From the NCBI RefSeq assembly GCF_000238395.3, contig NZ_CP011026.1:1-64000 (forward strand): a stretch of DNA of 64,000 nt. Direction: 5' to 3'. Of this stretch, positions 1-64,000 are shown one piece after another. Made by a program: the position numbers and the translations under genes. The DNA is from Pseudoalteromonas arctica A 37-1-2. GTDB lineage: Bacteria > Pseudomonadota > Gammaproteobacteria > Enterobacterales > Alteromonadaceae. Within the stretch, counting starts at the first letter, position 1. Each line of letters starts with the position of its first letter. Below the pieces are notes generated by a model. It made no database searches. It was not told where the DNA came from and saw nothing but the letters and a program-made list of their open reading frames with translations.

Positions 1-8
1 TATTTAAC

Positions 9-51
9 CACCTTTAAACTTCTTTATTTATACTAAGCAATATTAAAGGTG
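9..51. repeat. Inverted repeat upstream of parA
   Basis: Two perfect 9-bp arms, CACCTTTAA at 9-17 and TTAAAGGTG at 43-51, lie upstream of the parA promoter. They could be an operator or part of an origin-proximal structure. No function can be assigned; only the symmetry is seen. Confidence 0.35.
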
Positions 52-105
52 TAAAAATATTTTTAGATGTCTTGTTTTTAAAATGCATGTCGTCTTAAAT
101 AGTTG

Positions 106-134
106 TTTACAGCTATTTGAATGGACATTATACT
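106..134 (+). promoter_or_regulatory. parA promoter (sigma-70 type)
   Basis: A -35 box TTTACA (106-111) and a -10 box TATACT (129-134) are separated by exactly 17 bp, about 20 bp before the parA ribosome-binding site. The -35 box is part of TTTACAG, which equals one half of the palindrome found ten times in this window, so ParB or ParA could autoregulate here. The promoter is read directly; autoregulation is inference. Confidence 0.65.
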
Positions 135-160
135 AACTGCCTAACTTTGAGGAAGAAAGT

Positions 161-1399
161 ATGTCTATCAACAATAACGCATTAAGTACCTATCGGCTTT
201 TGAAAGCCACAGCTGAAGTTGCTGAAAAATCATTAGAAGGACGTATTCAGCACTACCGTGCCCATCTTAAATCAGAAGAAAAAGAATTAAGAACGTATAC
301 GCAAAAAGCAGCTGCTGATTTATTAGGTTGTAATAATCGTACTTTAAAAAGACGTCATGATAATGGCGACTTCGATGATTTAAACATAAAACGCGGTGCT
401 AACGGTCACTATGCTTACACATTAGTAAATATTTTTGCTATGGCCGATATTATGGACATTAAACCAGACCATCGTACTGGTGATGACAAACTGCAAGTTA
501 TTGTAATTAATTCTCTCAAAGGCGGCTGCGGTAAAACTACCAGTATGGTTAATATAGCGGCAGCGCTTGCAACTACAAATATTAAACGTTATCGCATTGG
601 TATTATAGATTTAGACCCACAAGGCTCTTCTTCAAGCTTTTTTCCTTCAAGTGAGCACGATCCGATTACTGTTGGTGATTTAATGCGTGATTGCATAGAT
701 TTAGACGAGGGTGAAACATGGCCTGAATTTGTGTCTAACTCATTTTTACCAACGCATATCCCAAATATTCGTGTATTACCATCGGGTATGGATGACTTTT
801 ACTTTGAGCATGAAACGGCAACATTGCTCAAAGATACCTCAAATTATGAGCAAACTCGCCATTACCACAAGTTACTTGAGAAAGTAATTGATCCGGTTAA
901 AGACGAGTTTGATATTATTTTAATTGATACAGCACCTACCCTTAACTTTATGTTTTATAATGCATTAATGGCCTCTACTGCGATGCTTATTCCTGTTCAT
1001 CCGGAAGCTGTAGATTTTGATGCTAATAACAAATATTTAAAACGACTAGGTGAGATTTACCATACAGTTGCAGCACTTGGCCATGAGGGCTGGGACTTTA
1101 TGCAATTTTTAGTGACCAACTATGTGAAAGGTAATCACTCACAGCGCGATATCGTTAAAGATGTTCGTAGTGCATTTGGTCGCCAAGTAATGAGCTACCC
1201 AATCAATCACAGCTCCGCGATTACCGCTAGTTCATCGTCTTTCAACACTATTTTTGATCAAAAAGCATCAGACAGCTTAGCAAGTCGTGAGTCATTAATG
1301 CGCGCTCAAGAAAATATTAAAGATGTGGTCGATGAGCTAGAAATGCTTATTCGTTCAAATTGGCAGTCAACTCAATCAACACTCAATACCCCTAAGTAA
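161..1399 (+). CDS. parA: ParA-family partition ATPase (type Ia, N-terminal HTH)
   Basis: Partition ATPase that segregates the replicon with ParB and a centromere site. At 412 residues it is the long plasmid/chromid form. A MerR-like helix-turn-helix lies around residues 45-66 (TQKAAADLLGCNNRTLKRR), as in P1-type ParA proteins that repress their own operon. The deviant Walker A is KGGCGKTT at about 120-127, motif A' is DLDPQG at about 150-155, and the Walker B-like strand is FDIILIDTAP at about 245-255. A GGAAG ribosome-binding site sits about 8 nt before ATG 161, and a clear sigma-70 promoter lies upstream. parB follows 15 nt downstream, so the pair is an operon. Its presence at the left edge of the window suggests an origin-proximal region of a secondary chromosome. 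Confidence 0.93.
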   Translation: MSINNNALSTYRLLKATAEVAEKSLEGRIQHYRAHLKSEEKELRTYTQKAAADLLGCNNRTLKRRHDNGDFDDLNIKRGANGHYAYTLVNIFAMADIMDIKPDHRTGDDKLQVIVINSLKGGCGKTTSMVNIAAALATTNIKRYRIGIIDLDPQGSSSSFFPSSEHDPITVGDLMRDCIDLDEGETWPEFVSNSFLPTHIPNIRVLPSGMDDFYFEHETATLLKDTSNYEQTRHYHKLLEKVIDPVKDEFDIILIDTAPTLNFMFYNALMASTAMLIPVHPEAVDFDANNKYLKRLGEIYHTVAALGHEGWDFMQFLVTNYVKGNHSQRDIVKDVRSAFGRQVMSYPINHSSAITASSSSFNTIFDQKASDSLASRESLMRAQENIKDVVDELEMLIRSNWQSTQSTLNTPK

Positions 1400-1414
1400 G
1401 GATGTTAAATAAAA

Positions 1415-2377
1415 ATGGCTAAAAAACGTAAAAATGACACCCGCTTAGATCCATTTGCAACTGCTGTAGGCAGCAGTAGTCTTGATGCATTACTAGAACA
1501 AGCGAATGCTGGCGATGTAATTAGAATGCCTGCACCGAGTGACCCTGCTCGTCAAATTACGCTTGTTTGTAAAGTGATCGCACATGCTGATATTGAATCT
1601 ACCACTGGTGTATATGGCAAAAATCGTCGTGTACAAGCACTTCTAAACGAAAAGTCAGTATCAGACATTCTTCCTGCAATTCGTGAGGATGGCCGAAATC
1701 AACATCCTGCCCTACTTTGGGATCAAGGTGACAAAAGTTTGGTTCTGGCAGGTTCACGTCGTCGTATGGCCTGTATTTTAGGTAACGCAGATTATTTAGT
1801 ACTTAGTTCAAGCGATTTTACTGATCAAGATGCAAAAATTTTAGCGGTATCTTCAGATCAATACATTGCTCCGAGTTTATGGGAGCTTGGCCAAGCATAC
1901 CAACAAACTAAAAATGAACTTATTGAGCAAGGTAAAAAAGGATCTTATAGAGAGATTGCCGCGATAGAAGGTGTATCGCATACTGCAATTGCAGATGCAA
2001 TTAAAGCTTATGAGCAAATTCCTGCTGATGTCATTGCACTTTACCCGACTGCTAATCACGTAGGTCGCGAAGTCGCTAAAAAGCTTGTTAGCGCAAAGGA
2101 GCGAGACGAAGAGGCGTTTAATCAACTTGTTAGTGCCCTTGCTAGTGATGAAGAGTTAAATGCGATTACAAGCGACGACAAGCGTGCAATGGCGATCACT
2201 AAATGCCTAACTTCAGAGCCACAAGTAGCTGTTAAGCGCGAAGCTGTACTAGAAAATAACTTCATATCGGTACAACGCAATTTAAAAAGCGGTGATGTCT
2301 CTATCAAAATTGATAATAAAGTAATGACAGACAAGCGCTTAGAGCAATTAACTAAGTTATTAAGTGCCTTTAATTAG
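1415..2377 (+). CDS. parB: ParB/RepB family centromere-binding protein
   Basis: Partner of the upstream ParA; expected to bind the replicon's parS sites. The 320-residue protein has the ParB N-terminal nuclease/CTPase-like region with the LAGSRRRMA segment around residues 112-120 (equivalent to the GERR region), followed by an HTH segment SYREIAAIEGVSHTAIADAIKAY around residues 177-200. The C-terminal part probably dimerises. It starts 15 nt after parA with a modest AAGGA signal. The first copies of the dispersed TTAGT(T/A)AAA repeat begin immediately after its stop codon, which is where plasmid centromeres often lie. Family assignment is firm; which of the repeats it binds is not known. Confidence 0.9.
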   Translation: MAKKRKNDTRLDPFATAVGSSSLDALLEQANAGDVIRMPAPSDPARQITLVCKVIAHADIESTTGVYGKNRRVQALLNEKSVSDILPAIREDGRNQHPALLWDQGDKSLVLAGSRRRMACILGNADYLVLSSSDFTDQDAKILAVSSDQYIAPSLWELGQAYQQTKNELIEQGKKGSYREIAAIEGVSHTAIADAIKAYEQIPADVIALYPTANHVGREVAKKLVSAKERDEEAFNQLVSALASDEELNAITSDDKRAMAITKCLTSEPQVAVKREAVLENNFISVQRNLKSGDVSIKIDNKVMTDKRLEQLTKLLSAFN

Positions 2378-2698
2378 TTAGTTAAATAATGATCTGTCAG
2401 GCATATTTACTTAGTTAAATAGTGATCTGGCAGATTGTTTTGTTAGTAAAAATCTGATCTTTACTAGCCTATTTCCTCTTCAAATAATCATATTCCTTCT
2501 TCAAGATCACTTTTTTACTAACTAATCTCCTCTTTTTAGCTACATTCCTTCATTTATTATTATTGTTAGTAAAATCGTGATCTGTAATGCTTACTTTTAT
2601 GTTTCTAACTATATGTAACTTCTACCATTGCAGTTGTTTTAAATATTATTTTGTAAAATTGGATGCTTATTTTTACTTACAAACCGATTTTTTACTAA
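2378..2698. repeat. Cluster of six TTAGTAAAA-led motifs after parB
   Basis: The 426-bp gap between parB and the helicase gene holds six copies of a ~19-bp motif. Five are GATC-class: 2378-2396, 2411-2429, 2443-2460 and 2566-2584 on the + strand, 2503-2521 on the - strand. One is CGGTTT-class, 2681-2698 (- strand). The best consensus is TTAGTAAAATCGTGATCTG; early copies read TTAGTTAAATARTGATCTG. The position and spacing resemble iterons or a plasmid centromere. The rest of the gap is AT-rich with no gene. Confidence 0.75.
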
Positions 2699-2803
2699 GT
2701 TATCAGCTCCAACCAGTTTATATCTTGTTAATAGTGCTTTAGCTCAGAGCACATAAGGCATATACTGGCAGGATTATTTTTAAAATTTAATGCTTAGAGT
2801 GAC

Positions 2804-5800
2804 ATGTCTGCTAACTTATCAAAAAATGATTTAATGGCTATTTTTGAAGAAATTAAAAATGAGCAGGCTACCCAGTTTCCTCTGTCTGAACGCTTTATTA
2901 AAAAACTTTTCCGTGAAAATGTTTTAGATAAAGGCAAAGAATATTACAAGAAAGGTCAAATTACTTGGCTAGAACACACCCCTAATTTTTCTGTAGTCGA
3001 CTCTACTGTACAAGTGGATAATGGATCATCGTTTAATCAACGTATTGAGATCAGTAAAGTACCAACTGGTTATTCTGTTGATACGCATTGTACGTGTAAT
3101 GCAAAAACTAAATGCCGACACTTAGCTGCTATTTTATTTAAGCTCAAAATAGAGCACTCTGGTGAATATGGCGAAGATTACTTTATTAATGACTGGTTTA
3201 GCGAATTAAGCGCACTTAAAAGTGGTGATCAAAATACGCCATCGCAAGTATTATTATTTGTATTAGATATTGAAAATAACAAAGTATTCTTAACACCTAA
3301 AATAGCGAATGTTGAGACTAAAAAGAATTACACGCTAGGTCGAAACCTGACCGAGCAGCAGTTAAATAGTTTTGTAACGCCGAGTGACTTACTCGAAAGT
3401 GATTTTAGATTATTTAGTTGGATACGCTCACAAAATGCAGTTGGGAGTATTGAGCTAAAAGGCCAGTGGGGTTTTAGTGCCTTACAACAGTTGATAGCTA
3501 CAGAACGCCTGTTTTTCCAGCGTTCTCGAGTACCAATTAAAGCGCAATCTGGCCAAGCATTAAGTTTTAGTTGGGAGCAAGATAAAGATCTCTCACAATT
3601 AGTTATTAAGCTTGAGCAAACACAAAACTGGGCTTTATTAAAAACAACACCACCTACTTACCTCGATTTAGATCATTTAAAAGCGGGCCGTCTTCGCACC
3701 CCATTGAGTGCAGACGAAATAGCACATTTACAAACTATGCCTGCTTTGCATGACGCTAATTTTGATAGAATATACAAGCAGCTTGCCGATAACTTTGGTG
3801 CAGGTGTAATACCCCACCCTACTAATTTACAGCCAACATTGCCTAAAATCTCTAGTAATGCTGTTTTAAAAGTAACTATGGGCGATCAAGGTTTATCTCT
3901 TTCGTTGTTATTTAAGTATAAAAATAAAAACTATTTAGCAGGTGCTGCACCTGCAAGTACGATTAATAGTGCATTTGAAAATACTGTAACTAACGAGCTA
4001 ATTAACTTAGGATTTGAATTTTGTAAAGGGGGTTTACAAAGTGAACTGGTATTTACAAAGCAGTCTTCAATCCATTTGCATTGGCTAATATACGAAGTAT
4101 TCCCTGGCTTTAAGCAACGCGGTTGGCAAGTAAGTGTAAGTAAAGTAACGAGTCCTAATCCGCAGTGTGAAGTTAGTTTACATGTACACCGCGCAGCAGG
4201 GCATCAAATGCACTGCAAAGTATTGCTATGTGATGCTAAGGCATCGCTGTTGTTTACTAATACTGACCCGCTATATCAGTCATTAAATCGCCAAAGTGAA
4301 CTATTTTACTACTATCCGCTTGGTCGTGAATTTGGGGTTATCAATAAGTCAGCAATTAACTTATTAAATGAATTTAAAGAGCGTTTTGAATTTGTAAAAA
4401 CACGAGACGAATTTAATATTCCGCTTTCGTATTTACCTGAATTAGTAAAGCACACTGCTATAAACGTAGAGCTTCACGACGACTCATTAGAGCTATACTT
4501 ACAAGAGCTAAATAGTCCCGATAAAGCAATTACTAAGGTTTCATTACATGGCTTAAATGACTCAGTAACACTTCGTGAGTACCAACAGCAAGGTGTTGAC
4601 TGGCTTAGCTTTTTAAAACGTCACCAATTAGGTGGTATTTTAGCTGATGACATGGGCCTGGGTAAAACCTTGCAAGTTATTGCATTTTTAGCCAGTACAT
4701 TTAACCGCCCGCAAGCGGGCCCTACACTTATAGTGTGTCCAACTAGTTTGGTGAGTAACTGGAAAAACGAAATTATTAAGTTTGCTAAAAGCTTAAAAGT
4801 CACCACTATTTTTGGTTCAAATCGTAACGATCCTTTACAGCACTTAGCGCAAGCGCAGTGTATACTTACTACATATCCACTTTTAAAGCGTGATATTGCA
4901 TATTATTCGCCATTATATTTTGAAAATATAATCCTCGACGAAGCACAATACATTAAAAACGATACCGCACAGGTTTCGCGATTAGTTAAACGCTTAAATG
5001 CCGACTTTAAACTTTGTTTAAGTGGTACTCCAATCGAGAATAATTTACTTGAGCTTAAATCGTTACTCGATTTTGCTATGCCATCGTTACTTGGGTCTCA
5101 AGCCCACTTTAAGCAGCACTTTCAAACGCCTATTGAGCGTGAAGCTGATATGGAGAGAGCTGAGCAGTTAAAAGCGTTAATTATGCCTTTTATAATGCGC
5201 CGCACTAAAGCACAAGTAGCGCAAGAGCTGCCTGAAAAAACAGAGCTAACTAAAGAGTTTGAGTTTGAGCCTAAGCAAAAAGAAATGTATCAAGGTATTA
5301 CACGTTCATTAGAAGAGAAGCTAATAGACTTATTTGCCGAACAAGGCGCACAAAAAAGTAAACTTGCATTTTTAGAGGCACTTTTAAAGTTAAGGCAAAT
5401 TTGTTGCCACCCTAAATTAATAGATCCAGACACTCAAGCAGGCTCTGCTAAGCTTGAATGGTTAACAACACACTTACCGCTTATGTTAAGTCTCGGTCGT
5501 AAAATTATTATATTTAGTCAGTTCACATCGGCACTTGATTTAATAGCCCAACGCCTCGAAGAAATAAACATTAACTTTAGTATGCTTACGGGCCAAACGC
5601 GCCACCGAGATAAAGTAATCGACGAGTTTACCAGTGGTAAAACATCAGTGTTTTTAATTAGCTTAAAAGCTGGCGGTACAGGCCTTAACCTTACACAAGC
5701 CGATACAGTTATTCACTTTGATCCATGGTGGAACCCTGCTGTAGAAAAACAAGCGACTGATAGAGCTTACCGTATTGGCCAAACTAACCCTGTATTTGTG

Positions 5801-5950
5801 TATAAGCTCATAATGAGTAATTCAATAGAGCAAAAAGTATTTAAAATGCAACAAGACAAACAAGCCCTTGTAGATGCGTTATTTACTGATAAATCAATGA
5901 GCTTTACAAAGTTTGATGAACAACAAATGTTATCGCTAATTAAAAACTAA
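2804..5950 (+). CDS. SNF2-family DEAD/DEAH helicase with SWIM zinc finger
   Basis: Swi2/Snf2 ATPase predicted to translocate on double-stranded DNA and remodel bound proteins. It is 1048 residues long. A SWIM zinc finger lies near the N terminus (C96-x-C98 ... C104-x-H106, CTCNAKTKCRH). The central region is SNF2-associated and of unknown fold. The ATPase core starts near residue 595, with Walker A DDMGLGKT at about 614-621, a DEAQ box at about 711, and motif III SGTPIEN. The C-terminal helicase lobe has GGTGLNL and the ATDRAYRIGQ motif VI around residue 980. This is the bacterial RapA/HepA-like SNF2 plus SWIM arrangement. The ATG at 2804 has only a weak GAG signal. A perfect TGTAAA-GGGGG-TTTACA palindrome sits inside the gene at 4021-4039. 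The physiological target is unknown. Confidence 0.88.
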   Translation: MSANLSKNDLMAIFEEIKNEQATQFPLSERFIKKLFRENVLDKGKEYYKKGQITWLEHTPNFSVVDSTVQVDNGSSFNQRIEISKVPTGYSVDTHCTCNAKTKCRHLAAILFKLKIEHSGEYGEDYFINDWFSELSALKSGDQNTPSQVLLFVLDIENNKVFLTPKIANVETKKNYTLGRNLTEQQLNSFVTPSDLLESDFRLFSWIRSQNAVGSIELKGQWGFSALQQLIATERLFFQRSRVPIKAQSGQALSFSWEQDKDLSQLVIKLEQTQNWALLKTTPPTYLDLDHLKAGRLRTPLSADEIAHLQTMPALHDANFDRIYKQLADNFGAGVIPHPTNLQPTLPKISSNAVLKVTMGDQGLSLSLLFKYKNKNYLAGAAPASTINSAFENTVTNELINLGFEFCKGGLQSELVFTKQSSIHLHWLIYEVFPGFKQRGWQVSVSKVTSPNPQCEVSLHVHRAAGHQMHCKVLLCDAKASLLFTNTDPLYQSLNRQSELFYYYPLGREFGVINKSAINLLNEFKERFEFVKTRDEFNIPLSYLPELVKHTAINVELHDDSLELYLQELNSPDKAITKVSLHGLNDSVTLREYQQQGVDWLSFLKRHQLGGILADDMGLGKTLQVIAFLASTFNRPQAGPTLIVCPTSLVSNWKNEIIKFAKSLKVTTIFGSNRNDPLQHLAQAQCILTTYPLLKRDIAYYSPLYFENIILDEAQYIKNDTAQVSRLVKRLNADFKLCLSGTPIENNLLELKSLLDFAMPSLLGSQAHFKQHFQTPIEREADMERAEQLKALIMPFIMRRTKAQVAQELPEKTELTKEFEFEPKQKEMYQGITRSLEEKLIDLFAEQGAQKSKLAFLEALLKLRQICCHPKLIDPDTQAGSAKLEWLTTHLPLMLSLGRKIIIFSQFTSALDLIAQRLEEININFSMLTGQTRHRDKVIDEFTSGKTSVFLISLKAGGTGLNLTQADTVIHFDPWWNPAVEKQATDRAYRIGQTNPVFVYKLIMSNSIEQKVFKMQQDKQALVDALFTDKSMSFTKFDEQQMLSLIKN
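4021..4039 (-). repeat. Dispersed palindrome TGTAAA-N5-TTTACA (copy 1)
   Basis: TTGTAAAGGGGGTTTACAA lies within the SNF2 gene, where it encodes the CKGG stretch. The G5 spacer is on the + strand. The arms are perfect over 7 bp. It is one of ten copies in the window and a candidate ParB-binding (parS-like) site. Confidence 0.7.
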
Positions 5951-6012
5951 ATTGATTTAAAAAGTTTTGATCTTTTTATGAACTTAATTAAAAAGCGGAC
6001 GTCTACTATTAT

Positions 6013-6115
6013 GCTTGTTGGTTAATTGCAGTTAGCACAAGCATCATGTTGATTCCCCATTTAGTTACTAATTTTAGTAATGATTAAGCCAGCCCATTTT
6101 GAGTTGGCTTTTTTT
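6013..6115 (+). ncRNA. Small RNA, tandem array unit 1
   Basis: Predicted ~103-nt RNA. The promoter matches the sigma-E pattern: GAACTT at 5980-5985, a 15-nt spacer, then GTCTAC at 6001-6006, with the predicted start 7 nt later. A 5' hairpin follows (CTTGT..GTTAA / TTAGC..ACAAG), then a single-stranded TTGATTCCCC, a TTACTAA/TTAGTAA hairpin, and a terminator stem GCCAGCCCA/TGAGTTGGC with seven T. There is no open reading frame. It is the first of five tandem units spaced 188-191 bp (the last is more distant). Inferred to act like the sigma-E-dependent regulators of outer-membrane mRNAs; targets are unknown. Confidence 0.65.
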
Positions 6116-6200
6116 ATGCCTAAAATTTAGCGTTCGGCACTTATTTTAAAAGTTTTTACTTTTTTATGAACTTAATTAAAAAACGGACGTCTACTATTAT

Positions 6201-6306
6201 GCTTGTTGATTAATTGCAGTTAATACAAGTTTTCATGTTGATTCCCCCCATTTAGTTACTAATTTTAGTAATGATTGAGCCAGCCCATTTTGAGTTGGCT
6301 TTTTTT
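6201..6306 (+). ncRNA. Small RNA, tandem array unit 2
   Basis: Second unit, same design: GAACTT at 6168-6173, 15-nt spacer, GTCTAC at 6189-6194. The 5' hairpin inner stem is ATTAA/TTAAT where unit 1 has GTTAA/TTAGC, a compensatory G-C to A-T change that supports pairing in RNA. The C-run is longer (GATTCCCCCC). The terminator is the same as in unit 1. Confidence 0.65.
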
Positions 6307-6391
6307 ATGTCCAAAATTTAGTGTGCAGTACTTATTTTAAAAGTTTTTATTTTTTTATGAACTTAATTAAAAAAGTGGCGTCTATTATTAT

Positions 6392-6497
6392 GCTTGTTGA
6401 TTAATTGCAGTTAATACAAGTTTTCATGTTGATTCCCCCCATTTAGTTACTAATTTTAGTAATGATTGAGCCAGCCCATTTTGAGTTGGCTTTTTTT
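6392..6497 (+). ncRNA. Small RNA, tandem array unit 3
   Basis: Third unit, nearly identical to unit 2 over the RNA. Promoter: GAACTT at 6359-6364, 15-nt spacer, GTCTAT at 6380-6385. It keeps the six-C single-stranded run, the TTACTAA/TTAGTAA hairpin and the GCCAGCCCA/TGAGTTGGC terminator followed by seven T. Confidence 0.65.
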
Positions 6498-6582
6498 ATG
6501 TCCAAAATTTAGCATTCAATTTTTATTTTAAAAGTTTTGATCTTTTTATGAACTTAATTCAAAGAGCGGCGTCTACTATTAT

Positions 6583-6688
6583 GCTTGTTGATTAATTGCA
6601 GTTAATACAGGTTTTATGTTGATTTCCCCCTATTTGATTACTAATTTTAGTAATGATTAAGCCAGTTCATTTTGAACTGGCTTTTTTT
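6583..6688 (+). ncRNA. Small RNA, tandem array unit 4
   Basis: Fourth unit. Promoter: GAACTT at 6550-6555, 15-nt spacer, GTCTAC at 6571-6576. The terminator stem is GCCAGTTCA/TGAACTGGC, fully paired, where units 1-3 have a C-A mismatch and a G-U pair; sequence changes while pairing is kept. The C-run reads GATTTCCCCCTATT. Confidence 0.63.
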
Positions 6689-6788
6689 ATGCCTATAATT
6701 TGATTTGTTTAAATCAACCCGAATAAAAATAAATGATCTTTCGTAAATTAATTTGAATTAATTATTTTGTTTTCCGGTCTACTCTAAT

Positions 6789-6935
6789 GCCTGTTGTTAT
6801 ATAGCCTCACCCAGTAATATTAGTTATTTTGGTGATTATGTATTTAAGTTGCAGCTTACTCGGGCACATGTTGATTTTCCCTTTGATTACTTAATTTAGT
6901 AATACTTGACCAGCTTATTTTGAGCTGGTTTTTTT
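6789..6935 (+). ncRNA. Small RNA, tandem array unit 5 (diverged)
   Basis: Fifth, diverged and longer unit. The promoter is weaker (GAATTA at 6755-6760, 16-nt spacer, GTCTAC at 6777-6782). An internal expansion of ~40 nt precedes the recognisable half: TGTTGATTTTCCC, the ATTACT/AGTAAT hairpin, and terminator ACCAGCTTA/TGAGCTGGT with seven T. It may be an older copy or one with a different target. Confidence 0.5.
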
Positions 6936-7019
6936 ATGTCTGTAATTTCTTTGCTCCCCTACTTCTATTGCTTGTTATTGGTTATGATGGCATGTCTCTA
7001 AATTTTATAAGTTTATTTT

Positions 7020-8486
7020 ATGCTCACTCAAGTACTCACTAATATTGATTGGCTAAGCGCCGGTGCTGGTGTTGCGTTAGGCGTTGTATTTTACGGCGTT
7101 GTATCAACACAGCTTCGCAAAAAGCTACATCTACAAATAAGCGAACAGCAGCAACAGCTTTCCCTATTACAAAATCAATTTGATAATAAAGAGCTGCAAT
7201 ATAGTGCCTTGCAAGAAGATCACGAACTGCTAGAACATACTCACCAAGAACAGCGCGATGAAGCCCAGCATTTTAAAACGCGTTTTAGCGAACAAGAAAA
7301 ACAAAGCATTCAATACAATCACTTTTGGCGTAAAGCCGAAGGCGAGCTTGCAGCGCTTCGTGAGCAATATAATCAACGCGATGTTGAATATAATAATATG
7401 CGCACCACCCTCGAGCAAAAACAACAAAGCTTTACCGAGCAACTCGCGCAAATTGAGCAAAGTAAAAATATGCTCAAAAAAGAATTTGAAAACCTAGCCA
7501 ATAAGATTCTAGAAGAAAAATCACAAAGCTTTAAAACCTTAAATCAAGAAAGCATTGAACAATTATTAAAACCGGTTCAAGGCGAGCTAAAAGGCTTTAG
7601 AGAAAAAATGGAATCAATACATGTTGAAGACATAAAACAACGAACCGCGCTTAAAACCGAGCTATTGCATTTGCAAGCTAAAAGCCAAGCTATAACAGAT
7701 CAAGCCGACAAGCTCAGCAACGCGTTACAAGGGCAAAAGAAAACCCAAGGTAATTGGGGCGAACTCATGCTCGAAAACGTCTTAGATAGCGCTGGCTTAC
7801 GTGCTGGCGTTGATTATAAGCGCGAAGTGTCGTTTAACACTGAAGATGGCCGCTTACGCCCTGATGTAGTTGTTTACTTACCACAAGGCCGCCACTTAGT
7901 CATTGATGCTAAAACATCATTAAATGCTTATACACGCTATGTGAACGCTGAAAATGAGCTAGATGCTAATCAAGCAATTAAAGAGCATGTAAACGCCGTT
8001 ACAGCACGTATTAATGAGCTTGCGAGTAAATCGTACGACCGTTTACCAGGGCTTAATTCGCCTGAAGTTGTGGTTATGTTTGTACCAATAGAATCAGCTT
8101 TTGTAGAAGCACTTAAATATCAAAGTGATATTTACCAACAAGCAATCGAAAAAAATATACTGGTAGCTACACCTACTACCCTGCTTACTAGTTTAAATAT
8201 TGTTAAACAGCTTTGGCGTTTTGAAGAGCAAACCAAATACTCAAAAGAGCTGGCAAATCGGGCTGAGCGTTTTTATAACAAGCTCAATGGTTTTTTATTA
8301 AGTATGGAAGGCGTAGGTAAGCAGCTTGATAAAGCGAAAGAAAGTTACGACAAAGCGTTCTCGCAATTATACCGCGGTAAAGGTAATTTAATTAAACAAG
8401 CATCAGAGTTTAAAGAGCTTGGTGTATCGGTACAAAAAGAGTTACCTAGTGAGAGCGTTGAACGTGCGCAGCTAGAGCTTGATTAG
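7020..8486 (+). CDS. rmuC: DNA recombination protein RmuC
   Basis: RmuC-family protein, thought to limit inversion/recombination at short repeats in E. coli. The 488-residue protein has one N-terminal membrane segment (about residues 15-31, AGAGVALGVVFYGVVS), a long charged coiled coil (about 35-230, many Q/E/K), then the RmuC nuclease-like domain (about 235-450) with the conserved stretches GNWGELMLENVLD, LRPDVVVYLPQGRHLVIDAKTSL and VVMFVPIESAF. Length is normal for the family. The start at 7020 is the only one giving the membrane anchor. It stands alone after the small-RNA array. Confidence 0.93.
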   Translation: MLTQVLTNIDWLSAGAGVALGVVFYGVVSTQLRKKLHLQISEQQQQLSLLQNQFDNKELQYSALQEDHELLEHTHQEQRDEAQHFKTRFSEQEKQSIQYNHFWRKAEGELAALREQYNQRDVEYNNMRTTLEQKQQSFTEQLAQIEQSKNMLKKEFENLANKILEEKSQSFKTLNQESIEQLLKPVQGELKGFREKMESIHVEDIKQRTALKTELLHLQAKSQAITDQADKLSNALQGQKKTQGNWGELMLENVLDSAGLRAGVDYKREVSFNTEDGRLRPDVVVYLPQGRHLVIDAKTSLNAYTRYVNAENELDANQAIKEHVNAVTARINELASKSYDRLPGLNSPEVVVMFVPIESAFVEALKYQSDIYQQAIEKNILVATPTTLLTSLNIVKQLWRFEEQTKYSKELANRAERFYNKLNGFLLSMEGVGKQLDKAKESYDKAFSQLYRGKGNLIKQASEFKELGVSVQKELPSESVERAQLELD

Positions 8487-8547
8487 ATTTATTAAGTGTT
8501 TTCAATTAAGTATGTTAAATAATGTACGTTAGAAACCAGAGGTGTTT

Positions 8548-8718
8548 ATGAATAATAAGATTATAGGTATCGCTTTAATTATGTGGGGATATGACGTTTA
8601 TGATGCGGCGGCTTCGCAGTTAAGCCGCGCATTTAGTGGTGATACACCAATAGAAGCATGGGCGGGTATTATTGGCGGTGCCATCTGTGTGTTAATTGGC
8701 ATTAAAAAGCTTAAGTAA
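8548..8718 (+). CDS. Small membrane protein, DUF3185 type
   Basis: A 56-residue protein starting MNNKIIGIALIMWG and containing SQLSRAFSGDTP and a C-terminal hydrophobic GIIGGAICVLIGIKKLK. This pattern (short N-terminal hydrophobic stretch, QLSRAF motif, glycine-rich second membrane helix) matches the DUF3185 family of tiny inner-membrane proteins. An AGAGGTG ribosome-binding site lies just before ATG 8548. Function is not known. It lies 61 bp after rmuC in the same orientation and may be cotranscribed. Confidence 0.72.
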   Translation: MNNKIIGIALIMWGYDVYDAAASQLSRAFSGDTPIEAWAGIIGGAICVLIGIKKLK

Positions 8719-8740
8719 CATAAATAAAATACAGCTTACT

Positions 8741-9053
8741 GGGGCTTGTTGACCTCTCAGGATAAAATTTGTTCAATCTAGGGGCTATTTAATCGCGGCG
8801 CGAGGTTTGTAATTTAGTGGGCTCGATAACTGCTCCTGCGTTATTCTAATGGCTTACATCCATGTAATAATAAGTAAAAACCGAGCTACAAAGAGTAAAT
8901 TGCCCCTAGGCAGAACCCTTAGGGCAGCACATGTTTGGCATTTATACTACGTTATCGTCTGTTTATGGGGAATAACCACACTACATAGACTCTGCCTTGC
9001 CTAAATACCAAACATACTGCTGCAAATTTAACCTCAAAAGATAAACAGGCCCT
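8741..9053 (-). repeat. MITE-like interspersed repeat, copy 1
   Basis: A ~313-bp non-coding element with degraded terminal inverted repeats (GGGGCTTGTTGACC left; AGGGCCTGTTTATC as read from the right). It is an inverted copy of the element at 38981-39246 and shares blocks such as GGGGAATAACCACACTACAT and CCAAACATACTGCTGCAAAT. An internal inverted repeat (CATGTTTGGCATTTA ... TAAATACCAAACATA) should fold. This copy has ~48 bp extra near 8828-8875. It fills the 8719-9070 gap. Confidence 0.8.
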
Positions 9054-9070
9054 GAATAAGCTGTATTAGT

Positions 9071-9478
9071 TTATTTGTAATCCATCACTTCTAGTAATTC
9101 ATTTAATTTACTTTCTGGCAGGCATTCGCCTTTATCCCAATAAGAGTTTAGTAACGCAGTTAAACTGCCAATACGCTGTGACTTTTTCTGCATTTGCTCA
9201 ATCAAAATGTCAGCTTCTTTTTGTTTTTTTTCTAAACGTTCGATTATTACTGTGTGGTTTAGCTCGCCGTTTTCGTTACGTAATAAAGGTATTTCGTTGA
9301 GTGAAAACCCCAAGCTTTGTGAAAATTTAATTAATTGCAGTTTTTCTAAGTTTTGTTGGGTGTAAAGCCTATAACCATTAGCACTGCGAGTGGTTGGTGC
9401 TAATAACCCTTTGCTTTCGTAAAAACGAATAGTGCTGGCAGGTATGTTGGTAAGTTTTGCAAGTTCGCCTATTTTCAT
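9071..9478 (-). CDS. MerR family transcriptional regulator
   Basis: A 135-residue one-component regulator. The N-terminal winged HTH (MKIGELAKLTNIPASTIRFYESKGLL, residues 1-26) is the classic MerR DNA-binding module; a coiled-coil dimerisation helix follows (about 80-115). There is no metal-binding Cys pair of the CueR type, so an organic or redox ligand is likely. The start is set at 9478: the ATG 16 codons upstream would lie inside the operator. It is divergent from the OYE gene at 9579, and the intergenic region has a MerR-type stretched promoter reading toward that gene. Regulation of the neighbouring oxidoreductase is therefore a strong inference. Confidence 0.88.
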   Translation of the reverse strand: MKIGELAKLTNIPASTIRFYESKGLLAPTTRSANGYRLYTQQNLEKLQLIKFSQSLGFSLNEIPLLRNENGELNHTVIIERLEKKQKEADILIEQMQKKSQRIGSLTALLNSYWDKGECLPESKLNELLEVMDYK

Positions 9479-9515
9479 AACTAATAATAACTCCACTTTA
9501 CATAAACTTAGTAGG

Positions 9516-9546
9516 TTGACCTTCAAGCTAACTTTAAGGTTATAGT
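9516..9546 (+). promoter_or_regulatory. MerR-type operator/promoter with 19-bp spacer
   Basis: A -35 box TTGACC (9516-9521) and a -10 box TATAGT (9541-9546) are separated by 19 bp, longer than the usual 17 and typical of promoters untwisted by MerR-family activators. The spacer is a near-perfect dyad: ACCTTCAAGCT (9519-9529) against AACTTTAAGGT (9530-9540). It reads rightward into the oxidoreductase gene at 9579. Confidence 0.78.
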
Positions 9547-9578
9547 TGTTTTAATGTCAATTTAATTAGCCAATAATT

Positions 9579-10817
9579 ATGCGCAACCCTGTGTTTACCT
9601 CCTTTACCTTGCCAAGTGGTTTAGTATTAAAAAATCGTATTGCCAAAGCCGCTATGGAAGAAAACCTAGCACAAGAGGACCAAACGCCCTCCCAAGCACT
9701 TAAAAATGTTTATAGCGCATGGGCTAAAGGCGGTACAGGGCTAATTATTACTGGCAATGTAATGGTTGATCATTTAGCGATGACAGGCCCAGGTGGCCTA
9801 GTGCTTGAGCAAAGTACCGATATTACTGCCTTTGCAGAGCTTGCTCGTTTATCAAAGCAAAATAATTGCAAAGTGGTGATGCAAATTAATCACCCTGGTA
9901 GGCAAGTATTTAAAAAAATGGGTGGAAAGGCTATATCAGCGTCAAGTGTTGCACTTAATATGGGTGAGCACTCGCACTTATTTGGCGTACCAAAGGCAAT
10001 GACGCAAACCGACATTGACGATGTTATTACCCGCTTTACGCAAACTGCACTACAAGCTGAAAAAGCAGGTTTTAATGGCGTACAAATACATGCAGCGCAT
10101 GGCTATTTACTTGCCCAGTTTTTATCGCCACTTACCAATAAGCGCGACGATAAATGGGGGGGAAGTTTACAAAATAGAGCCCGTTTACTTCTCGAAATAA
10201 CCCGCAGTATTAAAGCAGCTTGCTCCCCCACCCTTTCGGTTTCGGTAAAGTTAAACTCTGCTGATTTTCAGCGAGGTGGGTTTGAACCCAGTGACGCGCA
10301 AGTTGTAGTGGATTTATTGAATGAACTCAATGTTGATTTTGTGGAGTTATCGGGTGGTAGCTACGAAGCCCCTGCCATGCAAGGTAAAACAGGTGACGAA
10401 CGCACACTTGCCCGCGAAGCATACTTTTTAGAGTTTGCTAAAGCGATTAGCCACCGCTCATCAATCCCAATAATGACCACCGGCGGCATTAGTCGCTTAT
10501 CTATTGCCAACAACGTGATTGAAAGTGGAGTGGCCCTCGTGGGTATTGCCACTGCGCTTGCATACCAACCAAATTTACCAAACAAATGGCAAAATGAGCC
10601 ACTGCAACTAGCCGTATTACCCAGTGTTACTTGGCAAGATAAAACCCTTGCAGGGCTTGCCACTATGGCACTGGTAAAAAGGCAAATACGCCGTTTAGGC
10701 CAAGGCAAACCTGTAAAAACAAACGCTTCACCAATATTTACTTTAATTAGCAACCAGCTACGCTCGGTTAAATTAACTAAGCGTTACCGCAATCGCTTTG
10801 CTAGAGAGATTAACTAA
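9579..10817 (+). CDS. NADH:flavin oxidoreductase, Old Yellow Enzyme family
   Basis: FMN-dependent ene-reductase/NADH oxidase, cytoplasmic, probably reducing activated C=C bonds of electrophiles. The 412-residue TIM barrel shows MQINHPGRQ (FMN-site strand), QIHAAHGYLLAQFLSPLTN near residues 168-187 with the paired catalytic histidines, NKRDDKWGGSLQNR, and a C-terminal phosphate-binding MTTGGIS and GVALVGIATAL. The last ~50 residues are a basic tail. The divergent MerR gene and its operator suggest induction by the substrate or a related electrophile. No good ribosome-binding site precedes ATG 9579, so translation may begin on a near-leaderless message. Confidence 0.9.
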   Translation: MRNPVFTSFTLPSGLVLKNRIAKAAMEENLAQEDQTPSQALKNVYSAWAKGGTGLIITGNVMVDHLAMTGPGGLVLEQSTDITAFAELARLSKQNNCKVVMQINHPGRQVFKKMGGKAISASSVALNMGEHSHLFGVPKAMTQTDIDDVITRFTQTALQAEKAGFNGVQIHAAHGYLLAQFLSPLTNKRDDKWGGSLQNRARLLLEITRSIKAACSPTLSVSVKLNSADFQRGGFEPSDAQVVVDLLNELNVDFVELSGGSYEAPAMQGKTGDERTLAREAYFLEFAKAISHRSSIPIMTTGGISRLSIANNVIESGVALVGIATALAYQPNLPNKWQNEPLQLAVLPSVTWQDKTLAGLATMALVKRQIRRLGQGKPVKTNASPIFTLISNQLRSVKLTKRYRNRFAREIN

Positions 10818-11168
10818 GCTTTGGTATTCACTCTTTTTATGTATTCCGGTTTTGTTTACTAATTTTTACACTTGAATAAATGTAACCATTTTTATGTTGT
10901 GTAAATGAGTATTAAGGCGTGCACCAATTTGGAAGTTTGCTTTTTTATCAAGCTATTATAGTGCACTATTTTGTGCATATTAAAGTACTGTACGAGTAAA
11001 GAAAATAATCATTCTAAAATGTTAATTAAAGTGCGCGTTCAGCGTTTGTTAATTTAGTCATCTTATTGAAAGTATTGATATTTATTGTTTTTCTCCCGCT
11101 TGAGTTTGGTTGGTATTTATACTAGTTTATAGCGTAGATATTTAACCTTACTCAAGGAGAATAGTTAC
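10818..11168. other. Intergenic region, no gene seen
   Basis: A 351-bp AT-rich gap between the oxidoreductase and the aldo/keto reductase. It contains TATTTATACTAG near 11114-11125 that may belong to a promoter, and AAGGAGAAT at 11153-11161 as the ribosome-binding site of the next gene. No open reading frame, terminator or repeat is convincing. Confidence 0.5.
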
Positions 11169-12335
11169 ATGGTATCTCGCAGAAATTTTATTAAAGCAGG
11201 CGCTGCTTTAAGTTTAGGCTCTATTTTTAGTGCTTCAGCTTTGGCTGAACAATTAAAAGTAAAAATGTCTAACGGCAGTGTTATGCAAACTAAAGGAGCA
11301 ATAGATAAAAGCGCTGCTCTGCCCACAAACGATGTTACTAACGCTAAGCATTACCGGCCTGAATCAAGAATGGGCTTAGGCGGTCTTGCCGCTGGGAATG
11401 GCTTTAATACTATATCAAGCGATGCAGAAATTTTAACAATGCTAAATGCAGCATGGGATTCTGGTATTCGTCATTTTGATACGTCACCTTTTTACGGCTT
11501 GAGTTTAAGTGAAAGGCGCTTCGGTGATTTACTTCGAAACAAAAAGCGTGAAGATTATGTTTTATCCTCAAAAGTAGGTCGCCTTCTTACCCCTTCAGCA
11601 GAGCCTCTAGAAAATAGTTGGCATTGGGCTGATCACTCACCTTTTCATTATAAATATGATTACTCTGCATCAGGTACGCGCCGTTCAATAGAAGACACGT
11701 TGCATCGTATTGGTGTTGCCTCACTTGATATTGTTTATATTCACGATTTATCACCGCAAAATAGTGATATGGGAGATGATTGGCTTAAGTATTTTGATCA
11801 GGCAGCAAAAGGGGCTATTCCTGAGTTAACTAAAATGCGTGATGAAGGAATAATTAAAGGCTGGGGTTTTGGAGTAAATACACCTCATGCTATTTATAAA
11901 GCGCTTGATATGTCAGACCCTGATATTTGCTTACTAGCGCTGCAATATTCAATTTTAGATCATAAGCAGGCACTTGATAAAACCTTTCCTATGCTTGATA
12001 AACGAGGTGTTTCAGCAGTCATTGGTGCTCCGCTCAATGGTGGTTTTTTAGCCGGGCGTAATCGCTTTAATTATTCACCTAAAATTCCTGGGCCTATGCA
12101 GCAGAAATTTAATGCAATAAGCGACATTGCATCTAAACATGGGATTGATATTAAAACAGCTGCACTGCAATTCGCAGAGGCGCCTTCAACGGTATCCTCA
12201 ATTATTCCTGGCGCACGCACGGCAGATCAAATTAAAGCTAATGTAGCCTCAATGAAAGTTACCATACCAAGCGAATTTTGGAGTGAATTGAAATCTAAAC
12301 AGCTTATTGCAGAAAACGCCCCCATACCTGCATAA
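11169..12335 (+). CDS. Aldo/keto reductase with Tat signal
   Basis: NAD(P)H-dependent aldo/keto reductase. A twin-arginine signal (SRRNFIKAGAALSLGS, residues 3-18) ending near ALA-EQ at about 27 points to export of a folded, cofactor-loaded enzyme. The catalytic tetrad is visible: Asp and Tyr in HFDTSPFYGLSLSE, Lys in SSKVGR, His in YIHDLS. The overall layout resembles the D-threo-aldose/pyridoxal dehydrogenase branch of the superfamily. A strong AAGGAG ribosome-binding site precedes ATG 11169. Substrate is unknown. A GTGTGCCA hairpin follows the stop codon. Confidence 0.9.
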   Translation: MVSRRNFIKAGAALSLGSIFSASALAEQLKVKMSNGSVMQTKGAIDKSAALPTNDVTNAKHYRPESRMGLGGLAAGNGFNTISSDAEILTMLNAAWDSGIRHFDTSPFYGLSLSERRFGDLLRNKKREDYVLSSKVGRLLTPSAEPLENSWHWADHSPFHYKYDYSASGTRRSIEDTLHRIGVASLDIVYIHDLSPQNSDMGDDWLKYFDQAAKGAIPELTKMRDEGIIKGWGFGVNTPHAIYKALDMSDPDICLLALQYSILDHKQALDKTFPMLDKRGVSAVIGAPLNGGFLAGRNRFNYSPKIPGPMQQKFNAISDIASKHGIDIKTAALQFAEAPSTVSSIIPGARTADQIKANVASMKVTIPSEFWSELKSKQLIAENAPIPA

Positions 12336-12340
12336 CAAAA

Positions 12341-12368
12341 TAGGTGTGCCATTTGCTTGGCACACCTA
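12341..12368 (+). terminator. Hairpin after the aldo/keto reductase
   Basis: TAGGTGTGCCA pairs with TGGCACACCTA around a short loop, just after the stop codon. No T-run follows, so it may be an RNA-stabilising hairpin or a weak terminator. Confidence 0.45.
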
Positions 12369-12795
12369 GTTATAGTCAGTGTGGTTGATTTTTAAGCAGC
12401 GCTTAGTAGTAAGTATATCGATTGTTGGGCATTTATATAAGCGCAGCTTGCTGGCGTTTAAAAACGAAGTTTTTAAACTTAGCTTTTAAAATTAGTTATT
12501 AGGTGTCAAAAGCTCGGTTTCTCGCGTGAGCAAGCTCTACATGCTGCACTTCATCCTAGTGCTGAGAGCGTGTGGAACATTTTGAAAGAGCTAAATATAT
12601 AAAGTAAAAAGTTACTGTAAACCCCCATTACAGTTAGCCGGTAAATTGTACAAATAGTAAATTAGCACTACTTAGTCAATTGAGCAGTGCTAATTGGTTT
12701 AATTAAAAACCACGTTTACCGTTATTTATTGCCATTGCGCTTTTGCCAAAACGATCTCAATACCCCACAACTTTGCTTTTATAAACTTAAAAATA
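12369..12795. other. Intergenic region with possible gene debris
   Basis: This 427-bp gap holds one dispersed palindrome (12615-12633) and a short unstarted frame near 12512-12601 reading LGFSREQALHAALHPSAESV that ends WNILKELNI-stop, possibly the tail of a decayed gene. Family unknown. No RNA gene is evident. Confidence 0.35.
12615..12633 (+). repeat. Dispersed palindrome TGTAAA-N5-TTTACA (copy 2)
   Basis: CTGTAAACCCCCATTACAG in the gap between two genes. The C5 spacer is on the + strand; one arm base differs from the consensus (ATTACA for TTTACA). Confidence 0.65.
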
Positions 12796-13224
12796 TCAAG
12801 CACATTGCGATTTATTAACCCATTTTTTGTAAGGTTGGTACTTATCGTACAACACATTAAAAATATACGTGTATATGAGTATAAACACTAAAAAGCCAGC
12901 TTCTAATGCTGTAGCGGCTAGCCATGTAATATTTAAATACCAAGCAAGTATTGGCAGCGTTATAACCACCATACCCAGCTCAAAGCCACATGCATGCGTA
13001 ATGCGGGTTACTAAACCTCGCTCGATTCGGTTATGCCCAACTATTTTATCAAACACTATGTTGTAAATGTAATTCCAAAGCATGGCGAAGATTGATAAAC
13101 CAATACCTACTATTGCCATTTTTCCTGTTGCAAACCCACCAAAATAAGATGATGCAGGTACAACAAAAGATAATGCTATCATCTCAAATATTAGTGCCTG
13201 AAAAATACGTTCTGCTGTGTTCAT
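12796..13224 (-). CDS. PACE family multidrug efflux transporter (AceI-like)
   Basis: Small proton-coupled inner-membrane efflux pump of the PACE family (relatives export chlorhexidine and other biocides). It has two tandem two-helix units, four membrane segments in all. The first repeat has FQALIFEMIALSF with the conserved membrane Glu, the second HACGFELGMVV. The start chosen is 13224 (MNTAERIFQ), giving 142 residues, the usual family size; the ATG at 13272 lies too close to a TATAAT-like -10 box at about 13274-13279. It is divergent from a LysR gene 90 bp away, which probably controls it. Confidence 0.87.
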   Translation of the reverse strand: MNTAERIFQALIFEMIALSFVVPASSYFGGFATGKMAIVGIGLSIFAMLWNYIYNIVFDKIVGHNRIERGLVTRITHACGFELGMVVITLPILAWYLNITWLAATALEAGFLVFILIYTYIFNVLYDKYQPYKKWVNKSQCA

Positions 13225-13314
13225 ATATAAATAACTTCTTAAGTTGATGACGATGGCTGTATTTTCATTCATTATACAGATATGTGTTAGTTACTTAGTA
13301 TCGGGAAAAGCGAT

Positions 13315-14196
13315 ATGTTTAGTATTGAACAGCTTCAAGCATTTGTGGCTACCGTTGAAGCTGGATCGTTTTCAGCTGCTGCGCGCGGTTTAAGTAAAGC
13401 GCAGTCGGTAATAAGCCAGCATATTATTAATTTAGAAATAGACTGTAATGCGACATTATTTGAGCGCACAGGGCGCTATCCACAATTAACCGAAGCCGGT
13501 AAACAGTTACTACCCCAGGCTAAGGCCGTGCTCAATCAACACCAGCGATTAACAAACTCTGCATTAGCACTAAACGAAAAAACACCAACCGAAATCACTA
13601 TCGCACTTGACGAAGGGATCCCGTTTAAAACTATCGCGAGTATTATTAGCAAGCTGCAAAGTAAGTATCCTTACGTATCGCTTGAGTTTTTAAGTGCATC
13701 CAGCCATGACATAATTGACATGCTAAACAGCGAAAAGCCTATAACGGGTATTATTTTTAGTGAATTAAATATACCGAGTTACTTAGACTATGAATGTATT
13801 GGATCAGTAAAATTTGATTTATATGTTGCTAAATCGCACCCTTTAGCGGGGATCAGATGTGAAAATATGGATGGCCTTCGGCTACATCGACAACTTCTTC
13901 TTCGTTCGCGCAATACGCAAACAAGTAGCTTTCAGCTAAAAATTAGCCCAGAGATTTGGTATGCCGATAATTACTTTGTATTACTCGAGCTAGCAATACA
14001 AGGTAACGGGTGGTGCTTATTACCAAACCATGTAGCTGTAGATGCAGTACAAAGTGGTGAGCTGGTTAAACTTCCTCTTGAGTTTGAAGAAATGGGTTGG
14101 TTGGCTAATGTTGATGTATTACAGCATCAGCAACACAGTAATCAAGAGGTGTTTAAAGTACTAAGAAATTTACTACGGAATTTTTTAAAAATTTAG
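13315..14196 (+). CDS. LysR family transcriptional regulator
   Basis: A 293-residue LysR-type regulator. The winged HTH at residues 1-60 is clear (IEQLQAFVATVEAGSFSAAARGLSKAQSVISQHIINLE), followed by a periplasmic-binding-like effector domain (about 90-290). The divergent arrangement with the PACE efflux gene is the standard layout for a LysR activator and its target; the inducer would be an amine or biocide substrate, by analogy with AceR. The link is inference. Confidence 0.88.
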   Translation: MFSIEQLQAFVATVEAGSFSAAARGLSKAQSVISQHIINLEIDCNATLFERTGRYPQLTEAGKQLLPQAKAVLNQHQRLTNSALALNEKTPTEITIALDEGIPFKTIASIISKLQSKYPYVSLEFLSASSHDIIDMLNSEKPITGIIFSELNIPSYLDYECIGSVKFDLYVAKSHPLAGIRCENMDGLRLHRQLLLRSRNTQTSSFQLKISPEIWYADNYFVLLELAIQGNGWCLLPNHVAVDAVQSGELVKLPLEFEEMGWLANVDVLQHQQHSNQEVFKVLRNLLRNFLKI

Positions 14197-14233
14197 CTTT
14201 TTATATAATGCCTGTTAGGCGGTTTACTTTTTA

Positions 14234-15136
14234 TTACGCTAAATCCCAGTAAGGTGTATCGCCATAATAGCCACTTGCAAAATCAACAAACGCACGTACT
14301 TTACTGGGTAAAAACTGTCTGTTTGCATACACCATGTAAAGCCCCATTGGCTCGGGTTCATAGTCTTTTAAAATGCGCACTACTTTGCCTTGAGCCAGCG
14401 CTTCGCCAGCAATAAATGTGGGCTGCATAGCAATACCACCTCCAGCAATGGCTGTATTTAGTAGCAAATCACCATTGTTAGCCACAAAGTTACTTTCAAG
14501 CTTTAGCTCGCTTTTTAACTCATTAACCCCAAATAATCGTTTTGTGGGCTCGCTGTGGGAATAGCGTAAATAATTATGTGATTGTAAATCTAGCAGTGTT
14601 TGTGGCGTGCCATGGCGTTTTAAATAATCGGGTGACGCAAACACCGCTAGGTTTATAGGTGCAATTTTTTTAGCTATCAACGTTGAATTTTTTAATACGC
14701 CAATGCGCAGAGCAATATCAATACCCTGCTCTACTATATCTACATATTGGTCGGTGAGCCGTAAATCTAACTTTAAATTTGGATACTGCTTTTGAAAATC
14801 AACCAACAAACCTGCTAAATGCTTAGTACCAAACGACATAGGCGCACTAATACTAAGCACACCCGATACATTTTCGCTTAAGTTGTTTAGTGAGTTTTCC
14901 ATGTCTTCAATATCAATAACCACCTGCTGACAACGCTGATAATACTGATTTCCAGCCTCTGTAACACTTACTTTTCGCGTTGTACGATGTAATAAACGCG
15001 TGCGTAGATTATCTTCCAATGCAGAAATATATTTGCTGACTAACTGCGGCGAAATATCGAGTTTATCGGCCGCTTTTGAAAACGAGCCTTCTTGCACAAC
15101 GGCTAAAAAGGTCTTCATGGTGGTGAGCTTATCCAT
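14234..15136 (-). CDS. LysR family transcriptional regulator
   Basis: A 300-residue regulator of the CrgA/AaeR-like branch: MDKLTTMKTFLAVVQEGSFSKAADKLDISPQLVSKYISALED at the N terminus, a linker with TTRKVSVTEAG, and an effector-binding domain with the SAPMSFGTKHLAGLLVDF segment. It is divergent from the extradiol dioxygenase gene at 15243, 106 bp away, and so likely controls it. It is convergent with the LysR gene ending at 14196. Confidence 0.9.
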   Translation of the reverse strand: MDKLTTMKTFLAVVQEGSFSKAADKLDISPQLVSKYISALEDNLRTRLLHRTTRKVSVTEAGNQYYQRCQQVVIDIEDMENSLNNLSENVSGVLSISAPMSFGTKHLAGLLVDFQKQYPNLKLDLRLTDQYVDIVEQGIDIALRIGVLKNSTLIAKKIAPINLAVFASPDYLKRHGTPQTLLDLQSHNYLRYSHSEPTKRLFGVNELKSELKLESNFVANNGDLLLNTAIAGGGIAMQPTFIAGEALAQGKVVRILKDYEPEPMGLYMVYANRQFLPSKVRAFVDFASGYYGDTPYWDLA

Positions 15137-15242
15137 TTTTTAACAATGCTTTGTTGATAATGTATAAATAAGTATCATATTTATCGTCAAAATAGAAACT
15201 TATATAGTGTTTATAACGCATCTACTTGTTTAAGGTTTTAGT

Positions 15243-16019
15243 ATGACTCAGCCTGCTTTATTTATATCTCACGGCTCGCCAATGATGGCTGTTCAGCAAT
15301 CGGCTACGTCAGATTTTTTTGCATCATTAGGTCAAACGCTTAGTAAGCCTCGTGCTATTGTGGTGTTTTCTGCCCACTTTGATGAAGAGCACGATATAGT
15401 TATTACATCCGGAGATGCGCCGCATACTATTCACGACTTTTATAACTTCCCCAAGCCCCTGTATGAAATTCAATACCCAGCACCAGGAGACCCTAAGCTT
15501 GCTAATACTATTAGTGAGTACTTTTACAAAGCGGGGATTAAAACGGTGAAAAGTGCAGATCAAGGGTGGGATCATGGTGTGTGGATCCCGCTGCGCTTAA
15601 TGTACCCAACAGCTAATATTCCCATTGTTCAGGTGTCTATTAACACGCGTTTAGGCGCTCAGGCGATGTATAAATACGGACAGTTACTTGCACCACTGCG
15701 CAGCGATAACGTATTAATTATTGGCTCCGGCGGTATTAGTCACAATCTACGTGAAATATTTAAAAGCCCTGCTACACCTAATCGTGTTCAAATGGTTAAT
15801 GAGTTTACTCATTGGGTTGAGCAAAAATTAATAGCGCAAAACACCCAAGCGTTACTTAACTATTTAAATGAAGCACCCCATGCTTTATTTAATCACCCTA
15901 CCCAGGAGCACTTTTTACCTCTTTTTGCAGCGCTTGGAAGTAGTGACGGTAAAGTTGAAAAAATACATGAAGATATAGAAATGGATATTTTAGCACTCGA
16001 TGCTTATAAGTTTTATTAA
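15243..16019 (+). CDS. Class III extradiol ring-cleavage dioxygenase (DODA/YgiD type)
   Basis: Non-heme metal dioxygenase of the LigB superfamily; E. coli YgiD opens the ring of L-DOPA. The metal and acid-base histidines are visible: H10 in FISHGSP, H45 in VVFSAHFD, one in GSGGISHNLRE near residue 170, and one in HPTQEHFLPLFAALG near 225. Length 258 fits the family. It is transcribed away from a LysR regulator; a haloacid dehalogenase gene follows 80 bp downstream in the same direction. The true substrate may be another catechol or quinone. Confidence 0.88.
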   Translation: MTQPALFISHGSPMMAVQQSATSDFFASLGQTLSKPRAIVVFSAHFDEEHDIVITSGDAPHTIHDFYNFPKPLYEIQYPAPGDPKLANTISEYFYKAGIKTVKSADQGWDHGVWIPLRLMYPTANIPIVQVSINTRLGAQAMYKYGQLLAPLRSDNVLIIGSGGISHNLREIFKSPATPNRVQMVNEFTHWVEQKLIAQNTQALLNYLNEAPHALFNHPTQEHFLPLFAALGSSDGKVEKIHEDIEMDILALDAYKFY

Positions 16020-16099
16020 TTTGAGCGTTCGTTCAAATTAAGTTAAGCTGTAAGCAAGTACTCTAAAACCAACTTAATTTATTTTATTGCGGAGCAAAC

Positions 16100-16777
16100 A
16101 TGGCAACTACACTTGCATTTGACGTATACGGTACGCTAATAAACACTCAGGGCGTGCTGTCCTTACTCGACGACATGATTGGCGATAACGCCCAAGCATT
16201 TTCAAATACATGGCGCGAAAAGCAATTAGAGTATTCATTTAGACGTGGATTAATGCAAAATTATATTCCCTTTTCGCTATGTACAAAACACGCACTCGAT
16301 TACGCCTGCTTAGCGCACAAAACCGAGCTAAGTGAAGATCAAAAGGGGCAACTGCTAGAGCTTTATAAAACGCTTCCTGCGTTCGATGATGTAAAAGCAG
16401 GCCTTGAGCAATTAAAAGCGAAGGATTACCGTTTGTTTGCATTTTCAAACGGAGCTGCCGACGCAGTTCATACCTTATTAGAAACCGCTGGCATTAGTGA
16501 GCTTTTTGAAGGGGTAGTAAGTGCCGACGACGTTAAAACCTTTAAACCAAACCCAGGGGTTTATAGCCACTTCTTACGCGAAACCAATTCAACAGGCGCA
16601 AACACGTGGCTTGTATCAAGTAACCCGTTTGATGTAACCGGTGCCATATCGCACGGCATGCGCGCGGCGTGGATTCAACGATCTAAAGACTCAATCTTCG
16701 ATCCGTGGGAAATACAGCCAAATACTATTGCAACCGATTTACTCGATTTAAAAGCAAAATTAGAAAGCGTTAACTAA
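16100..16777 (+). CDS. Haloacid dehalogenase type II (L-2-haloacid dehalogenase family)
   Basis: HAD-superfamily hydrolase of 225 residues. The nucleophile Asp is D8 in LAFDVYGTL, motif II is FSNGAADAV around residue 115, the motif III Lys lies in TFKPNPGVY, and motif IV is SSNPFDVTGA, which is close to the SSNAWDATGA signature of L-2-haloacid dehalogenases. It starts after a GCGGAG ribosome-binding site. Dehalogenation of 2-haloalkanoates is likely for marine bacteria but not proven. Confidence 0.87.
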   Translation: MATTLAFDVYGTLINTQGVLSLLDDMIGDNAQAFSNTWREKQLEYSFRRGLMQNYIPFSLCTKHALDYACLAHKTELSEDQKGQLLELYKTLPAFDDVKAGLEQLKAKDYRLFAFSNGAADAVHTLLETAGISELFEGVVSADDVKTFKPNPGVYSHFLRETNSTGANTWLVSSNPFDVTGAISHGMRAAWIQRSKDSIFDPWEIQPNTIATDLLDLKAKLESVN

Positions 16778-16819
16778 TTTTCTATTCCCCCTTTTGCTTA
16801 TGGTATTAAGTGCCGTGGG

Positions 16820-16836
16820 TGTAAAGGGGGTTTACG
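16820..16836 (-). repeat. Dispersed palindrome TGTAAA-N5-TTTACA (copy 3)
   Basis: TGTAAAGGGGGTTTACG between the convergent dehalogenase and LysR genes. The spacer G-run is on the + strand; the last arm base differs from the consensus. Confidence 0.65.
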
Positions 16837-16838
16837 TT

Positions 16839-17714
16839 TTAACTATTTACTCCCGCCTTTATTAGCTCAATCACTGTATTCATACGTTTTGCCAACGGCC
16901 TATTTCGATGATGGCACACATAAATAGATTCACTAACCGGACATTCTAAATGATGCGTTTTAATAAGCGCGGGCTTATTGAATGCGCCAACAGCATGAGC
17001 AGGTAATACCGTAAAACCCAGCCCTAAGCTTACAGGTTCTAGTATCAAACTAATTTGGTTAGAAAATCCCGTACGTCTTATTTGGTCAATATGCTCAAAC
17101 TCACTGTAGTTTTCGCTTAGTAGTAGCTGCGCATGATGGCTTGCATCGGGATGAGCAATAAACCCTAGCTCACACAGGGTTTGCCAATTAGGCATGTTTA
17201 TACCTGCAGGCGTTACAAGTAGTAGTGGCTCTTGGCTTATTTTATGGCTGGTTAGTTCGCTAAATGTTGGAGCTTGAGTTAAAAACCCGATGTCGGCACT
17301 GTGGTTTGCTACAGCTTGTTCAACACTTACATTGGGCGCAAAGCGGTAATCAATAATCAGCTCTTTATGCTCAGATTGCAGTGCTAATAATTGATTATAA
17401 AACTTTAAACCACAACTGCCCGGTGATTGAATCTTTACCGCTCCGCTGTACGGCGAATCATCTTTTAATTGTTGTTCTAAAAACTGCCAATCTTTAAGAA
17501 GCAGGCTGCCCTGCTGATATAAGTTTTGACCCTGAGGGGTGAGCGAAAACTGCTTACCATGGCGCTCAAGCAAAGCGCAGTTAACTTGTTGCTCTAGCTT
17601 TTTAATGTGCTGACTTACACCAGATTGGGTCATATAAAGGCGCTCAGCGGTTTGGGTAAAATGATTTACCTCAACCAAAGTACAAAACGTATTTAACCAT
17701 GTTGGATTTATCAT
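16839..17714 (-). CDS. LysR family transcriptional regulator
   Basis: A 291-residue LysR regulator with the N-terminal HTH WLNTFCTLVEVNHFTQTAERLYMTQSGVSQHIKKLEQQ and an effector domain with IQSPGSCGLKFYNQLLALQ. Its start lies 114 bp from the divergent VOC gene at 17829, which is the likely target. It ends convergently with the dehalogenase gene. Confidence 0.9.
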   Translation of the reverse strand: MINPTWLNTFCTLVEVNHFTQTAERLYMTQSGVSQHIKKLEQQVNCALLERHGKQFSLTPQGQNLYQQGSLLLKDWQFLEQQLKDDSPYSGAVKIQSPGSCGLKFYNQLLALQSEHKELIIDYRFAPNVSVEQAVANHSADIGFLTQAPTFSELTSHKISQEPLLLVTPAGINMPNWQTLCELGFIAHPDASHHAQLLLSENYSEFEHIDQIRRTGFSNQISLILEPVSLGLGFTVLPAHAVGAFNKPALIKTHHLECPVSESIYVCHHRNRPLAKRMNTVIELIKAGVNS

Positions 17715-17828
17715 TACAAAACGTACTCAAAATGATGATTAATGATAATTTTACTTAATGTTGGTCGATTCGTAAACTAACTCCATCAACTAGTCACAAG
17801 ATAAGTCACAAGTTAAAGAGGAAGCATT

Positions 17829-18329
17829 ATGAGTCATACATATCCACGTAGTTTTTCGCACATTGGTATTTCGGTTCCCGACGTTGAAAAAGCAGTCGAG
17901 TTTTACACTAAGGTTATGGGTTGGTACACCATAATGGAACCCACTTTAATTACCGAAGACAAAAGCCCAATTGGCGAAATGTGCACAGAAGTATTTGGCG
18001 AAAAGTGGGAAAAATTCAAAATAGCACACCTATCTACAGGGGATCGTATTGGTGTCGAAATATTCGAATTTAAAAACCAAGAAAACCCAAAAGACAATTT
18101 TGAATACTGGAAAACAGGCATCTTTCATTTTTGTGTTCAAGACCCTGATGTAGAAGGTTTAGCTGAGCGTATTGTAGAAGCTGGCGGTAAAAAACGTATG
18201 GAAGCCCCTCGTTATTACTACCCGGGTGAAAAGCCGTACCGCATGATCTACATGGAAGACCCGTTTGGTAACATCCTTGAGATTTACAGCCACAGCTACG
18301 AGCTTATTTACAGCGCAGGCGCTTACTAA
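17829..18329 (+). CDS. VOC family protein (glyoxalase/dioxygenase fold)
   Basis: A 166-residue vicinal-oxygen-chelate protein. Two beta-alpha-beta-beta-beta repeats: the first begins FSHIGISVPDVEKAVEFYTKVMGWY, the second carries IFHFCVQDPDVEGLAERIVEAGGKK and ends MIYMEDPFGNILEIYSHSYE with the metal-binding Glu. The metal ligands H (SHIG) and E (LEIY) are in place. The ribosome-binding site is AGAGGAAG. It is divergent from a LysR regulator and followed by a clear terminator. Substrate unknown. Confidence 0.88.
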   Translation: MSHTYPRSFSHIGISVPDVEKAVEFYTKVMGWYTIMEPTLITEDKSPIGEMCTEVFGEKWEKFKIAHLSTGDRIGVEIFEFKNQENPKDNFEYWKTGIFHFCVQDPDVEGLAERIVEAGGKKRMEAPRYYYPGEKPYRMIYMEDPFGNILEIYSHSYELIYSAGAY

Positions 18330-18351
18330 ATAGCACTTAGCTAAAAACAAA

Positions 18352-18381
18352 GACCGCAGTATTTATTACTGCGGCCTTTTT
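18352..18381 (+). terminator. Intrinsic terminator of the VOC gene
   Basis: Stem GACCGCAGTA / TACTGCGGCC followed by TTTTTGTTT, 22 bp after the stop codon. Confidence 0.87.
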
Positions 18382-18555
18382 GTTTCAGTTATAGAGTTTT
18401 TAAATACACTTCACCGTCTTCTTATTCTCTATAACTTGTTTTTGCTTAGCTTGTGCAGCATGTTTTGCCCTGAGTTGAAAATATTATCAACCTCGAGAAA
18501 AACACTACCAATCGAACTGTGTCCTAGTGAATTTATGAACGACATAATGTATTTG

Positions 18556-18936
18556 TCAGGAGCTTTTGCTCTTATCCACAAACAGGCTACATGTCAGTAC
18601 CGCTGAGATTAAAAAACAAAACATTACGCTTAATGTAAATAATATAAAGTTTTCATTTTTTGATATAGCTGCTCCTTTAAGGAGTATTTCACCGCTATTA
18701 AGTGCATCTACTCCTACATAGATCATCAACGGAATTACAAAAAATGCATTGCTGAGCTTAATAAGTAAGTCCTTTGATGAAAGACTTACTAATTGAGAAG
18801 CATTATGCTCTTCCTCGTCTCTATTTAATAGTTCGGCTTTTAATAGCTCAAAGCGTTCAGGGTACAAAGCCCTATCAATAGACGTGATAGCTTCTTGCAA
18901 TTCAGTAATAGAATATTCTGAATAATTTGGTTCCAT
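18556..18936 (-). CDS. Two-helix membrane protein of unknown function
   Basis: A 126-residue protein with an acidic amphipathic N-terminal part (YSITELQEAITSIDRALYPE, ending RFELLKAELLNR; a short motif seen at the start of many small membrane proteins) and two predicted membrane helices (about residues 62-80, NAFFVIPLMIYVGVDAL; and 98-118, FILFTLSVMFCFLISAVLTC). It lies 56 bp downstream of the TIR-like gene in the same direction and may be its partner, for example a membrane effector or anchor. That pairing is inference. The 18382-18555 stretch downstream holds no gene. Confidence 0.7.
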   Translation of the reverse strand: MEPNYSEYSITELQEAITSIDRALYPERFELLKAELLNRDEEEHNASQLVSLSSKDLLIKLSNAFFVIPLMIYVGVDALNSGEILLKGAAISKNENFILFTLSVMFCFLISAVLTCSLFVDKSKSS

Positions 18937-18992
18937 CTATTAAACCTTCTCCAGTGACTAGCGCCTGTGTAAGCGTTAGTCTTTGATACTTA

Positions 18993-19793
18993 TTAGAAAA
19001 ATGATTTTAAAGTGTAGCCACATTGAACTAACTCTTTTGCTACTTGGTTTTTCCATGCACCAGGATCATCAATAGTGACATATAAAACACCACTTATATC
19101 ATTTGGAGTTTCAAGAGCCCCTTTAACTAAAGGGCAGACATTTTCTCGACCAAGCTTCGCAATAAGGTAACCATGTTCAAACACTACATTTTGTCGTGCT
19201 CTATTTTTTGGAGGGTTTGGCTCTGTTATAGCTCTCCCTAAATCACATGGAGTATATAAAACAAGAGCAAAATCAGCATCATTTGAATAATGTTCAATTT
19301 TTTCAATAATTGTCATTCCTGCGTTAGCTTGCTCATGCAGGATAATAGCTTCTAAACCAAGTTGCTCGACAAAGCGACTTACTTCTTGTTTTACTTCGTT
19401 GTTATGTCCATGAACAATAAACACTTTCCGTTTGTTACGAGGAACTTCTTTAGCTGGAGGCACTGGTGTATTTGTAGTAGTTGGCATTACTCCCTGAGTT
19501 GGTTCCCCGAACTCCAATTGATCTAATATTGGTGTGAACTCACCAGATAAATACGTACGTCTTTCGGCGTAACTACTAAATTTTGGCTGAATAAACCCCC
19601 AAAATGAATCTAAATTACGGTGCTGTCGTAACCACTGAGGAAGCATTGGTGCAAGATTAGAATTACTCAGCAATTCAGAGCGTAATGCTTCAAATTCACC
19701 TGAGTCAGATGCAAGTCCAGTTGCTCTTGCAGTGAGCAAATTCAAAAGGTAGCTAACCTTATCGAAATCCGTTTCTAAAAATTCAATACTCAA
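18993..19793 (-). CDS. TIR-like nucleotide-binding protein (CAP12/Pycsar-effector TIR type)
   Basis: A 266-residue protein. The N-terminal ~105 residues are an uncharacterised helical region; a proline-rich linker follows (TTNTPVPPAKEVP); the C-terminal domain from about residue 121 is TIR-like: KRKVFIVHGHNNEVKQEVSRFV, a conserved EQANAGMTIIEKIEHYS, FALVLYTPCDLGR and the strongly conserved RARQNVVFEHGYLIAKLGR with the catalytic-type Glu. This Pfam group (PF10137) holds NAD-cleaving effectors of CBASS/Pycsar and stand-alone versions. No cyclase lies nearby, so it is a stand-alone or incomplete defence gene. A stress-signalling role is possible. Confidence 0.82.
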   Translation of the reverse strand: MSIEFLETDFDKVSYLLNLLTARATGLASDSGEFEALRSELLSNSNLAPMLPQWLRQHRNLDSFWGFIQPKFSSYAERRTYLSGEFTPILDQLEFGEPTQGVMPTTTNTPVPPAKEVPRNKRKVFIVHGHNNEVKQEVSRFVEQLGLEAIILHEQANAGMTIIEKIEHYSNDADFALVLYTPCDLGRAITEPNPPKNRARQNVVFEHGYLIAKLGRENVCPLVKGALETPNDISGVLYVTIDDPGAWKNQVAKELVQCGYTLKSFF

Positions 19794-20032
19794 TTAGATC
19801 TCCTATAATTCAATCTAGAACTTAAAAGCACAACAATTTTGCGTATATTCCTGCGGTTGTCACGCTCATTTTCTACTTTATACAGTTTTAACAAATTACC
19901 TAAGGCATTGCTATCAAAAGCTATTTAATATTTACAAGCAAAGTTAAGGCATATAAATGCGCGTTTCGCTCATTTCCTTGATTATGTAAGTAAGCAGCAG
20001 TTTGGCTGGCTTAATAGGTATTACAAGTATAT

Positions 20033-20051
20033 GATATTGATAATTATTTGC
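20033..20051 (+). promoter_or_regulatory. Fur box upstream of chaN
   Basis: GATATTGATAATTATTTGC matches the 19-bp Fur consensus at about 15 positions and sits just upstream of the chaN ribosome-binding site, predicting repression by iron. Confidence 0.65.
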
Positions 20052-20074
20052 ATTAAAGGGTTTTAAAGGTGTGT

Positions 20075-21007
20075 ATGAAAAAGTCTATGTTAACTCTGGC
20101 GTTAGTTATGGGTTTGAGTGGTTGTAGCACAACAGCCATGGTGCCTAATAAAAGCTCATCGCTTTATTACACTGCGCTTTATAATGCACAAGCAAAGCCT
20201 GTTAGCTCTGTATTATTAGAGCCCAAGTTATTAAATGCCGATGTGGTTTTAGTGGGTGAATTGCATACACATCCGGGCGTGCATTTATTTCAGACTGAGT
20301 TATTTGAGCAATTAAGCAAAAGTAATAAACGCACTGCGCTGTCGCTTGAGCAATTTAGCCGCGCGGATCAGCCTATTTTAAACCAGTATGTTAAAGGTGA
20401 AATTGGTGAGCAATACTTAATTGATAACACCCAAGCGTGGCCAAATTACAAAAGTGATTACCGTGCGCTGGTAGAGCTGGCAAAAACGAACAATAGCGAT
20501 GTAATAGCTGCAAATGCCCCTAAAAATATAGTCACCTGTATTGGCAGGCAAGGCATAAGTTACCTAAGTAAACTTGATGAAACACAGCAGAGCTATATTG
20601 CAGCCACTATTGATACATCCCCCAGTGATTATAAACAACGTTTTATGACCTCAATGCACCATGGCACGCCAAGTCAAAACGAAAATTATTATGCTGCGCA
20701 AGTTACCTGGGATGAAACCATGGGGGAGTCTATCGTTAACTATTTAAATAATCATAAAGATGCGCAGGTAATGCATATAGCGGGCGATTTTCATGTGAAA
20801 AATGGCGAAGGTATAGCGCGCGTTATTAAGCGTTTAGCGCCAGAGCTAAATGTTGTGTGGATATCGCCGGTTACAAGTGTGCAAGCTAACCAAACAGGGT
20901 ATCAGTTGCAAGTTAACCCTTTGCCACCCCGTTATGTACAAACACAGCATCAGCAAGCCGCTTTTAAAGCTTTAGCTAAACGAGGCGATCAAACAGTTTG
21001 CTTATAA
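20075..21007 (+). CDS. chaN: ChaN family heme-binding lipoprotein
   Basis: Outer-membrane or periplasmic lipoprotein of the ChaN/PhuW family (PF04187), which binds heme at a dimer interface in Campylobacter. The signal peptide ends in a lipobox LSGC (Cys17 from this start). The family core is clear: DVVLVGELHTHPGVHLFQTEL, SLEQFSRADQPIL, and HIAGDFHVKNGEGIARVI. The start was placed at ATG 20075 because AAAGG lies 5 nt upstream; GTG 20069 is an alternative. A Fur box lies in front and the gene adjoins the heme-uptake cluster, with which it converges. Confidence 0.88.
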   Translation: MKKSMLTLALVMGLSGCSTTAMVPNKSSSLYYTALYNAQAKPVSSVLLEPKLLNADVVLVGELHTHPGVHLFQTELFEQLSKSNKRTALSLEQFSRADQPILNQYVKGEIGEQYLIDNTQAWPNYKSDYRALVELAKTNNSDVIAANAPKNIVTCIGRQGISYLSKLDETQQSYIAATIDTSPSDYKQRFMTSMHHGTPSQNENYYAAQVTWDETMGESIVNYLNNHKDAQVMHIAGDFHVKNGEGIARVIKRLAPELNVVWISPVTSVQANQTGYQLQVNPLPPRYVQTQHQQAAFKALAKRGDQTVCL

Positions 21008-21008
21008 A

Positions 21009-21064
21009 ATGACGACATAGTTGGTGAATTTCTTAACCAGAGCTCAGGTTAACTATGTCGTCAT
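21009..21064. terminator. Bidirectional terminator between chaN and hugZ
   Basis: A perfect 14-bp inverted repeat, ATGACGACATAGTT (21009-21022) and AACTATGTCGTCAT (21051-21064), with a nested TTAACC/GGTTAA, lies in the 66-bp gap between convergent genes. Confidence 0.75.
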
Positions 21065-21073
21065 GTATTTAGT

Positions 21074-21793
21074 TTAGTTATTGCGTGCTTGATTGGTTAG
21101 CGCAACCAGCGTTTTACGAACCTCTAACGGGCTGTTGCACTGGGTATTAAAGTTAATAAAGTAATTACGCTTTTGGCTTTGTATATAAAAACCAGTGGGT
21201 AATAAACCGCTCATTATTGGGGTGTTATCAGCTACGCTGTAGTGCTGCATTAATATGAGCGACATAGCATCTTGATGGTCGTCGTTCATGTGGCTTATCA
21301 TGCTTTGCTGCTGGTTTTCATCCCAGTTTTTTGCCTCATCCTGCCATTCGTTTTGCTCAAGCCAAAATATTTTGCCAAAGCCACCAATGTAACGCACTCG
21401 AATTACGTCTAATTGCCATAATTGAAAGTCGTGCGCATTGCGATAGCTAGCAGCTTCGGGGTATAGGGCAATATAGTTATCAAGTAAAGTGTGTGCTTGC
21501 TCACTTGGCACAACAGAGCCATCACCTACGAGCGTTACGCGGCCGTGCTCGTTTTGATCGCCACTGTCGGCGGCATCAAATACGGTAAGGCTTATACGTG
21601 AGTCGTGCTTTAGATTTTTAGTGTGCTGGGCTATATCGCTAATAAAAAAGTAAACACGGCCTTGTTCGTCGCACATATAGGGGGTTACTGAGCCAAACGG
21701 GTAGCCGCGTAAATTATTCGAAATAGTCGACATGACACCCGCATTGGTTTTGTAAACCAAGGTGCGTGAATCGTTTAATGCTTGCTCTCTCAT
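21074..21793 (-). CDS. hugZ: HugZ/HutZ family heme utilization protein
   Basis: A 239-residue heme-degrading or heme-storage protein of the split-barrel FMN-binding-like fold. The N-terminal pyridoxamine-phosphate-oxidase-like domain (about 1-145) has the STISNNLRGYPFGSVTPYMCDEQGRVYFFISDIAQHTKN pattern; the C-terminal DUF2470 domain starts MISHMNDDHQDAMSLI with the conserved heme-contacting histidines. Its start overlaps the end of hmuV by 4 bp (ATGA), so it is translationally coupled as the last gene of the hmuTUV operon. Probable role: release iron from imported heme in the cytoplasm. Confidence 0.92.
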   Translation of the reverse strand: MREQALNDSRTLVYKTNAGVMSTISNNLRGYPFGSVTPYMCDEQGRVYFFISDIAQHTKNLKHDSRISLTVFDAADSGDQNEHGRVTLVGDGSVVPSEQAHTLLDNYIALYPEAASYRNAHDFQLWQLDVIRVRYIGGFGKIFWLEQNEWQDEAKNWDENQQQSMISHMNDDHQDAMSLILMQHYSVADNTPIMSGLLPTGFYIQSQKRNYFINFNTQCNSPLEVRKTLVALTNQARNN

Positions 21794-22578
21794 AAAAACT
21801 CCTGACGTTGAGAAAAAACCATGGGTGCATCGTTATAAGGATGAGGATTTACGTGCAGTTTCATGGCGTACATTTGTTGTAAGTTTTGTTCTGTTAATAC
21901 GGTGTTTATAAGCCCACTTTGCAACACTTTTTTGTTGTGCAGTAAAATAGCATCGGTTGCATACAGGCTGGCTAAATTTAGATCGTGTATTGCAATAATG
22001 GCGCTGTTGCCTTGTTCTACAAAGGTTTTAACGCAGCTGAGCAAAGCATGTTGGTGGCGCATATCAAGTGCTGATGTAGGCTCGTCGAGTAGCATTAGTT
22101 TTGGCTCGGCCGATTGTGTAAAGGCATCGAGCTGCGCTAAAGTACGCGCCATATGCACTCGTTGTTGCTCTCCGCCCGAAAGCGCACTTACGCGGCGAGT
22201 TAAATACTGGTTTAAATCCATAATAGCGGCGTATTTATGTACTTTTTCGCTTTGCATTTTTAATGACTCTACATACGGATAGCGACCCATTGCAATAAGC
22301 TCAAATACATTAAAATCAAACCCTACGTGGTTAGCTTGCATCATAACTGCGCGCTGTGTGGCTAGGCGTTTTTTAGCGTGAGAGGCCAGCGGCTTAGCAT
22401 TAAAAAGTACACTGCCTGTAAAGGCGTGCATACCTGCTAAGGTATGCAGCAAGGTAGATTTACCTGCGCCATTTTCACCAAGTAGTGCTACAAGTTGCCC
22501 TTGTTTAGCGCTGCCATTAATAGCGTTTAAAACGCTGTGATTATCAAAGCCAACGCTTAGGTTGTTAAACGTGATCAT
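21790..22578 (-). CDS. hmuV: Heme ABC transporter ATP-binding protein
   Basis: ATPase of the heme importer. It shows Walker A GENGAGKST around residue 36, signature LSGGEQQR, Walker B LMLLDEPTSALD and the switch His in IIAIHDLNLA. About 262 residues, normal for HmuV. The start is taken at 22578 (MITFNNLS), which overlaps the hmuU stop; 22584 is possible. It forms a complex with HmuU and receives heme from HmuT. Confidence 0.93.
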   Translation of the reverse strand: MITFNNLSVGFDNHSVLNAINGSAKQGQLVALLGENGAGKSTLLHTLAGMHAFTGSVLFNAKPLASHAKKRLATQRAVMMQANHVGFDFNVFELIAMGRYPYVESLKMQSEKVHKYAAIMDLNQYLTRRVSALSGGEQQRVHMARTLAQLDAFTQSAEPKLMLLDEPTSALDMRHQHALLSCVKTFVEQGNSAIIAIHDLNLASLYATDAILLHNKKVLQSGLINTVLTEQNLQQMYAMKLHVNPHPYNDAPMVFSQRQEFL

Positions 22579-23627
22579 GACCAACCTCGCTTATTTTTCA
22601 CTATTAAATAAATAAACAATGGCGCACCCAATAGCGCGGTAATAATGCCAATGGGCAGCTCTGATGGCATGATCACAATACGTGCTAGCCAGTCAGAAAG
22701 TAGCAATACCACTACGCCAATTAGCATACAAAGCGGCAGCATATTACGTAAATGCGGCCCCACCATTAAGCGGGCAATATGCGGGACTACCAAGCCAACA
22801 AACCCTATTAAACCGGTAAGCGCTACAACCGCACCTACCCCTAATGCAACGAGTATAATGACATACAATTTAAGCTTATTGGTGTCTACTCCTAAGTACT
22901 GAGCTTGTGACTCGCCAATAAGGAGTAAGTTCATGGGGTTTTTTAACCGCCACAGGCCAATTAGGCTGATAAACAGTAACGGCGCAGCTTGAATAATCGT
23001 GCTCCAGCTTGCTCCGCCTAATGAGCCCATGGTCCAATAATTTATTAATCGTAGTGCGCTATCGTCGGCAAAAAAACTCAGTAGCCCAATAACAGCGAAT
23101 GCTAACGCGTTAATAGCGACTCCTACCAATATAAGTGTGGTGATATTAATTTGCCCCTGCTGCTTGGCAATAAAATATACCAGCGAGGTAACACCAAGCG
23201 CCCCTAAAAACGACGCATAAGGTAAATACAACTGAGCGTTAAAATTAAACTGCGCGCTAAGTGCAATAAACGCCACTGCAACCATTGCCGCACCTGCACT
23301 AATGCCAATAATAGATGGGTCTGCCAGCGGGTTACGGCAAAGCGCTTGGGTTGCCGCCCCTGTTTGGGCAAGTACCAACCCTACTAATACAGCAAGCACA
23401 AAACGCGGCAAACGTATTTGCATTACGACATTTATTTGCAGTGCATCAAACTGATTAAAGTACTCGGGCGCAAGCCAAGCAATAGCTAAACGCCAATCCC
23501 ATCCTGCTGGGCCGTACCCAATGCTTAGTAGCGTCAAAGCAAAAATACAAACAGAGGCTAATAGCATCCATTTATGAGTTTGGCTAAGTGTTATAGGCAC
23601 AAAGCGGCTCAATGTTAGGGTGTTCAT
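22575..23627 (-). CDS. hmuU: Heme ABC transporter permease
   Basis: FecCD/BtuC-type permease of 350 residues with about nine to ten membrane helices. Family markers: QIRLPRFVLAVLVGLVLAQTG, ALCRNPLADPSIIGISAGAAM and GLIGFVGLVVPHIARLMVG. It overlaps both neighbours by a few bases (hmuT ends at 23624, hmuV begins at 22578), a tight operon. Confidence 0.94.
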   Translation of the reverse strand: MNTLTLSRFVPITLSQTHKWMLLASVCIFALTLLSIGYGPAGWDWRLAIAWLAPEYFNQFDALQINVVMQIRLPRFVLAVLVGLVLAQTGAATQALCRNPLADPSIIGISAGAAMVAVAFIALSAQFNFNAQLYLPYASFLGALGVTSLVYFIAKQQGQINITTLILVGVAINALAFAVIGLLSFFADDSALRLINYWTMGSLGGASWSTIIQAAPLLFISLIGLWRLKNPMNLLLIGESQAQYLGVDTNKLKLYVIILVALGVGAVVALTGLIGFVGLVVPHIARLMVGPHLRNMLPLCMLIGVVVLLLSDWLARIVIMPSELPIGIITALLGAPLFIYLIVKNKRGWS

Positions 23628-24433
23628 AAGCGGGTTTTATACTCGTTAAGCTCATTAATTGCTGTGGCAATACGTGGCGACATGCCAAGCGAAAGCAGGC
23701 TATCCATAACAAGTAAGTTACAGCTTTGCGCAGCTTTTAATAAGCGTAGGTTCGGTTGCTTACAAAAAGCCTGCTTGCCGCCAATGCTTTGTACAACATG
23801 CTTTGGCGCAACTAAAAAGTCAGGCTGATTTACAGCAAGTACTTCGGTATTAATTACTTTAAAGCCTGAATGTGTAGCGCCTATATTAGTAATGCCCGCA
23901 TAGCTAAATAATAAATTAGGGACGGTTTCTTGCCCTGCGGCAACAAGCCCGCGCTCATTAGCTGAGAGTAAAAATAGCGCATTGTGTGTCTGCGCTTTTG
24001 CTTTTTCAGGTAATGAGTCTGTAATGTGCGTAATAAGTGATTGCGCTTCTTGCTTGGCGTTTAAATCGGTACCAAGGCGTTTAATTAGCTCAAGTAGCTC
24101 ATTAACTGAGGTGGGCTTTTTATAATGAATTAGTTTAACCCCAGTTGCCTCAATTTGTTTAAGTGCTTGGCTTCGCCCTGCGCCTTCAAGCGCTAATAAG
24201 GTGGTTGGGCGCATAGAAAGCACGCCTTCTGCCGCTAAATCGCGGTAATAACCCACTTGTGGTAATTGCGTAGCTTGCTGCGGGTACATACTAGATTGAT
24301 CAACTGCTACAAGGGTACTTTGTTTGCCCAGTGCATAAATTATTTCTGTAAGGGTGCCGCCAGCACTAATAACGCGCTCCTGTGCAAGTGCAGGTTGAGC
24401 GACTAAAGCAAACAATATAAATAGGTATTTCAT
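23624..24433 (-). CDS. hmuT: Periplasmic heme-binding protein
   Basis: A 269-residue substrate-binding protein of the heme ABC importer. Signal peptide MKYLFILFALVAQPALA (cleavage near residue 17). The mature start ERVISAGGTLTEIIYALG and the conserved Tyr-containing ...VGYYRDLAAEGVLSMRPTTLLA match HmuT, where Tyr binds heme iron. GGAG lies 6 nt before ATG 24433. It is divergent from the TonB receptor gene, with Fur boxes in the shared 140-bp region. Confidence 0.93.
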   Translation of the reverse strand: MKYLFILFALVAQPALAQERVISAGGTLTEIIYALGKQSTLVAVDQSSMYPQQATQLPQVGYYRDLAAEGVLSMRPTTLLALEGAGRSQALKQIEATGVKLIHYKKPTSVNELLELIKRLGTDLNAKQEAQSLITHITDSLPEKAKAQTHNALFLLSANERGLVAAGQETVPNLLFSYAGITNIGATHSGFKVINTEVLAVNQPDFLVAPKHVVQSIGGKQAFCKQPNLRLLKAAQSCNLLVMDSLLSLGMSPRIATAINELNEYKTRL

Positions 24434-24484
24434 TACAAACTCCGGCTTTTATTTTTCGGCTATTATAACTAGTTAAATCTAAAT

Positions 24485-24503
24485 GAAAATGATTATCATA
24501 ATT
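24485..24503. promoter_or_regulatory. Fur box (hmuT side)
   Basis: GAAAATGATTATCATAATT matches about 15 of 19 Fur consensus positions, 52 bp before the hmuT start. Confidence 0.75.
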
Positions 24504-24544
24504 AATTGATCTTAATTTGACTTAGTTGTAACATTCTCGCCATA

Positions 24545-24563
24545 AATAATAACTATTATCATT
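24545..24563. promoter_or_regulatory. Fur box (receptor side)
   Basis: AATAATAACTATTATCATT lies directly before the receptor's GGAG ribosome-binding site. With the box at 24485 it would let Fur control both divergent units. Confidence 0.65.
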
Positions 24564-24573
24564 TGGAGTTAAA

Positions 24574-26655
24574 GTGAACCCCTCTACATTTAAATTTACT
24601 GCTATAGCAACCTTATTACTCGGATCGGGCACTGCATTTGCCGAAAACATAATTGACGATCATATTGTTGTGAGTGGCTCGCGCTTTGAACAAAAGCTTA
24701 AAGATGTAACAGGCTCAGTTACTGTTATTACCGAGCAAGATATAGAGCGCCAGCTAGCTGTAGATTTACAAACCATGTTTAAATACGATTCAAGCATTGC
24801 AACCACAGGCAGTGGCGCAGGCGCGCAAACACTCACCGTACGTGGTGTTGGTGGTAACCGTGTTGTATTTATAAAAGATGGCCGACGCACCAACGATGGT
24901 TATGCAGGCGGAGGGGGCTATTTAGTTGGCCGCAATTACTTTGATGTAGCAGGCGTAAAACAAGTAGAAGTAGCCAAAGGTGCTGCATCGTCTTTATATG
25001 GCTCTGACGCACTCGGTGGCATTGTGGTTATAACCACTAAAGATCCAAGCGATTATTTAAAAAATAACAGCAGCTATGTAAAAATGGCACTGGGGTATCA
25101 AGGTCAAAGTAACCAAATTGCTGCTGATATTACCGGTGCAAAAGACTTAGGCGACTTTGCAGTAAGCGCAGTTTATAGCCATCGCGACAGCGAAGAAGTA
25201 CAAAACTACGACGAAAACTTACCCGGTTATGATGCAAAGTCGGACGCTTTAATAGTTAAATTTGAGCAACAGCTTGATGAAAAACGCACACTTAAATACA
25301 CCCTTGATTATTTTAATCAAACGACTGAGCAAGTAATAACCCCCGCGGTTCAAGAAACCGATGAAGACGACACGAGTTGGTCACTGGCGCTAGATTACCA
25401 TTCAGAGGTAGCTACAGCTGCGTTTGATAAATGGTACGGGCAAGTGTCTTATAGTAGTTACGAGCAACAAAGTGATGCAATTAGTGGCGCAAGCACCTAC
25501 ACCGATTATAACGACTATCGTTTTGAGCAAAATATTTTAGGTTTAAAAGCGGTATTTAATAAAGGATTTAACGCAGAGAGTGCCAATCACGAAGTGGTAT
25601 ACGGAGTTGATATCGATTTATACGACACCACCCGCCCTCGTTTTAAAACACGTATTTTAGCCGATGGCACCGTTGATTTTACCGATCAAAAACAAAAAGC
25701 ATTTCCCGGAGCTGATACCTCTTTAATTGGCGCTTATGTGCAAGACAGTATTTCGTTTAATAACAGCGCGTGGTCGGTTATTGCAGGTGTGCGATACGAT
25801 TACTACACCCTAGAGGCTAAAAGTGATGAGTTATACGCCGATGCACAGCTTGATGATATTACCGAGTCTGCCTTTTCGCCTAAGCTAGGTGTTATATACC
25901 AAGTGGATGATAACTTATCGTTGTACGGGCAATACGTACGAGGCTTTAAAATACCACCACACGACCAAGCCTATCAAAGCCACGGCGTTGAGCCGTTTTA
26001 TCAAATATTACCAAACGCCGATTTAGACCCTGAAAGCAGTGATTCGTTTGAGCTTGGGCTAAGATACGCCAGCAGCGATATTAGCGTAAACTTAAGTGCT
26101 TTTTATGCAGCATTCGATGATTTTATTGAAACCGCCGTAGTGGGTGTTGAGCCAACGTACATTCCTGGCGTAAACAAAACTTTGTATCAATATCAAAATA
26201 TTAGCGAAACACAAATAAGCGGTGTAGAAGTCGGAATTGCCATGTATGTCGCTGAAAATATACTACTTGAGGCAAACGTAGCCTACGTTGATGGTGAAAA
26301 CAAAGAAACTGATCAGCCACTTACCAGCATTAGCCCGTTAAATGGCTCAATATTGTTAAGTACAGAGCTGGGTAATATTAACTGGACCGCTGCGTTGCGT
26401 TTAGCTAAATCGCAATCGGATGTAGTACTTGATGCAAACGATGATAAAACTACGCAAGGGCATGGCTACGGCGTTGTTGATTTATACGCAAACTACGAAT
26501 GGCAAGCGTGGCAGCTAAATGTAGGGATACTTAACTTGTTCGATAAAGAATATGTACCTTTTGAGTTGATTGCAGGTCAATCGCAAAGTGCTGATTTTAG
26601 CCAATACACCCAACCTGGGCGTAACTTTTCAGCAAGGGTTAGCTATCAGTTTTAA
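24574..26655 (+). CDS. TonB-dependent heme/hemoglobin receptor
   Basis: Outer-membrane receptor of 693 residues. Signal peptide MNPSTFKFTAIATLLLGSGTAFA, then the plug domain (about 45-160, VTGSVTVITEQDIERQL through GSDALGGIVVITTKDP), then a 22-strand barrel ending ARVSYQF with the terminal Phe. A heme-receptor region is recognisable: YVRGFKIPPHDQAYQSHG followed by PNADLDPESSDSFELGLRY, equivalent to the FRAP/NPNL region with its His. It starts at GTG 24574 with GGAG 5 nt upstream; no better ATG exists. Divergent hmuTUV makes the heme assignment strong. The name hutA/hugA would fit, but the exact orthologue was not checked. Confidence 0.9.
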   Translation: MNPSTFKFTAIATLLLGSGTAFAENIIDDHIVVSGSRFEQKLKDVTGSVTVITEQDIERQLAVDLQTMFKYDSSIATTGSGAGAQTLTVRGVGGNRVVFIKDGRRTNDGYAGGGGYLVGRNYFDVAGVKQVEVAKGAASSLYGSDALGGIVVITTKDPSDYLKNNSSYVKMALGYQGQSNQIAADITGAKDLGDFAVSAVYSHRDSEEVQNYDENLPGYDAKSDALIVKFEQQLDEKRTLKYTLDYFNQTTEQVITPAVQETDEDDTSWSLALDYHSEVATAAFDKWYGQVSYSSYEQQSDAISGASTYTDYNDYRFEQNILGLKAVFNKGFNAESANHEVVYGVDIDLYDTTRPRFKTRILADGTVDFTDQKQKAFPGADTSLIGAYVQDSISFNNSAWSVIAGVRYDYYTLEAKSDELYADAQLDDITESAFSPKLGVIYQVDDNLSLYGQYVRGFKIPPHDQAYQSHGVEPFYQILPNADLDPESSDSFELGLRYASSDISVNLSAFYAAFDDFIETAVVGVEPTYIPGVNKTLYQYQNISETQISGVEVGIAMYVAENILLEANVAYVDGENKETDQPLTSISPLNGSILLSTELGNINWTAALRLAKSQSDVVLDANDDKTTQGHGYGVVDLYANYEWQAWQLNVGILNLFDKEYVPFELIAGQSQSADFSQYTQPGRNFSARVSYQF

Positions 26656-26677
26656 TTAGGGCTAAACAAATGGCAAT

Positions 26678-26705
26678 AAACGCTGCATGGGTATGCAGCG
26701 TTTGC
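26678..26705 (+). terminator. Terminator of the heme receptor gene
   Basis: Stem AAACGCTGCAT / ATGCAGCGTTT with a 4-nt loop, 22 bp after the stop codon. The T-run is short. Confidence 0.65.
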
Positions 26706-26769
26706 CTGCCACATATTTACTCAAGTCAAATTACTTAATGGTGAGTATATTCAGGTAAAGGGTTTTTAA

Positions 26770-26976
26770 ATAGCTGGGGCGTTTTTAAAACATGCCGTTA
26801 GTTTACTTGCAAGCGTTGTATTTATTGCGCTGTCGCACTCTAATTCCCCGTTATACTTCCCCCTAGTAAGCGGCACTAAGCTTAACGATTACTTTGTATT
26901 TTATGAATTACCAAGCCTTGTTGCTGCGTTAGTTTTACTAATGAAAATGCATTTTTTGTGTTTTATTTGTCGTTAG
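26770..26976 (+). pseudogene. Hydrophobic frame without start (possible remnant)
   Basis: An open frame of 68 residues containing KHAVSLLASVVFIALSHSNS and FYELPSLVAALVLLMKM, flanked by stops and with no usable start codon until near its end. It reads like a membrane-protein fragment of unknown family, just upstream of a decayed LysR gene. Weak evidence. Confidence 0.3.
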
Positions 26977-27009
26977 CTTTTCAACATATAACGGATTTTA
27001 AAAGGTTAG

Positions 27010-27186
27010 TTTGGTAGTAAAACTGCTTTGGCATTAGCGTATTTACCAAATTTTGTGATTGACGATTTAGGGCTTACAAAAATAACTGTAAAGGGGGTTA
27101 ACAGTCACTATAGCAAAGGCATAGCAATGATTTACAAGCCATCAAAAGCAGATGGCTGGCTTAATAAACTCATGCACTCTGTGTAA
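27010..27186 (+). pseudogene. LysR regulator remnant (C-terminal fragment)
   Basis: The frame reads KTALALAYLPNFVIDDLGL, KITVKGVNSHYS, and MIYKPSKADGWLNKLMHSV-stop, which is the usual C-terminal end of a LysR effector domain (the LALAYLP...F strand and the YKPSKADGWLNKL tail). It is cut by a stop just upstream and lacks the HTH and most of the effector domain. One dispersed palindrome (27086-27104) lies within it. Confidence 0.6.
27086..27104 (-). repeat. Dispersed palindrome TGTAAA-N5-TTTACA (copy 4)
   Basis: CTGTAAAGGGGGTTAACAG, in the LysR remnant. One arm base differs from the consensus. The G-run is on the + strand. Confidence 0.65.
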
Positions 27187-27236
27187 AGTATTTATCAATT
27201 TAAGGTAATACAGAGTATTACTTAACAAAGCTGTGG

Positions 27237-28823
27237 TTAGCTAATATCGGCCACTACGCATCGGTTACGACCATGCTCTTTAGCATGATATAGCGCCTTA
27301 TCGGCACATTTATATACTTGGGCAATATCAGTACTATGCTCAGGCCAGGTTGCAATACCTATAGAAATAGTGATTGTTCCTATGGTGTTTATTTCTGTCG
27401 ATTCTACTGTTTTACGTAAACGCTCTGCTATTTTATAGGCACTTTGGCTGTTTTCATTTGGTAGCACAAGAACAAATTCTTCACCGCCGATTCTTGATAC
27501 TATGTCGTCTCTTCTTGATAGTTTTTTAATTATATTTGTTAGCGAGACTAAAGTTTCGTCGCCTTTATCATGTCCAAAAGTATCGTTAACACGTTTAAAA
27601 AAGTCGATATCAATTTCTAATATAGCGAATGGGGTTTGCTTTAGCATAAGCTGGTTAAGTAGGCCGTTTAAGCTTCTTCTGTTGTGCGTATCTGTTAAGG
27701 GATCTGTTTGTGAGTCATGGCGTAGCACACCTATTTGTGCTTGTAATAAAGTAACCTCTCTTAACATCGCTAACTTCAGTTTTTGACTTTCAAAATACCA
27801 CGACTTCACGCTTTTAAGTTTTTCTAAGCTTTTTGGATCATCGAGTGTATTTGCGTTATCGGCTAATCGCTTTAGCGGCCTTGCTATAAAGTGTGCGAAT
27901 AAACCAATAAAAATAAATGTGACTAATGCCATAGGTATTGTTTGTTCAATGACTTCAATAGTTAATGTATCTAGCGAAGAGAGCGTTGATTCTAATGGTC
28001 TTTGCGCCACTATTCCCCATTTAGATAAAGTAATGGGTGCGTAGCCTGCGAGCATCGGCTTATTTAAGCTATTAATAACCGTTGAAGTGCCTATTTCGCC
28101 ACCTATAACAGCGTCAATCACAGCATTGTTAGCAATAACGTTGCCGATTCTGGCAGGTTCTGGGTGATATAAAATGCGCTTATTTGAGCTAACAACATAA
28201 AGGTACGAACCACCTTTGTAGTAATGTTGTTCTAAAAGCGCATTTAAAATATTTTTCTCTTTTAAATAAAGAGAGCCCCCAATATAACCTAAATACTTAT
28301 CTTCAGAATCAAATAGCGGGTGCGATATAAAAACAATTAAATTATCAGCTGCCGATAAATAAGGCTCACTAATTAATGGGCGTTTTTCTTTTAGTGCTTC
28401 TATTGCTCCTGGAGACTGTATTTGTTGGCCTATTAAACTTTCAAAGTGAGGCGACGTCGCTGCAACTACACCATGTAAATTAATCACAACAGAGTTAAAG
28501 CTATCCGTTTGATGATTTAAACGAATGGCTTCATCGTTTAATAATTTGGAGTTATTTGGTGATTGCTCAATAATTTTAGCTGAGTATTCAAGCTGCTGAA
28601 GCGCAGACTTTAAAAAGTTATCAGTTGCGGAGGCTAATTTTTGTGCATAGGCTAAATTACTTTTTAGCGTATATGATGTTAACTGCTCTTTTTGAACCTG
28701 ATAGGTAGAATAAAAACTCCCTACCAATGTGCTCAGTGCTGCAGAGAATGCGAGTAGCAATATAAGAAATCTTAAATTTAAAGCGGGTAGTAATTTATAT
28801 AGCAAAGCTGCATTCCAAAGCAC
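27237..28823 (-). CDS. Diguanylate cyclase with extracellular Cache sensor
   Basis: Predicted c-di-GMP synthase of 528 residues. The first membrane helix is at about 17-37 (LRFLILLLAFSAALSTLVGSF); a periplasmic double-Cache ligand-sensing domain spans about 45-285 (SDNLIVFISHPLFDSEDKYLGYIGGSLYL-like core); a second helix is near 295-315 (MALVTFIFIGLFAHFI); then HAMP-like linker and the GGDEF domain from about 365. The active-site loop is RIGGEEF (GGEEF), which is catalytically competent. An RxxD inhibitory site is not evident. It stands alone; ligand unknown. Confidence 0.92.
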   Translation of the reverse strand: MLWNAALLYKLLPALNLRFLILLLAFSAALSTLVGSFYSTYQVQKEQLTSYTLKSNLAYAQKLASATDNFLKSALQQLEYSAKIIEQSPNNSKLLNDEAIRLNHQTDSFNSVVINLHGVVAATSPHFESLIGQQIQSPGAIEALKEKRPLISEPYLSAADNLIVFISHPLFDSEDKYLGYIGGSLYLKEKNILNALLEQHYYKGGSYLYVVSSNKRILYHPEPARIGNVIANNAVIDAVIGGEIGTSTVINSLNKPMLAGYAPITLSKWGIVAQRPLESTLSSLDTLTIEVIEQTIPMALVTFIFIGLFAHFIARPLKRLADNANTLDDPKSLEKLKSVKSWYFESQKLKLAMLREVTLLQAQIGVLRHDSQTDPLTDTHNRRSLNGLLNQLMLKQTPFAILEIDIDFFKRVNDTFGHDKGDETLVSLTNIIKKLSRRDDIVSRIGGEEFVLVLPNENSQSAYKIAERLRKTVESTEINTIGTITISIGIATWPEHSTDIAQVYKCADKALYHAKEHGRNRCVVADIS

Positions 28824-28975
28824 TCAAATTCAGCGCGTATTATACGAAGTTAGGTATTATACCCGTTTAAGTGTTTTTAATTAAGTTGGTTTGTTCAATT
28901 TAGCGACTATGCGTTAGGGTATGGCGTGATAAATAATAATTACAGCGTTGTAATTCTTGTTCTCCAGAAAGTAAT

Positions 28976-29020
28976 AAATAAAAACCATTAGCTTCAAATG
29001 AAACTAATGGTTTTTATTTA
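28976..29020 (-). terminator. Terminator of the S8 peptidase gene (bidirectional)
   Basis: Stem AAAACCATTAG (28981-28991) / CTAATGGTTTT (29004-29014), flanked by A-run and T-run on both sides, just beyond the stop of the leftward peptidase gene. Confidence 0.82.
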
Positions 29021-29036
29021 TAGTACGTATTTAATC

Positions 29037-32000
29037 TTACGAATTATTTTTTCTACGACGTACGAACAATAATGGCGTAAGCAAGGCCATTAACCAACCA
29101 AATGAACCACTACTACCTTTATTTTTTGTAATGTTTGCGGTTGCTACTGTCATGTCCGAATTTCCATTTCCATCATTTACTTCTAATTGGAAAGAGATTA
29201 CTTCATCAGCAGATACTTTTGGTGCTTCAAAGGTGGCTGATGAACCAGTACCCGTTAAGCTAACAGTACTTCCTGATAACTGTTTCCAAGAGTAAGTTAA
29301 TTCATCATTATTAGCATCGCTAGAGCCAGAAGCATCCATAGTTACAGTTGTGCCTTCTCTTGCACTTGATACATCCGATACAGAAGCTACAGGAGCAACT
29401 TGAATAACGCCAAAGTTATAAGTAGATTCAACTGCATTGCCGTCAATCGTATTAGTTAATACTAGCTCTTTATCAGTTCCCGATTGTCTAGGAATTAAAT
29501 CAAAGCCCACAGACATTGTTTTCGTTGATTCACCCGCTACGCGAGTAATAGTCCACTCAACTATGTTGTCAGTAATAACACCATCGTTATCAGCATTTGC
29601 TATTTCTTGCCCTTCTGTAACCATTGCTTTTAATGTATAAACTTTATCTGAATTGGTAAAGTTTGGTTCAATATCAAAGCTAACAGCTTGAGCTATTCCA
29701 GGAGTCATAGTTTGGCTCGCTGTTTCTAAGTCAGAAGAAACCACTTCAGTTATTTCATCATCTGCGAACGATACTGTTAATGGGATTTGTACCTCTGTAG
29801 AGTCATCACCTGATTTTAGTGATAGTAATGAGCTGCTGCTTACGTTATCAGACCATTTAACTGTTAAGTCAAATGAACCATTACTCTCTGCAACGCTAGC
29901 GCTAACAGTGTCACTCATAGAGTCTTCATCTGTTAAGATTGATGATGCACTAATTACCACTTCATCCGTTGCACCTGGTGCTGATGCAGTATAACTGTCA
30001 GCTACAATATAGTAAGTATCAGCTGGCAAATTCAGGAAAGTAACTGACTCGTTTGAGTTAGGGCCACCACTGCTACCAATCTTTTTAAACTCGCCATCTA
30101 AAACTCGTAAGTCGATATCCGGCGCTGTTACTGATGAAGTGCTAAACACAACATTTGGTACAACTTCATTAAAAGTAAGTGTTATAAAGCCGAAACCTTC
30201 ATCTTCAACTTCTACTGTTTGTGGTTCAACTAAGTCAGTGCTTTTATCAAATACACCAACTTTAATATTATTCAAACTTTTAGACATCAAATTAGTAAAT
30301 GTGTAAGTACCGCTTGAACGAGATGCCGCTACAGATAATGCTTCTGGTAAGTTGCTTTCAGCTACTTGCACTAAAATAGGCAAATGAGCATCTGGTAAAC
30401 CGGGTGAAGTTAGTTCAAGGCTACCAAAGTTCCATACATTTGCAGCAGATGCACTTACATCAGCAGTTACAGTTAGTGTCTGCGTTTCGCCCGCTTTAAT
30501 ATCAAAGCTAGTTGGTGAAACAGTTAACGCCATATTGTTAGATGTTGATACTGACGTTGCAGTCCAGTTAGCATCTTTAGTTGCAGTAAATGTACGAGTC
30601 CAAGTACACGTATCAATACATTGTGTATTTGTCATTGAAGGAATGTTTAATGATAAAGGAACGCCACCCGTAGCTGGGTTTGCCTTCATGTAGTTACCAA
30701 ACGTTTCATCCATGATTAGACCGGTATTAGTTGCTAAATTAACGCGAATACTACCTGAGCCCATATCGAATACGTCAGCTGGCGTTGCACCATCTTCTTT
30801 ACGTACATCAGTCGTTGCCGTCATCATTAATGCTGAACGAATGTTATCTGGTGTCCATGTAGGATGTGCAGATTTTAATACTGCACCAGCACCTGATGTA
30901 TGAGGTGCTGACATTGATGTACCTTGTAAAAAGGCAAAATCAGCAGGAGAAGTTGCCGTTACGTCGTTACCAAAATCTTGGTCATTGTAAGCCGCATAAA
31001 TCGATACACCTGGTGCAGTTACAGAAGGTGTCATTATATCTGCGGTAGTGCTGTTGGGACCGCGAGATGAGAAGTCAGCCATGTCGTCAGCTTGACCAAC
31101 AACTAAAGTGATTGCAGGGTCAATAGAAATTGTAGTATCTGAAGTTGAAGCTAATTCAGCTAGTAAATCTTTACCAGAATTTTCAGAGATCGAAACAGAT
31201 GGAATAGTTGTCGCTTCTAATCCTGACATAGTAAGGCGTACATCGCCATCCGTGTTGTTATAAACAATAACAGCAGTTGCACCCGCATCAGCAGCATTTG
31301 TTACTTTATCTGAGAATGCACATGCACCACGACTGATTACAGCAACAGCATCTTTAAACGAATCAGCAGCAAATGCATTACAGCCTTCAAAATTACTTGC
31401 ATCAACAGACATTGCTGTAATAGGTAAAGCGGTTACAACTTCAGAAAATACAGGACCTGTGCCATTTGAAAATGCAAACGTTTCATCATTAAACTTAACA
31501 AAGCTATCTAAAGTTCTACCATGCGTAGAAGCACCTACTACAGTGTACCAAGGTGCATTTTTTGATGTGGTATAAGCTTCAGGACCGTCGTTACCAGCTG
31601 ATACAGCAGAGAATATACCTGCTTCTTGCGCGGCTAAGAAACCAAGTTCTGTTGAACTCGCCCAAGGATTACCACCACCACTAATTGAATAGTTTAAAAC
31701 ATCAACGCCATCAGCAACTGCATCATCTAAAGCGGCAACAATAGCTGCGCCAGGACAACCAGTGTACTTATCACCCTTATTACCCGGGCTACAAATTTGA
31801 TATGCAACAATATTGGCATGAGGTGCTACCCCCGAAATTTGCTCAAACGAAAATGCTTCGTTAACAATGCCATCACTTTCAAGCTTTCCAGAATCGCCAG
31901 TCACTAAAGGTACATTTTTTAAAATGTTACCACCTGCAGTACTTGCTGTGTGAGAGCCGTGACCGCCATAATCTTCACCATTTTTAGCTGGCGGTGTAGG

Positions 32001-32882
32001 ACCAAATACGTCTAAATCATCGTAGTCATCAGTAACACTTGCGTATGAACGTACACCGATTAATTTGTCGTTACATAGTTCAACAAAATCAGCAGCACAG
32101 TCGCCTACATAATTACCTGCGCCCCAAGGATTAGTATGGTCGTAGCCATCACCACCAATATCTGCAAATGAGTCATGGTCTGTGTTTACACCACTATCGA
32201 TTACACCAATAATAACGCCTTCACCCATGTTAGTGGCTGAATTCCCTTCGCCTTGCCATACTTCGGTCGCGCCAATATGGATAGGGCCAGTATCAGTATC
32301 CATTGTTTCCATACGTTCACGTTCAACATATTCAACGCCATCTAAAGTAGCTAATTTTACAGCTTGCTCTTGAGTTAAACGCATAGCAACACCGTTGAAT
32401 GCATTTTTATATTTATATACAACGTTTGCTTGTTTACCTAATGAACGGCTAGCTTGAGAAAGGAAGCTTTGTTGTTTATCTTCAAGGTAGTTGGTGTATT
32501 GAACTGCATCAGTAGAGTTAACATCTAAGCGTAATTCATTACGTACTTGTTGCGAACTCATTTTGCTATTAGCTAACTTTGAAAAAAGTTCTTTTTTAGC
32601 TATTTTAGGGCTTGTAGCGGCAAAGCCAACAACACTACCATCGTAAGTTGCTAAAGGAAGATCTGCGAGGCGTACAATATAAGTATATTCGCCAGGCGCT
32701 AAACTAGGCTCAACCACAATTTTCTTTGCTAGTTTAGTTACACGGGTAGATGATGTTTTTGTTTTGTCTACTGCAGATTTTGAAAGTACTATTTGTTGAT
32801 GGATGCTATTTCCACCGGCTACAGAACTTAGTGATACTGTTAATAATGCTGCTGAAACAGCTAATGCTACTTGGGTCTTCAC
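29037..32882 (-). CDS. Secreted S8 subtilisin-like serine protease with GlyGly-CTERM
   Basis: A large exported protease of 1281 residues. Signal peptide MKTQVALAVSAALLTVSLSSVAGG; N-terminal I9 propeptide (YIVRLADLPLATY ... AFNGVAMRLTQEQAVKLATLDGVEYVE); peptidase S8 domain with catalytic Asp in VIDSGVNTDHD, His in GGHGSHTAS and Ser in GTSMSAPHTSGAGAVLKS. A PA domain is inserted between His and Ser (AVISRGACAFSDKVTNAADA). Fibronectin-like and PKD/Ig-like repeats follow (KQLSGSTVSLTG, FQLEVNDGNG). The C-terminal tail SGSFGWLMALLTPLLFVRRR is a GlyGly-CTERM signal for rhombosortase processing and surface release. Likely an extracellular nutrient-scavenging protease. Confidence 0.93.
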   Translation of the reverse strand: MKTQVALAVSAALLTVSLSSVAGGNSIHQQIVLSKSAVDKTKTSSTRVTKLAKKIVVEPSLAPGEYTYIVRLADLPLATYDGSVVGFAATSPKIAKKELFSKLANSKMSSQQVRNELRLDVNSTDAVQYTNYLEDKQQSFLSQASRSLGKQANVVYKYKNAFNGVAMRLTQEQAVKLATLDGVEYVERERMETMDTDTGPIHIGATEVWQGEGNSATNMGEGVIIGVIDSGVNTDHDSFADIGGDGYDHTNPWGAGNYVGDCAADFVELCNDKLIGVRSYASVTDDYDDLDVFGPTPPAKNGEDYGGHGSHTASTAGGNILKNVPLVTGDSGKLESDGIVNEAFSFEQISGVAPHANIVAYQICSPGNKGDKYTGCPGAAIVAALDDAVADGVDVLNYSISGGGNPWASSTELGFLAAQEAGIFSAVSAGNDGPEAYTTSKNAPWYTVVGASTHGRTLDSFVKFNDETFAFSNGTGPVFSEVVTALPITAMSVDASNFEGCNAFAADSFKDAVAVISRGACAFSDKVTNAADAGATAVIVYNNTDGDVRLTMSGLEATTIPSVSISENSGKDLLAELASTSDTTISIDPAITLVVGQADDMADFSSRGPNSTTADIMTPSVTAPGVSIYAAYNDQDFGNDVTATSPADFAFLQGTSMSAPHTSGAGAVLKSAHPTWTPDNIRSALMMTATTDVRKEDGATPADVFDMGSGSIRVNLATNTGLIMDETFGNYMKANPATGGVPLSLNIPSMTNTQCIDTCTWTRTFTATKDANWTATSVSTSNNMALTVSPTSFDIKAGETQTLTVTADVSASAANVWNFGSLELTSPGLPDAHLPILVQVAESNLPEALSVAASRSSGTYTFTNLMSKSLNNIKVGVFDKSTDLVEPQTVEVEDEGFGFITLTFNEVVPNVVFSTSSVTAPDIDLRVLDGEFKKIGSSGGPNSNESVTFLNLPADTYYIVADSYTASAPGATDEVVISASSILTDEDSMSDTVSASVAESNGSFDLTVKWSDNVSSSSLLSLKSGDDSTEVQIPLTVSFADDEITEVVSSDLETASQTMTPGIAQAVSFDIEPNFTNSDKVYTLKAMVTEGQEIANADNDGVITDNIVEWTITRVAGESTKTMSVGFDLIPRQSGTDKELVLTNTIDGNAVESTYNFGVIQVAPVASVSDVSSAREGTTVTMDASGSSDANNDELTYSWKQLSGSTVSLTGTGSSATFEAPKVSADEVISFQLEVNDGNGNSDMTVATANITKNKGSSGSFGWLMALLTPLLFVRRRKNNS

Positions 32883-33748
32883 TGAACACTCCTTGCGCTT
32901 TTGTGCGCATGTAATTATTGTTTTTGATGATTTATTTAAAAAATTAAAGTGGATTTAAATTAAAAATAAATAAAGCAGATTCAAAAGATAACATGTGTCA
33001 TTTAAATGTAAATATAGTGTGTTTGGTTTTTGATGGCGATTTATAGTCAATGTAAATTTCGCAGCGAAAAAGTGAAGCGGTAAATAGGTTTAAAAAAAAG
33101 TTTAAAAAATAAGTATTACTTGCGGTTATGTTTTTATTTGTTGATTTATATGCATTTTTAACTGGTTTTTAGTTTTTTAAAATAAATAATCACGCAAAAT
33201 TAATTGTTGGTACCATTGTTTTTATTGAATGAGTTTAGCTTTACATTCGTTTACATACATATTTTTAATATTTGATTTAATCTAATGCATGTAACAATTT
33301 ACATAAATAAATTTGATATTTTATTCATGAAAACTGCATATGTTAATGCTGGGGTGATTCAACAGTGTCTACAAACATTTAGGGTTAAAGTATGTATAAT
33401 GCTTGATGCACTTAAATAGTGAAGCGAGAACTATAATTTAGTTATCTCGATTACTGCTGCTAATACCTTGCACTATGTATTTGTTATGGGTAATAAGGAG
33501 TCAACCACTATAGAACAAGTCATTTTTAAAGCTTCTACTTTGCATTTATAAAAACCACTATAATTATGTATCTATAACTTATAATGCTCAGGTTTGATTG
33601 ACTTGAAATTATGTGCTTATGTATAAATAAGTTACTAATAAATATAAATCTTAAGCACCTATTAAATTAGTAAAAACACTTAGCGTATGGCTTTGCAGTT
33701 GCACTGAAAAGTAGTTAAGCTGCATAAACTTATCTATTTTATTTAGCC
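32883..33748. other. Long AT-rich intergenic region
   Basis: An 866-bp gap between divergent peptidase and GH3 genes. It must carry both promoters. A hairpin-capable CGAGAACTA...TAGTTATCTCG lies at about 33422-33446, and an ATGTAACAATTTACAT palindrome near 33289-33304. No gene, RNA with terminator, or repeat from the other families is seen. Its length suggests complex control of the divergent secreted enzymes. Confidence 0.5.
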
Positions 33749-33760
33749 TTGGAGTGTGTT

Positions 33761-35623
33761 TTGCTAAATAAGTGTATTGTACCGTCTATCGTTTTTTTAT
33801 CTGGGTGTTTAATGCCATTACAATCCTCGCTTGCTAAACCCGTGCTTTCTCTTGAACAACAACTTGGGCAAAAGTTAATACTCGACTTTCGCTACTTTTG
33901 CCAGCAAGGAGCAAGTAATAAATGCCGAACTCCAATGACCGAGTTACCTAATGAGCTTGCTACCGCTATTGCTAAATACGATATTGGTGGGATTATTTTA
34001 TTTTCTGAAAACACTCAATCAATAGAACAAACCATTACGCTTAATAGCCAATTGCAAACAGCTGCAAGTAAATCCAGTAGTAAGCTGCCTCTATTTATAT
34101 CAATAGATCAAGAAGGCGGACGTGTAGCGCGTTTACCACGCGATGTTGCCACCTCATTTACCGGTAATATGTCGATTGGCGCTACCTACAAAAAACACGG
34201 TACGAGCTTTGCGACAAAAACAGCAACTGTTATAGCTAAAGAACTAAACTCGCTGGGTATCAATGTAAATTACGCGCCCACGGTTGATGTAAACATGAAC
34301 CCCGATAACCCCGTTATTAACGTACGTTCGTTTGGTGAAAACCCAGCATTAGTGAGTAAATTAGGCGCCGCACAGGTTGCAGGATTTGAGAACAACGGCG
34401 TTATTACCTCGTTAAAGCACTTTCCAGGTCATGGTGATACAAACGTAGATAGCCATACAGGTTTACCTAAAGTAAACCATGCAAAAGAGGTTATTTACGA
34501 GCAAGACTTAGCACCGTTTAAGCACATTATCGCCAAGCAAAACCCAGGCATGATAATGACGGCGCATATTCAATATCCCGCGCTCGATAGCACAACATTT
34601 GTAAGTGTTAATGGCAAAACCATGATAAAACCAGCAACAATGTCGCGCGCAATCATTACTGACATTTTACGTGGTGAGCTTAATTACCAAGGTGTTGTAG
34701 TAACCGATGCGCTTGATATGGCTGGTATTAGTAACTTTTTCACACCAACTCAAGCAGTAATAAATACATTTGCAGCTGGGGCTGACATTGCCCTAATGCC
34801 CGTTGAAATTAGAACACCTGATGATTTAAACAAGCTCGATGACCTTATTAAAGAGCTTGTTGCAGCGGTTAAATCAAGCCAACTTGATGAGCAAGAAATA
34901 GCACAATCAGCGATGCGTATAATTACGCTTAAAAATAAATTTAGGTTAAGCACTAATTTTGACCCTATTACCGCGCTTACTGAAGCTAAGCAGGTTATTG
35001 GCAGTGCAGCACATCGTGAAATAGAAGCGCAGCTTGCTATAGAGGCAATAACGCAGGTTAAAAATAATAACAGTACTTTGCCGCTTAATTTAAAAGCAGG
35101 AAGTAATGTTCATATTATTATGCCCGACACGCGTAAATGTATGGCAATGCAGCAAGCGATTGAAGCTATCAGCCAGCAAAAACTAAACTATAGCTGTAGC
35201 AGCCTACAAGGGTTTAACCCTGCACAAGCTAAAACACAAATACACGCTGCTGATGTAGTTATAGCCGGCAATGCAACGCCTAATCAAAGTGCGGTAGAAA
35301 TTGGCGGTATGGATGATTTAAAAGACGATCCTAATTTTGCACTTAATAATGCAGAGCAACCAAAAGCACTTGAGTCATTATTAAATATGGCAAAAGAGGA
35401 AAATAAAAGCACTGTTTTTATAAGCCTAAGAGCCCCTTACGACATTGCTAAATTTGGCGATTATGCAAATGCTGTACTTGCATCTTACGCATATAATATT
35501 GATGTAGATAAAAACGATATTGTGTCTGGTCCCGCTTTTACCGCACTTGCAAAAGTGTTACTAGGAGAAGCACCGGCTAACGGCGTATTACCTGTCACAA
35601 TAAAACCGCAAAAGGCGCACTAA
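33761..35623 (+). CDS. GH3 family glycosidase (beta-N-acetylhexosaminidase-like), exported
   Basis: Glycoside hydrolase family 3 enzyme. The NagZ-type motif KHFPGHGDTNVDSH near residue 220 supplies the His/Asp acid-base pair, and the nucleophile Asp lies in GVVVTDALDMAGI. A second alpha/beta domain extends to residue 620. Start: TTG at 33761 is chosen because GGAG lies 6 nt upstream; the frame is also open from TTG 33749. The resulting N terminus (MLNKCIVPSIVFLSGC) ends in a perfect lipobox LSGC at Cys16, so it may be a lipoprotein; cleavage at SSLA-KP is the alternative. pxpA follows 1 bp after its stop, so the two are probably cotranscribed. Confidence 0.87.
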   Translation: MLNKCIVPSIVFLSGCLMPLQSSLAKPVLSLEQQLGQKLILDFRYFCQQGASNKCRTPMTELPNELATAIAKYDIGGIILFSENTQSIEQTITLNSQLQTAASKSSSKLPLFISIDQEGGRVARLPRDVATSFTGNMSIGATYKKHGTSFATKTATVIAKELNSLGINVNYAPTVDVNMNPDNPVINVRSFGENPALVSKLGAAQVAGFENNGVITSLKHFPGHGDTNVDSHTGLPKVNHAKEVIYEQDLAPFKHIIAKQNPGMIMTAHIQYPALDSTTFVSVNGKTMIKPATMSRAIITDILRGELNYQGVVVTDALDMAGISNFFTPTQAVINTFAAGADIALMPVEIRTPDDLNKLDDLIKELVAAVKSSQLDEQEIAQSAMRIITLKNKFRLSTNFDPITALTEAKQVIGSAAHREIEAQLAIEAITQVKNNNSTLPLNLKAGSNVHIIMPDTRKCMAMQQAIEAISQQKLNYSCSSLQGFNPAQAKTQIHAADVVIAGNATPNQSAVEIGGMDDLKDDPNFALNNAEQPKALESLLNMAKEENKSTVFISLRAPYDIAKFGDYANAVLASYAYNIDVDKNDIVSGPAFTALAKVLLGEAPANGVLPVTIKPQKAH

Positions 35624-35624
35624 T

Positions 35625-36359
35625 ATGAAACTCAATTGTGATTTAGGCGAAAGCTTTGGCGCATGGAAAATGGGGCTAGACGATGACGTTATGCCACATA
35701 TTGATATGGCTAATATTGCGTGTGGGTTCCATGCAGGCGATGCCGATGTAATGGCAAGCACGCTCACTCTTGCCAAACAACATAACGTACAAATTGGTGC
35801 TCACCCAAGCTACCCAGATAAGCAAGGCTTTGGTAGGCGCTCAATGGTACTTAGCGAAAAAGAGCTTACAAATTGCCTGCATTATCAAATAGCCGCTATT
35901 GAGGGCATGGCAAAAGTACAAGGTTTAACACTTAGCTATATTAAACCGCATGGCGCACTTTATAACGACATGATGGCTGATGAGCAAATATTACAAACCG
36001 TTATAAATGCAATTGCCAGCTACCCAACAGATTTAAAACTAATGGTTTTAGCGACTAAAAATGCCAATAAGCACATTAAAATAGCTAAAGATTCAGGAGT
36101 TGAGCTAATACTCGAGGCATTTGCCGACAGACAGTACACCGACGACGGGCATTTAGTGTCACGAACACTTGAGGGTAGTGTTCATAACAAAGCGGCATTA
36201 CTAGAGCAAGTTACTCAGCTTTTATTTGATGGTAGCGTGACAACGCAAACAGGAAAAAAACTAACACTCAACGCACATAGCTTATGTGTACATGGCGACA
36301 ACACCGATGGCATAGCGCTTATAAAAGATATAAAAACCCTGTGTAACTCAGCTAACTAA
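35625..36359 (+). CDS. pxpA: 5-oxoprolinase subunit A (LamB/YcsF family)
   Basis: PxpA, part of the PxpABC ATP-dependent 5-oxoprolinase that opens pyroglutamate to glutamate. The 244-residue protein begins MKLNCDLGESFGAWKMG, with the family's NIACGFHAGD, GAHPSYPDKQGFGRR, YIKPHGALYNDM, and CVHGDN motifs. pxpB and pxpC are not adjacent; they must lie elsewhere or the protein works alone. Its start lies 1 bp after the GH3 stop codon. Confidence 0.93.
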   Translation: MKLNCDLGESFGAWKMGLDDDVMPHIDMANIACGFHAGDADVMASTLTLAKQHNVQIGAHPSYPDKQGFGRRSMVLSEKELTNCLHYQIAAIEGMAKVQGLTLSYIKPHGALYNDMMADEQILQTVINAIASYPTDLKLMVLATKNANKHIKIAKDSGVELILEAFADRQYTDDGHLVSRTLEGSVHNKAALLEQVTQLLFDGSVTTQTGKKLTLNAHSLCVHGDNTDGIALIKDIKTLCNSAN

Positions 36360-36384
36360 ACTTTTACACAACCTCAAATAGAAG

Positions 36385-36403
36385 CTGTAAACCCCCTTTA
36401 CAG
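36385..36403 (+). repeat. Dispersed palindrome TGTAAA-N5-TTTACA (copy 5)
   Basis: CTGTAAACCCCCTTTACAG, a perfect consensus copy in the pxpA/S9 peptidase gap. Both 7-bp arms are exact. Confidence 0.75.
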
Positions 36404-36511
36404 CTTTAACTCATAGAGTTAAATAAGAGCTTCATCGCATCCTACTGTTAATTTAATAATCCCTAACATATAACTACTTAGCAAATTAAAAAAGTAACAA
36501 CAGGGATTAAA

Positions 36512-38530
36512 ATGAAAAAGCTTTTAACACTTAGCCTCGTTTTAGGTTGTAGCAATTTAGCCTACGCTGAAACAAATACTCTACAGCTGCAAGATGTGTT
36601 TAATTTAGAATATGCTAATCAGATAGATATAACCGAAGACGGTAAAACCGTTTACTTTGTGCGTAATCGTATGGATATAAAAACAGATCGCAAAGTAGGT
36701 AACATTTGGTCTGTTGATTACGAAACCAAACAAATGCAGCCATTAACCTCTGGCGTGCATATGGATTATTCGCCAGTACTCTCTCCTGATGGTCAACGCC
36801 TTGCGTTTATATCAACTCGCGATGGTAGCAGCCAAATATATATAAAGTGGCTTAAAACAGGTGCTATGGCAAAAATTAGTAACTTAACCGCTAGCCCACG
36901 AGCGATTACATGGAGCCCTGATTCTAACCAATTAATATTTAGCATGTTTGTTCCAAGCGCTACTTCAGCGCCAGTAAGCTTACCAGGCAAACCAAAAGGC
37001 GCAACTTGGGCAGAACCCGCTAAATTTATTGATGATGTTTATTATCGTTCAGATGGTGGCGGTTACACACAAAAAGGTTTTAGCCAATTATTTTCCATAG
37101 ATGCTAACGGTGGTAATGCCAAACAACTCACTCATGATGAATTTGATAACGCAGGCGATGTAAGTTTTAGTAACGATGGTAAGTCGTTTTATTTTTCTGC
37201 AAACAGGCACACAAACAACCAGCTAAAACCCACGAACAGTGAAATCTATCAACTCGAGTTAGCCACACAAAATATAACTAAAGTTACTGACCGAAACGGA
37301 CCTGACGAGCAGCCTAAAGTATCTCCAGATGGTCGTTACTTAGCGTACACAGGTTACGATGATAAACGCACTAACTACGAAAACGCTCAGCTTTATATTC
37401 GTGATTTAAAAACAGGTAACACAACTAGCTTAACGCCAGATTTTGATCGTAGCGTAGGTCAAATAAAATGGAGTGCAAACTCCAAAGGCATATACTTTAG
37501 CTATGCAGATAAAGGTCAAACTGCCCTCGCCTATCAACCACGCAGCGGCAAGCGTAAGATAATAACAACCAAAATTGGCAGTGTTGCCTTTGGTCGCCCT
37601 TATTCTGGTGGCGACTTTGATGTAAGCGAAGATGGCGAAGTAGCCTTTACTCTTGCCGATATTCAGCGCCCTGCTGATATAGCAACAATTAAACGCGGTA
37701 AAGCGCAGCGTTTAACTACCCTTAATGCAGATGCATTGGGCGACAAAGCTTTGGCTAAAGTGGAAGAAATTTGGATTAAATCAAGTCACGATGAGTTACC
37801 TATTCAAGGATGGATTGCTTACCCACCAGAATTTGACAGCAGCAAAAAATATCCGCTAATACTAGAAATACATGGCGGTCCAGTAGCTAATTACGGTCCA
37901 CACTTTAGCGCTGAAATTCAGCTGTTTGCAGCCAAAGGAAATGTCGTTTTATACATGAACCCACGTGGTAGTGATTCATACGGTAAAGAGTTTGCACAAA
38001 CTATTCATCATAATTATCCAAGTAACGATTTTGATGATTTAATGACTGGCGTTGATGCGCTAATAGCGAAAGGCTTTATTGACGAGTCTAAATTGTTTGT
38101 AACCGGTGGCTCTGGCGGTGGTGTATTAACAGCTTGGATTGTAGGTCATACCGATCGCTTTGCTGCGGCTGTAGTTGCTAAGCCTGTTATTAATTGGATC
38201 AGCTTTGTACTAACTGCCGATTTTTACCCGTTTTTTGCTGATTACTGGTTTCCGGGTAAACCGTGGGATCACATCGAGCATTACATGAAGCGCTCACCTA
38301 TTAGCTATGTTGGTAACGTTAAAACCCCTACTATGTTGCTCACTGGCGAATCTGACTACCGTACACCAATATCAGAAACTGAGCAGTTTTATCAGGCATT
38401 AAAACTACAAGGCGTTGATACTGCAATGGTGCGCATTCCTAATGCATCGCATGGTATTACAGCTCGCCCATCAAACTTAATGACTAAAGTAGCTTATATT
38501 CAATGGTGGTTTGATAAACACACTAAATAA
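36512..38530 (+). CDS. S9 family prolyl oligopeptidase, exported
   Basis: Serine peptidase of the prolyl-oligopeptidase/acylaminoacyl-peptidase type, 672 residues. Signal peptide MKKLLTLSLVLGCSNLAYA (cleavage near 19). An N-terminal WD40-like beta-propeller (about 25-400; repeats SPDGQRLAFIS, SPDSNQLIFS, SPDGRYLAYTG) leads to the alpha/beta-hydrolase catalytic domain: Ser in GGSGGG (about residue 534), Asp in TGESDYRTP, His in NASHGITARPS. Probably periplasmic peptide breakdown. A terminator follows. Confidence 0.92.
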   Translation: MKKLLTLSLVLGCSNLAYAETNTLQLQDVFNLEYANQIDITEDGKTVYFVRNRMDIKTDRKVGNIWSVDYETKQMQPLTSGVHMDYSPVLSPDGQRLAFISTRDGSSQIYIKWLKTGAMAKISNLTASPRAITWSPDSNQLIFSMFVPSATSAPVSLPGKPKGATWAEPAKFIDDVYYRSDGGGYTQKGFSQLFSIDANGGNAKQLTHDEFDNAGDVSFSNDGKSFYFSANRHTNNQLKPTNSEIYQLELATQNITKVTDRNGPDEQPKVSPDGRYLAYTGYDDKRTNYENAQLYIRDLKTGNTTSLTPDFDRSVGQIKWSANSKGIYFSYADKGQTALAYQPRSGKRKIITTKIGSVAFGRPYSGGDFDVSEDGEVAFTLADIQRPADIATIKRGKAQRLTTLNADALGDKALAKVEEIWIKSSHDELPIQGWIAYPPEFDSSKKYPLILEIHGGPVANYGPHFSAEIQLFAAKGNVVLYMNPRGSDSYGKEFAQTIHHNYPSNDFDDLMTGVDALIAKGFIDESKLFVTGGSGGGVLTAWIVGHTDRFAAAVVAKPVINWISFVLTADFYPFFADYWFPGKPWDHIEHYMKRSPISYVGNVKTPTMLLTGESDYRTPISETEQFYQALKLQGVDTAMVRIPNASHGITARPSNLMTKVAYIQWWFDKHTK

Positions 38531-38560
38531 ACTCTGGGTAATAAATTTATAGCTCAAATA

Positions 38561-38587
38561 AAAGCCACTTCAAATAAGTGGCTTTTG
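38561..38587 (+). terminator. Terminator of the S9 peptidase gene
   Basis: Stem AAAGCCACTT / AAGTGGCTTT with a 5-nt loop and a T-rich tail, 31 bp after the stop codon. Confidence 0.8.
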
Positions 38588-38610
38588 TATTTACCGCCTT
38601 AGTATTCAAA

Positions 38611-38629
38611 CTGTAAACCCCCTTTACAC
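38611..38629 (+). repeat. Dispersed palindrome TGTAAA-N5-TTTACA (copy 6)
   Basis: CTGTAAACCCCCTTTACAC, one mismatch at the outer position. It lies at the left border of the repeat cluster described next. Confidence 0.7.
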
Positions 38630-38669
38630 TTCTGTGACAGTTAAATATCGGACTTAGCTAAAACTTCAG

Positions 38670-38801
38670 TTAGTAAAATTTCGGTTTATAGCATTTTTTG
38701 TAACTTGAGTTGGTAAAAAATCGGTTTGAGTCACTGTTTATAGCCTATCAGTTAGTAAAATTTTGTTTTATAGCACAGAGAAGTTAGTAAAAAATCGGTT
38801 T
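38670..38801 (+). repeat. Four CGGTTT-class TTAGTAAAA motifs
   Basis: Direct repeats at 38670-38687, 38710-38727, 38752-38769 and 38784-38801; consensus TTAGTAAAAAATCGGTTTAT (the third has TTTTGTTTT in place of CGGTTT). They are spaced 32-42 bp, about three to four DNA turns. They share the left half with the GATC-class motif but lack GATC. Confidence 0.78.
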
Positions 38802-38863
38802 ATAAATTCGCTAAGTTTGCCTATTAAAGCAAAAATCAGTCACTTACCTGCCTTTTAAAGTTG

Positions 38864-38882
38864 TTGTAAACGCTTTTTACAG
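38864..38882 (+). repeat. Dispersed palindrome, degenerate copy 7
   Basis: TTGTAAACGCTTTTTACAG has both arms and the 5-nt spacing, but the spacer is CGCTT instead of CCCCC. It may be a decayed or weaker site. Confidence 0.45.
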
Positions 38883-38916
38883 CAAAATCACCCCAAATAT
38901 GCCGTTTTATGAAAGG

Positions 38917-39263
38917 TTAGTTAAACTCTGATCTGTAAATCCACTCAGGTAGTTAAATAGTGATCCAACATGATTTGGCAAGGGCGTGTTGAACTTTGGT
39001 GGGTTAATTTGCAGCAGTATGTTTGGTTTTTAGGCAAGGCGGAGCTTATGTAGTGTGGTTATTCCCCATGAATAGGCGATAACGTAGCATAAATACCAAA
39101 CATGCGCTGCCCTTTGGGTTCTTTCTAGGGGTGATAAACTCTTTGTTGCTCGGTTTTTACTTAGCCCACTAGGTTACAAACCTCGCGCCGCGATTTAATC
39201 GCCCCTAGATTGAACAAATTTCAATCCACAAAGATCAACACGCCCTAGTTAAAGTCTGATCTG
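38917..39263 (+). repeat. GATC-class motifs flanking the MITE
   Basis: Three GATC-class motifs in direct orientation: 38917-38935 (TTAGTTAAACTCTGATCTG), 38950-38966 (TAGTTAAATAGTGATCC) and 39246-39263 (TAGTTAAAGTCTGATCTG). The third begins at the right end of the MITE, so the element appears to have inserted into an existing motif cluster. The whole 38588-39300 stretch has no gene. Confidence 0.72.
38981..39246 (+). mobile_element. MITE-like element, copy 2 (intact ends)
   Basis: A 266-bp element with terminal inverted repeats: AGGGCGTGTTGAACTTTG at the left and, read inward from the right, AGGGCGTGTTGATCTTTG (17 of 18 identical). No coding capacity. Interior blocks match the element at 8741-9053 in the opposite orientation. 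It looks like a non-autonomous transposon; no matching transposase is in the window and no target duplication is obvious. Confidence 0.8.
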
Positions 39264-39301
39264 TAATTATGCTTCAATGTTCTAACTTTACTTAAAGCAA
39301 T

Positions 39302-39324
39302 AAAAAAGGGCCTATTGGCCCTTG
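39302..39324 (-). terminator. Terminator of aceA
   Basis: Read leftward, the stem AAGGGCC/GGCCCTT with loop AATA is followed by a T-run (seen as AAAAAA on the + strand), 23 bp past the aceA stop. Confidence 0.83.
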
Positions 39325-39346
39325 AGTAACACTATCTAGTTAGGAA

Positions 39347-40948
39347 TTAAAACTGGTTCATGGTGTTATCTTCACCACCGGCTTTTAGCGCGTTATCACC
39401 AGAGAAGTATTCTTTGTGCGTATCGCCCATGTTAGACCCTGCTAGGTCTTGGTGCTTAACAGAAGCTTGCTCACGGCGAATTTCTTGGCGTTGTACATCA
39501 CGTACATAAGCCAGCATACCCATATCACCAAAGTAACCTTCTGATAAAATATCAGTGCTTAGCGCAGCTGTATGGTACGTAGGCAGAGTAATTAAGTGAT
39601 GGAAAATACCTGCTTCACGTGCGCCATCGCGCTGGAAGTTTTGCACTAGTAAATCGGCTGCTTGTGCAAGTTCTGTTGCATCCATTTCTGGTGCCATAAG
39701 GCCTTTATTATCAGTAATACTTGGGTAAGCACTAAGGTCACGACCTGCTTCTTCCCACTCTTGATACACTTGCTCACGAAACTTAAGCGTCCAGTTAAAC
39801 GAAGGCGAGTTGTTGTATACCAGTTTTGCATTTGGTACGTGTTCTTTTACACGATTTACCAGTTCTGCAATTTGCTTAACATGTGGTTTTTCTGTTTCAA
39901 TCCACAGTAAATCAGCGCCCGACTGCAAGCTCGTAATACAATCTAGTACTACGCGGTCTTTTTCAGTGCCTTCGCGAAATTGAAATAAACCGTTATCTAG
40001 GCGAGTTGGTTTACATAACTGGCCATTAATTTTCATTGCTGTGTCGCCTTCATTCAAGTCATCAACACCGTTAATTGGCGTCGTTTCTAAAAATGCATTG
40101 TATTGGCTTGCTAAGTCACCTGGTGTTTGCGACACAGGTACTTTTTGAGTAAGGCTTGCACCTAATGAATCTGTACGTGCCACAATAATACCGTTATCAA
40201 TACCAAGTTCTAAAAAGGCGTAACGTACTGCGTTAATCTTTGCTAAAAAGTCTTCGTGTGGAACGGTCACTTTACCCGCTTGGTGACCACATTGTTTAGC
40301 GTCAGATACTTGGTTTTCTATTTGAATGGCACACGCACCGGCTTCAATCATTTTTTTAGCCAGTAAGTAAGTTGCTTCTTCGTTACCAAAACCTGCGTCA
40401 ATATCAGCAATAATTGGCACAACATGAGTTTCAAAGTTGTCTATTTTATCAATAACAGCTTGAACATCGCCGCCATTCGCTTTTGCTGCATCTAGGTCGT
40501 TAAACAAGTGGTCTAGTTCACGTGCATCAGCTTGCTTTAAAAATGTGTAAATTTCTTCAATTAGCGCAGGTACCGATGTTTTTTCGTGCATGCTTTGATC
40601 AGGCAGCGGACCAAATGCAGAGCGAAGTGCTGCAACCATCCAGCCACTTAAGTATACATAGCTGCGTTTAGTTGTTTTTTGATGGCGCTTAATAGCCATC
40701 ATCATTTGTTGGGCAGTAAAGCCATGCCAGCACCCTAAAGATTGGGTGTACAGGCTTGTGTCAGCGTCATATGCAGCCATATCTTCACGCATAACGTCTG
40801 CTGTGTATTGCGCAATTTCAATCCCTGTACGAAAACGGTTTTGTAAACGCATACGGCTTGCGTATTCAGGGTTAATAGCTTTCCATGCGCTGCCTTGTGA
40901 TTGGCAAAGAGTAGAGAGTGTGTCTGTTTCGCGTTGATATGTTGTCAT
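39347..40948 (-). CDS. aceA: Isocitrate lyase (long form)
   Basis: First enzyme of the glyoxylate shunt: isocitrate to glyoxylate plus succinate. At 533 residues it is the long isoform typical of Alteromonadales and Pseudomonas. The catalytic loop KQCGH (in QVSDAKQCGHQAGKV) and metal-site motif DIDAGFGNEEATY are present; YNNSPSFNW near residue 377 and the final residues also match. It is divergent from glcB with a 239-bp shared region. Expected role: growth on acetate and fatty acids. Confidence 0.95.
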   Translation of the reverse strand: MTTYQRETDTLSTLCQSQGSAWKAINPEYASRMRLQNRFRTGIEIAQYTADVMREDMAAYDADTSLYTQSLGCWHGFTAQQMMMAIKRHQKTTKRSYVYLSGWMVAALRSAFGPLPDQSMHEKTSVPALIEEIYTFLKQADARELDHLFNDLDAAKANGGDVQAVIDKIDNFETHVVPIIADIDAGFGNEEATYLLAKKMIEAGACAIQIENQVSDAKQCGHQAGKVTVPHEDFLAKINAVRYAFLELGIDNGIIVARTDSLGASLTQKVPVSQTPGDLASQYNAFLETTPINGVDDLNEGDTAMKINGQLCKPTRLDNGLFQFREGTEKDRVVLDCITSLQSGADLLWIETEKPHVKQIAELVNRVKEHVPNAKLVYNNSPSFNWTLKFREQVYQEWEEAGRDLSAYPSITDNKGLMAPEMDATELAQAADLLVQNFQRDGAREAGIFHHLITLPTYHTAALSTDILSEGYFGDMGMLAYVRDVQRQEIRREQASVKHQDLAGSNMGDTHKEYFSGDNALKAGGEDNTMNQF

Positions 40949-41187
40949 AATAAAATCCTTCGAACGAGTGTGTAAATTATTTTAATGTTGTGAGAGTGGC
41001 TAGGAGTGTGTTCCGTAGCGCTTAATTCAACATTAGGCTCCTTTTCTAGATTTAGTAAATTTATAGTTGTTATTGTGGCTATACATTTTGTGAATGGCTA
41101 AAAAGCACTCAACATTGCCTTTTTGAGTTATTGTTGCCTTAACGCACAAGCACACAACAACATCGCGACCGTTTAAGGAAGGCAATT

Positions 41188-43377
41188 ATGTCCCACACTC
41201 TCACACATTCAGGACTCAGCGTAGACACACAACTCGCTGATTTTGTTAAAAATCAATTACTACCAGGCACTCACTTAAGTAAGCATCAATTTTGGCAAAG
41301 CTTTGCACATATAGTTCAAGCACTTACTCCTATAAATAAGGCACTGCTTGAAAAGCGAGAATTGCTTCAACAGCAAATAGATGACTACCATCTTGCTAAT
41401 AAAACGTGGGATAGCGTTAAGTACCATGCCTTTTTGCAAGATATTGACTATTTAGTTAAAGAGCCTACCAACTTTGAAATTGAAACCCAAAATGTAGAAC
41501 CCGAAGTAGCCCTTACAGCTGGCCCTCAGTTGGTTGTGCCTGTAAGTAACGCACGCTTTGCACTTAATGCCGCTAACGCACGTTGGGGTTCGTTATACGA
41601 CGCTTTATACGGTACAGATGTGTTAAGCGAAGACGATGGAGCCGAAAAAGCCAATACCTACAATCCTGTTCGTGGTTTTAAGGTAATGGCCTACGCTCGC
41701 CAGTTTTTAGATAAAGCATTGCCGCTCACTAATGGCTCGCATATAGAAAGCACTAATTATTCAGTAGTAGATGGCGCACTTTTAATTACGTTACGTGATA
41801 GCTCTCAAACCACATTAGCTAACCCATCTCAGCTTATTGGCTATCAAGGTGAAGCACAAAACCCAACCGTAGTGTTATTAAAAAACAATGATTTACACAT
41901 AGAGCTACATATCGATCACCACCACATTATTGGCCAAGCAGATAAAGCAGGCTTAAAAGATGTAGTGTTAGAGGCCGCGCTTACAACCATTATGGATTGT
42001 GAAGATTCTGTAGCTGCGGTAGATGCAGAAGATAAAGTACAAGTTTATAAAAATTGGCTTGGTTTGATGCAAGGTAACCTAGTTGAATCGTTTAAAAAAG
42101 GCGATAAAACTGTAGAGCGCACTCTGCAAAGTGATAAAACATACACCGCACTCGATGGCGGCACCGTTACTTTAAAAGGCCGTAGCATGATGTTTGTTAG
42201 AAACGTTGGCCATTTAATGACGAACCCTGCTATTACCGATGTGTACAATCAACCGGTATTTGAAGGCATTATGGATGCGATGTTTACTGCCACCGCTGCC
42301 CTGCACGACCTAAATAAAAAAACAGGTATTAAAAATACCAGCGCGCAAAGTATTAATATAGTAAAACCAAAAATGCATGGCCCTGAAGAGGTAGCGTTTA
42401 CTAACACTTTATTTAGCTTAGTAGAGGAAGCGCTAAGCTTACCTAAAAACACGCTTAAAATGGGTATTATGGATGAAGAACGCCGTACTTCTGTAAACCT
42501 AAAAGCCTGTATTTATGCAGCTAAAGAGCGTGTTGTATTTATAAATACTGGATTTTTAGACCGCACAGGCGATGAAATTCATACCTCTATGCAAGCGGGT
42601 GTTGTACTTCCAAAAGCACAGATTAAGCAGCAACCATGGATACAAGCTTATGAGGGTCGCAACGTCGATATTGGCCTTGCTTGTGGCTTAAGTCATAAAG
42701 CACAAATAGGTAAAGGCATGTGGCCAATGCCAGATAAAATGGCATTAATGATGGAGCAAAAACAAGCTCACCCTAAATCAGGCGCTAATACAGCATGGGT
42801 GCCCTCCCCTACAGCCGCTACCCTGCATGCAATGCATTATCACGATATAAACGTATTTACCGAGCAGCAAAGTATAGCTAAACGTGCTATTGCGAGCCTT
42901 AATGACCTGCTTACACCGCCGCTAATGACAGATGCTAAAACGCTTTCAAAAGAAGATATTCAAAGCGAGCTTGAAAACAACGCACAAGGCATTTTAGGTT
43001 ACGTTGTACGTTGGATTGATCAAGGCGTTGGCTGCTCAAAAGTACCCGACATTAACCATATCGGGCTAATGGAAGACAGAGCAACACTGCGTATTTCAAG
43101 CCAGCATATGGCTAATTGGTTGCTAAATGGCGTGTGTTCACAGGCGCAAATAAAATCAACAATGGCTAAAATGGCCAAAGTAGTTGATGGTCAAAACGAG
43201 CACGACACTGCGTATACACCCATGGCAACAAACGAAGAAACCCTTAATAACAGCATAGCGTTCCAAGCTGCACTTGCACTGGTTTTGGAGGGTGTAACGC
43301 AACCTAGTGGTTACACTGAACCACTGCTACATAGCTACCGTATAAAATATAAAGCACAAAAAACGAATACGCTTTAA
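41188..43377 (+). CDS. glcB: Malate synthase G
   Basis: Second enzyme of the glyoxylate shunt: glyoxylate plus acetyl-CoA to malate. The 729-residue length is that of the monomeric G form. Motifs include TTIMDCEDSVAAVDAEDK, GRSMMFVRNVGHLM, KMGIMDEERRTSVNL (active-site Arg/Glu region) and KMWPMPDKM-like GKGMWPMPDKMALMM. An AAGGAAGG ribosome-binding site precedes ATG 41188. Divergent from aceA, so both shunt genes are probably induced together. Confidence 0.95.
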   Translation: MSHTLTHSGLSVDTQLADFVKNQLLPGTHLSKHQFWQSFAHIVQALTPINKALLEKRELLQQQIDDYHLANKTWDSVKYHAFLQDIDYLVKEPTNFEIETQNVEPEVALTAGPQLVVPVSNARFALNAANARWGSLYDALYGTDVLSEDDGAEKANTYNPVRGFKVMAYARQFLDKALPLTNGSHIESTNYSVVDGALLITLRDSSQTTLANPSQLIGYQGEAQNPTVVLLKNNDLHIELHIDHHHIIGQADKAGLKDVVLEAALTTIMDCEDSVAAVDAEDKVQVYKNWLGLMQGNLVESFKKGDKTVERTLQSDKTYTALDGGTVTLKGRSMMFVRNVGHLMTNPAITDVYNQPVFEGIMDAMFTATAALHDLNKKTGIKNTSAQSINIVKPKMHGPEEVAFTNTLFSLVEEALSLPKNTLKMGIMDEERRTSVNLKACIYAAKERVVFINTGFLDRTGDEIHTSMQAGVVLPKAQIKQQPWIQAYEGRNVDIGLACGLSHKAQIGKGMWPMPDKMALMMEQKQAHPKSGANTAWVPSPTAATLHAMHYHDINVFTEQQSIAKRAIASLNDLLTPPLMTDAKTLSKEDIQSELENNAQGILGYVVRWIDQGVGCSKVPDINHIGLMEDRATLRISSQHMANWLLNGVCSQAQIKSTMAKMAKVVDGQNEHDTAYTPMATNEETLNNSIAFQAALALVLEGVTQPSGYTEPLLHSYRIKYKAQKTNTL

Positions 43378-43406
43378 CCGCTTAAGCAAAGTTCAGATTA
43401 AGTGCT

Positions 43407-43432
43407 AAACCAGCTTTTAAGCTGGTTTTTTA
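43407..43432 (+). terminator. Terminator of glcB
   Basis: AACCAGCTT / AAGCTGGTT stem followed by TTTTT, 30 bp after the stop codon. Confidence 0.85.
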
Positions 43433-43519
43433 TCGCCTAAAATTAGAATAACATCACTTTTAAGGCATTTTAAAGGTGTATAGATAATACACATGAATAT
43501 CTAACATTTATTCAAACGT

Positions 43520-43557
43520 AAAAAAGCGTGTTTTGCATACACAAAACACGCTTTTTA
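43520..43557 (-). terminator. Terminator of the YebC-family gene
   Basis: A 15-bp stem AAAAAGCGTGTTTTG / CAAAACACGCTTTTT with poly-A/poly-T edges, so it can work both ways; it lies 20 bp past the stop of the leftward gene. Confidence 0.82.
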
Positions 43558-43576
43558 AAGCTTTAGCTAATTAAAT

Positions 43577-44302
43577 CTAATTTTTTACAATGGCATTGTG
43601 ATAAATATTTTGTACATCGTCACAATCTTCAAGCATATTTATAAACTTATCAAAGTTAGCAATAACTTCTTCGTCTTCAATTTCAATATTAACTTGAGGA
43701 ATAAACGTAATTTCGTCTACTTCAAAGTTAATGCCTTCAAATGCGTCTTCAAGGGCAGTTTTAGCTTTAAAGTATTCTGTTGGCGGTGCAAATACCGATA
43801 TTTTACCGTCCTCGGCTTCAACATCGCTAACATCAACATCAGCCATCATTAATGCTTCTAATACGACTTCATCGTCATCACCCGCAAAGCCAAGTACCGC
43901 ATAATGATCAAACATATGTGCTACGCAGCCAGGAGTACCAATTTTTGAGTCTGTTTTAGTAAACGGTAAGCGTACATCTTTAATTGTACGGTTCGGATTG
44001 TCAGTTAAACAGTCAACAATAACCATGCAATTACCTGGGCCATAGCCTTCGTAACGGGCAACAGAGTAATCTTCCCCTGCACCACCGGCTGCTTTTTCAA
44101 TTGCTTTATCGATAACGTGCGCTGGTACTTGGTCTTTTTTAGCTTTTTCGATTAGACGGCGTAGTGTTTGATTTACTTCGGGATCGGGATCGCCACTTTT
44201 TGCTGCAACGTAAATCTCTTTACCATACTTTGAGTTTACTTTTGTTTTTGCATTGGCTGTTTTGATCATAGAACTTTGACGAACTACAAATGCTCTGCCC
44301 AT
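43577..44302 (-). CDS. YebC/PmpR family protein (YeeN-like paralogue)
   Basis: Member of the YebC/TACO1 family (putative DNA-binding regulators or translation factors that ease ribosome stalling). The 241-residue protein has the core [32 protein letters not shown] and the [23 protein letters not shown] motif. The N terminus ([35 protein letters not shown]) resembles E. coli YeeN rather than the main YebC, so this is the secondary paralogue. It stands alone. Confidence 0.9.
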
Positions 44303-44435
44303 TTTGTGCCCCTAATGAATACGTTACGTTTTGCGGTATTTTACCAACTCAAAACGTATTGGGCTAGGAACAAACGTTATTTTGTAATTTAAATAACATA
44401 GCACTTATTCTTAAATAAATTTAATAGTACCCTAT

Positions 44436-45053
44436 TTAACATAACTCTATTTTTTCAGAATAACTCTCAACTAATGTCACTAATTCAACAAAGTCATGTA
44501 AAACGTAATCTGCCTGATCGGCATAAGCAGGCGTTGACTCTGGAGCGTATAAACACGCGCGCATATTTGCATTGTGCGCAGCTTGAATGTCGTAAAGGTA
44601 ATCGCCTACATAAAGTAAATTTCTTGCGTTAATGTTCCAAAGTGTTGCAATGGCATTTAAAGCGCTGGGATCTGGCTTTGCTGGGGCATCGCTTCGCGTT
44701 AAAACTGTGCTGATAGGGAGTGGATTATTTTGTAATTTAATTGCCGCTGCTTTATCAAAATTGCGAGTAACAATCGCCATCGGAATATTTTTAGACTTTA
44801 AAGCATGAATAGCTTCACTCACACCAGGTAATATACTGGCATGTTGTGCATCTATTAATTCGTGTTGGTGAACTATATTCATTGCCTCTTCACGCATATA
44901 CGGTGAGGGCAACTGAGCAATGTAATCAAGTAAGTCTTGCTCGCAAGGGCAACCTATTTGGGCCTTTATTAATGCAAAATCTAATTCTGATGAAACCAAT
45001 GTTCCATCTAAATCAAAAATCACTCCAAAAATAGCCTCAACCTGAGTAGTCAT
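44436..45053 (-). CDS. HAD-IA family phosphatase-like hydrolase
   Basis: A 205-residue HAD hydrolase: motif I FDLDGTLVSSE with nucleophile Asp15 region, helical cap (about 20-85), motif II IVTRN, motif III Lys in APAKPDPSAL, motif IV LYVGDYLYDIQAAHNA. Layout is that of phosphoglycolate-phosphatase-like or beta-phosphoglucomutase-like members. Substrate unknown. It is separated from its neighbours by 133 bp and 319 bp. Confidence 0.88.
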   Translation of the reverse strand: MTTQVEAIFGVIFDLDGTLVSSELDFALIKAQIGCPCEQDLLDYIAQLPSPYMREEAMNIVHQHELIDAQHASILPGVSEAIHALKSKNIPMAIVTRNFDKAAAIKLQNNPLPISTVLTRSDAPAKPDPSALNAIATLWNINARNLLYVGDYLYDIQAAHNANMRACLYAPESTPAYADQADYVLHDFVELVTLVESYSEKIELC

Positions 45054-45372
45054 ATCATTCCCTGAATTTAGTTATTACTAAATGAAATTTAAACATAAAA
45101 TTCTCTACTGCTTATGCCCTAGGCCGGTAAATACAAAGGGATAAATGAAACTAACTATATTTAAATATTAATACGCACCATTATCAATCTATTGATAACA
45201 AAGTAATTTAAGTGCTTGATATATCATGCGCAAAAAAAGGTAAATATACAAATTGAACTCACAAATTTTACGTAAATTTACAAATAACAGATCAAACATG
45301 AACGCAGTTTAAACGTATGAAGAAAACGCGCACATAAACTGCTGTGCGCGTCGGTTGGGGAAGTTTTAAATA
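45054..45372. other. Intergenic region
   Basis: A 319-bp AT-rich gap holding the promoter of the HAD gene (leftward) and the terminator of the DUF6702 gene at 45322-45350. Nothing else recognised. Confidence 0.5.
45322..45350 (-). terminator. Terminator of the M1 peptidase/DUF6702 operon
   Basis: Read leftward, CGCGCACA / TGTGCGCG around an 8-nt loop is followed by TTTTCTT, 22 bp past the stop. Confidence 0.78.
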
Positions 45373-45867
45373 TTAATTTTGCTCAAAGCGGGCTTCGAGC
45401 CAAGTATCATCTTGAGCAAAGTTTAAAGTTTTAATCTTACCTTTGCCCTCAACGTTTACCATATTTACCTGAGATGGCCATAAATCACGAAGTGCGCCAT
45501 TACTCATTTTAATTCCTTCAATGTTTTCAGGAATTGGTGCTTCTTGGTAAACCCAAAAAAACTTACCATCAACTTGTGCTCCCACAAAGTTAAGTGGTAA
45601 AGGTTCACCACTTAACGTTTGTAGAGCAACATGCGATTCAACATACTTAGCAAAACGTTGTTGGTCGGCTTTATTACTAATAATATCAATTTTGCCTTTA
45701 AACAATGTTCCTACGGCGTGTTCGGTATCATGTAAATAAAAGCGATGCATTAATTCAACATTATGCGTTCGTTTATTAAAAAGCACGGTTGTAACTGACG
45801 ATTTTAGTTGATGCGCCATACTTGGCGCAGCAACTAAAAGGCAAACAATAATAAGCAAAAAGCGCAT
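45373..45867 (-). CDS. DUF6702-type exported protein
   Basis: A 164-residue protein with signal peptide MRFLLIIVCLLVAAPSMA, followed by HQLKSSVTTVLFNKRTHNVELMHRFYLHDTEHAVGTLF and a C-terminal beta-rich part. This HQLK-start, HRFxxHDxEHA pattern is that of the DUF6702 family, whose function is unknown. Its ATG overlaps the stop of the M1 peptidase (TAATG), so the two are translationally coupled and probably work together in the periplasm. Confidence 0.83.
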   Translation of the reverse strand: MRFLLIIVCLLVAAPSMAHQLKSSVTTVLFNKRTHNVELMHRFYLHDTEHAVGTLFKGKIDIISNKADQQRFAKYVESHVALQTLSGEPLPLNFVGAQVDGKFFWVYQEAPIPENIEGIKMSNGALRDLWPSQVNMVNVEGKGKIKTLNFAQDDTWLEARFEQN

Positions 45868-48314
45868 TATTGCTGCTCCTCACCGTCATCCTTTTCGTCT
45901 TTCTTCTCATCAGTTTTAAGCTCAGTTTTAATATCTTGCATGATATCGCGACTTACTTTAGCTTTACTCTTTTCCTTTTTAAACACTTCAATACGTGAAG
46001 GAATAATACGACGAGGGTAGTTATTGTTTTCAACATCTACGTCAGCTGTTTCCCAGCCTGGGTCAACAGTAACTGATACAAGCGGTTTGTTTTTATCGGT
46101 AACAATCAGCTTTTGAACGTTTTTATAATTACGACGCCAAATTTCAGCAGGAATATAGCGCTCTTCTTTAGTGCCATCTTCATATGTTAGCTCTAATAAA
46201 ATAGGCATTACCAAACCACCAAGGTTTGAAAATTCCATAACGTAATAGTTTTTATCTTCTTCTAAAGCACGCTCAAGCGTTTTACGCTCCCACGGCTCTA
46301 AGCCTTTTAAAAACTTATTGTACGAGTTACGTTCTTTATTGGTTACAGTAAAACGGTCGTTTTCGTCATAAAAATCGGTAACATCAGAGTTTTTCTCAAC
46401 CCATGTTTTTTTACCTTGTGCGCGGTTACGCTCAACAAATAATGAAGTAGGTTTGTCTGCTTCAATATCACGTAAACGGCTGTAATCAATATCAGGGTTT
46501 TTAGTGTCTAAACGTAGTTGATATACTTTATCTAAAGAGATATCTACATGGTCTGTGGTGTAAAACCAGCCACGCCAAAACCAATCTAAATCAACACCAG
46601 AGGCTTCTTCCATTGTACGGAAAAAATCAGCTGGAGTAGGGCGCTTGTATTTCCAGCGCTGAGCATACTCTTTAAATGCAAAGTCGAATAAGTCACGACC
46701 TAAAATTACTTCACGTAAAATATTAAGGGCTGCTGCAGGTTTAGTATAAGCATTAGGACCTAAGCGTAATACACTGTCTGACTGAGTCATAACAGGTACT
46801 TGGTTTTCAGACTTCATGTAGCTCACTATATCGCGAGGCTCAACACCCCAAGGAATAGTAGGATCCCATTCACGACCAGCAACGCCATCTAAAAAGCTAT
46901 TTAAGCCTTCATCCATCCACGTCCATTGGCGCTCATCTGAGTTAACAATCATTGGAAAGTAAATATGACCCACTTCATGAATAACTACGCCAAGTAAAAA
47001 GCGCTTTTCAGCTTGAGAATAAGTACGTGTACCATCATCTTGTAACTTAGTACGCGGGCCGTTAAAGGTAATCATTGGGTATTCCATACCGCCAACAGGG
47101 CCATTTACCGATTGCGCAGTTGGGTATGGGTAGTCAAAAGAATACTTAGAGTACACTTCCATTGTGTGTACTACCGTTTCAGTTGAGTACTTCTCCCATA
47201 AGTCACCACCTTCTTTAGGGAAGAACGACATTGCCATAACTAAAGGTTGAACGTCACCACCTTGCTGATAACCCTTTGCATCCCACATAAACTTACGAGA
47301 CGACGCCCAAGCAAAGTCACGTACGTTTTGCGCTTTAAAGTGCCACGTTTTAGTTTTGTCGGTGCCTTCTTTTTCGTTTTCTAGCGCTTCTTCTGCGTTA
47401 ACAATAAACACAGGACGCTTAGATGTTTCGGCTTGCTTTAAACGTTTACGCTGAGTACTTGTAAGTACTTTGCTCGCGTTATCAAGTTTACCTGTTGCCG
47501 ATACAATGTGATCTGCCGGAACAGTAATCTCAACATCGTAATCACCAAACTCAAGCGTAAACTCACCTGAGCCTAAAAACGGCTTGTTTGTCCATGCTTC
47601 GTAATCGGTATAAGCCGCTAAACGAGGAAACCACTGAGCAATTAAGAATATGTCGTTGCCGTCCTCTTCAAAGTGCTCGTAACCAGAACGTGCACCCACT
47701 GCATCTTCTTCAACAATGTTGAAGGCAAAGTTCATGCTAAACTCTACTTCTTTACCTGGTTTTAATGGCTCGTTTAAATCGATGCGCATTAAGGTATCAA
47801 CTACGGTTACGCGTAGCTCTTTACCATCGTCATCTTTTACGCCACTGATTGTATAACCCAGTTCGTTGTCGCTCATAAATTGCTGACGACGTAATTCACC
47901 TAAACTTAATTTAGCGGGCTTTTGAGCTGGTAGGCTTTCTAAAGTGCTTTTAAACGTTTTAGTTGTTTCGGCAATAGAATCACTTTTAAAAATATTTTGA
48001 TCTAACTGTAACCATAAATATTTAAGCGTATGTGGTGAGTTATTTTTATATTCAATGCTTTGGCTACCGGTAATGCGGTGCTTTTTTTCATCTAACTTCA
48101 CATCAATATCGTAATTTACACGTTGCTGCCAGTATTTTTCACCTGGTTCGCCAGCGGCACTACGATAAACATTGGGTGTAGGAAGTGCTTCGTCTAATTG
48201 ACGAAATTTATCAACAAAAGAACCTTTTGTTTGCTCAACCGAAGACGCCATAGCTGCACTCGATATTGCGAACGGCAATACAAAAGCACTTAGCGTAAGA
48301 CCTATTTTTTTCAT
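45867..48314 (-). CDS. M1 family zinc metallopeptidase, exported
   Basis: Aminopeptidase-like enzyme of about 815 residues. Signal peptide MKKIGLTLSAFVLPFAISSAAMA. Zinc site HEVGHIYFP ... WMDEGLNSF (HExxH-x18-E) near residue 440-463 of the mature protein; the exopeptidase-type GGMEYPM motif (MEYP) lies upstream. The C terminus is lysine/glutamate-rich. Start set at 48314 because AGGA lies 7 nt upstream and the signal peptide begins there; the in-frame ATG at 48353 would add a non-conserved 13-residue leader. It forms an operon with the DUF6702 gene. Confidence 0.9.
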   Translation of the reverse strand: MKKIGLTLSAFVLPFAISSAAMASSVEQTKGSFVDKFRQLDEALPTPNVYRSAAGEPGEKYWQQRVNYDIDVKLDEKKHRITGSQSIEYKNNSPHTLKYLWLQLDQNIFKSDSIAETTKTFKSTLESLPAQKPAKLSLGELRRQQFMSDNELGYTISGVKDDDGKELRVTVVDTLMRIDLNEPLKPGKEVEFSMNFAFNIVEEDAVGARSGYEHFEEDGNDIFLIAQWFPRLAAYTDYEAWTNKPFLGSGEFTLEFGDYDVEITVPADHIVSATGKLDNASKVLTSTQRKRLKQAETSKRPVFIVNAEEALENEKEGTDKTKTWHFKAQNVRDFAWASSRKFMWDAKGYQQGGDVQPLVMAMSFFPKEGGDLWEKYSTETVVHTMEVYSKYSFDYPYPTAQSVNGPVGGMEYPMITFNGPRTKLQDDGTRTYSQAEKRFLLGVVIHEVGHIYFPMIVNSDERQWTWMDEGLNSFLDGVAGREWDPTIPWGVEPRDIVSYMKSENQVPVMTQSDSVLRLGPNAYTKPAAALNILREVILGRDLFDFAFKEYAQRWKYKRPTPADFFRTMEEASGVDLDWFWRGWFYTTDHVDISLDKVYQLRLDTKNPDIDYSRLRDIEADKPTSLFVERNRAQGKKTWVEKNSDVTDFYDENDRFTVTNKERNSYNKFLKGLEPWERKTLERALEEDKNYYVMEFSNLGGLVMPILLELTYEDGTKEERYIPAEIWRRNYKNVQKLIVTDKNKPLVSVTVDPGWETADVDVENNNYPRRIIPSRIEVFKKEKSKAKVSRDIMQDIKTELKTDEKKDEKDDGEEQQ

Positions 48315-48353
48315 TGTTAGTCCTAATATAATTTTGTGAGCGTACTTTGACAA

Positions 48354-48894
48354 ATATACCAGTTAGCTTCAATAAATTAGCGACCAAGTACCGTATTTTT
48401 AGGGTGATGTTCACTTAGTTTTTTAGATTGAAAAATACAATTATTTTGTAACAAAATACGAACAGATAAAAACTGTAAAGGGGGTTTACAAAATTGGGTT
48501 TTAACAATGGTTTTGATCGGTTAAATACAAAGTCCCAGAACTTAAAAAAATATCATTCACTTTATATATATTGCTAAAAAAGTATTGCTTTGGTATTACC
48601 AGGTAAACCATTAATCCTACGTATAAGTATTACTAATTCGAAACAAGTAAAATGGCCTAAAAGCCCTTTCTACTGAACAAAAACACAGTGAAAACGAGTA
48701 AATAATTGGCTCAAATATTGCCGAACTCCATTAATATTCGCTATTTGTACGATAAATGACAAATAGTGTAATTTTAGGTTGATCTTTAGTGCTGTTTATA
48801 TTTAAAATCGCCAACCTTTTTATTTGAGGCAAATAAATTCGTCACATTTATCCTCAAATTAATATCGATTACTAGCAAGAAATGCGGTGGGCTT
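48354..48894. other. Intergenic region
   Basis: A gap of about 540 bp between divergent genes, AT-rich. It contains one dispersed palindrome (48473-48491) and presumably both promoters. No gene or RNA is convincing. Confidence 0.5.
48473..48491 (-). repeat. Dispersed palindrome TGTAAA-N5-TTTACA (copy 8)
   Basis: CTGTAAAGGGGGTTTACAA, a near-perfect copy with only the outermost base differing. The G-run is on the + strand. Confidence 0.72.
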
Positions 48895-49131
48895 ATGGAT
48901 TTTTACATCCTAAAAAAACAACAAGAACTAATTGCGATTCCAGCAAGTGAGAATAACTGTAAGCAGTATCTCGATTCGGGTTATTTTTATATCGATAAAG
49001 TAGCAGCGTGCAACGAAACTAATGCACTAAAGGCGCTACACGCAAAACAAACTAAAACGTTAAAAATTCCATTATTAATGGCACTTTTAGCATTGCCGGT
49101 TGTTTTTTCAGCTTGGTACAGTTTAACCTAA
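48895..49131 (+). CDS. Small tail-anchored membrane protein, unknown
   Basis: A 78-residue protein with a soluble N-terminal part (MDFYILKKQQELIAIPASEN) and a single C-terminal membrane helix (about 56-76, KIPLLMALLALPVVFSAWYS). GGTGGG lies just upstream of ATG 48895. No family recognised. It lies 78 bp before sbcD in the same direction but with no obvious functional tie. Confidence 0.6.
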   Translation: MDFYILKKQQELIAIPASENNCKQYLDSGYFYIDKVAACNETNALKALHAKQTKTLKIPLLMALLALPVVFSAWYSLT

Positions 49132-49209
49132 CGTAATACATACCTTTGGCTTGCATCTTTAACAGCCTTGGGTATATTGGCGCTCTTACGGTTTTATTAA
49201 GAGCGCGAC

Positions 49210-50457
49210 ATGAAAGTCCTCCACACCTCAGATTGGCACCTTGGCCAACAATTTTACGAACACGATCGCCGTGTTGAACATCAAGCTTTTTTTACATGGT
49301 TATTAGCCACTCTTGTTGAACAACAAATAGACTTACTTTTAGTTGCAGGCGATATTTATCATACAGCGACTCCAAGTGCTAGCGCCGAAAATCAGCTTTA
49401 TCAATTTATTAAAGACGCCAAAAAAGCATGCCCACTATTACATGTAGTGATTATTGCGGGTAACCACGACTCTGCAAATCGTATTTTGGCAGCTCAGCCA
49501 TTACTTGCACAGTTTGATACTCACGTAGTCGGGCGCTTTGATGTAGCAACACCCGATGAAACTGTTATTACCATAAATACCAATGGTAAACGCGCTGTAA
49601 TCGTCGCTATGCCATTTTTACGCGCAAGCGATGTAAGTTTACTTAGCCAAACCGAAAGCGGCCCTAGTTATGCACAAGGCGTTTCAAAAGCTTATGAACT
49701 TGCACTAGAGCAAGCTACTAATATAAACGAGCAAAACTCACCATTAATAGTTATGGGGCATTTACACGCAAAGGGCGGGCACATTTCAAGTGATTCTGAG
49801 CGTAACTTAGTAATAGGTGGTGAAGAGTCTATTTCAGCCAATGTATTTGGTAAACAAGCCAACTACGTTGCTCTTGGGCACTTACACAAAGCGCAACAAG
49901 TCGCTAAAAGTGATGTTATTCGCTACAGCGGCACACCTATCCCTATGTCGTTTTCAGAACGTAACTACACGCACCAAGTAAATGTTGTTGAGTTTATTAT
50001 TGATGAAAAACAACATATTAGTACAACTGTAAACCCCCTTTACATTCCGCGCTCTGCCGATGTAATTATTTTACCAAAAGGGGAGTGTGTACCATTAAGC
50101 GAACTATGCGAGCAAATTAAAGCGCTCGACACTGCACAAAATACAATAGCGCCTTATTTACGTGTAAAGCTTAAATCAAGCGATACCGACACCACCTTCA
50201 GAGAACAAATAGAACAAGCACTTGAAGGTAAGCATATTAAATTTTGTGGTATTGAACGTGTACGTGAGCAATCAGCGCAAAATGACGACAACACCGTATT
50301 TGAAGATTTAAGCGAAGTTGAAATGCTCAATCCACTAAACCTATTAGAACAAGCGTTCGCAAACGATAAAGACATGGCAGGGCAAAGCGTACCCGATGAG
50401 CTAAAAGCACTTTTAAGTGACGTGATAAACGAGCTTACGGAGCAAGAACAACTATGA
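49210..50457 (+). CDS. sbcD: Exonuclease SbcCD subunit D (nuclease)
   Basis: Mn-dependent nuclease subunit (Mre11 homologue) of SbcCD, which cuts hairpins and protein-blocked DNA ends. The 415-residue protein shows the phosphoesterase motifs HTSDWHLGQ, GDIYHTATPS, GNHDS, GHLHAKGG and LGHLHKAQ in order. It overlaps sbcC by 4 bp (ATGA). A copy of the dispersed palindrome is embedded at 50027-50045, encoding TVNPLY. Confidence 0.95.
   Translation: MKVLHTSDWHLGQQFYEHDRRVEHQAFFTWLLATLVEQQIDLLLVAGDIYHTATPSASAENQLYQFIKDAKKACPLLHVVIIAGNHDSANRILAAQPLLAQFDTHVVGRFDVATPDETVITINTNGKRAVIVAMPFLRASDVSLLSQTESGPSYAQGVSKAYELALEQATNINEQNSPLIVMGHLHAKGGHISSDSERNLVIGGEESISANVFGKQANYVALGHLHKAQQVAKSDVIRYSGTPIPMSFSERNYTHQVNVVEFIIDEKQHISTTVNPLYIPRSADVIILPKGECVPLSELCEQIKALDTAQNTIAPYLRVKLKSSDTDTTFREQIEQALEGKHIKFCGIERVREQSAQNDDNTVFEDLSEVEMLNPLNLLEQAFANDKDMAGQSVPDELKALLSDVINELTEQEQL
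50027..50045 (+). repeat. Dispersed palindrome TGTAAA-N5-TTTACA (copy 9)
   Basis: CTGTAAACCCCCTTTACAT inside sbcD. Both hexamers and the C5 spacer are perfect even though the DNA also encodes protein. Confidence 0.72.
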
Positions 50458-53400
50458 AAATAACCGCAGTTCGTATTCATAATTTAGCCTCAATAGTTGA
50501 CGCTGAAATAGATTTTACTAAAGCCCCATTAAAAGACGCAGGTCTATTTGCCATCACAGGCGATACTGGCGCTGGTAAAAGTACCTTTTTAGATGCCATT
50601 TGTTTAGCCCTTTATACAAAAACAGCGAGGCTGCGCGGTGATAAAGGTAACTTAATTGAGTTTAACGGCGACAGCATTAAGCTTAATGATGCGCGAAACT
50701 TGCTACGCAGAGGTACATGGGAAGGCTACGCCGAGGTCGACTTTTTAGGACAAGATAAACAGCTTTATCGTGCGCGCTATACAATTGCACGAACCCATAA
50801 AAAAGTAACAGGCAAACTTAAAGTAGCAGAGCACACTTTAGTAACCCTGCCAGACGAAACCCTTATAGCTGACAAAAGCCACACAATAAAAGAAGTCGAG
50901 AGTAAAATAGGGCTTAACTTTGAGCAGTTCTCCCGTGCCGTACTTTTAGCACAACATGAGTTTGCTGCGTTTTTAAAAGCCACTGGCGATGAGCGAGCGC
51001 AACTTTTAGAGTGCTTAACAGGTACCGATAAATTTAGCCGTATTGGCGTGCGTATTTTTGAGCGCCATAAAGAGCAAGTAGCAAAGCTTGAAGCGCTTAA
51101 AGCTGGTCTTGAAAGCTATACTTTGTTAACCCCAGAAGAACTTGAGCTACAACAAACCAAGTTAACCGATTTAAAAGCGCAAACCGAACACACTAAAAAA
51201 GAGCTATCCAAAACCGAAAAAGCACTTAACTGGTATCAGCAAGCTACAGTACTTGAGCAAAACTTACTGCAAGCACAGCAAACCCAGCAACAAGCAAGCT
51301 CAGCGCTTGAAAGTATCGTTGAGCAAAGCGAGCAGGCAAAACAAGCTAAACAATCGCTTGAAATAAAAGATAACCGCAGCCGTTTTAATTTGTTAACCGA
51401 TCAAAATACGGCGTTGGATCAGCAAATAACATCGTTTAAAAGTGTTGATCATTTAGCGGTAATTAACGAGCGTAATACCGCGCTTGCTAAGCATACCGAG
51501 CTGCTTAATAACGCCAATGAGCAAAAACAAAATGCAGCGCCCGTTATAGCTAAAGCGAGAGAGCTCGACAGCAGCATTGCGTTGCAAACTCAAGCTGTAA
51601 AAGGTACTGAGTCGCAAATAACCAAAGAGCAATCTCAATTAGATGAGTTCACACAGCAGCTTAAACAAAGCAATAGCGAGCTTGAACTCGCTAATACCGA
51701 ATCAACTAAAAGCCAGCAATGGCTTAATGAACATGCACAGCTGCATGTTTTAGCAAAAGACTGGAGCTACTATCAGCAAAGCTTTGATACTTACTTAAAT
51801 GCACAGCAGCAATTAACCGCAAACCTTGCACAAAGCCAAACTCTTAATAGGGAGCTTGCAAGTCAGACTGAGCGTTTAAATACACAAAATAATAAAGTGC
51901 AGCAGTGCGAGGTGGCACTTAGTGGTGAGCAATCAACTTTACAGGCATTAAATACTCAGCTTAATGAGTTTAATGCAGAGCACTGCGACGCGCAGTTAAA
52001 AAGTATTGATTACTTAAAAGAGCAGCGAGAGCGCTACGGGCAATTTAACGCAGAACTAAAACAAAGTACTCAACGCCAACAAGTGCTTAATCAGCAGTTA
52101 AATGAAAGCCAGCAAGCCCATGCTTTACTTAATCAGCATTTAATAACCAGCGAGCAAGCGCTTAAAGGCAACGAGTACGCACTTAACCAAGCGCGCTTAA
52201 GAGCCAGCGAGAACGTAGAGCATTTACGCACTGAGCTTCGCCCTAATGAACCTTGTTTAGTGTGCGGTGCAACTGAGCACCCGTATGCGGTAAATCAAAA
52301 TCAGCAATTAAATAACTTAATTACTGATTTTGAAAACGCTTTTAATGCCGCTAAAAAGCAATTTGACCATGCACAAAGCGAGCTGCATAAGCACCAAACT
52401 CAACATGCCGTATTAACTGCTGAACACGGGCAACTTGAGCAAGTAATACAAACGGCAAAAGCTAAACAGCTCGACATTAAAAATACCATGCAAGGCGCAC
52501 GCACAGAGCTTAACGACTTAACGCCTGATCAGCTTGAAGTAACTTATAAGCAGTTAACGGAGCAAAAAGCGCAATACTTTGAGCAACAAAAACGTCAACG
52601 TACACTGCAAACTAAAGTAAATGAGCTACTAGCAGCACTTAAAGCAGAGCAGCAAGTACAGCAGCAACTTAGTAATAAACACCTTGAGCTTACACATCAG
52701 CAAAACCAAATAACGAGTAAGCATAGCGAACTAAGTGCGCAAATTAACGAGCTCGGTACAACGCTTAATAGCCAATTTGAAAACAGTGATTTTTGGCAGC
52801 AACTACAAGCCAATACGCTTGAGCTTACCCAGTTGCACGAGCAAGTTACGCAGTATCAGCAAACTCAAATGCAACTTGAGCAAAGCCAAAAACGTCAAGA
52901 CACAGCTAATGAGCAAATAAAGCAGCTCACACCGCTTATAAGTAACAACGAGCAATCGTTAAAAGCACTTAATGAAGAGCTTGTAAAAGCTAAAAATTTA
53001 CTAAGCACTGTACAAAGTGAGCGCTTAGCTTTATTTAATAACGAGCAAATAAGCGCAGACGACTACCAAGCAAAACTCACAAGTGCGCAAGAGCAACTGC
53101 AATCGCAGGTTCAAGCGAGTCAAAAAGCCTATGACGACGCGATAAAACAACGAGATGAGCACGCCATAACGCTTAAAAATGTAGAGCAACGCTTACTTGA
53201 AAACAGCCAAGAGCTAGCAACGCTTGAGGCACGTTATAACCAGTGGTTTACTGACTTTAAAGTGCAATATAGCAATGCAACGCACGAACAGGTCAAAATT
53301 TTACTAACGCTTAGTAGCGAGACTATTAAAGCGCATTTAACTCAGCACGAGCAGTTAATTCAAGCGCTAACAGATGCAAACGCCGCATTAAAACAGCAGC

Positions 53401-54104
53401 AACTTACGCTTGAAAAACACAACAGTAGCGATAAACCAACGCAAAGTGCAGAGGCTTTAAGTACGCAACTAAGCAGCTTAAACGAGCAACAAACGCAGCT
53501 GCAAAATTCATTACTAGCAACTAATACCGCTATTGAGCAACATAACCAAAATGCGAAAGCGCTTGAAGGTAAGCAGGCTGAGTTAACTACGCTTAAAACC
53601 GAGGTTGAACAATGGCACTTGCTTAATAAAGTATTGGGTGATGCAACGGGTAAAACCATGCGTAACTTAGCGCAAACACAAACGTTAAAAATATTACTGC
53701 ACTATGCCAACAGCCATTTAAAAACACTCAACAAACGTTACGAATTAACCGCCATAGCGCAAACGCTCGACATTGCAATTATCGACCGCGACATGGCCGA
53801 CGAGCAACGCTCTGTTAATACACTCTCAGGCGGGGAGTCATTTTTAGTATCGCTCGCACTTGCACTTGGTTTAGCATCGCTTTCGTCAAACAAAGTACAA
53901 ATCAATTCTTTGTTTATTGACGAAGGGTTTGGTACGTTAGACAGCGAAACCCTAAGCATTGCAATGGACGCTTTGGATTCTTTGCAAGCACAAGGCAGAA
54001 AAGTAGGCGTTATATCGCACGTAACACAAATGAGCGAGCGTGTAGCCACTCAAGTGCATGTAGCCAAAAAGCCAGGTGGATATTCCACAGTTGAAGTTTT
54101 ATAA
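50454..54104 (+). CDS. sbcC: Exonuclease SbcCD subunit C (SMC-like ATPase)
   Basis: ATPase subunit (Rad50 homologue), 1216 residues. Walker A GDTGAGKST at about 36-44; very long glutamine-rich coiled coils (about 190-1030); a zinc-hook CxxC in EPCLVCGATEHPY near residue 600; ABC signature LSGGESFLVSLALALGLASLSS near 1125 and Walker B LFIDEGFGTLD near 1155. Expressed with sbcD through overlapping start and stop. It acts in DNA-end processing in the cytoplasm. Confidence 0.95.
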   Translation: MKITAVRIHNLASIVDAEIDFTKAPLKDAGLFAITGDTGAGKSTFLDAICLALYTKTARLRGDKGNLIEFNGDSIKLNDARNLLRRGTWEGYAEVDFLGQDKQLYRARYTIARTHKKVTGKLKVAEHTLVTLPDETLIADKSHTIKEVESKIGLNFEQFSRAVLLAQHEFAAFLKATGDERAQLLECLTGTDKFSRIGVRIFERHKEQVAKLEALKAGLESYTLLTPEELELQQTKLTDLKAQTEHTKKELSKTEKALNWYQQATVLEQNLLQAQQTQQQASSALESIVEQSEQAKQAKQSLEIKDNRSRFNLLTDQNTALDQQITSFKSVDHLAVINERNTALAKHTELLNNANEQKQNAAPVIAKARELDSSIALQTQAVKGTESQITKEQSQLDEFTQQLKQSNSELELANTESTKSQQWLNEHAQLHVLAKDWSYYQQSFDTYLNAQQQLTANLAQSQTLNRELASQTERLNTQNNKVQQCEVALSGEQSTLQALNTQLNEFNAEHCDAQLKSIDYLKEQRERYGQFNAELKQSTQRQQVLNQQLNESQQAHALLNQHLITSEQALKGNEYALNQARLRASENVEHLRTELRPNEPCLVCGATEHPYAVNQNQQLNNLITDFENAFNAAKKQFDHAQSELHKHQTQHAVLTAEHGQLEQVIQTAKAKQLDIKNTMQGARTELNDLTPDQLEVTYKQLTEQKAQYFEQQKRQRTLQTKVNELLAALKAEQQVQQQLSNKHLELTHQQNQITSKHSELSAQINELGTTLNSQFENSDFWQQLQANTLELTQLHEQVTQYQQTQMQLEQSQKRQDTANEQIKQLTPLISNNEQSLKALNEELVKAKNLLSTVQSERLALFNNEQISADDYQAKLTSAQEQLQSQVQASQKAYDDAIKQRDEHAITLKNVEQRLLENSQELATLEARYNQWFTDFKVQYSNATHEQVKILLTLSSETIKAHLTQHEQLIQALTDANAALKQQQLTLEKHNSSDKPTQSAEALSTQLSSLNEQQTQLQNSLLATNTAIEQHNQNAKALEGKQAELTTLKTEVEQWHLLNKVLGDATGKTMRNLAQTQTLKILLHYANSHLKTLNKRYELTAIAQTLDIAIIDRDMADEQRSVNTLSGGESFLVSLALALGLASLSSNKVQINSLFIDEGFGTLDSETLSIAMDALDSLQAQGRKVGVISHVTQMSERVATQVHVAKKPGGYSTVEVL

Positions 54105-54132
54105 GCAACATTACTGAAAACAAGGAGATACA

Positions 54133-54789
54133 ATGCCAACGTTTACAGGCGAGCAAGCAACACAATACGATAGCCGTATAACCCGGTTAGTTCCTGGTTA
54201 TGAATTATTACATCAGCTCACTAACGCACAGCTAAAAGCAACGCTAAGCGATAATGCGCATATTTTAGTAGTAGGGGCAGGCACAGGCAAAGAAGTGCTT
54301 GCACTGGCTGCATTAAACCCTACATGGCAATTTACCGCGCAAGATACATCAGCCGATATGCTTGCTATCGCGAAGCAGCAATTTGATGAGCAAGGCATAG
54401 CAAGCCGCGTCAATATTCACAACGGACCTGTTAATAAATTATCGGTTAAAGCCGATGCCGTTTTATGTTTATTGGTAATGCATTTTGTACAAGATAACGG
54501 CGATAAAAAAGAGTTATTAAAAGCGATTAAAGGAAGCCTTAAAAAAGACGCCAACCTTTATATTGCAGATTTAATGCGCCCTGAAACTTCATTTGAGCGC
54601 GAAGCCCAGCTTACAACGTGCGCGCAATTGGGTTTAACCGAAACAGGTAAAACACAAACAGGGCACGACTTAGAAAATGAGTTTTACCCGCTTGATAGAA
54701 TGCGCTTTAGCGAATTGCTAAATGAGTGCAAATTTGGCATTCCGAAGCTGTATTTTAAAGCGCTAGGTTTTAGCGGATATGTAGTTTAA
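54133..54789 (+). CDS. Class I SAM-dependent methyltransferase
   Basis: A 218-residue Rossmann-fold methyltransferase: SAM motif I ILVVGAGTGKEVLALA at about 45-60, acidic loop FTAQDTSADML, motif II-like DAVLCLLVMHFVQD. Similar proteins are annotated as generic methyltransferases with unknown substrate. AAGGAG precedes ATG 54133. It lies 28 bp after sbcC and may be cotranscribed. Confidence 0.87.
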   Translation: MPTFTGEQATQYDSRITRLVPGYELLHQLTNAQLKATLSDNAHILVVGAGTGKEVLALAALNPTWQFTAQDTSADMLAIAKQQFDEQGIASRVNIHNGPVNKLSVKADAVLCLLVMHFVQDNGDKKELLKAIKGSLKKDANLYIADLMRPETSFEREAQLTTCAQLGLTETGKTQTGHDLENEFYPLDRMRFSELLNECKFGIPKLYFKALGFSGYVV

Positions 54790-54830
54790 GTTTTACAAGC
54801 TAAACAAGCACCCGCTATTTAGCACCAATA

Positions 54831-54862
54831 AAAACACCGAGTGAACAAACTCGGTGTTTTTA
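54831..54862 (+). terminator. Terminator after the methyltransferase gene
   Basis: AAAACACCGAGT / ACTCGGTGTTTT stem followed by TATAT, closing the sbcDC-methyltransferase unit. Confidence 0.85.
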
Positions 54863-55012
54863 TATAAACCCCTCTACACCACGCTTTTATTTTATACGTA
54901 GGTCGGTTAAGCGATGCGCCACCCGCCGGGGGATTACAGAATCACGACATAGATAAATAAAAAGCTGATGAGGTAATAGAGCAATGCGATTCTGCATCAA
55001 CTTTATTCATTT

Positions 55013-55657
55013 TCATATTTTCATCATACCTTGAAGTTTTTTATCATCCTTTACATAGGAACGCCAAAAAGCTGAAAACTCGTAATTATCACGAATCATT
55101 ACTTCAATTCTCTCAACTGCATCTTGAATATCTCGATCGGTAGATTCCCTACTTACTATTGTAAGTCTATGATTAAGCAATTTAGTATAGTGTTTAAATA
55201 GTTTTTCCATTAAATTAGCACGAGTAATTCCACGCAGGGCTGTATTGTCCTCGTTAAAGCACCTACTTAATAATTCAACCGTGTTAATAACTTTAGGGTT
55301 ATCTACAATAGCGGTTATACCTACATCATTATCCGGCATTATAGGGGGCATGTGTTTTATAGCATGTACTAAATTAATATCGTCAGAACAACAATCTACC
55401 AAGTTTTTATGCCGTGTGCCTTTTATGCTGTTGCAGCGAGCACATGAATAAAACAAATTATTCCAATCAAATTTCAATACTTCATTTTCCAGATGAGGTT
55501 CAAAGTGTTCTATCTCTGGCGCATCCAAGTCAGCTTGCTCGCACAGATAGCATTTTCCGTGAAACATTTTATTTAGCCGTTCAACAACTTCTGGTGAGTT
55601 ATAAACTTTCCTTGCAAGGGAAGCAGGTGCCTCCCCTATTCTCTCAACTTTGAACAC
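55013..55657 (-). CDS. ptuB: HNH endonuclease of a Septu-type system (PtuB-like)
   Basis: A 214-residue nuclease. The HNH/zinc core is CYLCE (about 36-40), then EIEHFEPH (about 49-56) and WNNLFYSCARCN (about 65-76), giving paired CxxC motifs, the His and the Asn. It starts at GTG 55657, with AAGGAG inside the end of ptuA; 2 bp separate the two genes. In Septu, PtuA (ATPase) and PtuB (HNH nuclease) form an anti-phage complex that cuts DNA. It lies next to an insertion sequence. Confidence 0.83.
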   Translation of the reverse strand: MFKVERIGEAPASLARKVYNSPEVVERLNKMFHGKCYLCEQADLDAPEIEHFEPHLENEVLKFDWNNLFYSCARCNSIKGTRHKNLVDCCSDDINLVHAIKHMPPIMPDNDVGITAIVDNPKVINTVELLSRCFNEDNTALRGITRANLMEKLFKHYTKLLNHRLTIVSRESTDRDIQDAVERIEVMIRDNYEFSAFWRSYVKDDKKLQGMMKI

Positions 55658-55659
55658 TG

Positions 55660-56904
55660 CTACAGCTCCTTTTCCGCAAGTATGTTTAGTCCTTTAAGAA
55701 AGAAGGCTTTTGATTTGCTATCTAATGAGTTTTCAACATTCTTAAGCTTACCTACAAGTAACTCTAAACGTTCATAATCAACTTTATTCATATTAATTAT
55801 TGAAGCAACTTCATTAATATAGTTATCAAGATGAGTAGAAGTTGCTTTTGTTCCAAGCAGACCTTCCATGACTGCAGTATGAGAATAAAGAGATATATCT
55901 TCTTCGATTTGTTCATTATGTGTCAGATCAAATATAACGGTATCTGTAGCTGACATTAATACAAACGGTGAATGTGTAGTTACAATAAACTGGAGGTTTG
56001 GAAATGAGCGCGTAAAAAATGGCAATACTAAGCGCTGCAATGAAACATGTAAATGCGCATCAATTTCATCAATAAGAACTAATCCAGTTAACTCTTCTGC
56101 TGTTATCTCAAAATACTCAGTACGCATTAGCAAATCAGCATAAATATCAAAAATGGCTTGGTAGCCAGATGAAATTGACTGGAAGGTATATGCCGGTTTA
56201 TTAGCTTGAATAATTGTAAATTTTAAGGTATCTGAATTAAAACTTAGTTTAGCCGTTTCGTCTTCGAGCAAATATTTAAGGCTCTCTTCAAATGCACTAA
56301 ACCAATGTTCGATATTGCTAGCTAGTAGCTGATCATTATCTTCTGTAATGGCTAGAGAACGCCTATTTCTTAAGTTAACTAGGTGTTGTTCTAGATTGTT
56401 ACCAATTTGATTTCTTCTAGTGTCATTTGGCGTGTTATTTAATATTGAAGTTCTTTCAATTTCAATACCTTTTGCTGTGTTAGCAGATGTTATATTAGAC
56501 CTGCGATGTGCTTCAAAAAAGCTGAGCACAGCCGTTCCATTATCAAGTTTTGATGAAAAATCTAAATGATCTATAAAAGCTATATCTAAGCCGGAATTAA
56601 TTTTTTCCAGTTGAGCTATCTGAGATTCTAAATTATTCTTTGCTCTATCATTTTTTGTAGTACCATTTTGACTACTATGTACATCTTCTTTAAACATCTG
56701 AACATATCTTTCAATTGTACTTTTATCAGCTAATTGTTTTTTTCCGATCAGTAAATCTACTTTTCTATCTAGTTCTTTCAATAAGCAAGTTTTACCTGAT
56801 CCATTACTGCCAGTAATAATTAAATTTCGACCATTCAAAGCTATGTCTATTTCTTTATGGGTGTTTGGTACTACACCTTTAATTCTATCTATATGCCTTT
56901 TCAT
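55660..56904 (-). CDS. ptuA: AAA/ABC-type ATPase of a Septu-type system (PtuA-like)
   Basis: A 414-residue OLD/SMC-like ATPase: Walker A GSNGSGKT at about 30-37, coiled region, signature-like SSGYQAIFDIYADLL, Walker B GLVLIDEIDAHLHVSLQ and the FIVTTHSPFVLMSA switch. The start was moved to ATG 56904, which has AAGGGA 6 nt upstream. It lies directly upstream of ptuB, forming a two-gene defence unit. It is on the short side for PtuA; a related ATPase-HNH system is the alternative. Confidence 0.8.
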   Translation of the reverse strand: MKRHIDRIKGVVPNTHKEIDIALNGRNLIITGSNGSGKTCLLKELDRKVDLLIGKKQLADKSTIERYVQMFKEDVHSSQNGTTKNDRAKNNLESQIAQLEKINSGLDIAFIDHLDFSSKLDNGTAVLSFFEAHRRSNITSANTAKGIEIERTSILNNTPNDTRRNQIGNNLEQHLVNLRNRRSLAITEDNDQLLASNIEHWFSAFEESLKYLLEDETAKLSFNSDTLKFTIIQANKPAYTFQSISSGYQAIFDIYADLLMRTEYFEITAEELTGLVLIDEIDAHLHVSLQRLVLPFFTRSFPNLQFIVTTHSPFVLMSATDTVIFDLTHNEQIEEDISLYSHTAVMEGLLGTKATSTHLDNYINEVASIINMNKVDYERLELLVGKLKNVENSLDSKSKAFFLKGLNILAEKEL

Positions 56905-56943
56905 AAAATCCCTTAAATATGTATAAAACAATTAATTTTTATT

Positions 56944-57336
56944 TTAACCAATCTCTCCAAGTGCTTTAATTGCAGCTTGTGCTTTATCTGTTTGTACAAA
57001 AATATGATCGTGATAAAACGCAGCAACCACATTAGCGCTAATGCCATGCTCAGTTAGCTTTGCAGATACCGCAGCAGTTAGCCCAACGGCCTCTAAACTT
57101 GAATGTACGTTAAGAGTGATTAAATTATATTTACCCTCGTAAGTAATACCTGCTTTATCGGCGGTTTCAGCTTTTAAAATAAGGGTTAGCCCTTCCTCTT
57201 CAACATAAGTGGCAAGTGGCTCTAAATGAACATAATCGGCAAGTGAGCCTGCTAAGCAACAAAAAATATACTCGCCTTGCTTAAGCGCTGGCTGCATTGA
57301 TTTTAATAATTCGTTTAACTCTAAAATTCCGGCCAT
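56944..57336 (-). CDS. ACT-domain protein
   Basis: A 130-residue protein with two ACT-like beta-alpha-beta units (GEYIFCCLAGSL; ITLNVHSSLEAVGLTAAVSAKLTEHGIS) of the DUF2241/ACT_7 type. Such proteins are small amino-acid-binding regulators, but the ligand is unknown. It is upstream of ptuA in the same direction with a ~39-bp gap; a functional link to Septu is doubtful. Its promoter side is next to the left end of the insertion sequence. Confidence 0.83.
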   Translation of the reverse strand: MAGILELNELLKSMQPALKQGEYIFCCLAGSLADYVHLEPLATYVEEEGLTLILKAETADKAGITYEGKYNLITLNVHSSLEAVGLTAAVSAKLTEHGISANVVAAFYHDHIFVQTDKAQAAIKALGEIG

Positions 57337-57445
57337 GGTCGTTCCCTACAATGTGTTATTTAACCTGATGTAATGGTCTCCTCCCTATACGGCATCTATG
57401 TGCCATGATTAAAGTGGTTACAATAATCAAAGGGAGAAGACCAAA

Positions 57446-58459
57446 ATGAAGATTACAACAATTGGTTTAGACATAGCAAAAAGATTTTTCCATGTGGTGT
57501 GCTGCAATGAACAAGGGCGCTTAGTTAAAAAGAAAATGTTAAAGCGTGCGCAAGTGTTATCTTTTTTCCAACAACACACTACGTGTTTAGTTGCTTTAGA
57601 GGCCTGTGCAACTTCTCATTTTTGGGCTCGAGAAATCAGAAAATGTGGTCATGAGATAAAGCTTATTCCACCTCAGCATGTAAAAGCCTTCTTAGTTGGC
57701 AATAAAAATGATTATAACGATGCTTTAGCAATTAGCGTTGCTTCAAAACAACATCATATTAAGAGTGTCTGTATAAAATCAGTTGAGCAACAAGATAACC
57801 AAGCACAGCACAAAGCGAGAGAGTTAGCGGTCAGACAAAGAACGGCACTATGCAATCAAATCCGAGGCTTAACTGCTGAATACGGAATTATTTTAAATCA
57901 GGGTGTAAACACAATACGCAAAAGTATCCCCCTAATTTTAGAAGATGAAAATACCGGATTATCAGGCGCATTTAAAGCGGTACTAAAGCAGTTAGAAACA
58001 CAATTGAGTAACTTAGACAGCTGCATTGAAACTTACAGTACATTAATAGTTGAAACAGCAAAAAATAATGATATTTGCCAACGGATCCAAACAATACCTG
58101 GATTTGGTCCTATGGTATCAAGCGCCTATTTCAATGAAGTTGGAAATGGCAGTAACTATAAAAGAGGCCGCGATGTTTCAGCGTCTTTAGGTATCGTTCC
58201 GCGTCAACACAGTAGTGGCGGAAAAGATACTTTACTTGGGATAAGTAAGCGAGGAAATAGCTACTTAAGGTGCCTGTTGATCCAAGGAGCAAAAGCTGTT
58301 GTCTCAAGAGCAAAAACGAAGAATGATAAATTAAGTCAATGGATAAACCGACTGGTTCAAACTCGAGGGCATAATCGAGCATGTGTAGCTTATGCCAACA
58401 AGATGGCGAGAATGGCTTGGGCTATTAGCGCTTCAGGTGAGAGTTACTCACCCGTATAA
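57446..58459 (+). CDS. IS110 family transposase (IS1111 group)
   Basis: RNA-guided DEDD recombinase of 337 residues. N-terminal RuvC-like domain: D9 in TIGLDIAKRFF, Glu in VALEACATSHFW near 60, the paired Asp in KNDYNDALAIS near 92-96. A coiled middle part follows, then the C-terminal Tnp_20 domain: IQTIPGFGPMVSSAYF, RDVSASLGIVPRQHSSGGK, and ISKRGNSYLRCLLIQGAKAV with the catalytic Ser. It is complete. The ribosome-binding site is AAAGGGAG. Confidence 0.93.
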   Translation: MKITTIGLDIAKRFFHVVCCNEQGRLVKKKMLKRAQVLSFFQQHTTCLVALEACATSHFWAREIRKCGHEIKLIPPQHVKAFLVGNKNDYNDALAISVASKQHHIKSVCIKSVEQQDNQAQHKARELAVRQRTALCNQIRGLTAEYGIILNQGVNTIRKSIPLILEDENTGLSGAFKAVLKQLETQLSNLDSCIETYSTLIVETAKNNDICQRIQTIPGFGPMVSSAYFNEVGNGSNYKRGRDVSASLGIVPRQHSSGGKDTLLGISKRGNSYLRCLLIQGAKAVVSRAKTKNDKLSQWINRLVQTRGHNRACVAYANKMARMAWAISASGESYSPV

Positions 58460-58679
58460 ATACTCTTCAAAGAATTGCGTAAGTGGCTAAAACGATGACA
58501 TAACAGGTCAAACCTGCATATTGAAAACCTATAGAGTTCAGTGGTAGTAAATACCGATAACCTGATCAGGACAATATGCGCGGATTACATCAAGGTCAGA
58601 AGTAATAATCTTCACTAAAAGACCGTATATATGACAGCAAACCTGTCCCTGCTATCGTTGAATGACACCTTGCAATACT
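58460..58679 (+). ncRNA. Candidate bridge (seek) RNA region of the insertion sequence
   Basis: The ~220 bp between the transposase stop and the right inverted repeat has no open reading frame but several stem-capable blocks (ACAGGTcaaACCTG near 58503-58515; GACAGcaaacCTGTC near 58633-58647). IS110-family elements encode a guide RNA in a non-coding end, for the IS1111 group downstream of the gene. Boundaries and loops are not determined. Confidence 0.5.
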
Positions 58680-58766
58680 GGAGGAGACCATATATGAACC
58701 CTGGTTAAGATATTTACTAACATATTAAATTATTTTGATATTTAAATTTATTTTCTCTAGCCAGAG

Positions 58767-58847
58767 ATTTTCAGTGAAAGCAAGGCGAATTTACGCGTCA
58801 ATAGCTGGCCTATTGCAAGTAAATTCAACGCAGTTAGCGCTGAAAAT
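58767..58847. repeat. Long nested hairpin repeat
   Basis: Three stacked inverted repeats in 81 bp: ATTTTCAG / CTGAAAAT, GAATTTAC / GTAAATTC and CAATAG / CTATTG around loop CTGGC. It resembles a palindromic interspersed repeat or structured RNA. One copy only in this window. Confidence 0.6.
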
Positions 58848-58883
58848 AGCTGCTTGAGATAGATTTATTATCCAGAGTTCAGG

Positions 58884-59447
58884 TTATTTAGTGATTTTTA
58901 GCTGCGCGACTAGCTCGCTTAATCTCGCAATTTTTATATTACTTAGTTGCCTGTAATCAAAATATGGGCACACAATAATGTTGTTACTGGTGTCTATTGC
59001 AAACTCGTCGTCGAGCCAATCAAATTGTGCATGTAACTTACCTTGTTGTAATAAGTTTTTAGCGTGCGTACGACCGGCAATTATGTGCAACTGGTTTTTA
59101 TTGCTAGTAGCTTTATTTGCACACGTAATAGTAGTGTTAGGCGCGCTAAATAGCAGGGCAGTTTTACTGTTTTTTTGCAGTAAATACTCATCGCGATATT
59201 GTTGCCAAGTAGAGGCTTGTTTAGCAAATGAATAATGCTCACTTGGCAGGGAAAATAGCACTTTTGCATACACGTTAAACACTTTGCGCCAACCATTACC
59301 ACAGTGCTGGTTTATGGTATTTATTTGCTCATTTATAACAGGCTCAAGGCATTCGAGTGTTTCAAAAAACGGCATTGGCGGCGCTTTTGCTACGTATACC
59401 GCCACGCTAAATTGCGTATCACCTAAGCCAACTAATTGGGTATTCAA
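58884..59447 (-). CDS. Protein of unknown function (possibly DUF6942)
   Basis: A 187-residue soluble protein. Visible features: PPMPFFETLECLEPVINEQI near residue 22, CGNGWRKVFNVYAKVLFSL near 50-68, and a C-terminal HAKNLLQQGKLHAQFDWLDDEF. No signal peptide. The central motif looks like a family seen in Vibrio/Shewanella/Pseudoalteromonas, perhaps DUF6942; I am not certain. It follows the DUF188 gene with 1 bp between the stop of one and the start of the next, so they form an operon. Confidence 0.75.
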   Translation of the reverse strand: MNTQLVGLGDTQFSVAVYVAKAPPMPFFETLECLEPVINEQINTINQHCGNGWRKVFNVYAKVLFSLPSEHYSFAKQASTWQQYRDEYLLQKNSKTALLFSAPNTTITCANKATSNKNQLHIIAGRTHAKNLLQQGKLHAQFDWLDDEFAIDTSNNIIVCPYFDYRQLSNIKIARLSELVAQLKITK

Positions 59448-59448
59448 G

Positions 59449-59904
59449 TTAGTTAGCCTTGTTTTGCGCTAAAATACGGTCGAGGTTATTTGCAAAGTTT
59501 TGGCGATCGGTTTGGCTAAGTGGCGGTGGCCCACCACTCATTTCTACGCCACTTGAGCGCATGGTATCCATAAAGTCGCGCACGTTAAGTATTGAGCGGA
59601 TATTCTCGGTGGTATAAAGCTCGCCACGCGGGTTGAGTGCTTGCCCGCCGTTATCAATTACTTCACTTGCTAGCGGAATATCGCCAGTAATAACTAAATC
59701 GCCTTTTTCAATACGTTTTACTATTTCGTCGTCGGCTACATCAAACCCCGACGATACTTGAACGCGGCTTATGTATTTTGACGGCGGAATACGCATTGCG
59801 TGATTAGCCACTAAAATAGTCTCGATTTTCATACGCTCTGCAGCTCTAAAAAGTATTTCTTTTATAACAACAGGACACGCGTCTGCATCTACCCAAATTT
59901 TCAT
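59449..59904 (-). CDS. yaiI: YaiI/YqxD family DUF188 protein
   Basis: A 151-residue PIN-like protein of the UPF0178 family: [24 protein letters not shown] at the N terminus (acidic metal-site-like residues D6, D8), then [13 protein letters not shown] and [16 protein letters not shown]. Likely a nuclease-related fold, biochemical role unknown. It is first in a two-gene operon with the 187-residue protein. Confidence 0.92.
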
Positions 59905-60034
59905 GCTATGGTCATTTTTATTGCTTTAGAATTAATATGATCCTATAGCAAAATTTTTTAATCGGCTAGCAAACTTTATATCCATCTATATTTAGATAAT
60001 ACGTACTATTTATGTAATTTAAAAAGGAGCTTAC

Positions 60035-60556
60035 ATGAAGGCTATTAAATACGGTTTACTTATTACAGGGCTATTTTTTCTTAATGCTTGCACCAGCCCT
60101 CCTGAGGGAATAACACCCGTTAAAAACTTTGATATACAAAAATATAAAGGCAAATGGTTTGAAATAGCGCGGCTCAATCACTCATTCGAAGAAGGTATGG
60201 AGCAAGTTACCGCTACTTATTCAATTAACGACGACGGCACAGTAAAGGTCCTTAACAAAGGGTATTTAACGGATGATAAAAAATGGGATGAAGCCGAAGG
60301 CTTGGCCAAGTTTGTTGAGGGCACTGACACCGGGCATTTTAAAGTTTCGTTTTTTGGTCCATTTTATGGCGCTTACGTGATTTTTGAACTTGACCAACCC
60401 GATTATCAATATGCATTTATAACCAGTTACAACAAAGATTACTTGTGGTTTTTGTCGCGTACACCAACGGTTAGCAAAGAGCTTAAAGAACACTTTTTAA
60501 CTAAAGCTAAAGAGTTGGGCTTTGCTACTGATGAAATAATTTGGGTTAAGCAATAA
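60035..60556 (+). CDS. blc: Outer-membrane lipocalin (Blc type)
   Basis: A 173-residue bacterial lipocalin. Signal peptide with lipobox LNAC (Cys19), then NFDIQKYKGKWFEIARLNHSFEEGM with the lipocalin GxW motif, and a conserved C-terminal KDYLWFLSRTPTVS. It binds lipids (lysophospholipids or fatty acids in E. coli) at the outer membrane. AAAGGAGC precedes ATG 60035. Monocistronic. Confidence 0.93.
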   Translation: MKAIKYGLLITGLFFLNACTSPPEGITPVKNFDIQKYKGKWFEIARLNHSFEEGMEQVTATYSINDDGTVKVLNKGYLTDDKKWDEAEGLAKFVEGTDTGHFKVSFFGPFYGAYVIFELDQPDYQYAFITSYNKDYLWFLSRTPTVSKELKEHFLTKAKELGFATDEIIWVKQ

Positions 60557-60560
60557 ACAA

Positions 60561-60578
60561 TGTAAAGCCCCTTTACAG
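60561..60578 (+). repeat. Dispersed palindrome TGTAAA-N5-TTTACA (copy 10)
   Basis: TGTAAAGCCCCTTTACAG just after blc: arms perfect; spacer shows GCCCC where most copies have CCCCC. Confidence 0.66.
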
Positions 60579-60640
60579 TAGTAATAAAAGAGTCACCTAA
60601 CTGTAAAGTAACTTAAATATATTATGGTTATATTGTGTGT

Positions 60641-60720
60641 ACTTGCCGTGAGACAGCAAGTATTGGAAACACTGAATATCCCCTATTGTTGGCAAGCTAT
60701 ATAGCTTGCCATTTTTTTTT
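60641..60720 (+). ncRNA. Candidate small RNA with intrinsic terminator
   Basis: Predicted ~80-nt RNA. A TATATT -10 box (60629-60634) precedes a start near 60641; no good -35 is seen. Layout: 5' hairpin ACTTGC/GCAAGT, single-stranded ATTGGAAACACTGAATATCCCC with a C-run, then the perfect terminator GGCAAGCTAT/ATAGCTTGCC followed by nine T. There is no open reading frame and the nearest gene (leftward) is convergent. The architecture parallels the five-unit array at 6 kb, without sequence identity. Confidence 0.55.
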
Positions 60721-60740
60721 CCTAATCTATGGGAAAGTAA

Positions 60741-60759
60741 CGGATCACGTTTTTACTAA
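60741..60759 (-). repeat. GATC-class motif, single copy
   Basis: On the - strand it reads TTAGTAAAAACGTGATCCG. It lies in the gap before the DUF3325 gene. Confidence 0.68.
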
Positions 60760-60765
60760 CTAAGG

Positions 60766-61101
60766 CTAGTTTAATGCTAAAAACAACCCACTTAGTACAA
60801 CTAACACGCTATTTAAAACACTAAACCACTTTACGTAGCCTACTAAAAAATTATAAAAAACCATTATAATTAAGATACTTAGGCTCATAAAGCCGCAAAA
60901 TAGTAATGTTCCATATCCACCTTGAGTAACTATACAAAGCACCAAGCTTAGTAAAATACTGATCCAAGCAGCTAATAGCAGCTTTTTACGTTGGGATTCT
61001 GTAGGGCGTTTTTTAAATACATCTTTAAAATGATTATACTTAGCCAGCGCAAAACAGTTAAAACTGAGCAGGCATAGGCTAAACCCAAGTAAATCAATCA
61101 T
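60766..61101 (-). CDS. DUF3325 family membrane protein
   Basis: A 111-residue protein with about four membrane helices; starts MIDLLGFSLCLLSFNCFALAK. The family accompanies PepSY-TM and DUF3649 proteins in iron or siderophore operons. It overlaps the PepSY gene by 4 bp and is the last gene of the operon. A GATC-class motif is inside it (60948-60965), encoding WISILLS. Confidence 0.83.
   Translation of the reverse strand: MIDLLGFSLCLLSFNCFALAKYNHFKDVFKKRPTESQRKKLLLAAWISILLSLVLCIVTQGGYGTLLFCGFMSLSILIIMVFYNFLVGYVKWFSVLNSVLVVLSGLFLALN
60948..60965 (+). repeat. GATC-class motif inside the DUF3325 gene
   Basis: TTAGTAAAATACTGATCC; with its flanks it shares 20 bp (CTTAGTAAAATACTGATCCA) with the copy at 62746 inside a different gene. 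Confidence 0.68.
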
Positions 61102-62699
61102 GGTTTTTGCCTTTTAAGGTTATTAGATTGACTAGGGCTGATTATTTTTGAGTTGTTTTTAGCAGTACGTAATTTTTCGGTTTGTATAAAAAATAATATA
61201 CTAAATAACAAAAACAGTGCATCAAAAGTAAATAAAGCCCACTGTTTGTGCATCAAATAGCTAACTATACTACCGTTAGTTGTAAGTGCATTAATAACCG
61301 GTACGCTTAAACATGCAACAGCATTTATAGCTGCCATCACCCGCCATTGCAGTGTGTCGCGCTTTATAAGTGCTAAAATAGCAACTGCTAGCCATGTTAA
61401 AAAGAACGCGAGTATCTCTTTATCGGCGCGCTCTGCGGTAGTTGGGCTAAGTAGTCTGTTAGCAATAAAAAATGCACACGTTGCCAGTGGAAGTCCCATA
61501 ATAGTGGCTAGGTTTAACCCTTCAACTAATTTTAAACCAAACGAAGGTTTAACGTTATTTTTAGTTCGCTCGCGAATTCGCTTAGCCCACATAATACAGC
61601 CAGAGCCAATCATTACACAGCCTGCAATACCGCCTAATACGTATAACCAGCGCAACAACCACGTAGCTAAACGCCCCGTATGCATTGAATTAAGCGACTC
61701 GTAAAGCGCTTTGCTGCTAGTTAGTTCGTCATCAGTTTTAGCAACCATTTGCCCTGTAGCACCACTAAATATTAAGCGTGGTGCTTGGTCGCGCAGTGTT
61801 TTACCTGCGCTTACCAATACGGTAATTGTTGAAGCTGCCATATTTGGTTGGTTAACTTGTACGCGAGTAATATCTGCATGAGGCCACTTAGTATAAACCT
61901 GATCCAAAATGCTTTGAATCGGCACCATTGACGATTCGCCTTGGGCTTTATCGGTCATGGTGTTGCGAGGGGTTACATCGTTAAAAAAGCCACGCATGCC
62001 GTTATCGTAAGACGTTTGCGCAGGGTAGGGAAACAACATAAATATGAGCGTAATCATGCCCGTGTAAGTAATCATTAAATGAAAAGGCAGGGCAAGCACA
62101 GAGCTTAAATTGTGGGCATCTAACCACGTACGGCTACCTTTATTACGTCTAAAACTAAACATATCTTTAAAAATACGCTTATGAATAACCACACCCGATA
62201 TAATGGCAATTAGCATAAAAAAGCTGGCAAAGCATACAATCCAGCGTGCTGTTATTGCATCCATATAATGTAAATCATAATGCAACCGATAAAAAAAGTT
62301 ACCACCTTTAGTATCTACAAAGGGCTCAAGCTCTTTCATGGTATTAGGGTTTAACTGTGTGTTTTTAAACTGGCTGCGGCGCTGGCCTGGCTCTTTTGGC
62401 TTTGCATAACCATAAATTAAATAAGGAATACGCGGCTCAGGTAATGTAATACGCCAGCTTGATGAGTTAGCTCCATGGTTAGCTAAGTAATCGAACCCTG
62501 TAATTATTTGTTGTTTTTGCGCTTCTATACGCTGTGTTTGGGCTTGTACATTATGTATGGCAGGTTGATTCCACAGCGTTATTTCGTCTCTAAAAAAGCT
62601 AAGTGTTCCTGCAAAAAATATTAAATATAATAACCAACAAACGAGTAACCCTACCCAAGTGTGTAACCAAGTCATCGATCTGAAAAAGCTGCCTTTCAT
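61098..62699 (-). CDS. PepSY-associated membrane protein (putative ferric-siderophore reductase type)
   Basis: A 533-residue inner-membrane protein with PepSY-TM architecture: first helix MTWLHTWVGLLVCWLLYLIFFAG, periplasmic PepSY domains (IRVQVNQPNM, RWRI-like ITLPEPRIPYLIYGY), helices near 170-190 (FMLIAIISGVVIHKRIF), a conserved HNLSSVLALPFHLMITYTG, and a C-terminal membrane bundle. Such proteins are thought to reduce ferric siderophores or heme iron at the inner membrane. The start is ATG 62699, overlapping the DUF3649 stop (ATGA), with AAAGGG upstream; the ATG at 62765 gives an implausible leader. It contains a weak motif copy at 61888-61905. Confidence 0.87.
   Translation of the reverse strand: MKGSFFRSMTWLHTWVGLLVCWLLYLIFFAGTLSFFRDEITLWNQPAIHNVQAQTQRIEAQKQQIITGFDYLANHGANSSSWRITLPEPRIPYLIYGYAKPKEPGQRRSQFKNTQLNPNTMKELEPFVDTKGGNFFYRLHYDLHYMDAITARWIVCFASFFMLIAIISGVVIHKRIFKDMFSFRRNKGSRTWLDAHNLSSVLALPFHLMITYTGMITLIFMLFPYPAQTSYDNGMRGFFNDVTPRNTMTDKAQGESSMVPIQSILDQVYTKWPHADITRVQVNQPNMAASTITVLVSAGKTLRDQAPRLIFSGATGQMVAKTDDELTSSKALYESLNSMHTGRLATWLLRWLYVLGGIAGCVMIGSGCIMWAKRIRERTKNNVKPSFGLKLVEGLNLATIMGLPLATCAFFIANRLLSPTTAERADKEILAFFLTWLAVAILALIKRDTLQWRVMAAINAVACLSVPVINALTTNGSIVSYLMHKQWALFTFDALFLLFSILFFIQTEKLRTAKNNSKIISPSQSNNLKRQKP
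61888..61905 (+). repeat. Weak GATC-class motif inside the PepSY gene
   Basis: TTAGTATAAACCTGATCC matches the 60948 copy at 15 of 18 positions. It is read in a different codon frame from the copies in the flanking genes, so shared protein sequence cannot explain it. Possibly chance. Confidence 0.4.
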
Positions 62700-63037
62700 A
62701 CCCAACCCTTTAGTAATGCAAGCAATCCGATAAACGCACCTGTACTTAGTAAAATACTGATCCACACTTTTCTTAATGATTTAACGCTAAAGGCATAAAT
62801 AAATACTACGGCATAAATTAAAATGCTGATTGAAACACTAAACAGTACAGCGTCTTGCTTAGCTATTGGCAATACAAAACTTAATAACGCAGTACTTGCA
62901 GAGGTAAAGGCATAGCCACCAATTATGGCAATAAAAAAACGTAAAAATACCAAAACTCGATAACTGCTTACGCTTTTTACTATAAGCGCAATTACGTTAA
63001 CCTTATCGAATGGCGCACTGTGCAAAGGTGCCTGCAT
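62696..63037 (-). CDS. DUF3649 family membrane protein
   Basis: A 113-residue protein with about four membrane helices (FLRFFIAIIGGYAFTSASTALLSFVLP; FSVSISILIYAVVFIYAF; ISILLSTGAFIGLLALL). The DUF3649 family precedes PepSY-TM genes in iron-uptake operons. It is the first gene of the operon; a Fur-like box lies upstream. A motif copy (62746-62763) is embedded and encodes WISILLS. Confidence 0.83.
   Translation of the reverse strand: MQAPLHSAPFDKVNVIALIVKSVSSYRVLVFLRFFIAIIGGYAFTSASTALLSFVLPIAKQDAVLFSVSISILIYAVVFIYAFSVKSLRKVWISILLSTGAFIGLLALLKGWV
62746..62763 (+). repeat. GATC-class motif inside the DUF3649 gene
   Basis: TTAGTAAAATACTGATCC, identical to the copy in DUF3325 and one base short of the intergenic copy at 63161. 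It also encodes a membrane helix. Confidence 0.68.
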
Positions 63038-63107
63038 AGTTAATTAATCCTTTATTTAGAGCTGAGGACAAAACAGAGGCGCTATTATATATGTTACAAA
63101 TACAAAA

Positions 63108-63126
63108 GATAGCTATTCTCATTTGT
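63108..63126. promoter_or_regulatory. Fur-like box upstream of the DUF3649 operon
   Basis: GATAGCTATTCTCATTTGT (on the + strand) shares about 13 of 19 positions with the Fur consensus, with an exact AATGAGAAT core on the other strand. It sits 71 bp from the operon start. Confidence 0.5.
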
Positions 63127-63160
63127 AATGTTGATATCCAAGTGAATTATTTCACCTTAC

Positions 63161-63179
63161 TTAGTAAAATACTGATCTG
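63161..63179 (+). repeat. GATC-class motif, intergenic
   Basis: TTAGTAAAATACTGATCTG between the DUF3649 operon and the VOC gene. Confidence 0.72.
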
Positions 63180-63259
63180 TTATTGTTTAATGATATTGCA
63201 CAGACTGTATGTAAAGCTTAAGGTTAATAAACTGAGTAAAAATAAAGAGTGAAATAACG

Positions 63260-63616
63260 ATGAGTGATCACGAAAAACTAAATTACGTTGAGTTTCCTGC
63301 ATGTGACTTACCTGCTACTAAAGCTTTTTTTAGTCATGTATTTAATTGGCAGTTTACTGACTACGGCCCAGAATACACGGCGTTTAGCGGCCAAGGGCTT
63401 GATGGTGGCTTTTATAACGCACCGCTTAAATCGCTTACTCAAAACGGGGCTGCGCTCTTAGTTTTTTATAGTAATGATATTCACGATACCTACAAAAAAA
63501 TAGAACTGCATGGCGGCACAATATTAAAGCCTATTTTTGAATTTCCGGGTGGTTGTCGGTTTCATTTTGCAGAGCCAAGCGGGAACGAGTTTGCTGTATG
63601 GGCAGACAAGCATTAG
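63260..63616 (+). CDS. VOC family protein
   Basis: A 118-residue glyoxalase-fold protein: LNYVEFPACDLPATKAFFSHVFNWQFTDYGPEYTAF in the first half and FEFPGGCRFHFAEPSGNEFAVWADKH at the end, with the metal-site-like Glu and His near the C terminus. Similar short VOC proteins are of unknown substrate, related to extradiol-dioxygenase-like folds. Ribosome-binding site GAGTG. Monocistronic. Confidence 0.87.
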   Translation: MSDHEKLNYVEFPACDLPATKAFFSHVFNWQFTDYGPEYTAFSGQGLDGGFYNAPLKSLTQNGAALLVFYSNDIHDTYKKIELHGGTILKPIFEFPGGCRFHFAEPSGNEFAVWADKH

Positions 63617-63648
63617 GTTTTATAAGGGCTGTAGCTCGATTTAGCTTA

Positions 63649-63667
63649 AAGATCACGATTTTACTAA
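63649..63667 (-). repeat. GATC-class motif, - strand
   Basis: On the - strand it reads TTAGTAAAATCGTGATCTT, one base from the copy at 2566. Confidence 0.72.
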
Positions 63668-63690
63668 CTAACGCTCGTTTTAATTAAAAT

Positions 63691-63708
63691 AAACCGATTT
63701 TTTACCAA
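63691..63708 (-). repeat. CGGTTT-class motif, - strand
   Basis: On the - strand it reads TTGGTAAAAAATCGGTTT, identical over 18 bp to the copy at 38710-38727. Confidence 0.72.
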
Positions 63709-63766
63709 CTCATTTATCCTAAATGGCCATTTAGGATAAATGTTAAGCATTTAAGGCCAAATAAAC

Positions 63767-64000
63767 ATGAATAGTCACCAATTAATGGATCAAGTTAGTA
63801 AATGCGTGATCTGTGAACCTGATTTACCTTTGGGTGCTCGCCCAGTAATACAATTTAGCCCAAACGCACGTATTTTAATTGCGGGCCAAGCACCTAGTAT
63901 AAAAGTTCACGAAACCGGAGTGCCATTTAACGATGCAAGCGGCAACCGGCTACGAGAATGGCTTGGGCTAACACGTGATGAGTTTTATAACGCCAATAAT
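63767..64000 (+). CDS. Uracil-DNA glycosylase family protein (partial, runs off the window)
   Basis: The first 78 residues of an open frame that reaches the window end. MNSHQLMDQVSKCVICEPDLPLGARPVI is followed by RILIAGQAPS and HETGVPFNDASGNRLREWLGL, which match the N-terminal region of the uracil-DNA glycosylase superfamily (GQAPxxxxHxxGxPFxDxSGxxLRxWL). CVIC may be half of an iron-sulfur site. A dispersed motif (63795-63813) overlaps the DNA for VSKCVIC. Length and function of the rest cannot be seen. Confidence 0.8.
   Translation, partial: MNSHQLMDQVSKCVICEPDLPLGARPVIQFSPNARILIAGQAPSIKVHETGVPFNDASGNRLREWLGLTRDEFYNANN
63795..63813 (+). repeat. GATC-class motif inside the UDG-family gene
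   Basis: TTAGTAAATGCGTGATCTG, 17 of 19 identical to the copy at 2566; it overlaps codons for a conserved-looking Cys pair. Confidence 0.65.

Follow-up and report, generated by a model that had tools for sequence, protein, structure and literature searches.

What occupies the 1.07 kb between an SNF2/DEAD-box helicase gene and rmuC, two co-oriented genes near the start of contig C2 (NZ_CP011026.1; 783,876 bases) of Pseudoalteromonas arctica A 37-1-2? The window analysed here comprises the first 64,000 nucleotides of this contig, one of the three that make up the 4.72 Mb genome, and its best DNA matches are Pseudoalteromonas chromids of 0.68–0.91 Mb filed as plasmids (8/8 records). Positions 161–2377 hold a gene for a ParA-type ATPase and another frame, ParB-like by eye and without a Pfam match, as is expected close to a chromid origin. 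From the sequence we propose that the interval probably holds a row of small RNA (sRNA) genes which switches off nutrient-receptor proteins when the envelope is damaged.

The five units and their surroundings

The array (positions 5980–6935) consists of five non-coding units, four tight and one diverged (Table 1), as the earlier note had described it. The window's list of open reading frames holds none of at least 80 aa in 5951–7019, and a coding gene in the array was therefore rejected. Each unit runs from a promoter through a 5' hairpin, an unpaired stretch AUGUUGAUU(U)C3-6 and a second hairpin to an intrinsic terminator made of a stem and seven T, the latter present in all five. In units 1–4 the unpaired stretch, hereafter the putative seed, reads AUGUUGAUU(U)C4-6; the C-runs of units 1 to 5 measure 4, 6, 6, 5 and 3, in agreement with the three to six C noted previously. 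The spacing of 188–191 bp reported at the same time holds for the tight units (188, 191, 191) and fails for unit 5. Between the promoters of units 4 and 5 the distance is 205 nt; the RNA of unit 5 exceeds the others by about 40 nt and has a longer 5' hairpin region, and its seed is AUGUUGAUUUUCCC. Units 2 and 3 share the same sequence over 112 nt.

Table 1. Features of the array and its flanking genes (window positions; sRNA ends are predicted)
Feature	Position	Strand	Basis or remark
SNF2/DEAD-box helicase gene	2804..5950	+	Pfam SNF2-rel_dom 5e-75; fixed upstream neighbour in loci compared
Unit 1 putative sigma-E-type promoter, GAACTT-N15-GTCTA	5980..6005	+	motif read; conserved form
Unit 1 putative sRNA	6010..6115	+	fold z -3.3; covariance model 130 bits
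Unit 1 unpaired seed AUGUUGAUUCCCC	6046..6058	+	fold and sequence
Unit 1 intrinsic terminator	6088..6115	+	fold and sequence
Unit 2 putative sigma-E-type promoter, GAACTT-N15-GTCTA	6168..6193	+	motif read
Unit 2 putative sRNA	6198..6306	+	fold z -2.9; covariance model 123.6 bits
Unit 2 seed AUGUUGAUUCCCCCC	6235..6249	+	sequence
Unit 2 intrinsic terminator	6279..6306	+	sequence
Unit 3 putative sigma-E-type promoter, GAACTT-N15-GTCTA	6359..6384	+	motif read
Unit 3 putative sRNA	6389..6497	+	identical to unit 2
Unit 3 seed AUGUUGAUUCCCCCC	6426..6440	+	sequence
Unit 3 intrinsic terminator	6470..6497	+	sequence
Unit 4 putative sigma-E-type promoter, GAACTT-N15-GTCTA	6550..6575	+	motif read
Unit 4 putative sRNA	6580..6688	+	fold z -4.4; covariance model 120.8 bits
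Unit 4 seed AUGUUGAUUUCCCCC	6616..6630	+	first 13 nt pair perfectly with receptor start G000:C2:481629-481641
Unit 4 intrinsic terminator	6661..6688	+	sequence
Unit 5 promoter variant, GAATTA-N16-GTCTA	6755..6781	+	motif read
Unit 5 putative sRNA, diverged paralogue, longer 5' hairpin region	6787..6935	+	fold z -3.2; covariance model 64.9 bits over 6833-6936
Unit 5 seed AUGUUGAUUUUCCC	6868..6881	+	sequence
Unit 5 intrinsic terminator	6910..6935	+	sequence
rmuC, usual downstream neighbour	7020..8486	+	Pfam RmuC 1.6e-95

When the window was screened with PADLOC models, the SNF2 protein scored as DpdE-like (893 bits) and the RmuC protein as RTasRmuC (346 bits); both are taken for housekeeping relatives rather than defence genes.

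The five RNAs fold better than their shuffles (z from -2.9 to -4.4, single-sequence folds). With 33 units picked to be diverse, 93.1% of 879 cells pair as the three-helix structure requires; sliding the 3' partners by 1–3 columns lowers this to 24–49%. Changes on both sides occur in 12 of 27 pairs. The compensatory changes in the stems that had been named before were seen again and belong to this larger set. This covariation supports folding of the units as RNA; conservation of the unpaired stretch equals that of the stems.

No Rfam family reached its cut-off in the window, which agrees with the earlier statement that no described family was recognised. RybB, MicA and VrrA are absent from the 29 weak Rfam matches in 5900–7050, and VqmR (RF02834) scored 24.9 bits against a cut-off of 76. 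A CsrB/RsmY-type (Csr) sRNA was rejected because the five RNAs, read by eye, contain no GGA motifs and the Csr sRNAs Pf1–3 of the genus are located elsewhere, and a dispersed repeat because the model matches in the same genome are five, all inside the array. With two or more near-identical adjacent members, the putative genes are tandem siblings. A published description of the tandem array was not found in the open-licence literature; it may correspond to an unnamed entry among the predicted sRNAs of strain BSW20308 (PMC11882849).

Promoters and distribution within the genus

The earlier note had read GAACTT, a spacer and GTCTA in every unit. This stands for units 1–4, where the spacer is exactly 15 nt, and not for the -35 element of unit 5, although N16 and GTCTA can be read there. 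In unit-5-type loci TTGAAT replaces TGAACT in 11/11 examined, and since the variant -35 is kept in all of them, it suggests that unit 5 is a sibling under different control rather than a decaying copy.

The motif GAACTT-N14..17-GTCTA occurs nine times in the 4.72 Mb genome, four of these within a 600-bp stretch of the array, and the reversed control also occurs nine times; the motif alone is not rare, and it is clustering and conservation that carry weight. We assembled a promoter set from the 150 best model matches and 21 divergent units, leaving out the 23 weakest matches, which include unit-5-type copies and their variant -35. GAAC-N15/16-GTCT is present in 145 of the 147 distinct units with enough upstream sequence (spacer of 15 in 139 and of 16 in six); the exceptions are one TTAACT and one unit with a deleted 5' hairpin. 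In genome G001, one unit (L039:2037-2146) lacks the 5' hairpin, apparently through a deletion bounded by two GTTGATT words, and retains promoter, seed, hairpin 2 and terminator.

A single gene of the genome scores as rpoE over the family cut-off, and an rseA-type gene comes after it. The promoter of rpoE itself is GAACTT-N15-GTCAGA, with the same hexamers in 5/5 other Pseudoalteromonas rpoE loci. Among 80 rpoE loci, 75 of them outside the genus, GAACTT-N15/16-GTC lies within 500 nt in 51 and is absent from 29; exact GTCTAC or GTCTAT follows GAACTT-N15/16 in 17 (reversed control 0/80). Because of the form conserved in 145/147 units and the likeness to rpoE promoters, we read the unit promoters as sigma-E promoters, with two caveats: rpoE of the genus itself carries GTCAGA, and across the genome the bare motif does not outnumber its reversal. 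The fit to the RpoE pattern claimed earlier holds for promoters of the type of units 1–4. A sigma-70 promoter was set aside, as the scan placed no plus-strand site at the unit starts and its two plus-strand sites are at unit ends.

A covariance model built from 21 units, a check already named in the earlier note, was searched in 108 Pseudoalteromonas genomes and matched 89 of them, with one match in 49, two in nine, three in 10, four in 10, five in eight and six in three (positions are known for the matches listed; the weakest single matches have E up to 6e-4). The description as a multi-copy family therefore applies to the 40 model-positive genomes with two to six matches and not to the 49 with a single one. 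The SNF2 gene stands directly upstream of the array in the loci compared, and in seven divergent genomes (L051-L054, L383-L385) the unit directly follows it; rmuC comes next in most loci and is absent from the stretch examined in eight array loci (L022, L029-L032, L038, L068, L069). Among the 19 model-negative genomes, SNF2 is matched at E 1e-60 in 18 and not in G003. In 17 of these 18 the SNF2 stop codon is followed by a diverged unit (E of 1e-8 to 0.09 with the second model; L299-L301, which score weakest, rest also on a visible promoter and terminator), and in one SNF2-positive locus (L298) the contig ends after the -35 element. Hence 106 of the 108 genomes appear to carry a unit, in one the contig ends too early to decide and one (G003) appears to lack it.

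In a sample of 196 genomes of the family, the second model had no match outside the genus, its eight matches being the eight genomes of the genus in that sample. Neither promoter nor seed was found at 22 non-genus SNF2 loci, whose helicases may not be orthologues. The best reading is a family that is genus-wide within Pseudoalteromonas, tandem-amplified and, as far as found, previously undescribed. Genome G089 has a displaced copy (L055:2506-2615) beyond the usual interval, downstream of rmuC by about 5 kb.

Complementarity of the seed to receptor starts

Two sites in the genome match the exact antisense of AUGUUGAUUUCCC: one is unit 4 itself, and the other immediately precedes the start codon of a receptor-like gene (C2:480131-481627; GGGAAATCAACATTATG), so that the unit 4 seed and this start form a perfect complement of 13 nt. 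The protein scores over the cut-off for CarboxypepD_reg and, on the part of the sequence used, at 23.4 against a cut-off of 23.9 bits for Plug, and looks like a TonB-dependent receptor. In close orthologues from other species the leader differs and the pairing stretch is perfect or has few changes. With start sites picked heuristically, 28 of 30 close-orthologue starts were recognised, pairing at -14.2 to -20.1 kcal/mol; 27 are from model-positive genomes, and that of G070 gives -15.4. The two unrecognised starts also read ACACGGGAAACAACA before ATG. A further set of 40 starts came from orthologues or paralogues: the pairing energy is -12.2 to -17.2 kcal/mol in 32, seven had initially been placed at an upstream ATG (-2.8 to -6.6, with -16.2 at the internal start) and L297 gives -9.6. 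GGGAA precedes 70/70 orthologous or paralogous starts and the AUCAACA half varies in distant orthologues; since the GGGAA core alone is strictly kept there, a Shine-Dalgarno sequence may by itself explain this conservation, in part or whole.

The earlier note had supposed that the C-rich stretch could pair with ribosome-binding sites and had pointed to outer-membrane protein starts, here represented by TonB-dependent receptors. The starts of 54 Plug-domain proteins, paralogues and so not independent in the p values, pair better than 250 controls (genes of 15 chosen 20-kb stretches and of the window, receptors left in), with p of 1.2e-6, 8.3e-7, 1.0e-5 and 1.7e-4 for the seeds of units 1, 2, 4 and 5. 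The excess shrinks when 40 secreted-like genes serve as controls (p 0.002, 0.010, 0.032 and 0.010, respectively). The receptor difference of the unit 4 seed is reached by 0/60 shuffles and by 0/60 shuffles that keep the C-run, the latter giving about half of the effect (-1.24 of -2.36), because receptor starts are GGG-rich and any C-rich RNA pairs somewhat with them: GGG is found at -20..-1 in 23/54 receptor starts versus 38/250 controls (p 2e-5). Two hairpin segments of the sRNA gave no difference with receptors (p 0.77 and 0.90). GGGA-AATCA-like starts number 12/54 versus 9/250, a pattern devised after seeing the starts and therefore given no weight as a test. The excess complementarity agrees with the supposition, and TonB-dependent receptors are predicted as the likely targets.

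The pattern GGGAAATCAACATY has 23 sites in 22 of the 108 genomes, versus three for the reversed control. The receptor start accounts for eight and an sRNA unit for one; of the remaining 14, ten fall within long reading frames (P-loop GKST codons in nine of the ten, by eye) and four do not. The 19 model-negative genomes were dropped as sRNA-free controls for the receptor start, since 17 carry diverged copies; no genome shown to be without the sRNA keeps the receptor, and this precludes a loss test.

The strongest pairing overall belongs to a control gene, at the chrR start (L425, near 16700), with about -25 kcal/mol, beyond any receptor, and reaches -22 kcal/mol or better in 6/7 annotated chromids. 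As a target chrR was set aside: the codons involved overlap the sigma gene, and their conservation is accounted for by the protein.

Proposed action, alternatives and known relatives

We consider it likely that each unit is a stand-alone sigma-E sRNA gene whose seed blocks translation of TonB-dependent receptors under envelope stress. Such stress would release RpoE (sigma-E) from RseA, and RpoE would then transcribe each unit from its own GAACTT-N15-GTCTA promoter to its own terminator, giving a base-pairing sRNA of about 105–110 nt, or about 150 nt for unit 5. These U-tailed sRNAs would use Hfq, and the exposed AUGUUGAUU(U)CCC between hairpins 1 and 2 would pair with the ribosome-binding site of receptor mRNAs. 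Translation of the TonB-dependent receptors, of which the genome has 54, would be blocked by covering this site, and fewer receptors would mean a lower load on the outer-membrane assembly machinery. Tandem duplication (one to six copies) would raise dosage, and small differences in the C-run may tune target choice. Synteny, covariation, promoter form and complementarity all favour the multi-copy sigma-E-type family suggested earlier. The non-coding arm of the sigma-E response has so far been described for enteric bacteria and Vibrio; if our proposal is true, it would have a counterpart in a marine genus with many TonB-dependent receptors in the outer membrane, envelope stress would be tied to nutrient uptake, and the one to six copies would form a natural series for sRNA gene dosage.

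Real sRNA genes might instead be driven by another ECF sigma factor, for example a ChrR-controlled one on the same replicon. The genome has seven further weak ECF-like frames, two of them on C2, ECF-ChrR pairs are annotated on chromids, and GTCTA differs from the GTCAGA of the genus' own rpoE promoter; nevertheless, the unit form with GTCTAC or GTCTAT is that of the 17/80 rpoE promoters and the sRNA is found in nearly all species of the genus examined, and we regard this alternative as unlikely. Equally unlikely, or slightly more so, is that the sRNAs are under sigma-E but act mainly on other envelope or regulatory mRNAs, chrR for instance, the receptor excess then reflecting GGG-rich ribosome-binding sites. 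The share of the excess due to the C-run and the strong chrR pairing speak for such targets, whereas the contribution of the AUGUUGAUU part beyond the C-run (0/60 shuffles) and the coding explanation of the chrR site speak for receptors. That the units are merely a repeated intergenic element, or a terminator/attenuator array between SNF2 and rmuC lacking any trans-acting function, is very improbable: their position between co-oriented genes and their ready duplication (units 2 and 3) would suit it, but they own conserved promoters, their unpaired stretch is conserved like the stems, distant species retain single copies and, unlike dispersed repeats, the model matches within this genome are confined to the array.

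The receptor-directed sigma-E sRNAs proposed here can be set beside known systems. RybB has its seed at the 5' end, whereas that of the array lies between two hairpins; VrrA and MicV are unlinked single genes, whereas the array is one tandem row on a chromid. Near-identical copies, as in the array, are also found in OmrA/OmrB, PrrF1/PrrF2, the csRNAs, Qrr and LhrC1-5, another multi-copy sibling group, all of which are controlled by other regulators. CcsR1-4 of Rhodobacter are tandem, C-rich stress sRNAs, alphaproteobacterial and with other sigma factors and another motif.

RybB and MicA of Escherichia coli and Salmonella are short Hfq-type sRNAs under sigma-E control which repress outer-membrane proteins at the 5' UTR (PMC7602753, PMC11005410), and VrrA and MicV of Vibrio cholerae are two sigma-E sRNAs with one common seed domain and outer-membrane targets (PMC7602753). 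As a prediction, the array shares with RybB and MicA the sigma-E control, the short form and the outer-membrane targets; it differs in having no Rfam match to either, tandem copies, and TonB-dependent receptors as predicted targets, and VrrA is likewise not among its Rfam matches. It would work by the same logic as these sigma-E sRNAs, with no homology claimed. OmrA/OmrB, PrrF1/PrrF2, the csRNAs and Qrr are described as near-identical sRNA genes in tandem or multiple copies with overlapping roles, and the accessible portion of that source reports no sigma-E tandem array (PMC4211561). Within the genus, the Csr sRNAs Pf1, Pf2 and Pf3 of Pseudoalteromonas fuliginea BSW20308 are encoded on the first chromosome, with 25, 21 and 9 GGA motifs (PMC11882849); the array, of which the same strain carries four units, sits on the second chromosome.

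A broader picture, which we hold tentatively and put a little short of an even chance, is that of a sigma-E sRNA family of Pseudoalteromonas' own beside SNF2, up to six-fold, with an internal anti-ribosome-binding-site seed directed against receptors and with unit 5 as a differently controlled, promoter-variant sibling; this family and two candidates on chromosome 1 would jointly make up the non-coding arm of the envelope response of a receptor-rich outer membrane, replacing the single-copy RybB/MicA/VrrA type. At the first candidate (G000:C1:1116466-1116491, minus strand; L013:1434-1526), GAACTT-N15-GTCTA is followed at once by an RNA of about 64 nt with a terminator, z of -3.0 and the word CUUGUUGAUU; receptor pairing of its 5' end is not above controls, and the element is a candidate further sigma-E sRNA. 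The second (G000:C1:2772171-2772197, plus strand; L107:1501-1604) has the pattern GAACTT-N16-TCTGA, a candidate third sigma-E-type promoter, followed by a hairpin RNA of about 77 nt, a candidate further sRNA, with UUCAUCCCUGAA, a strong terminator and z of -3.4.
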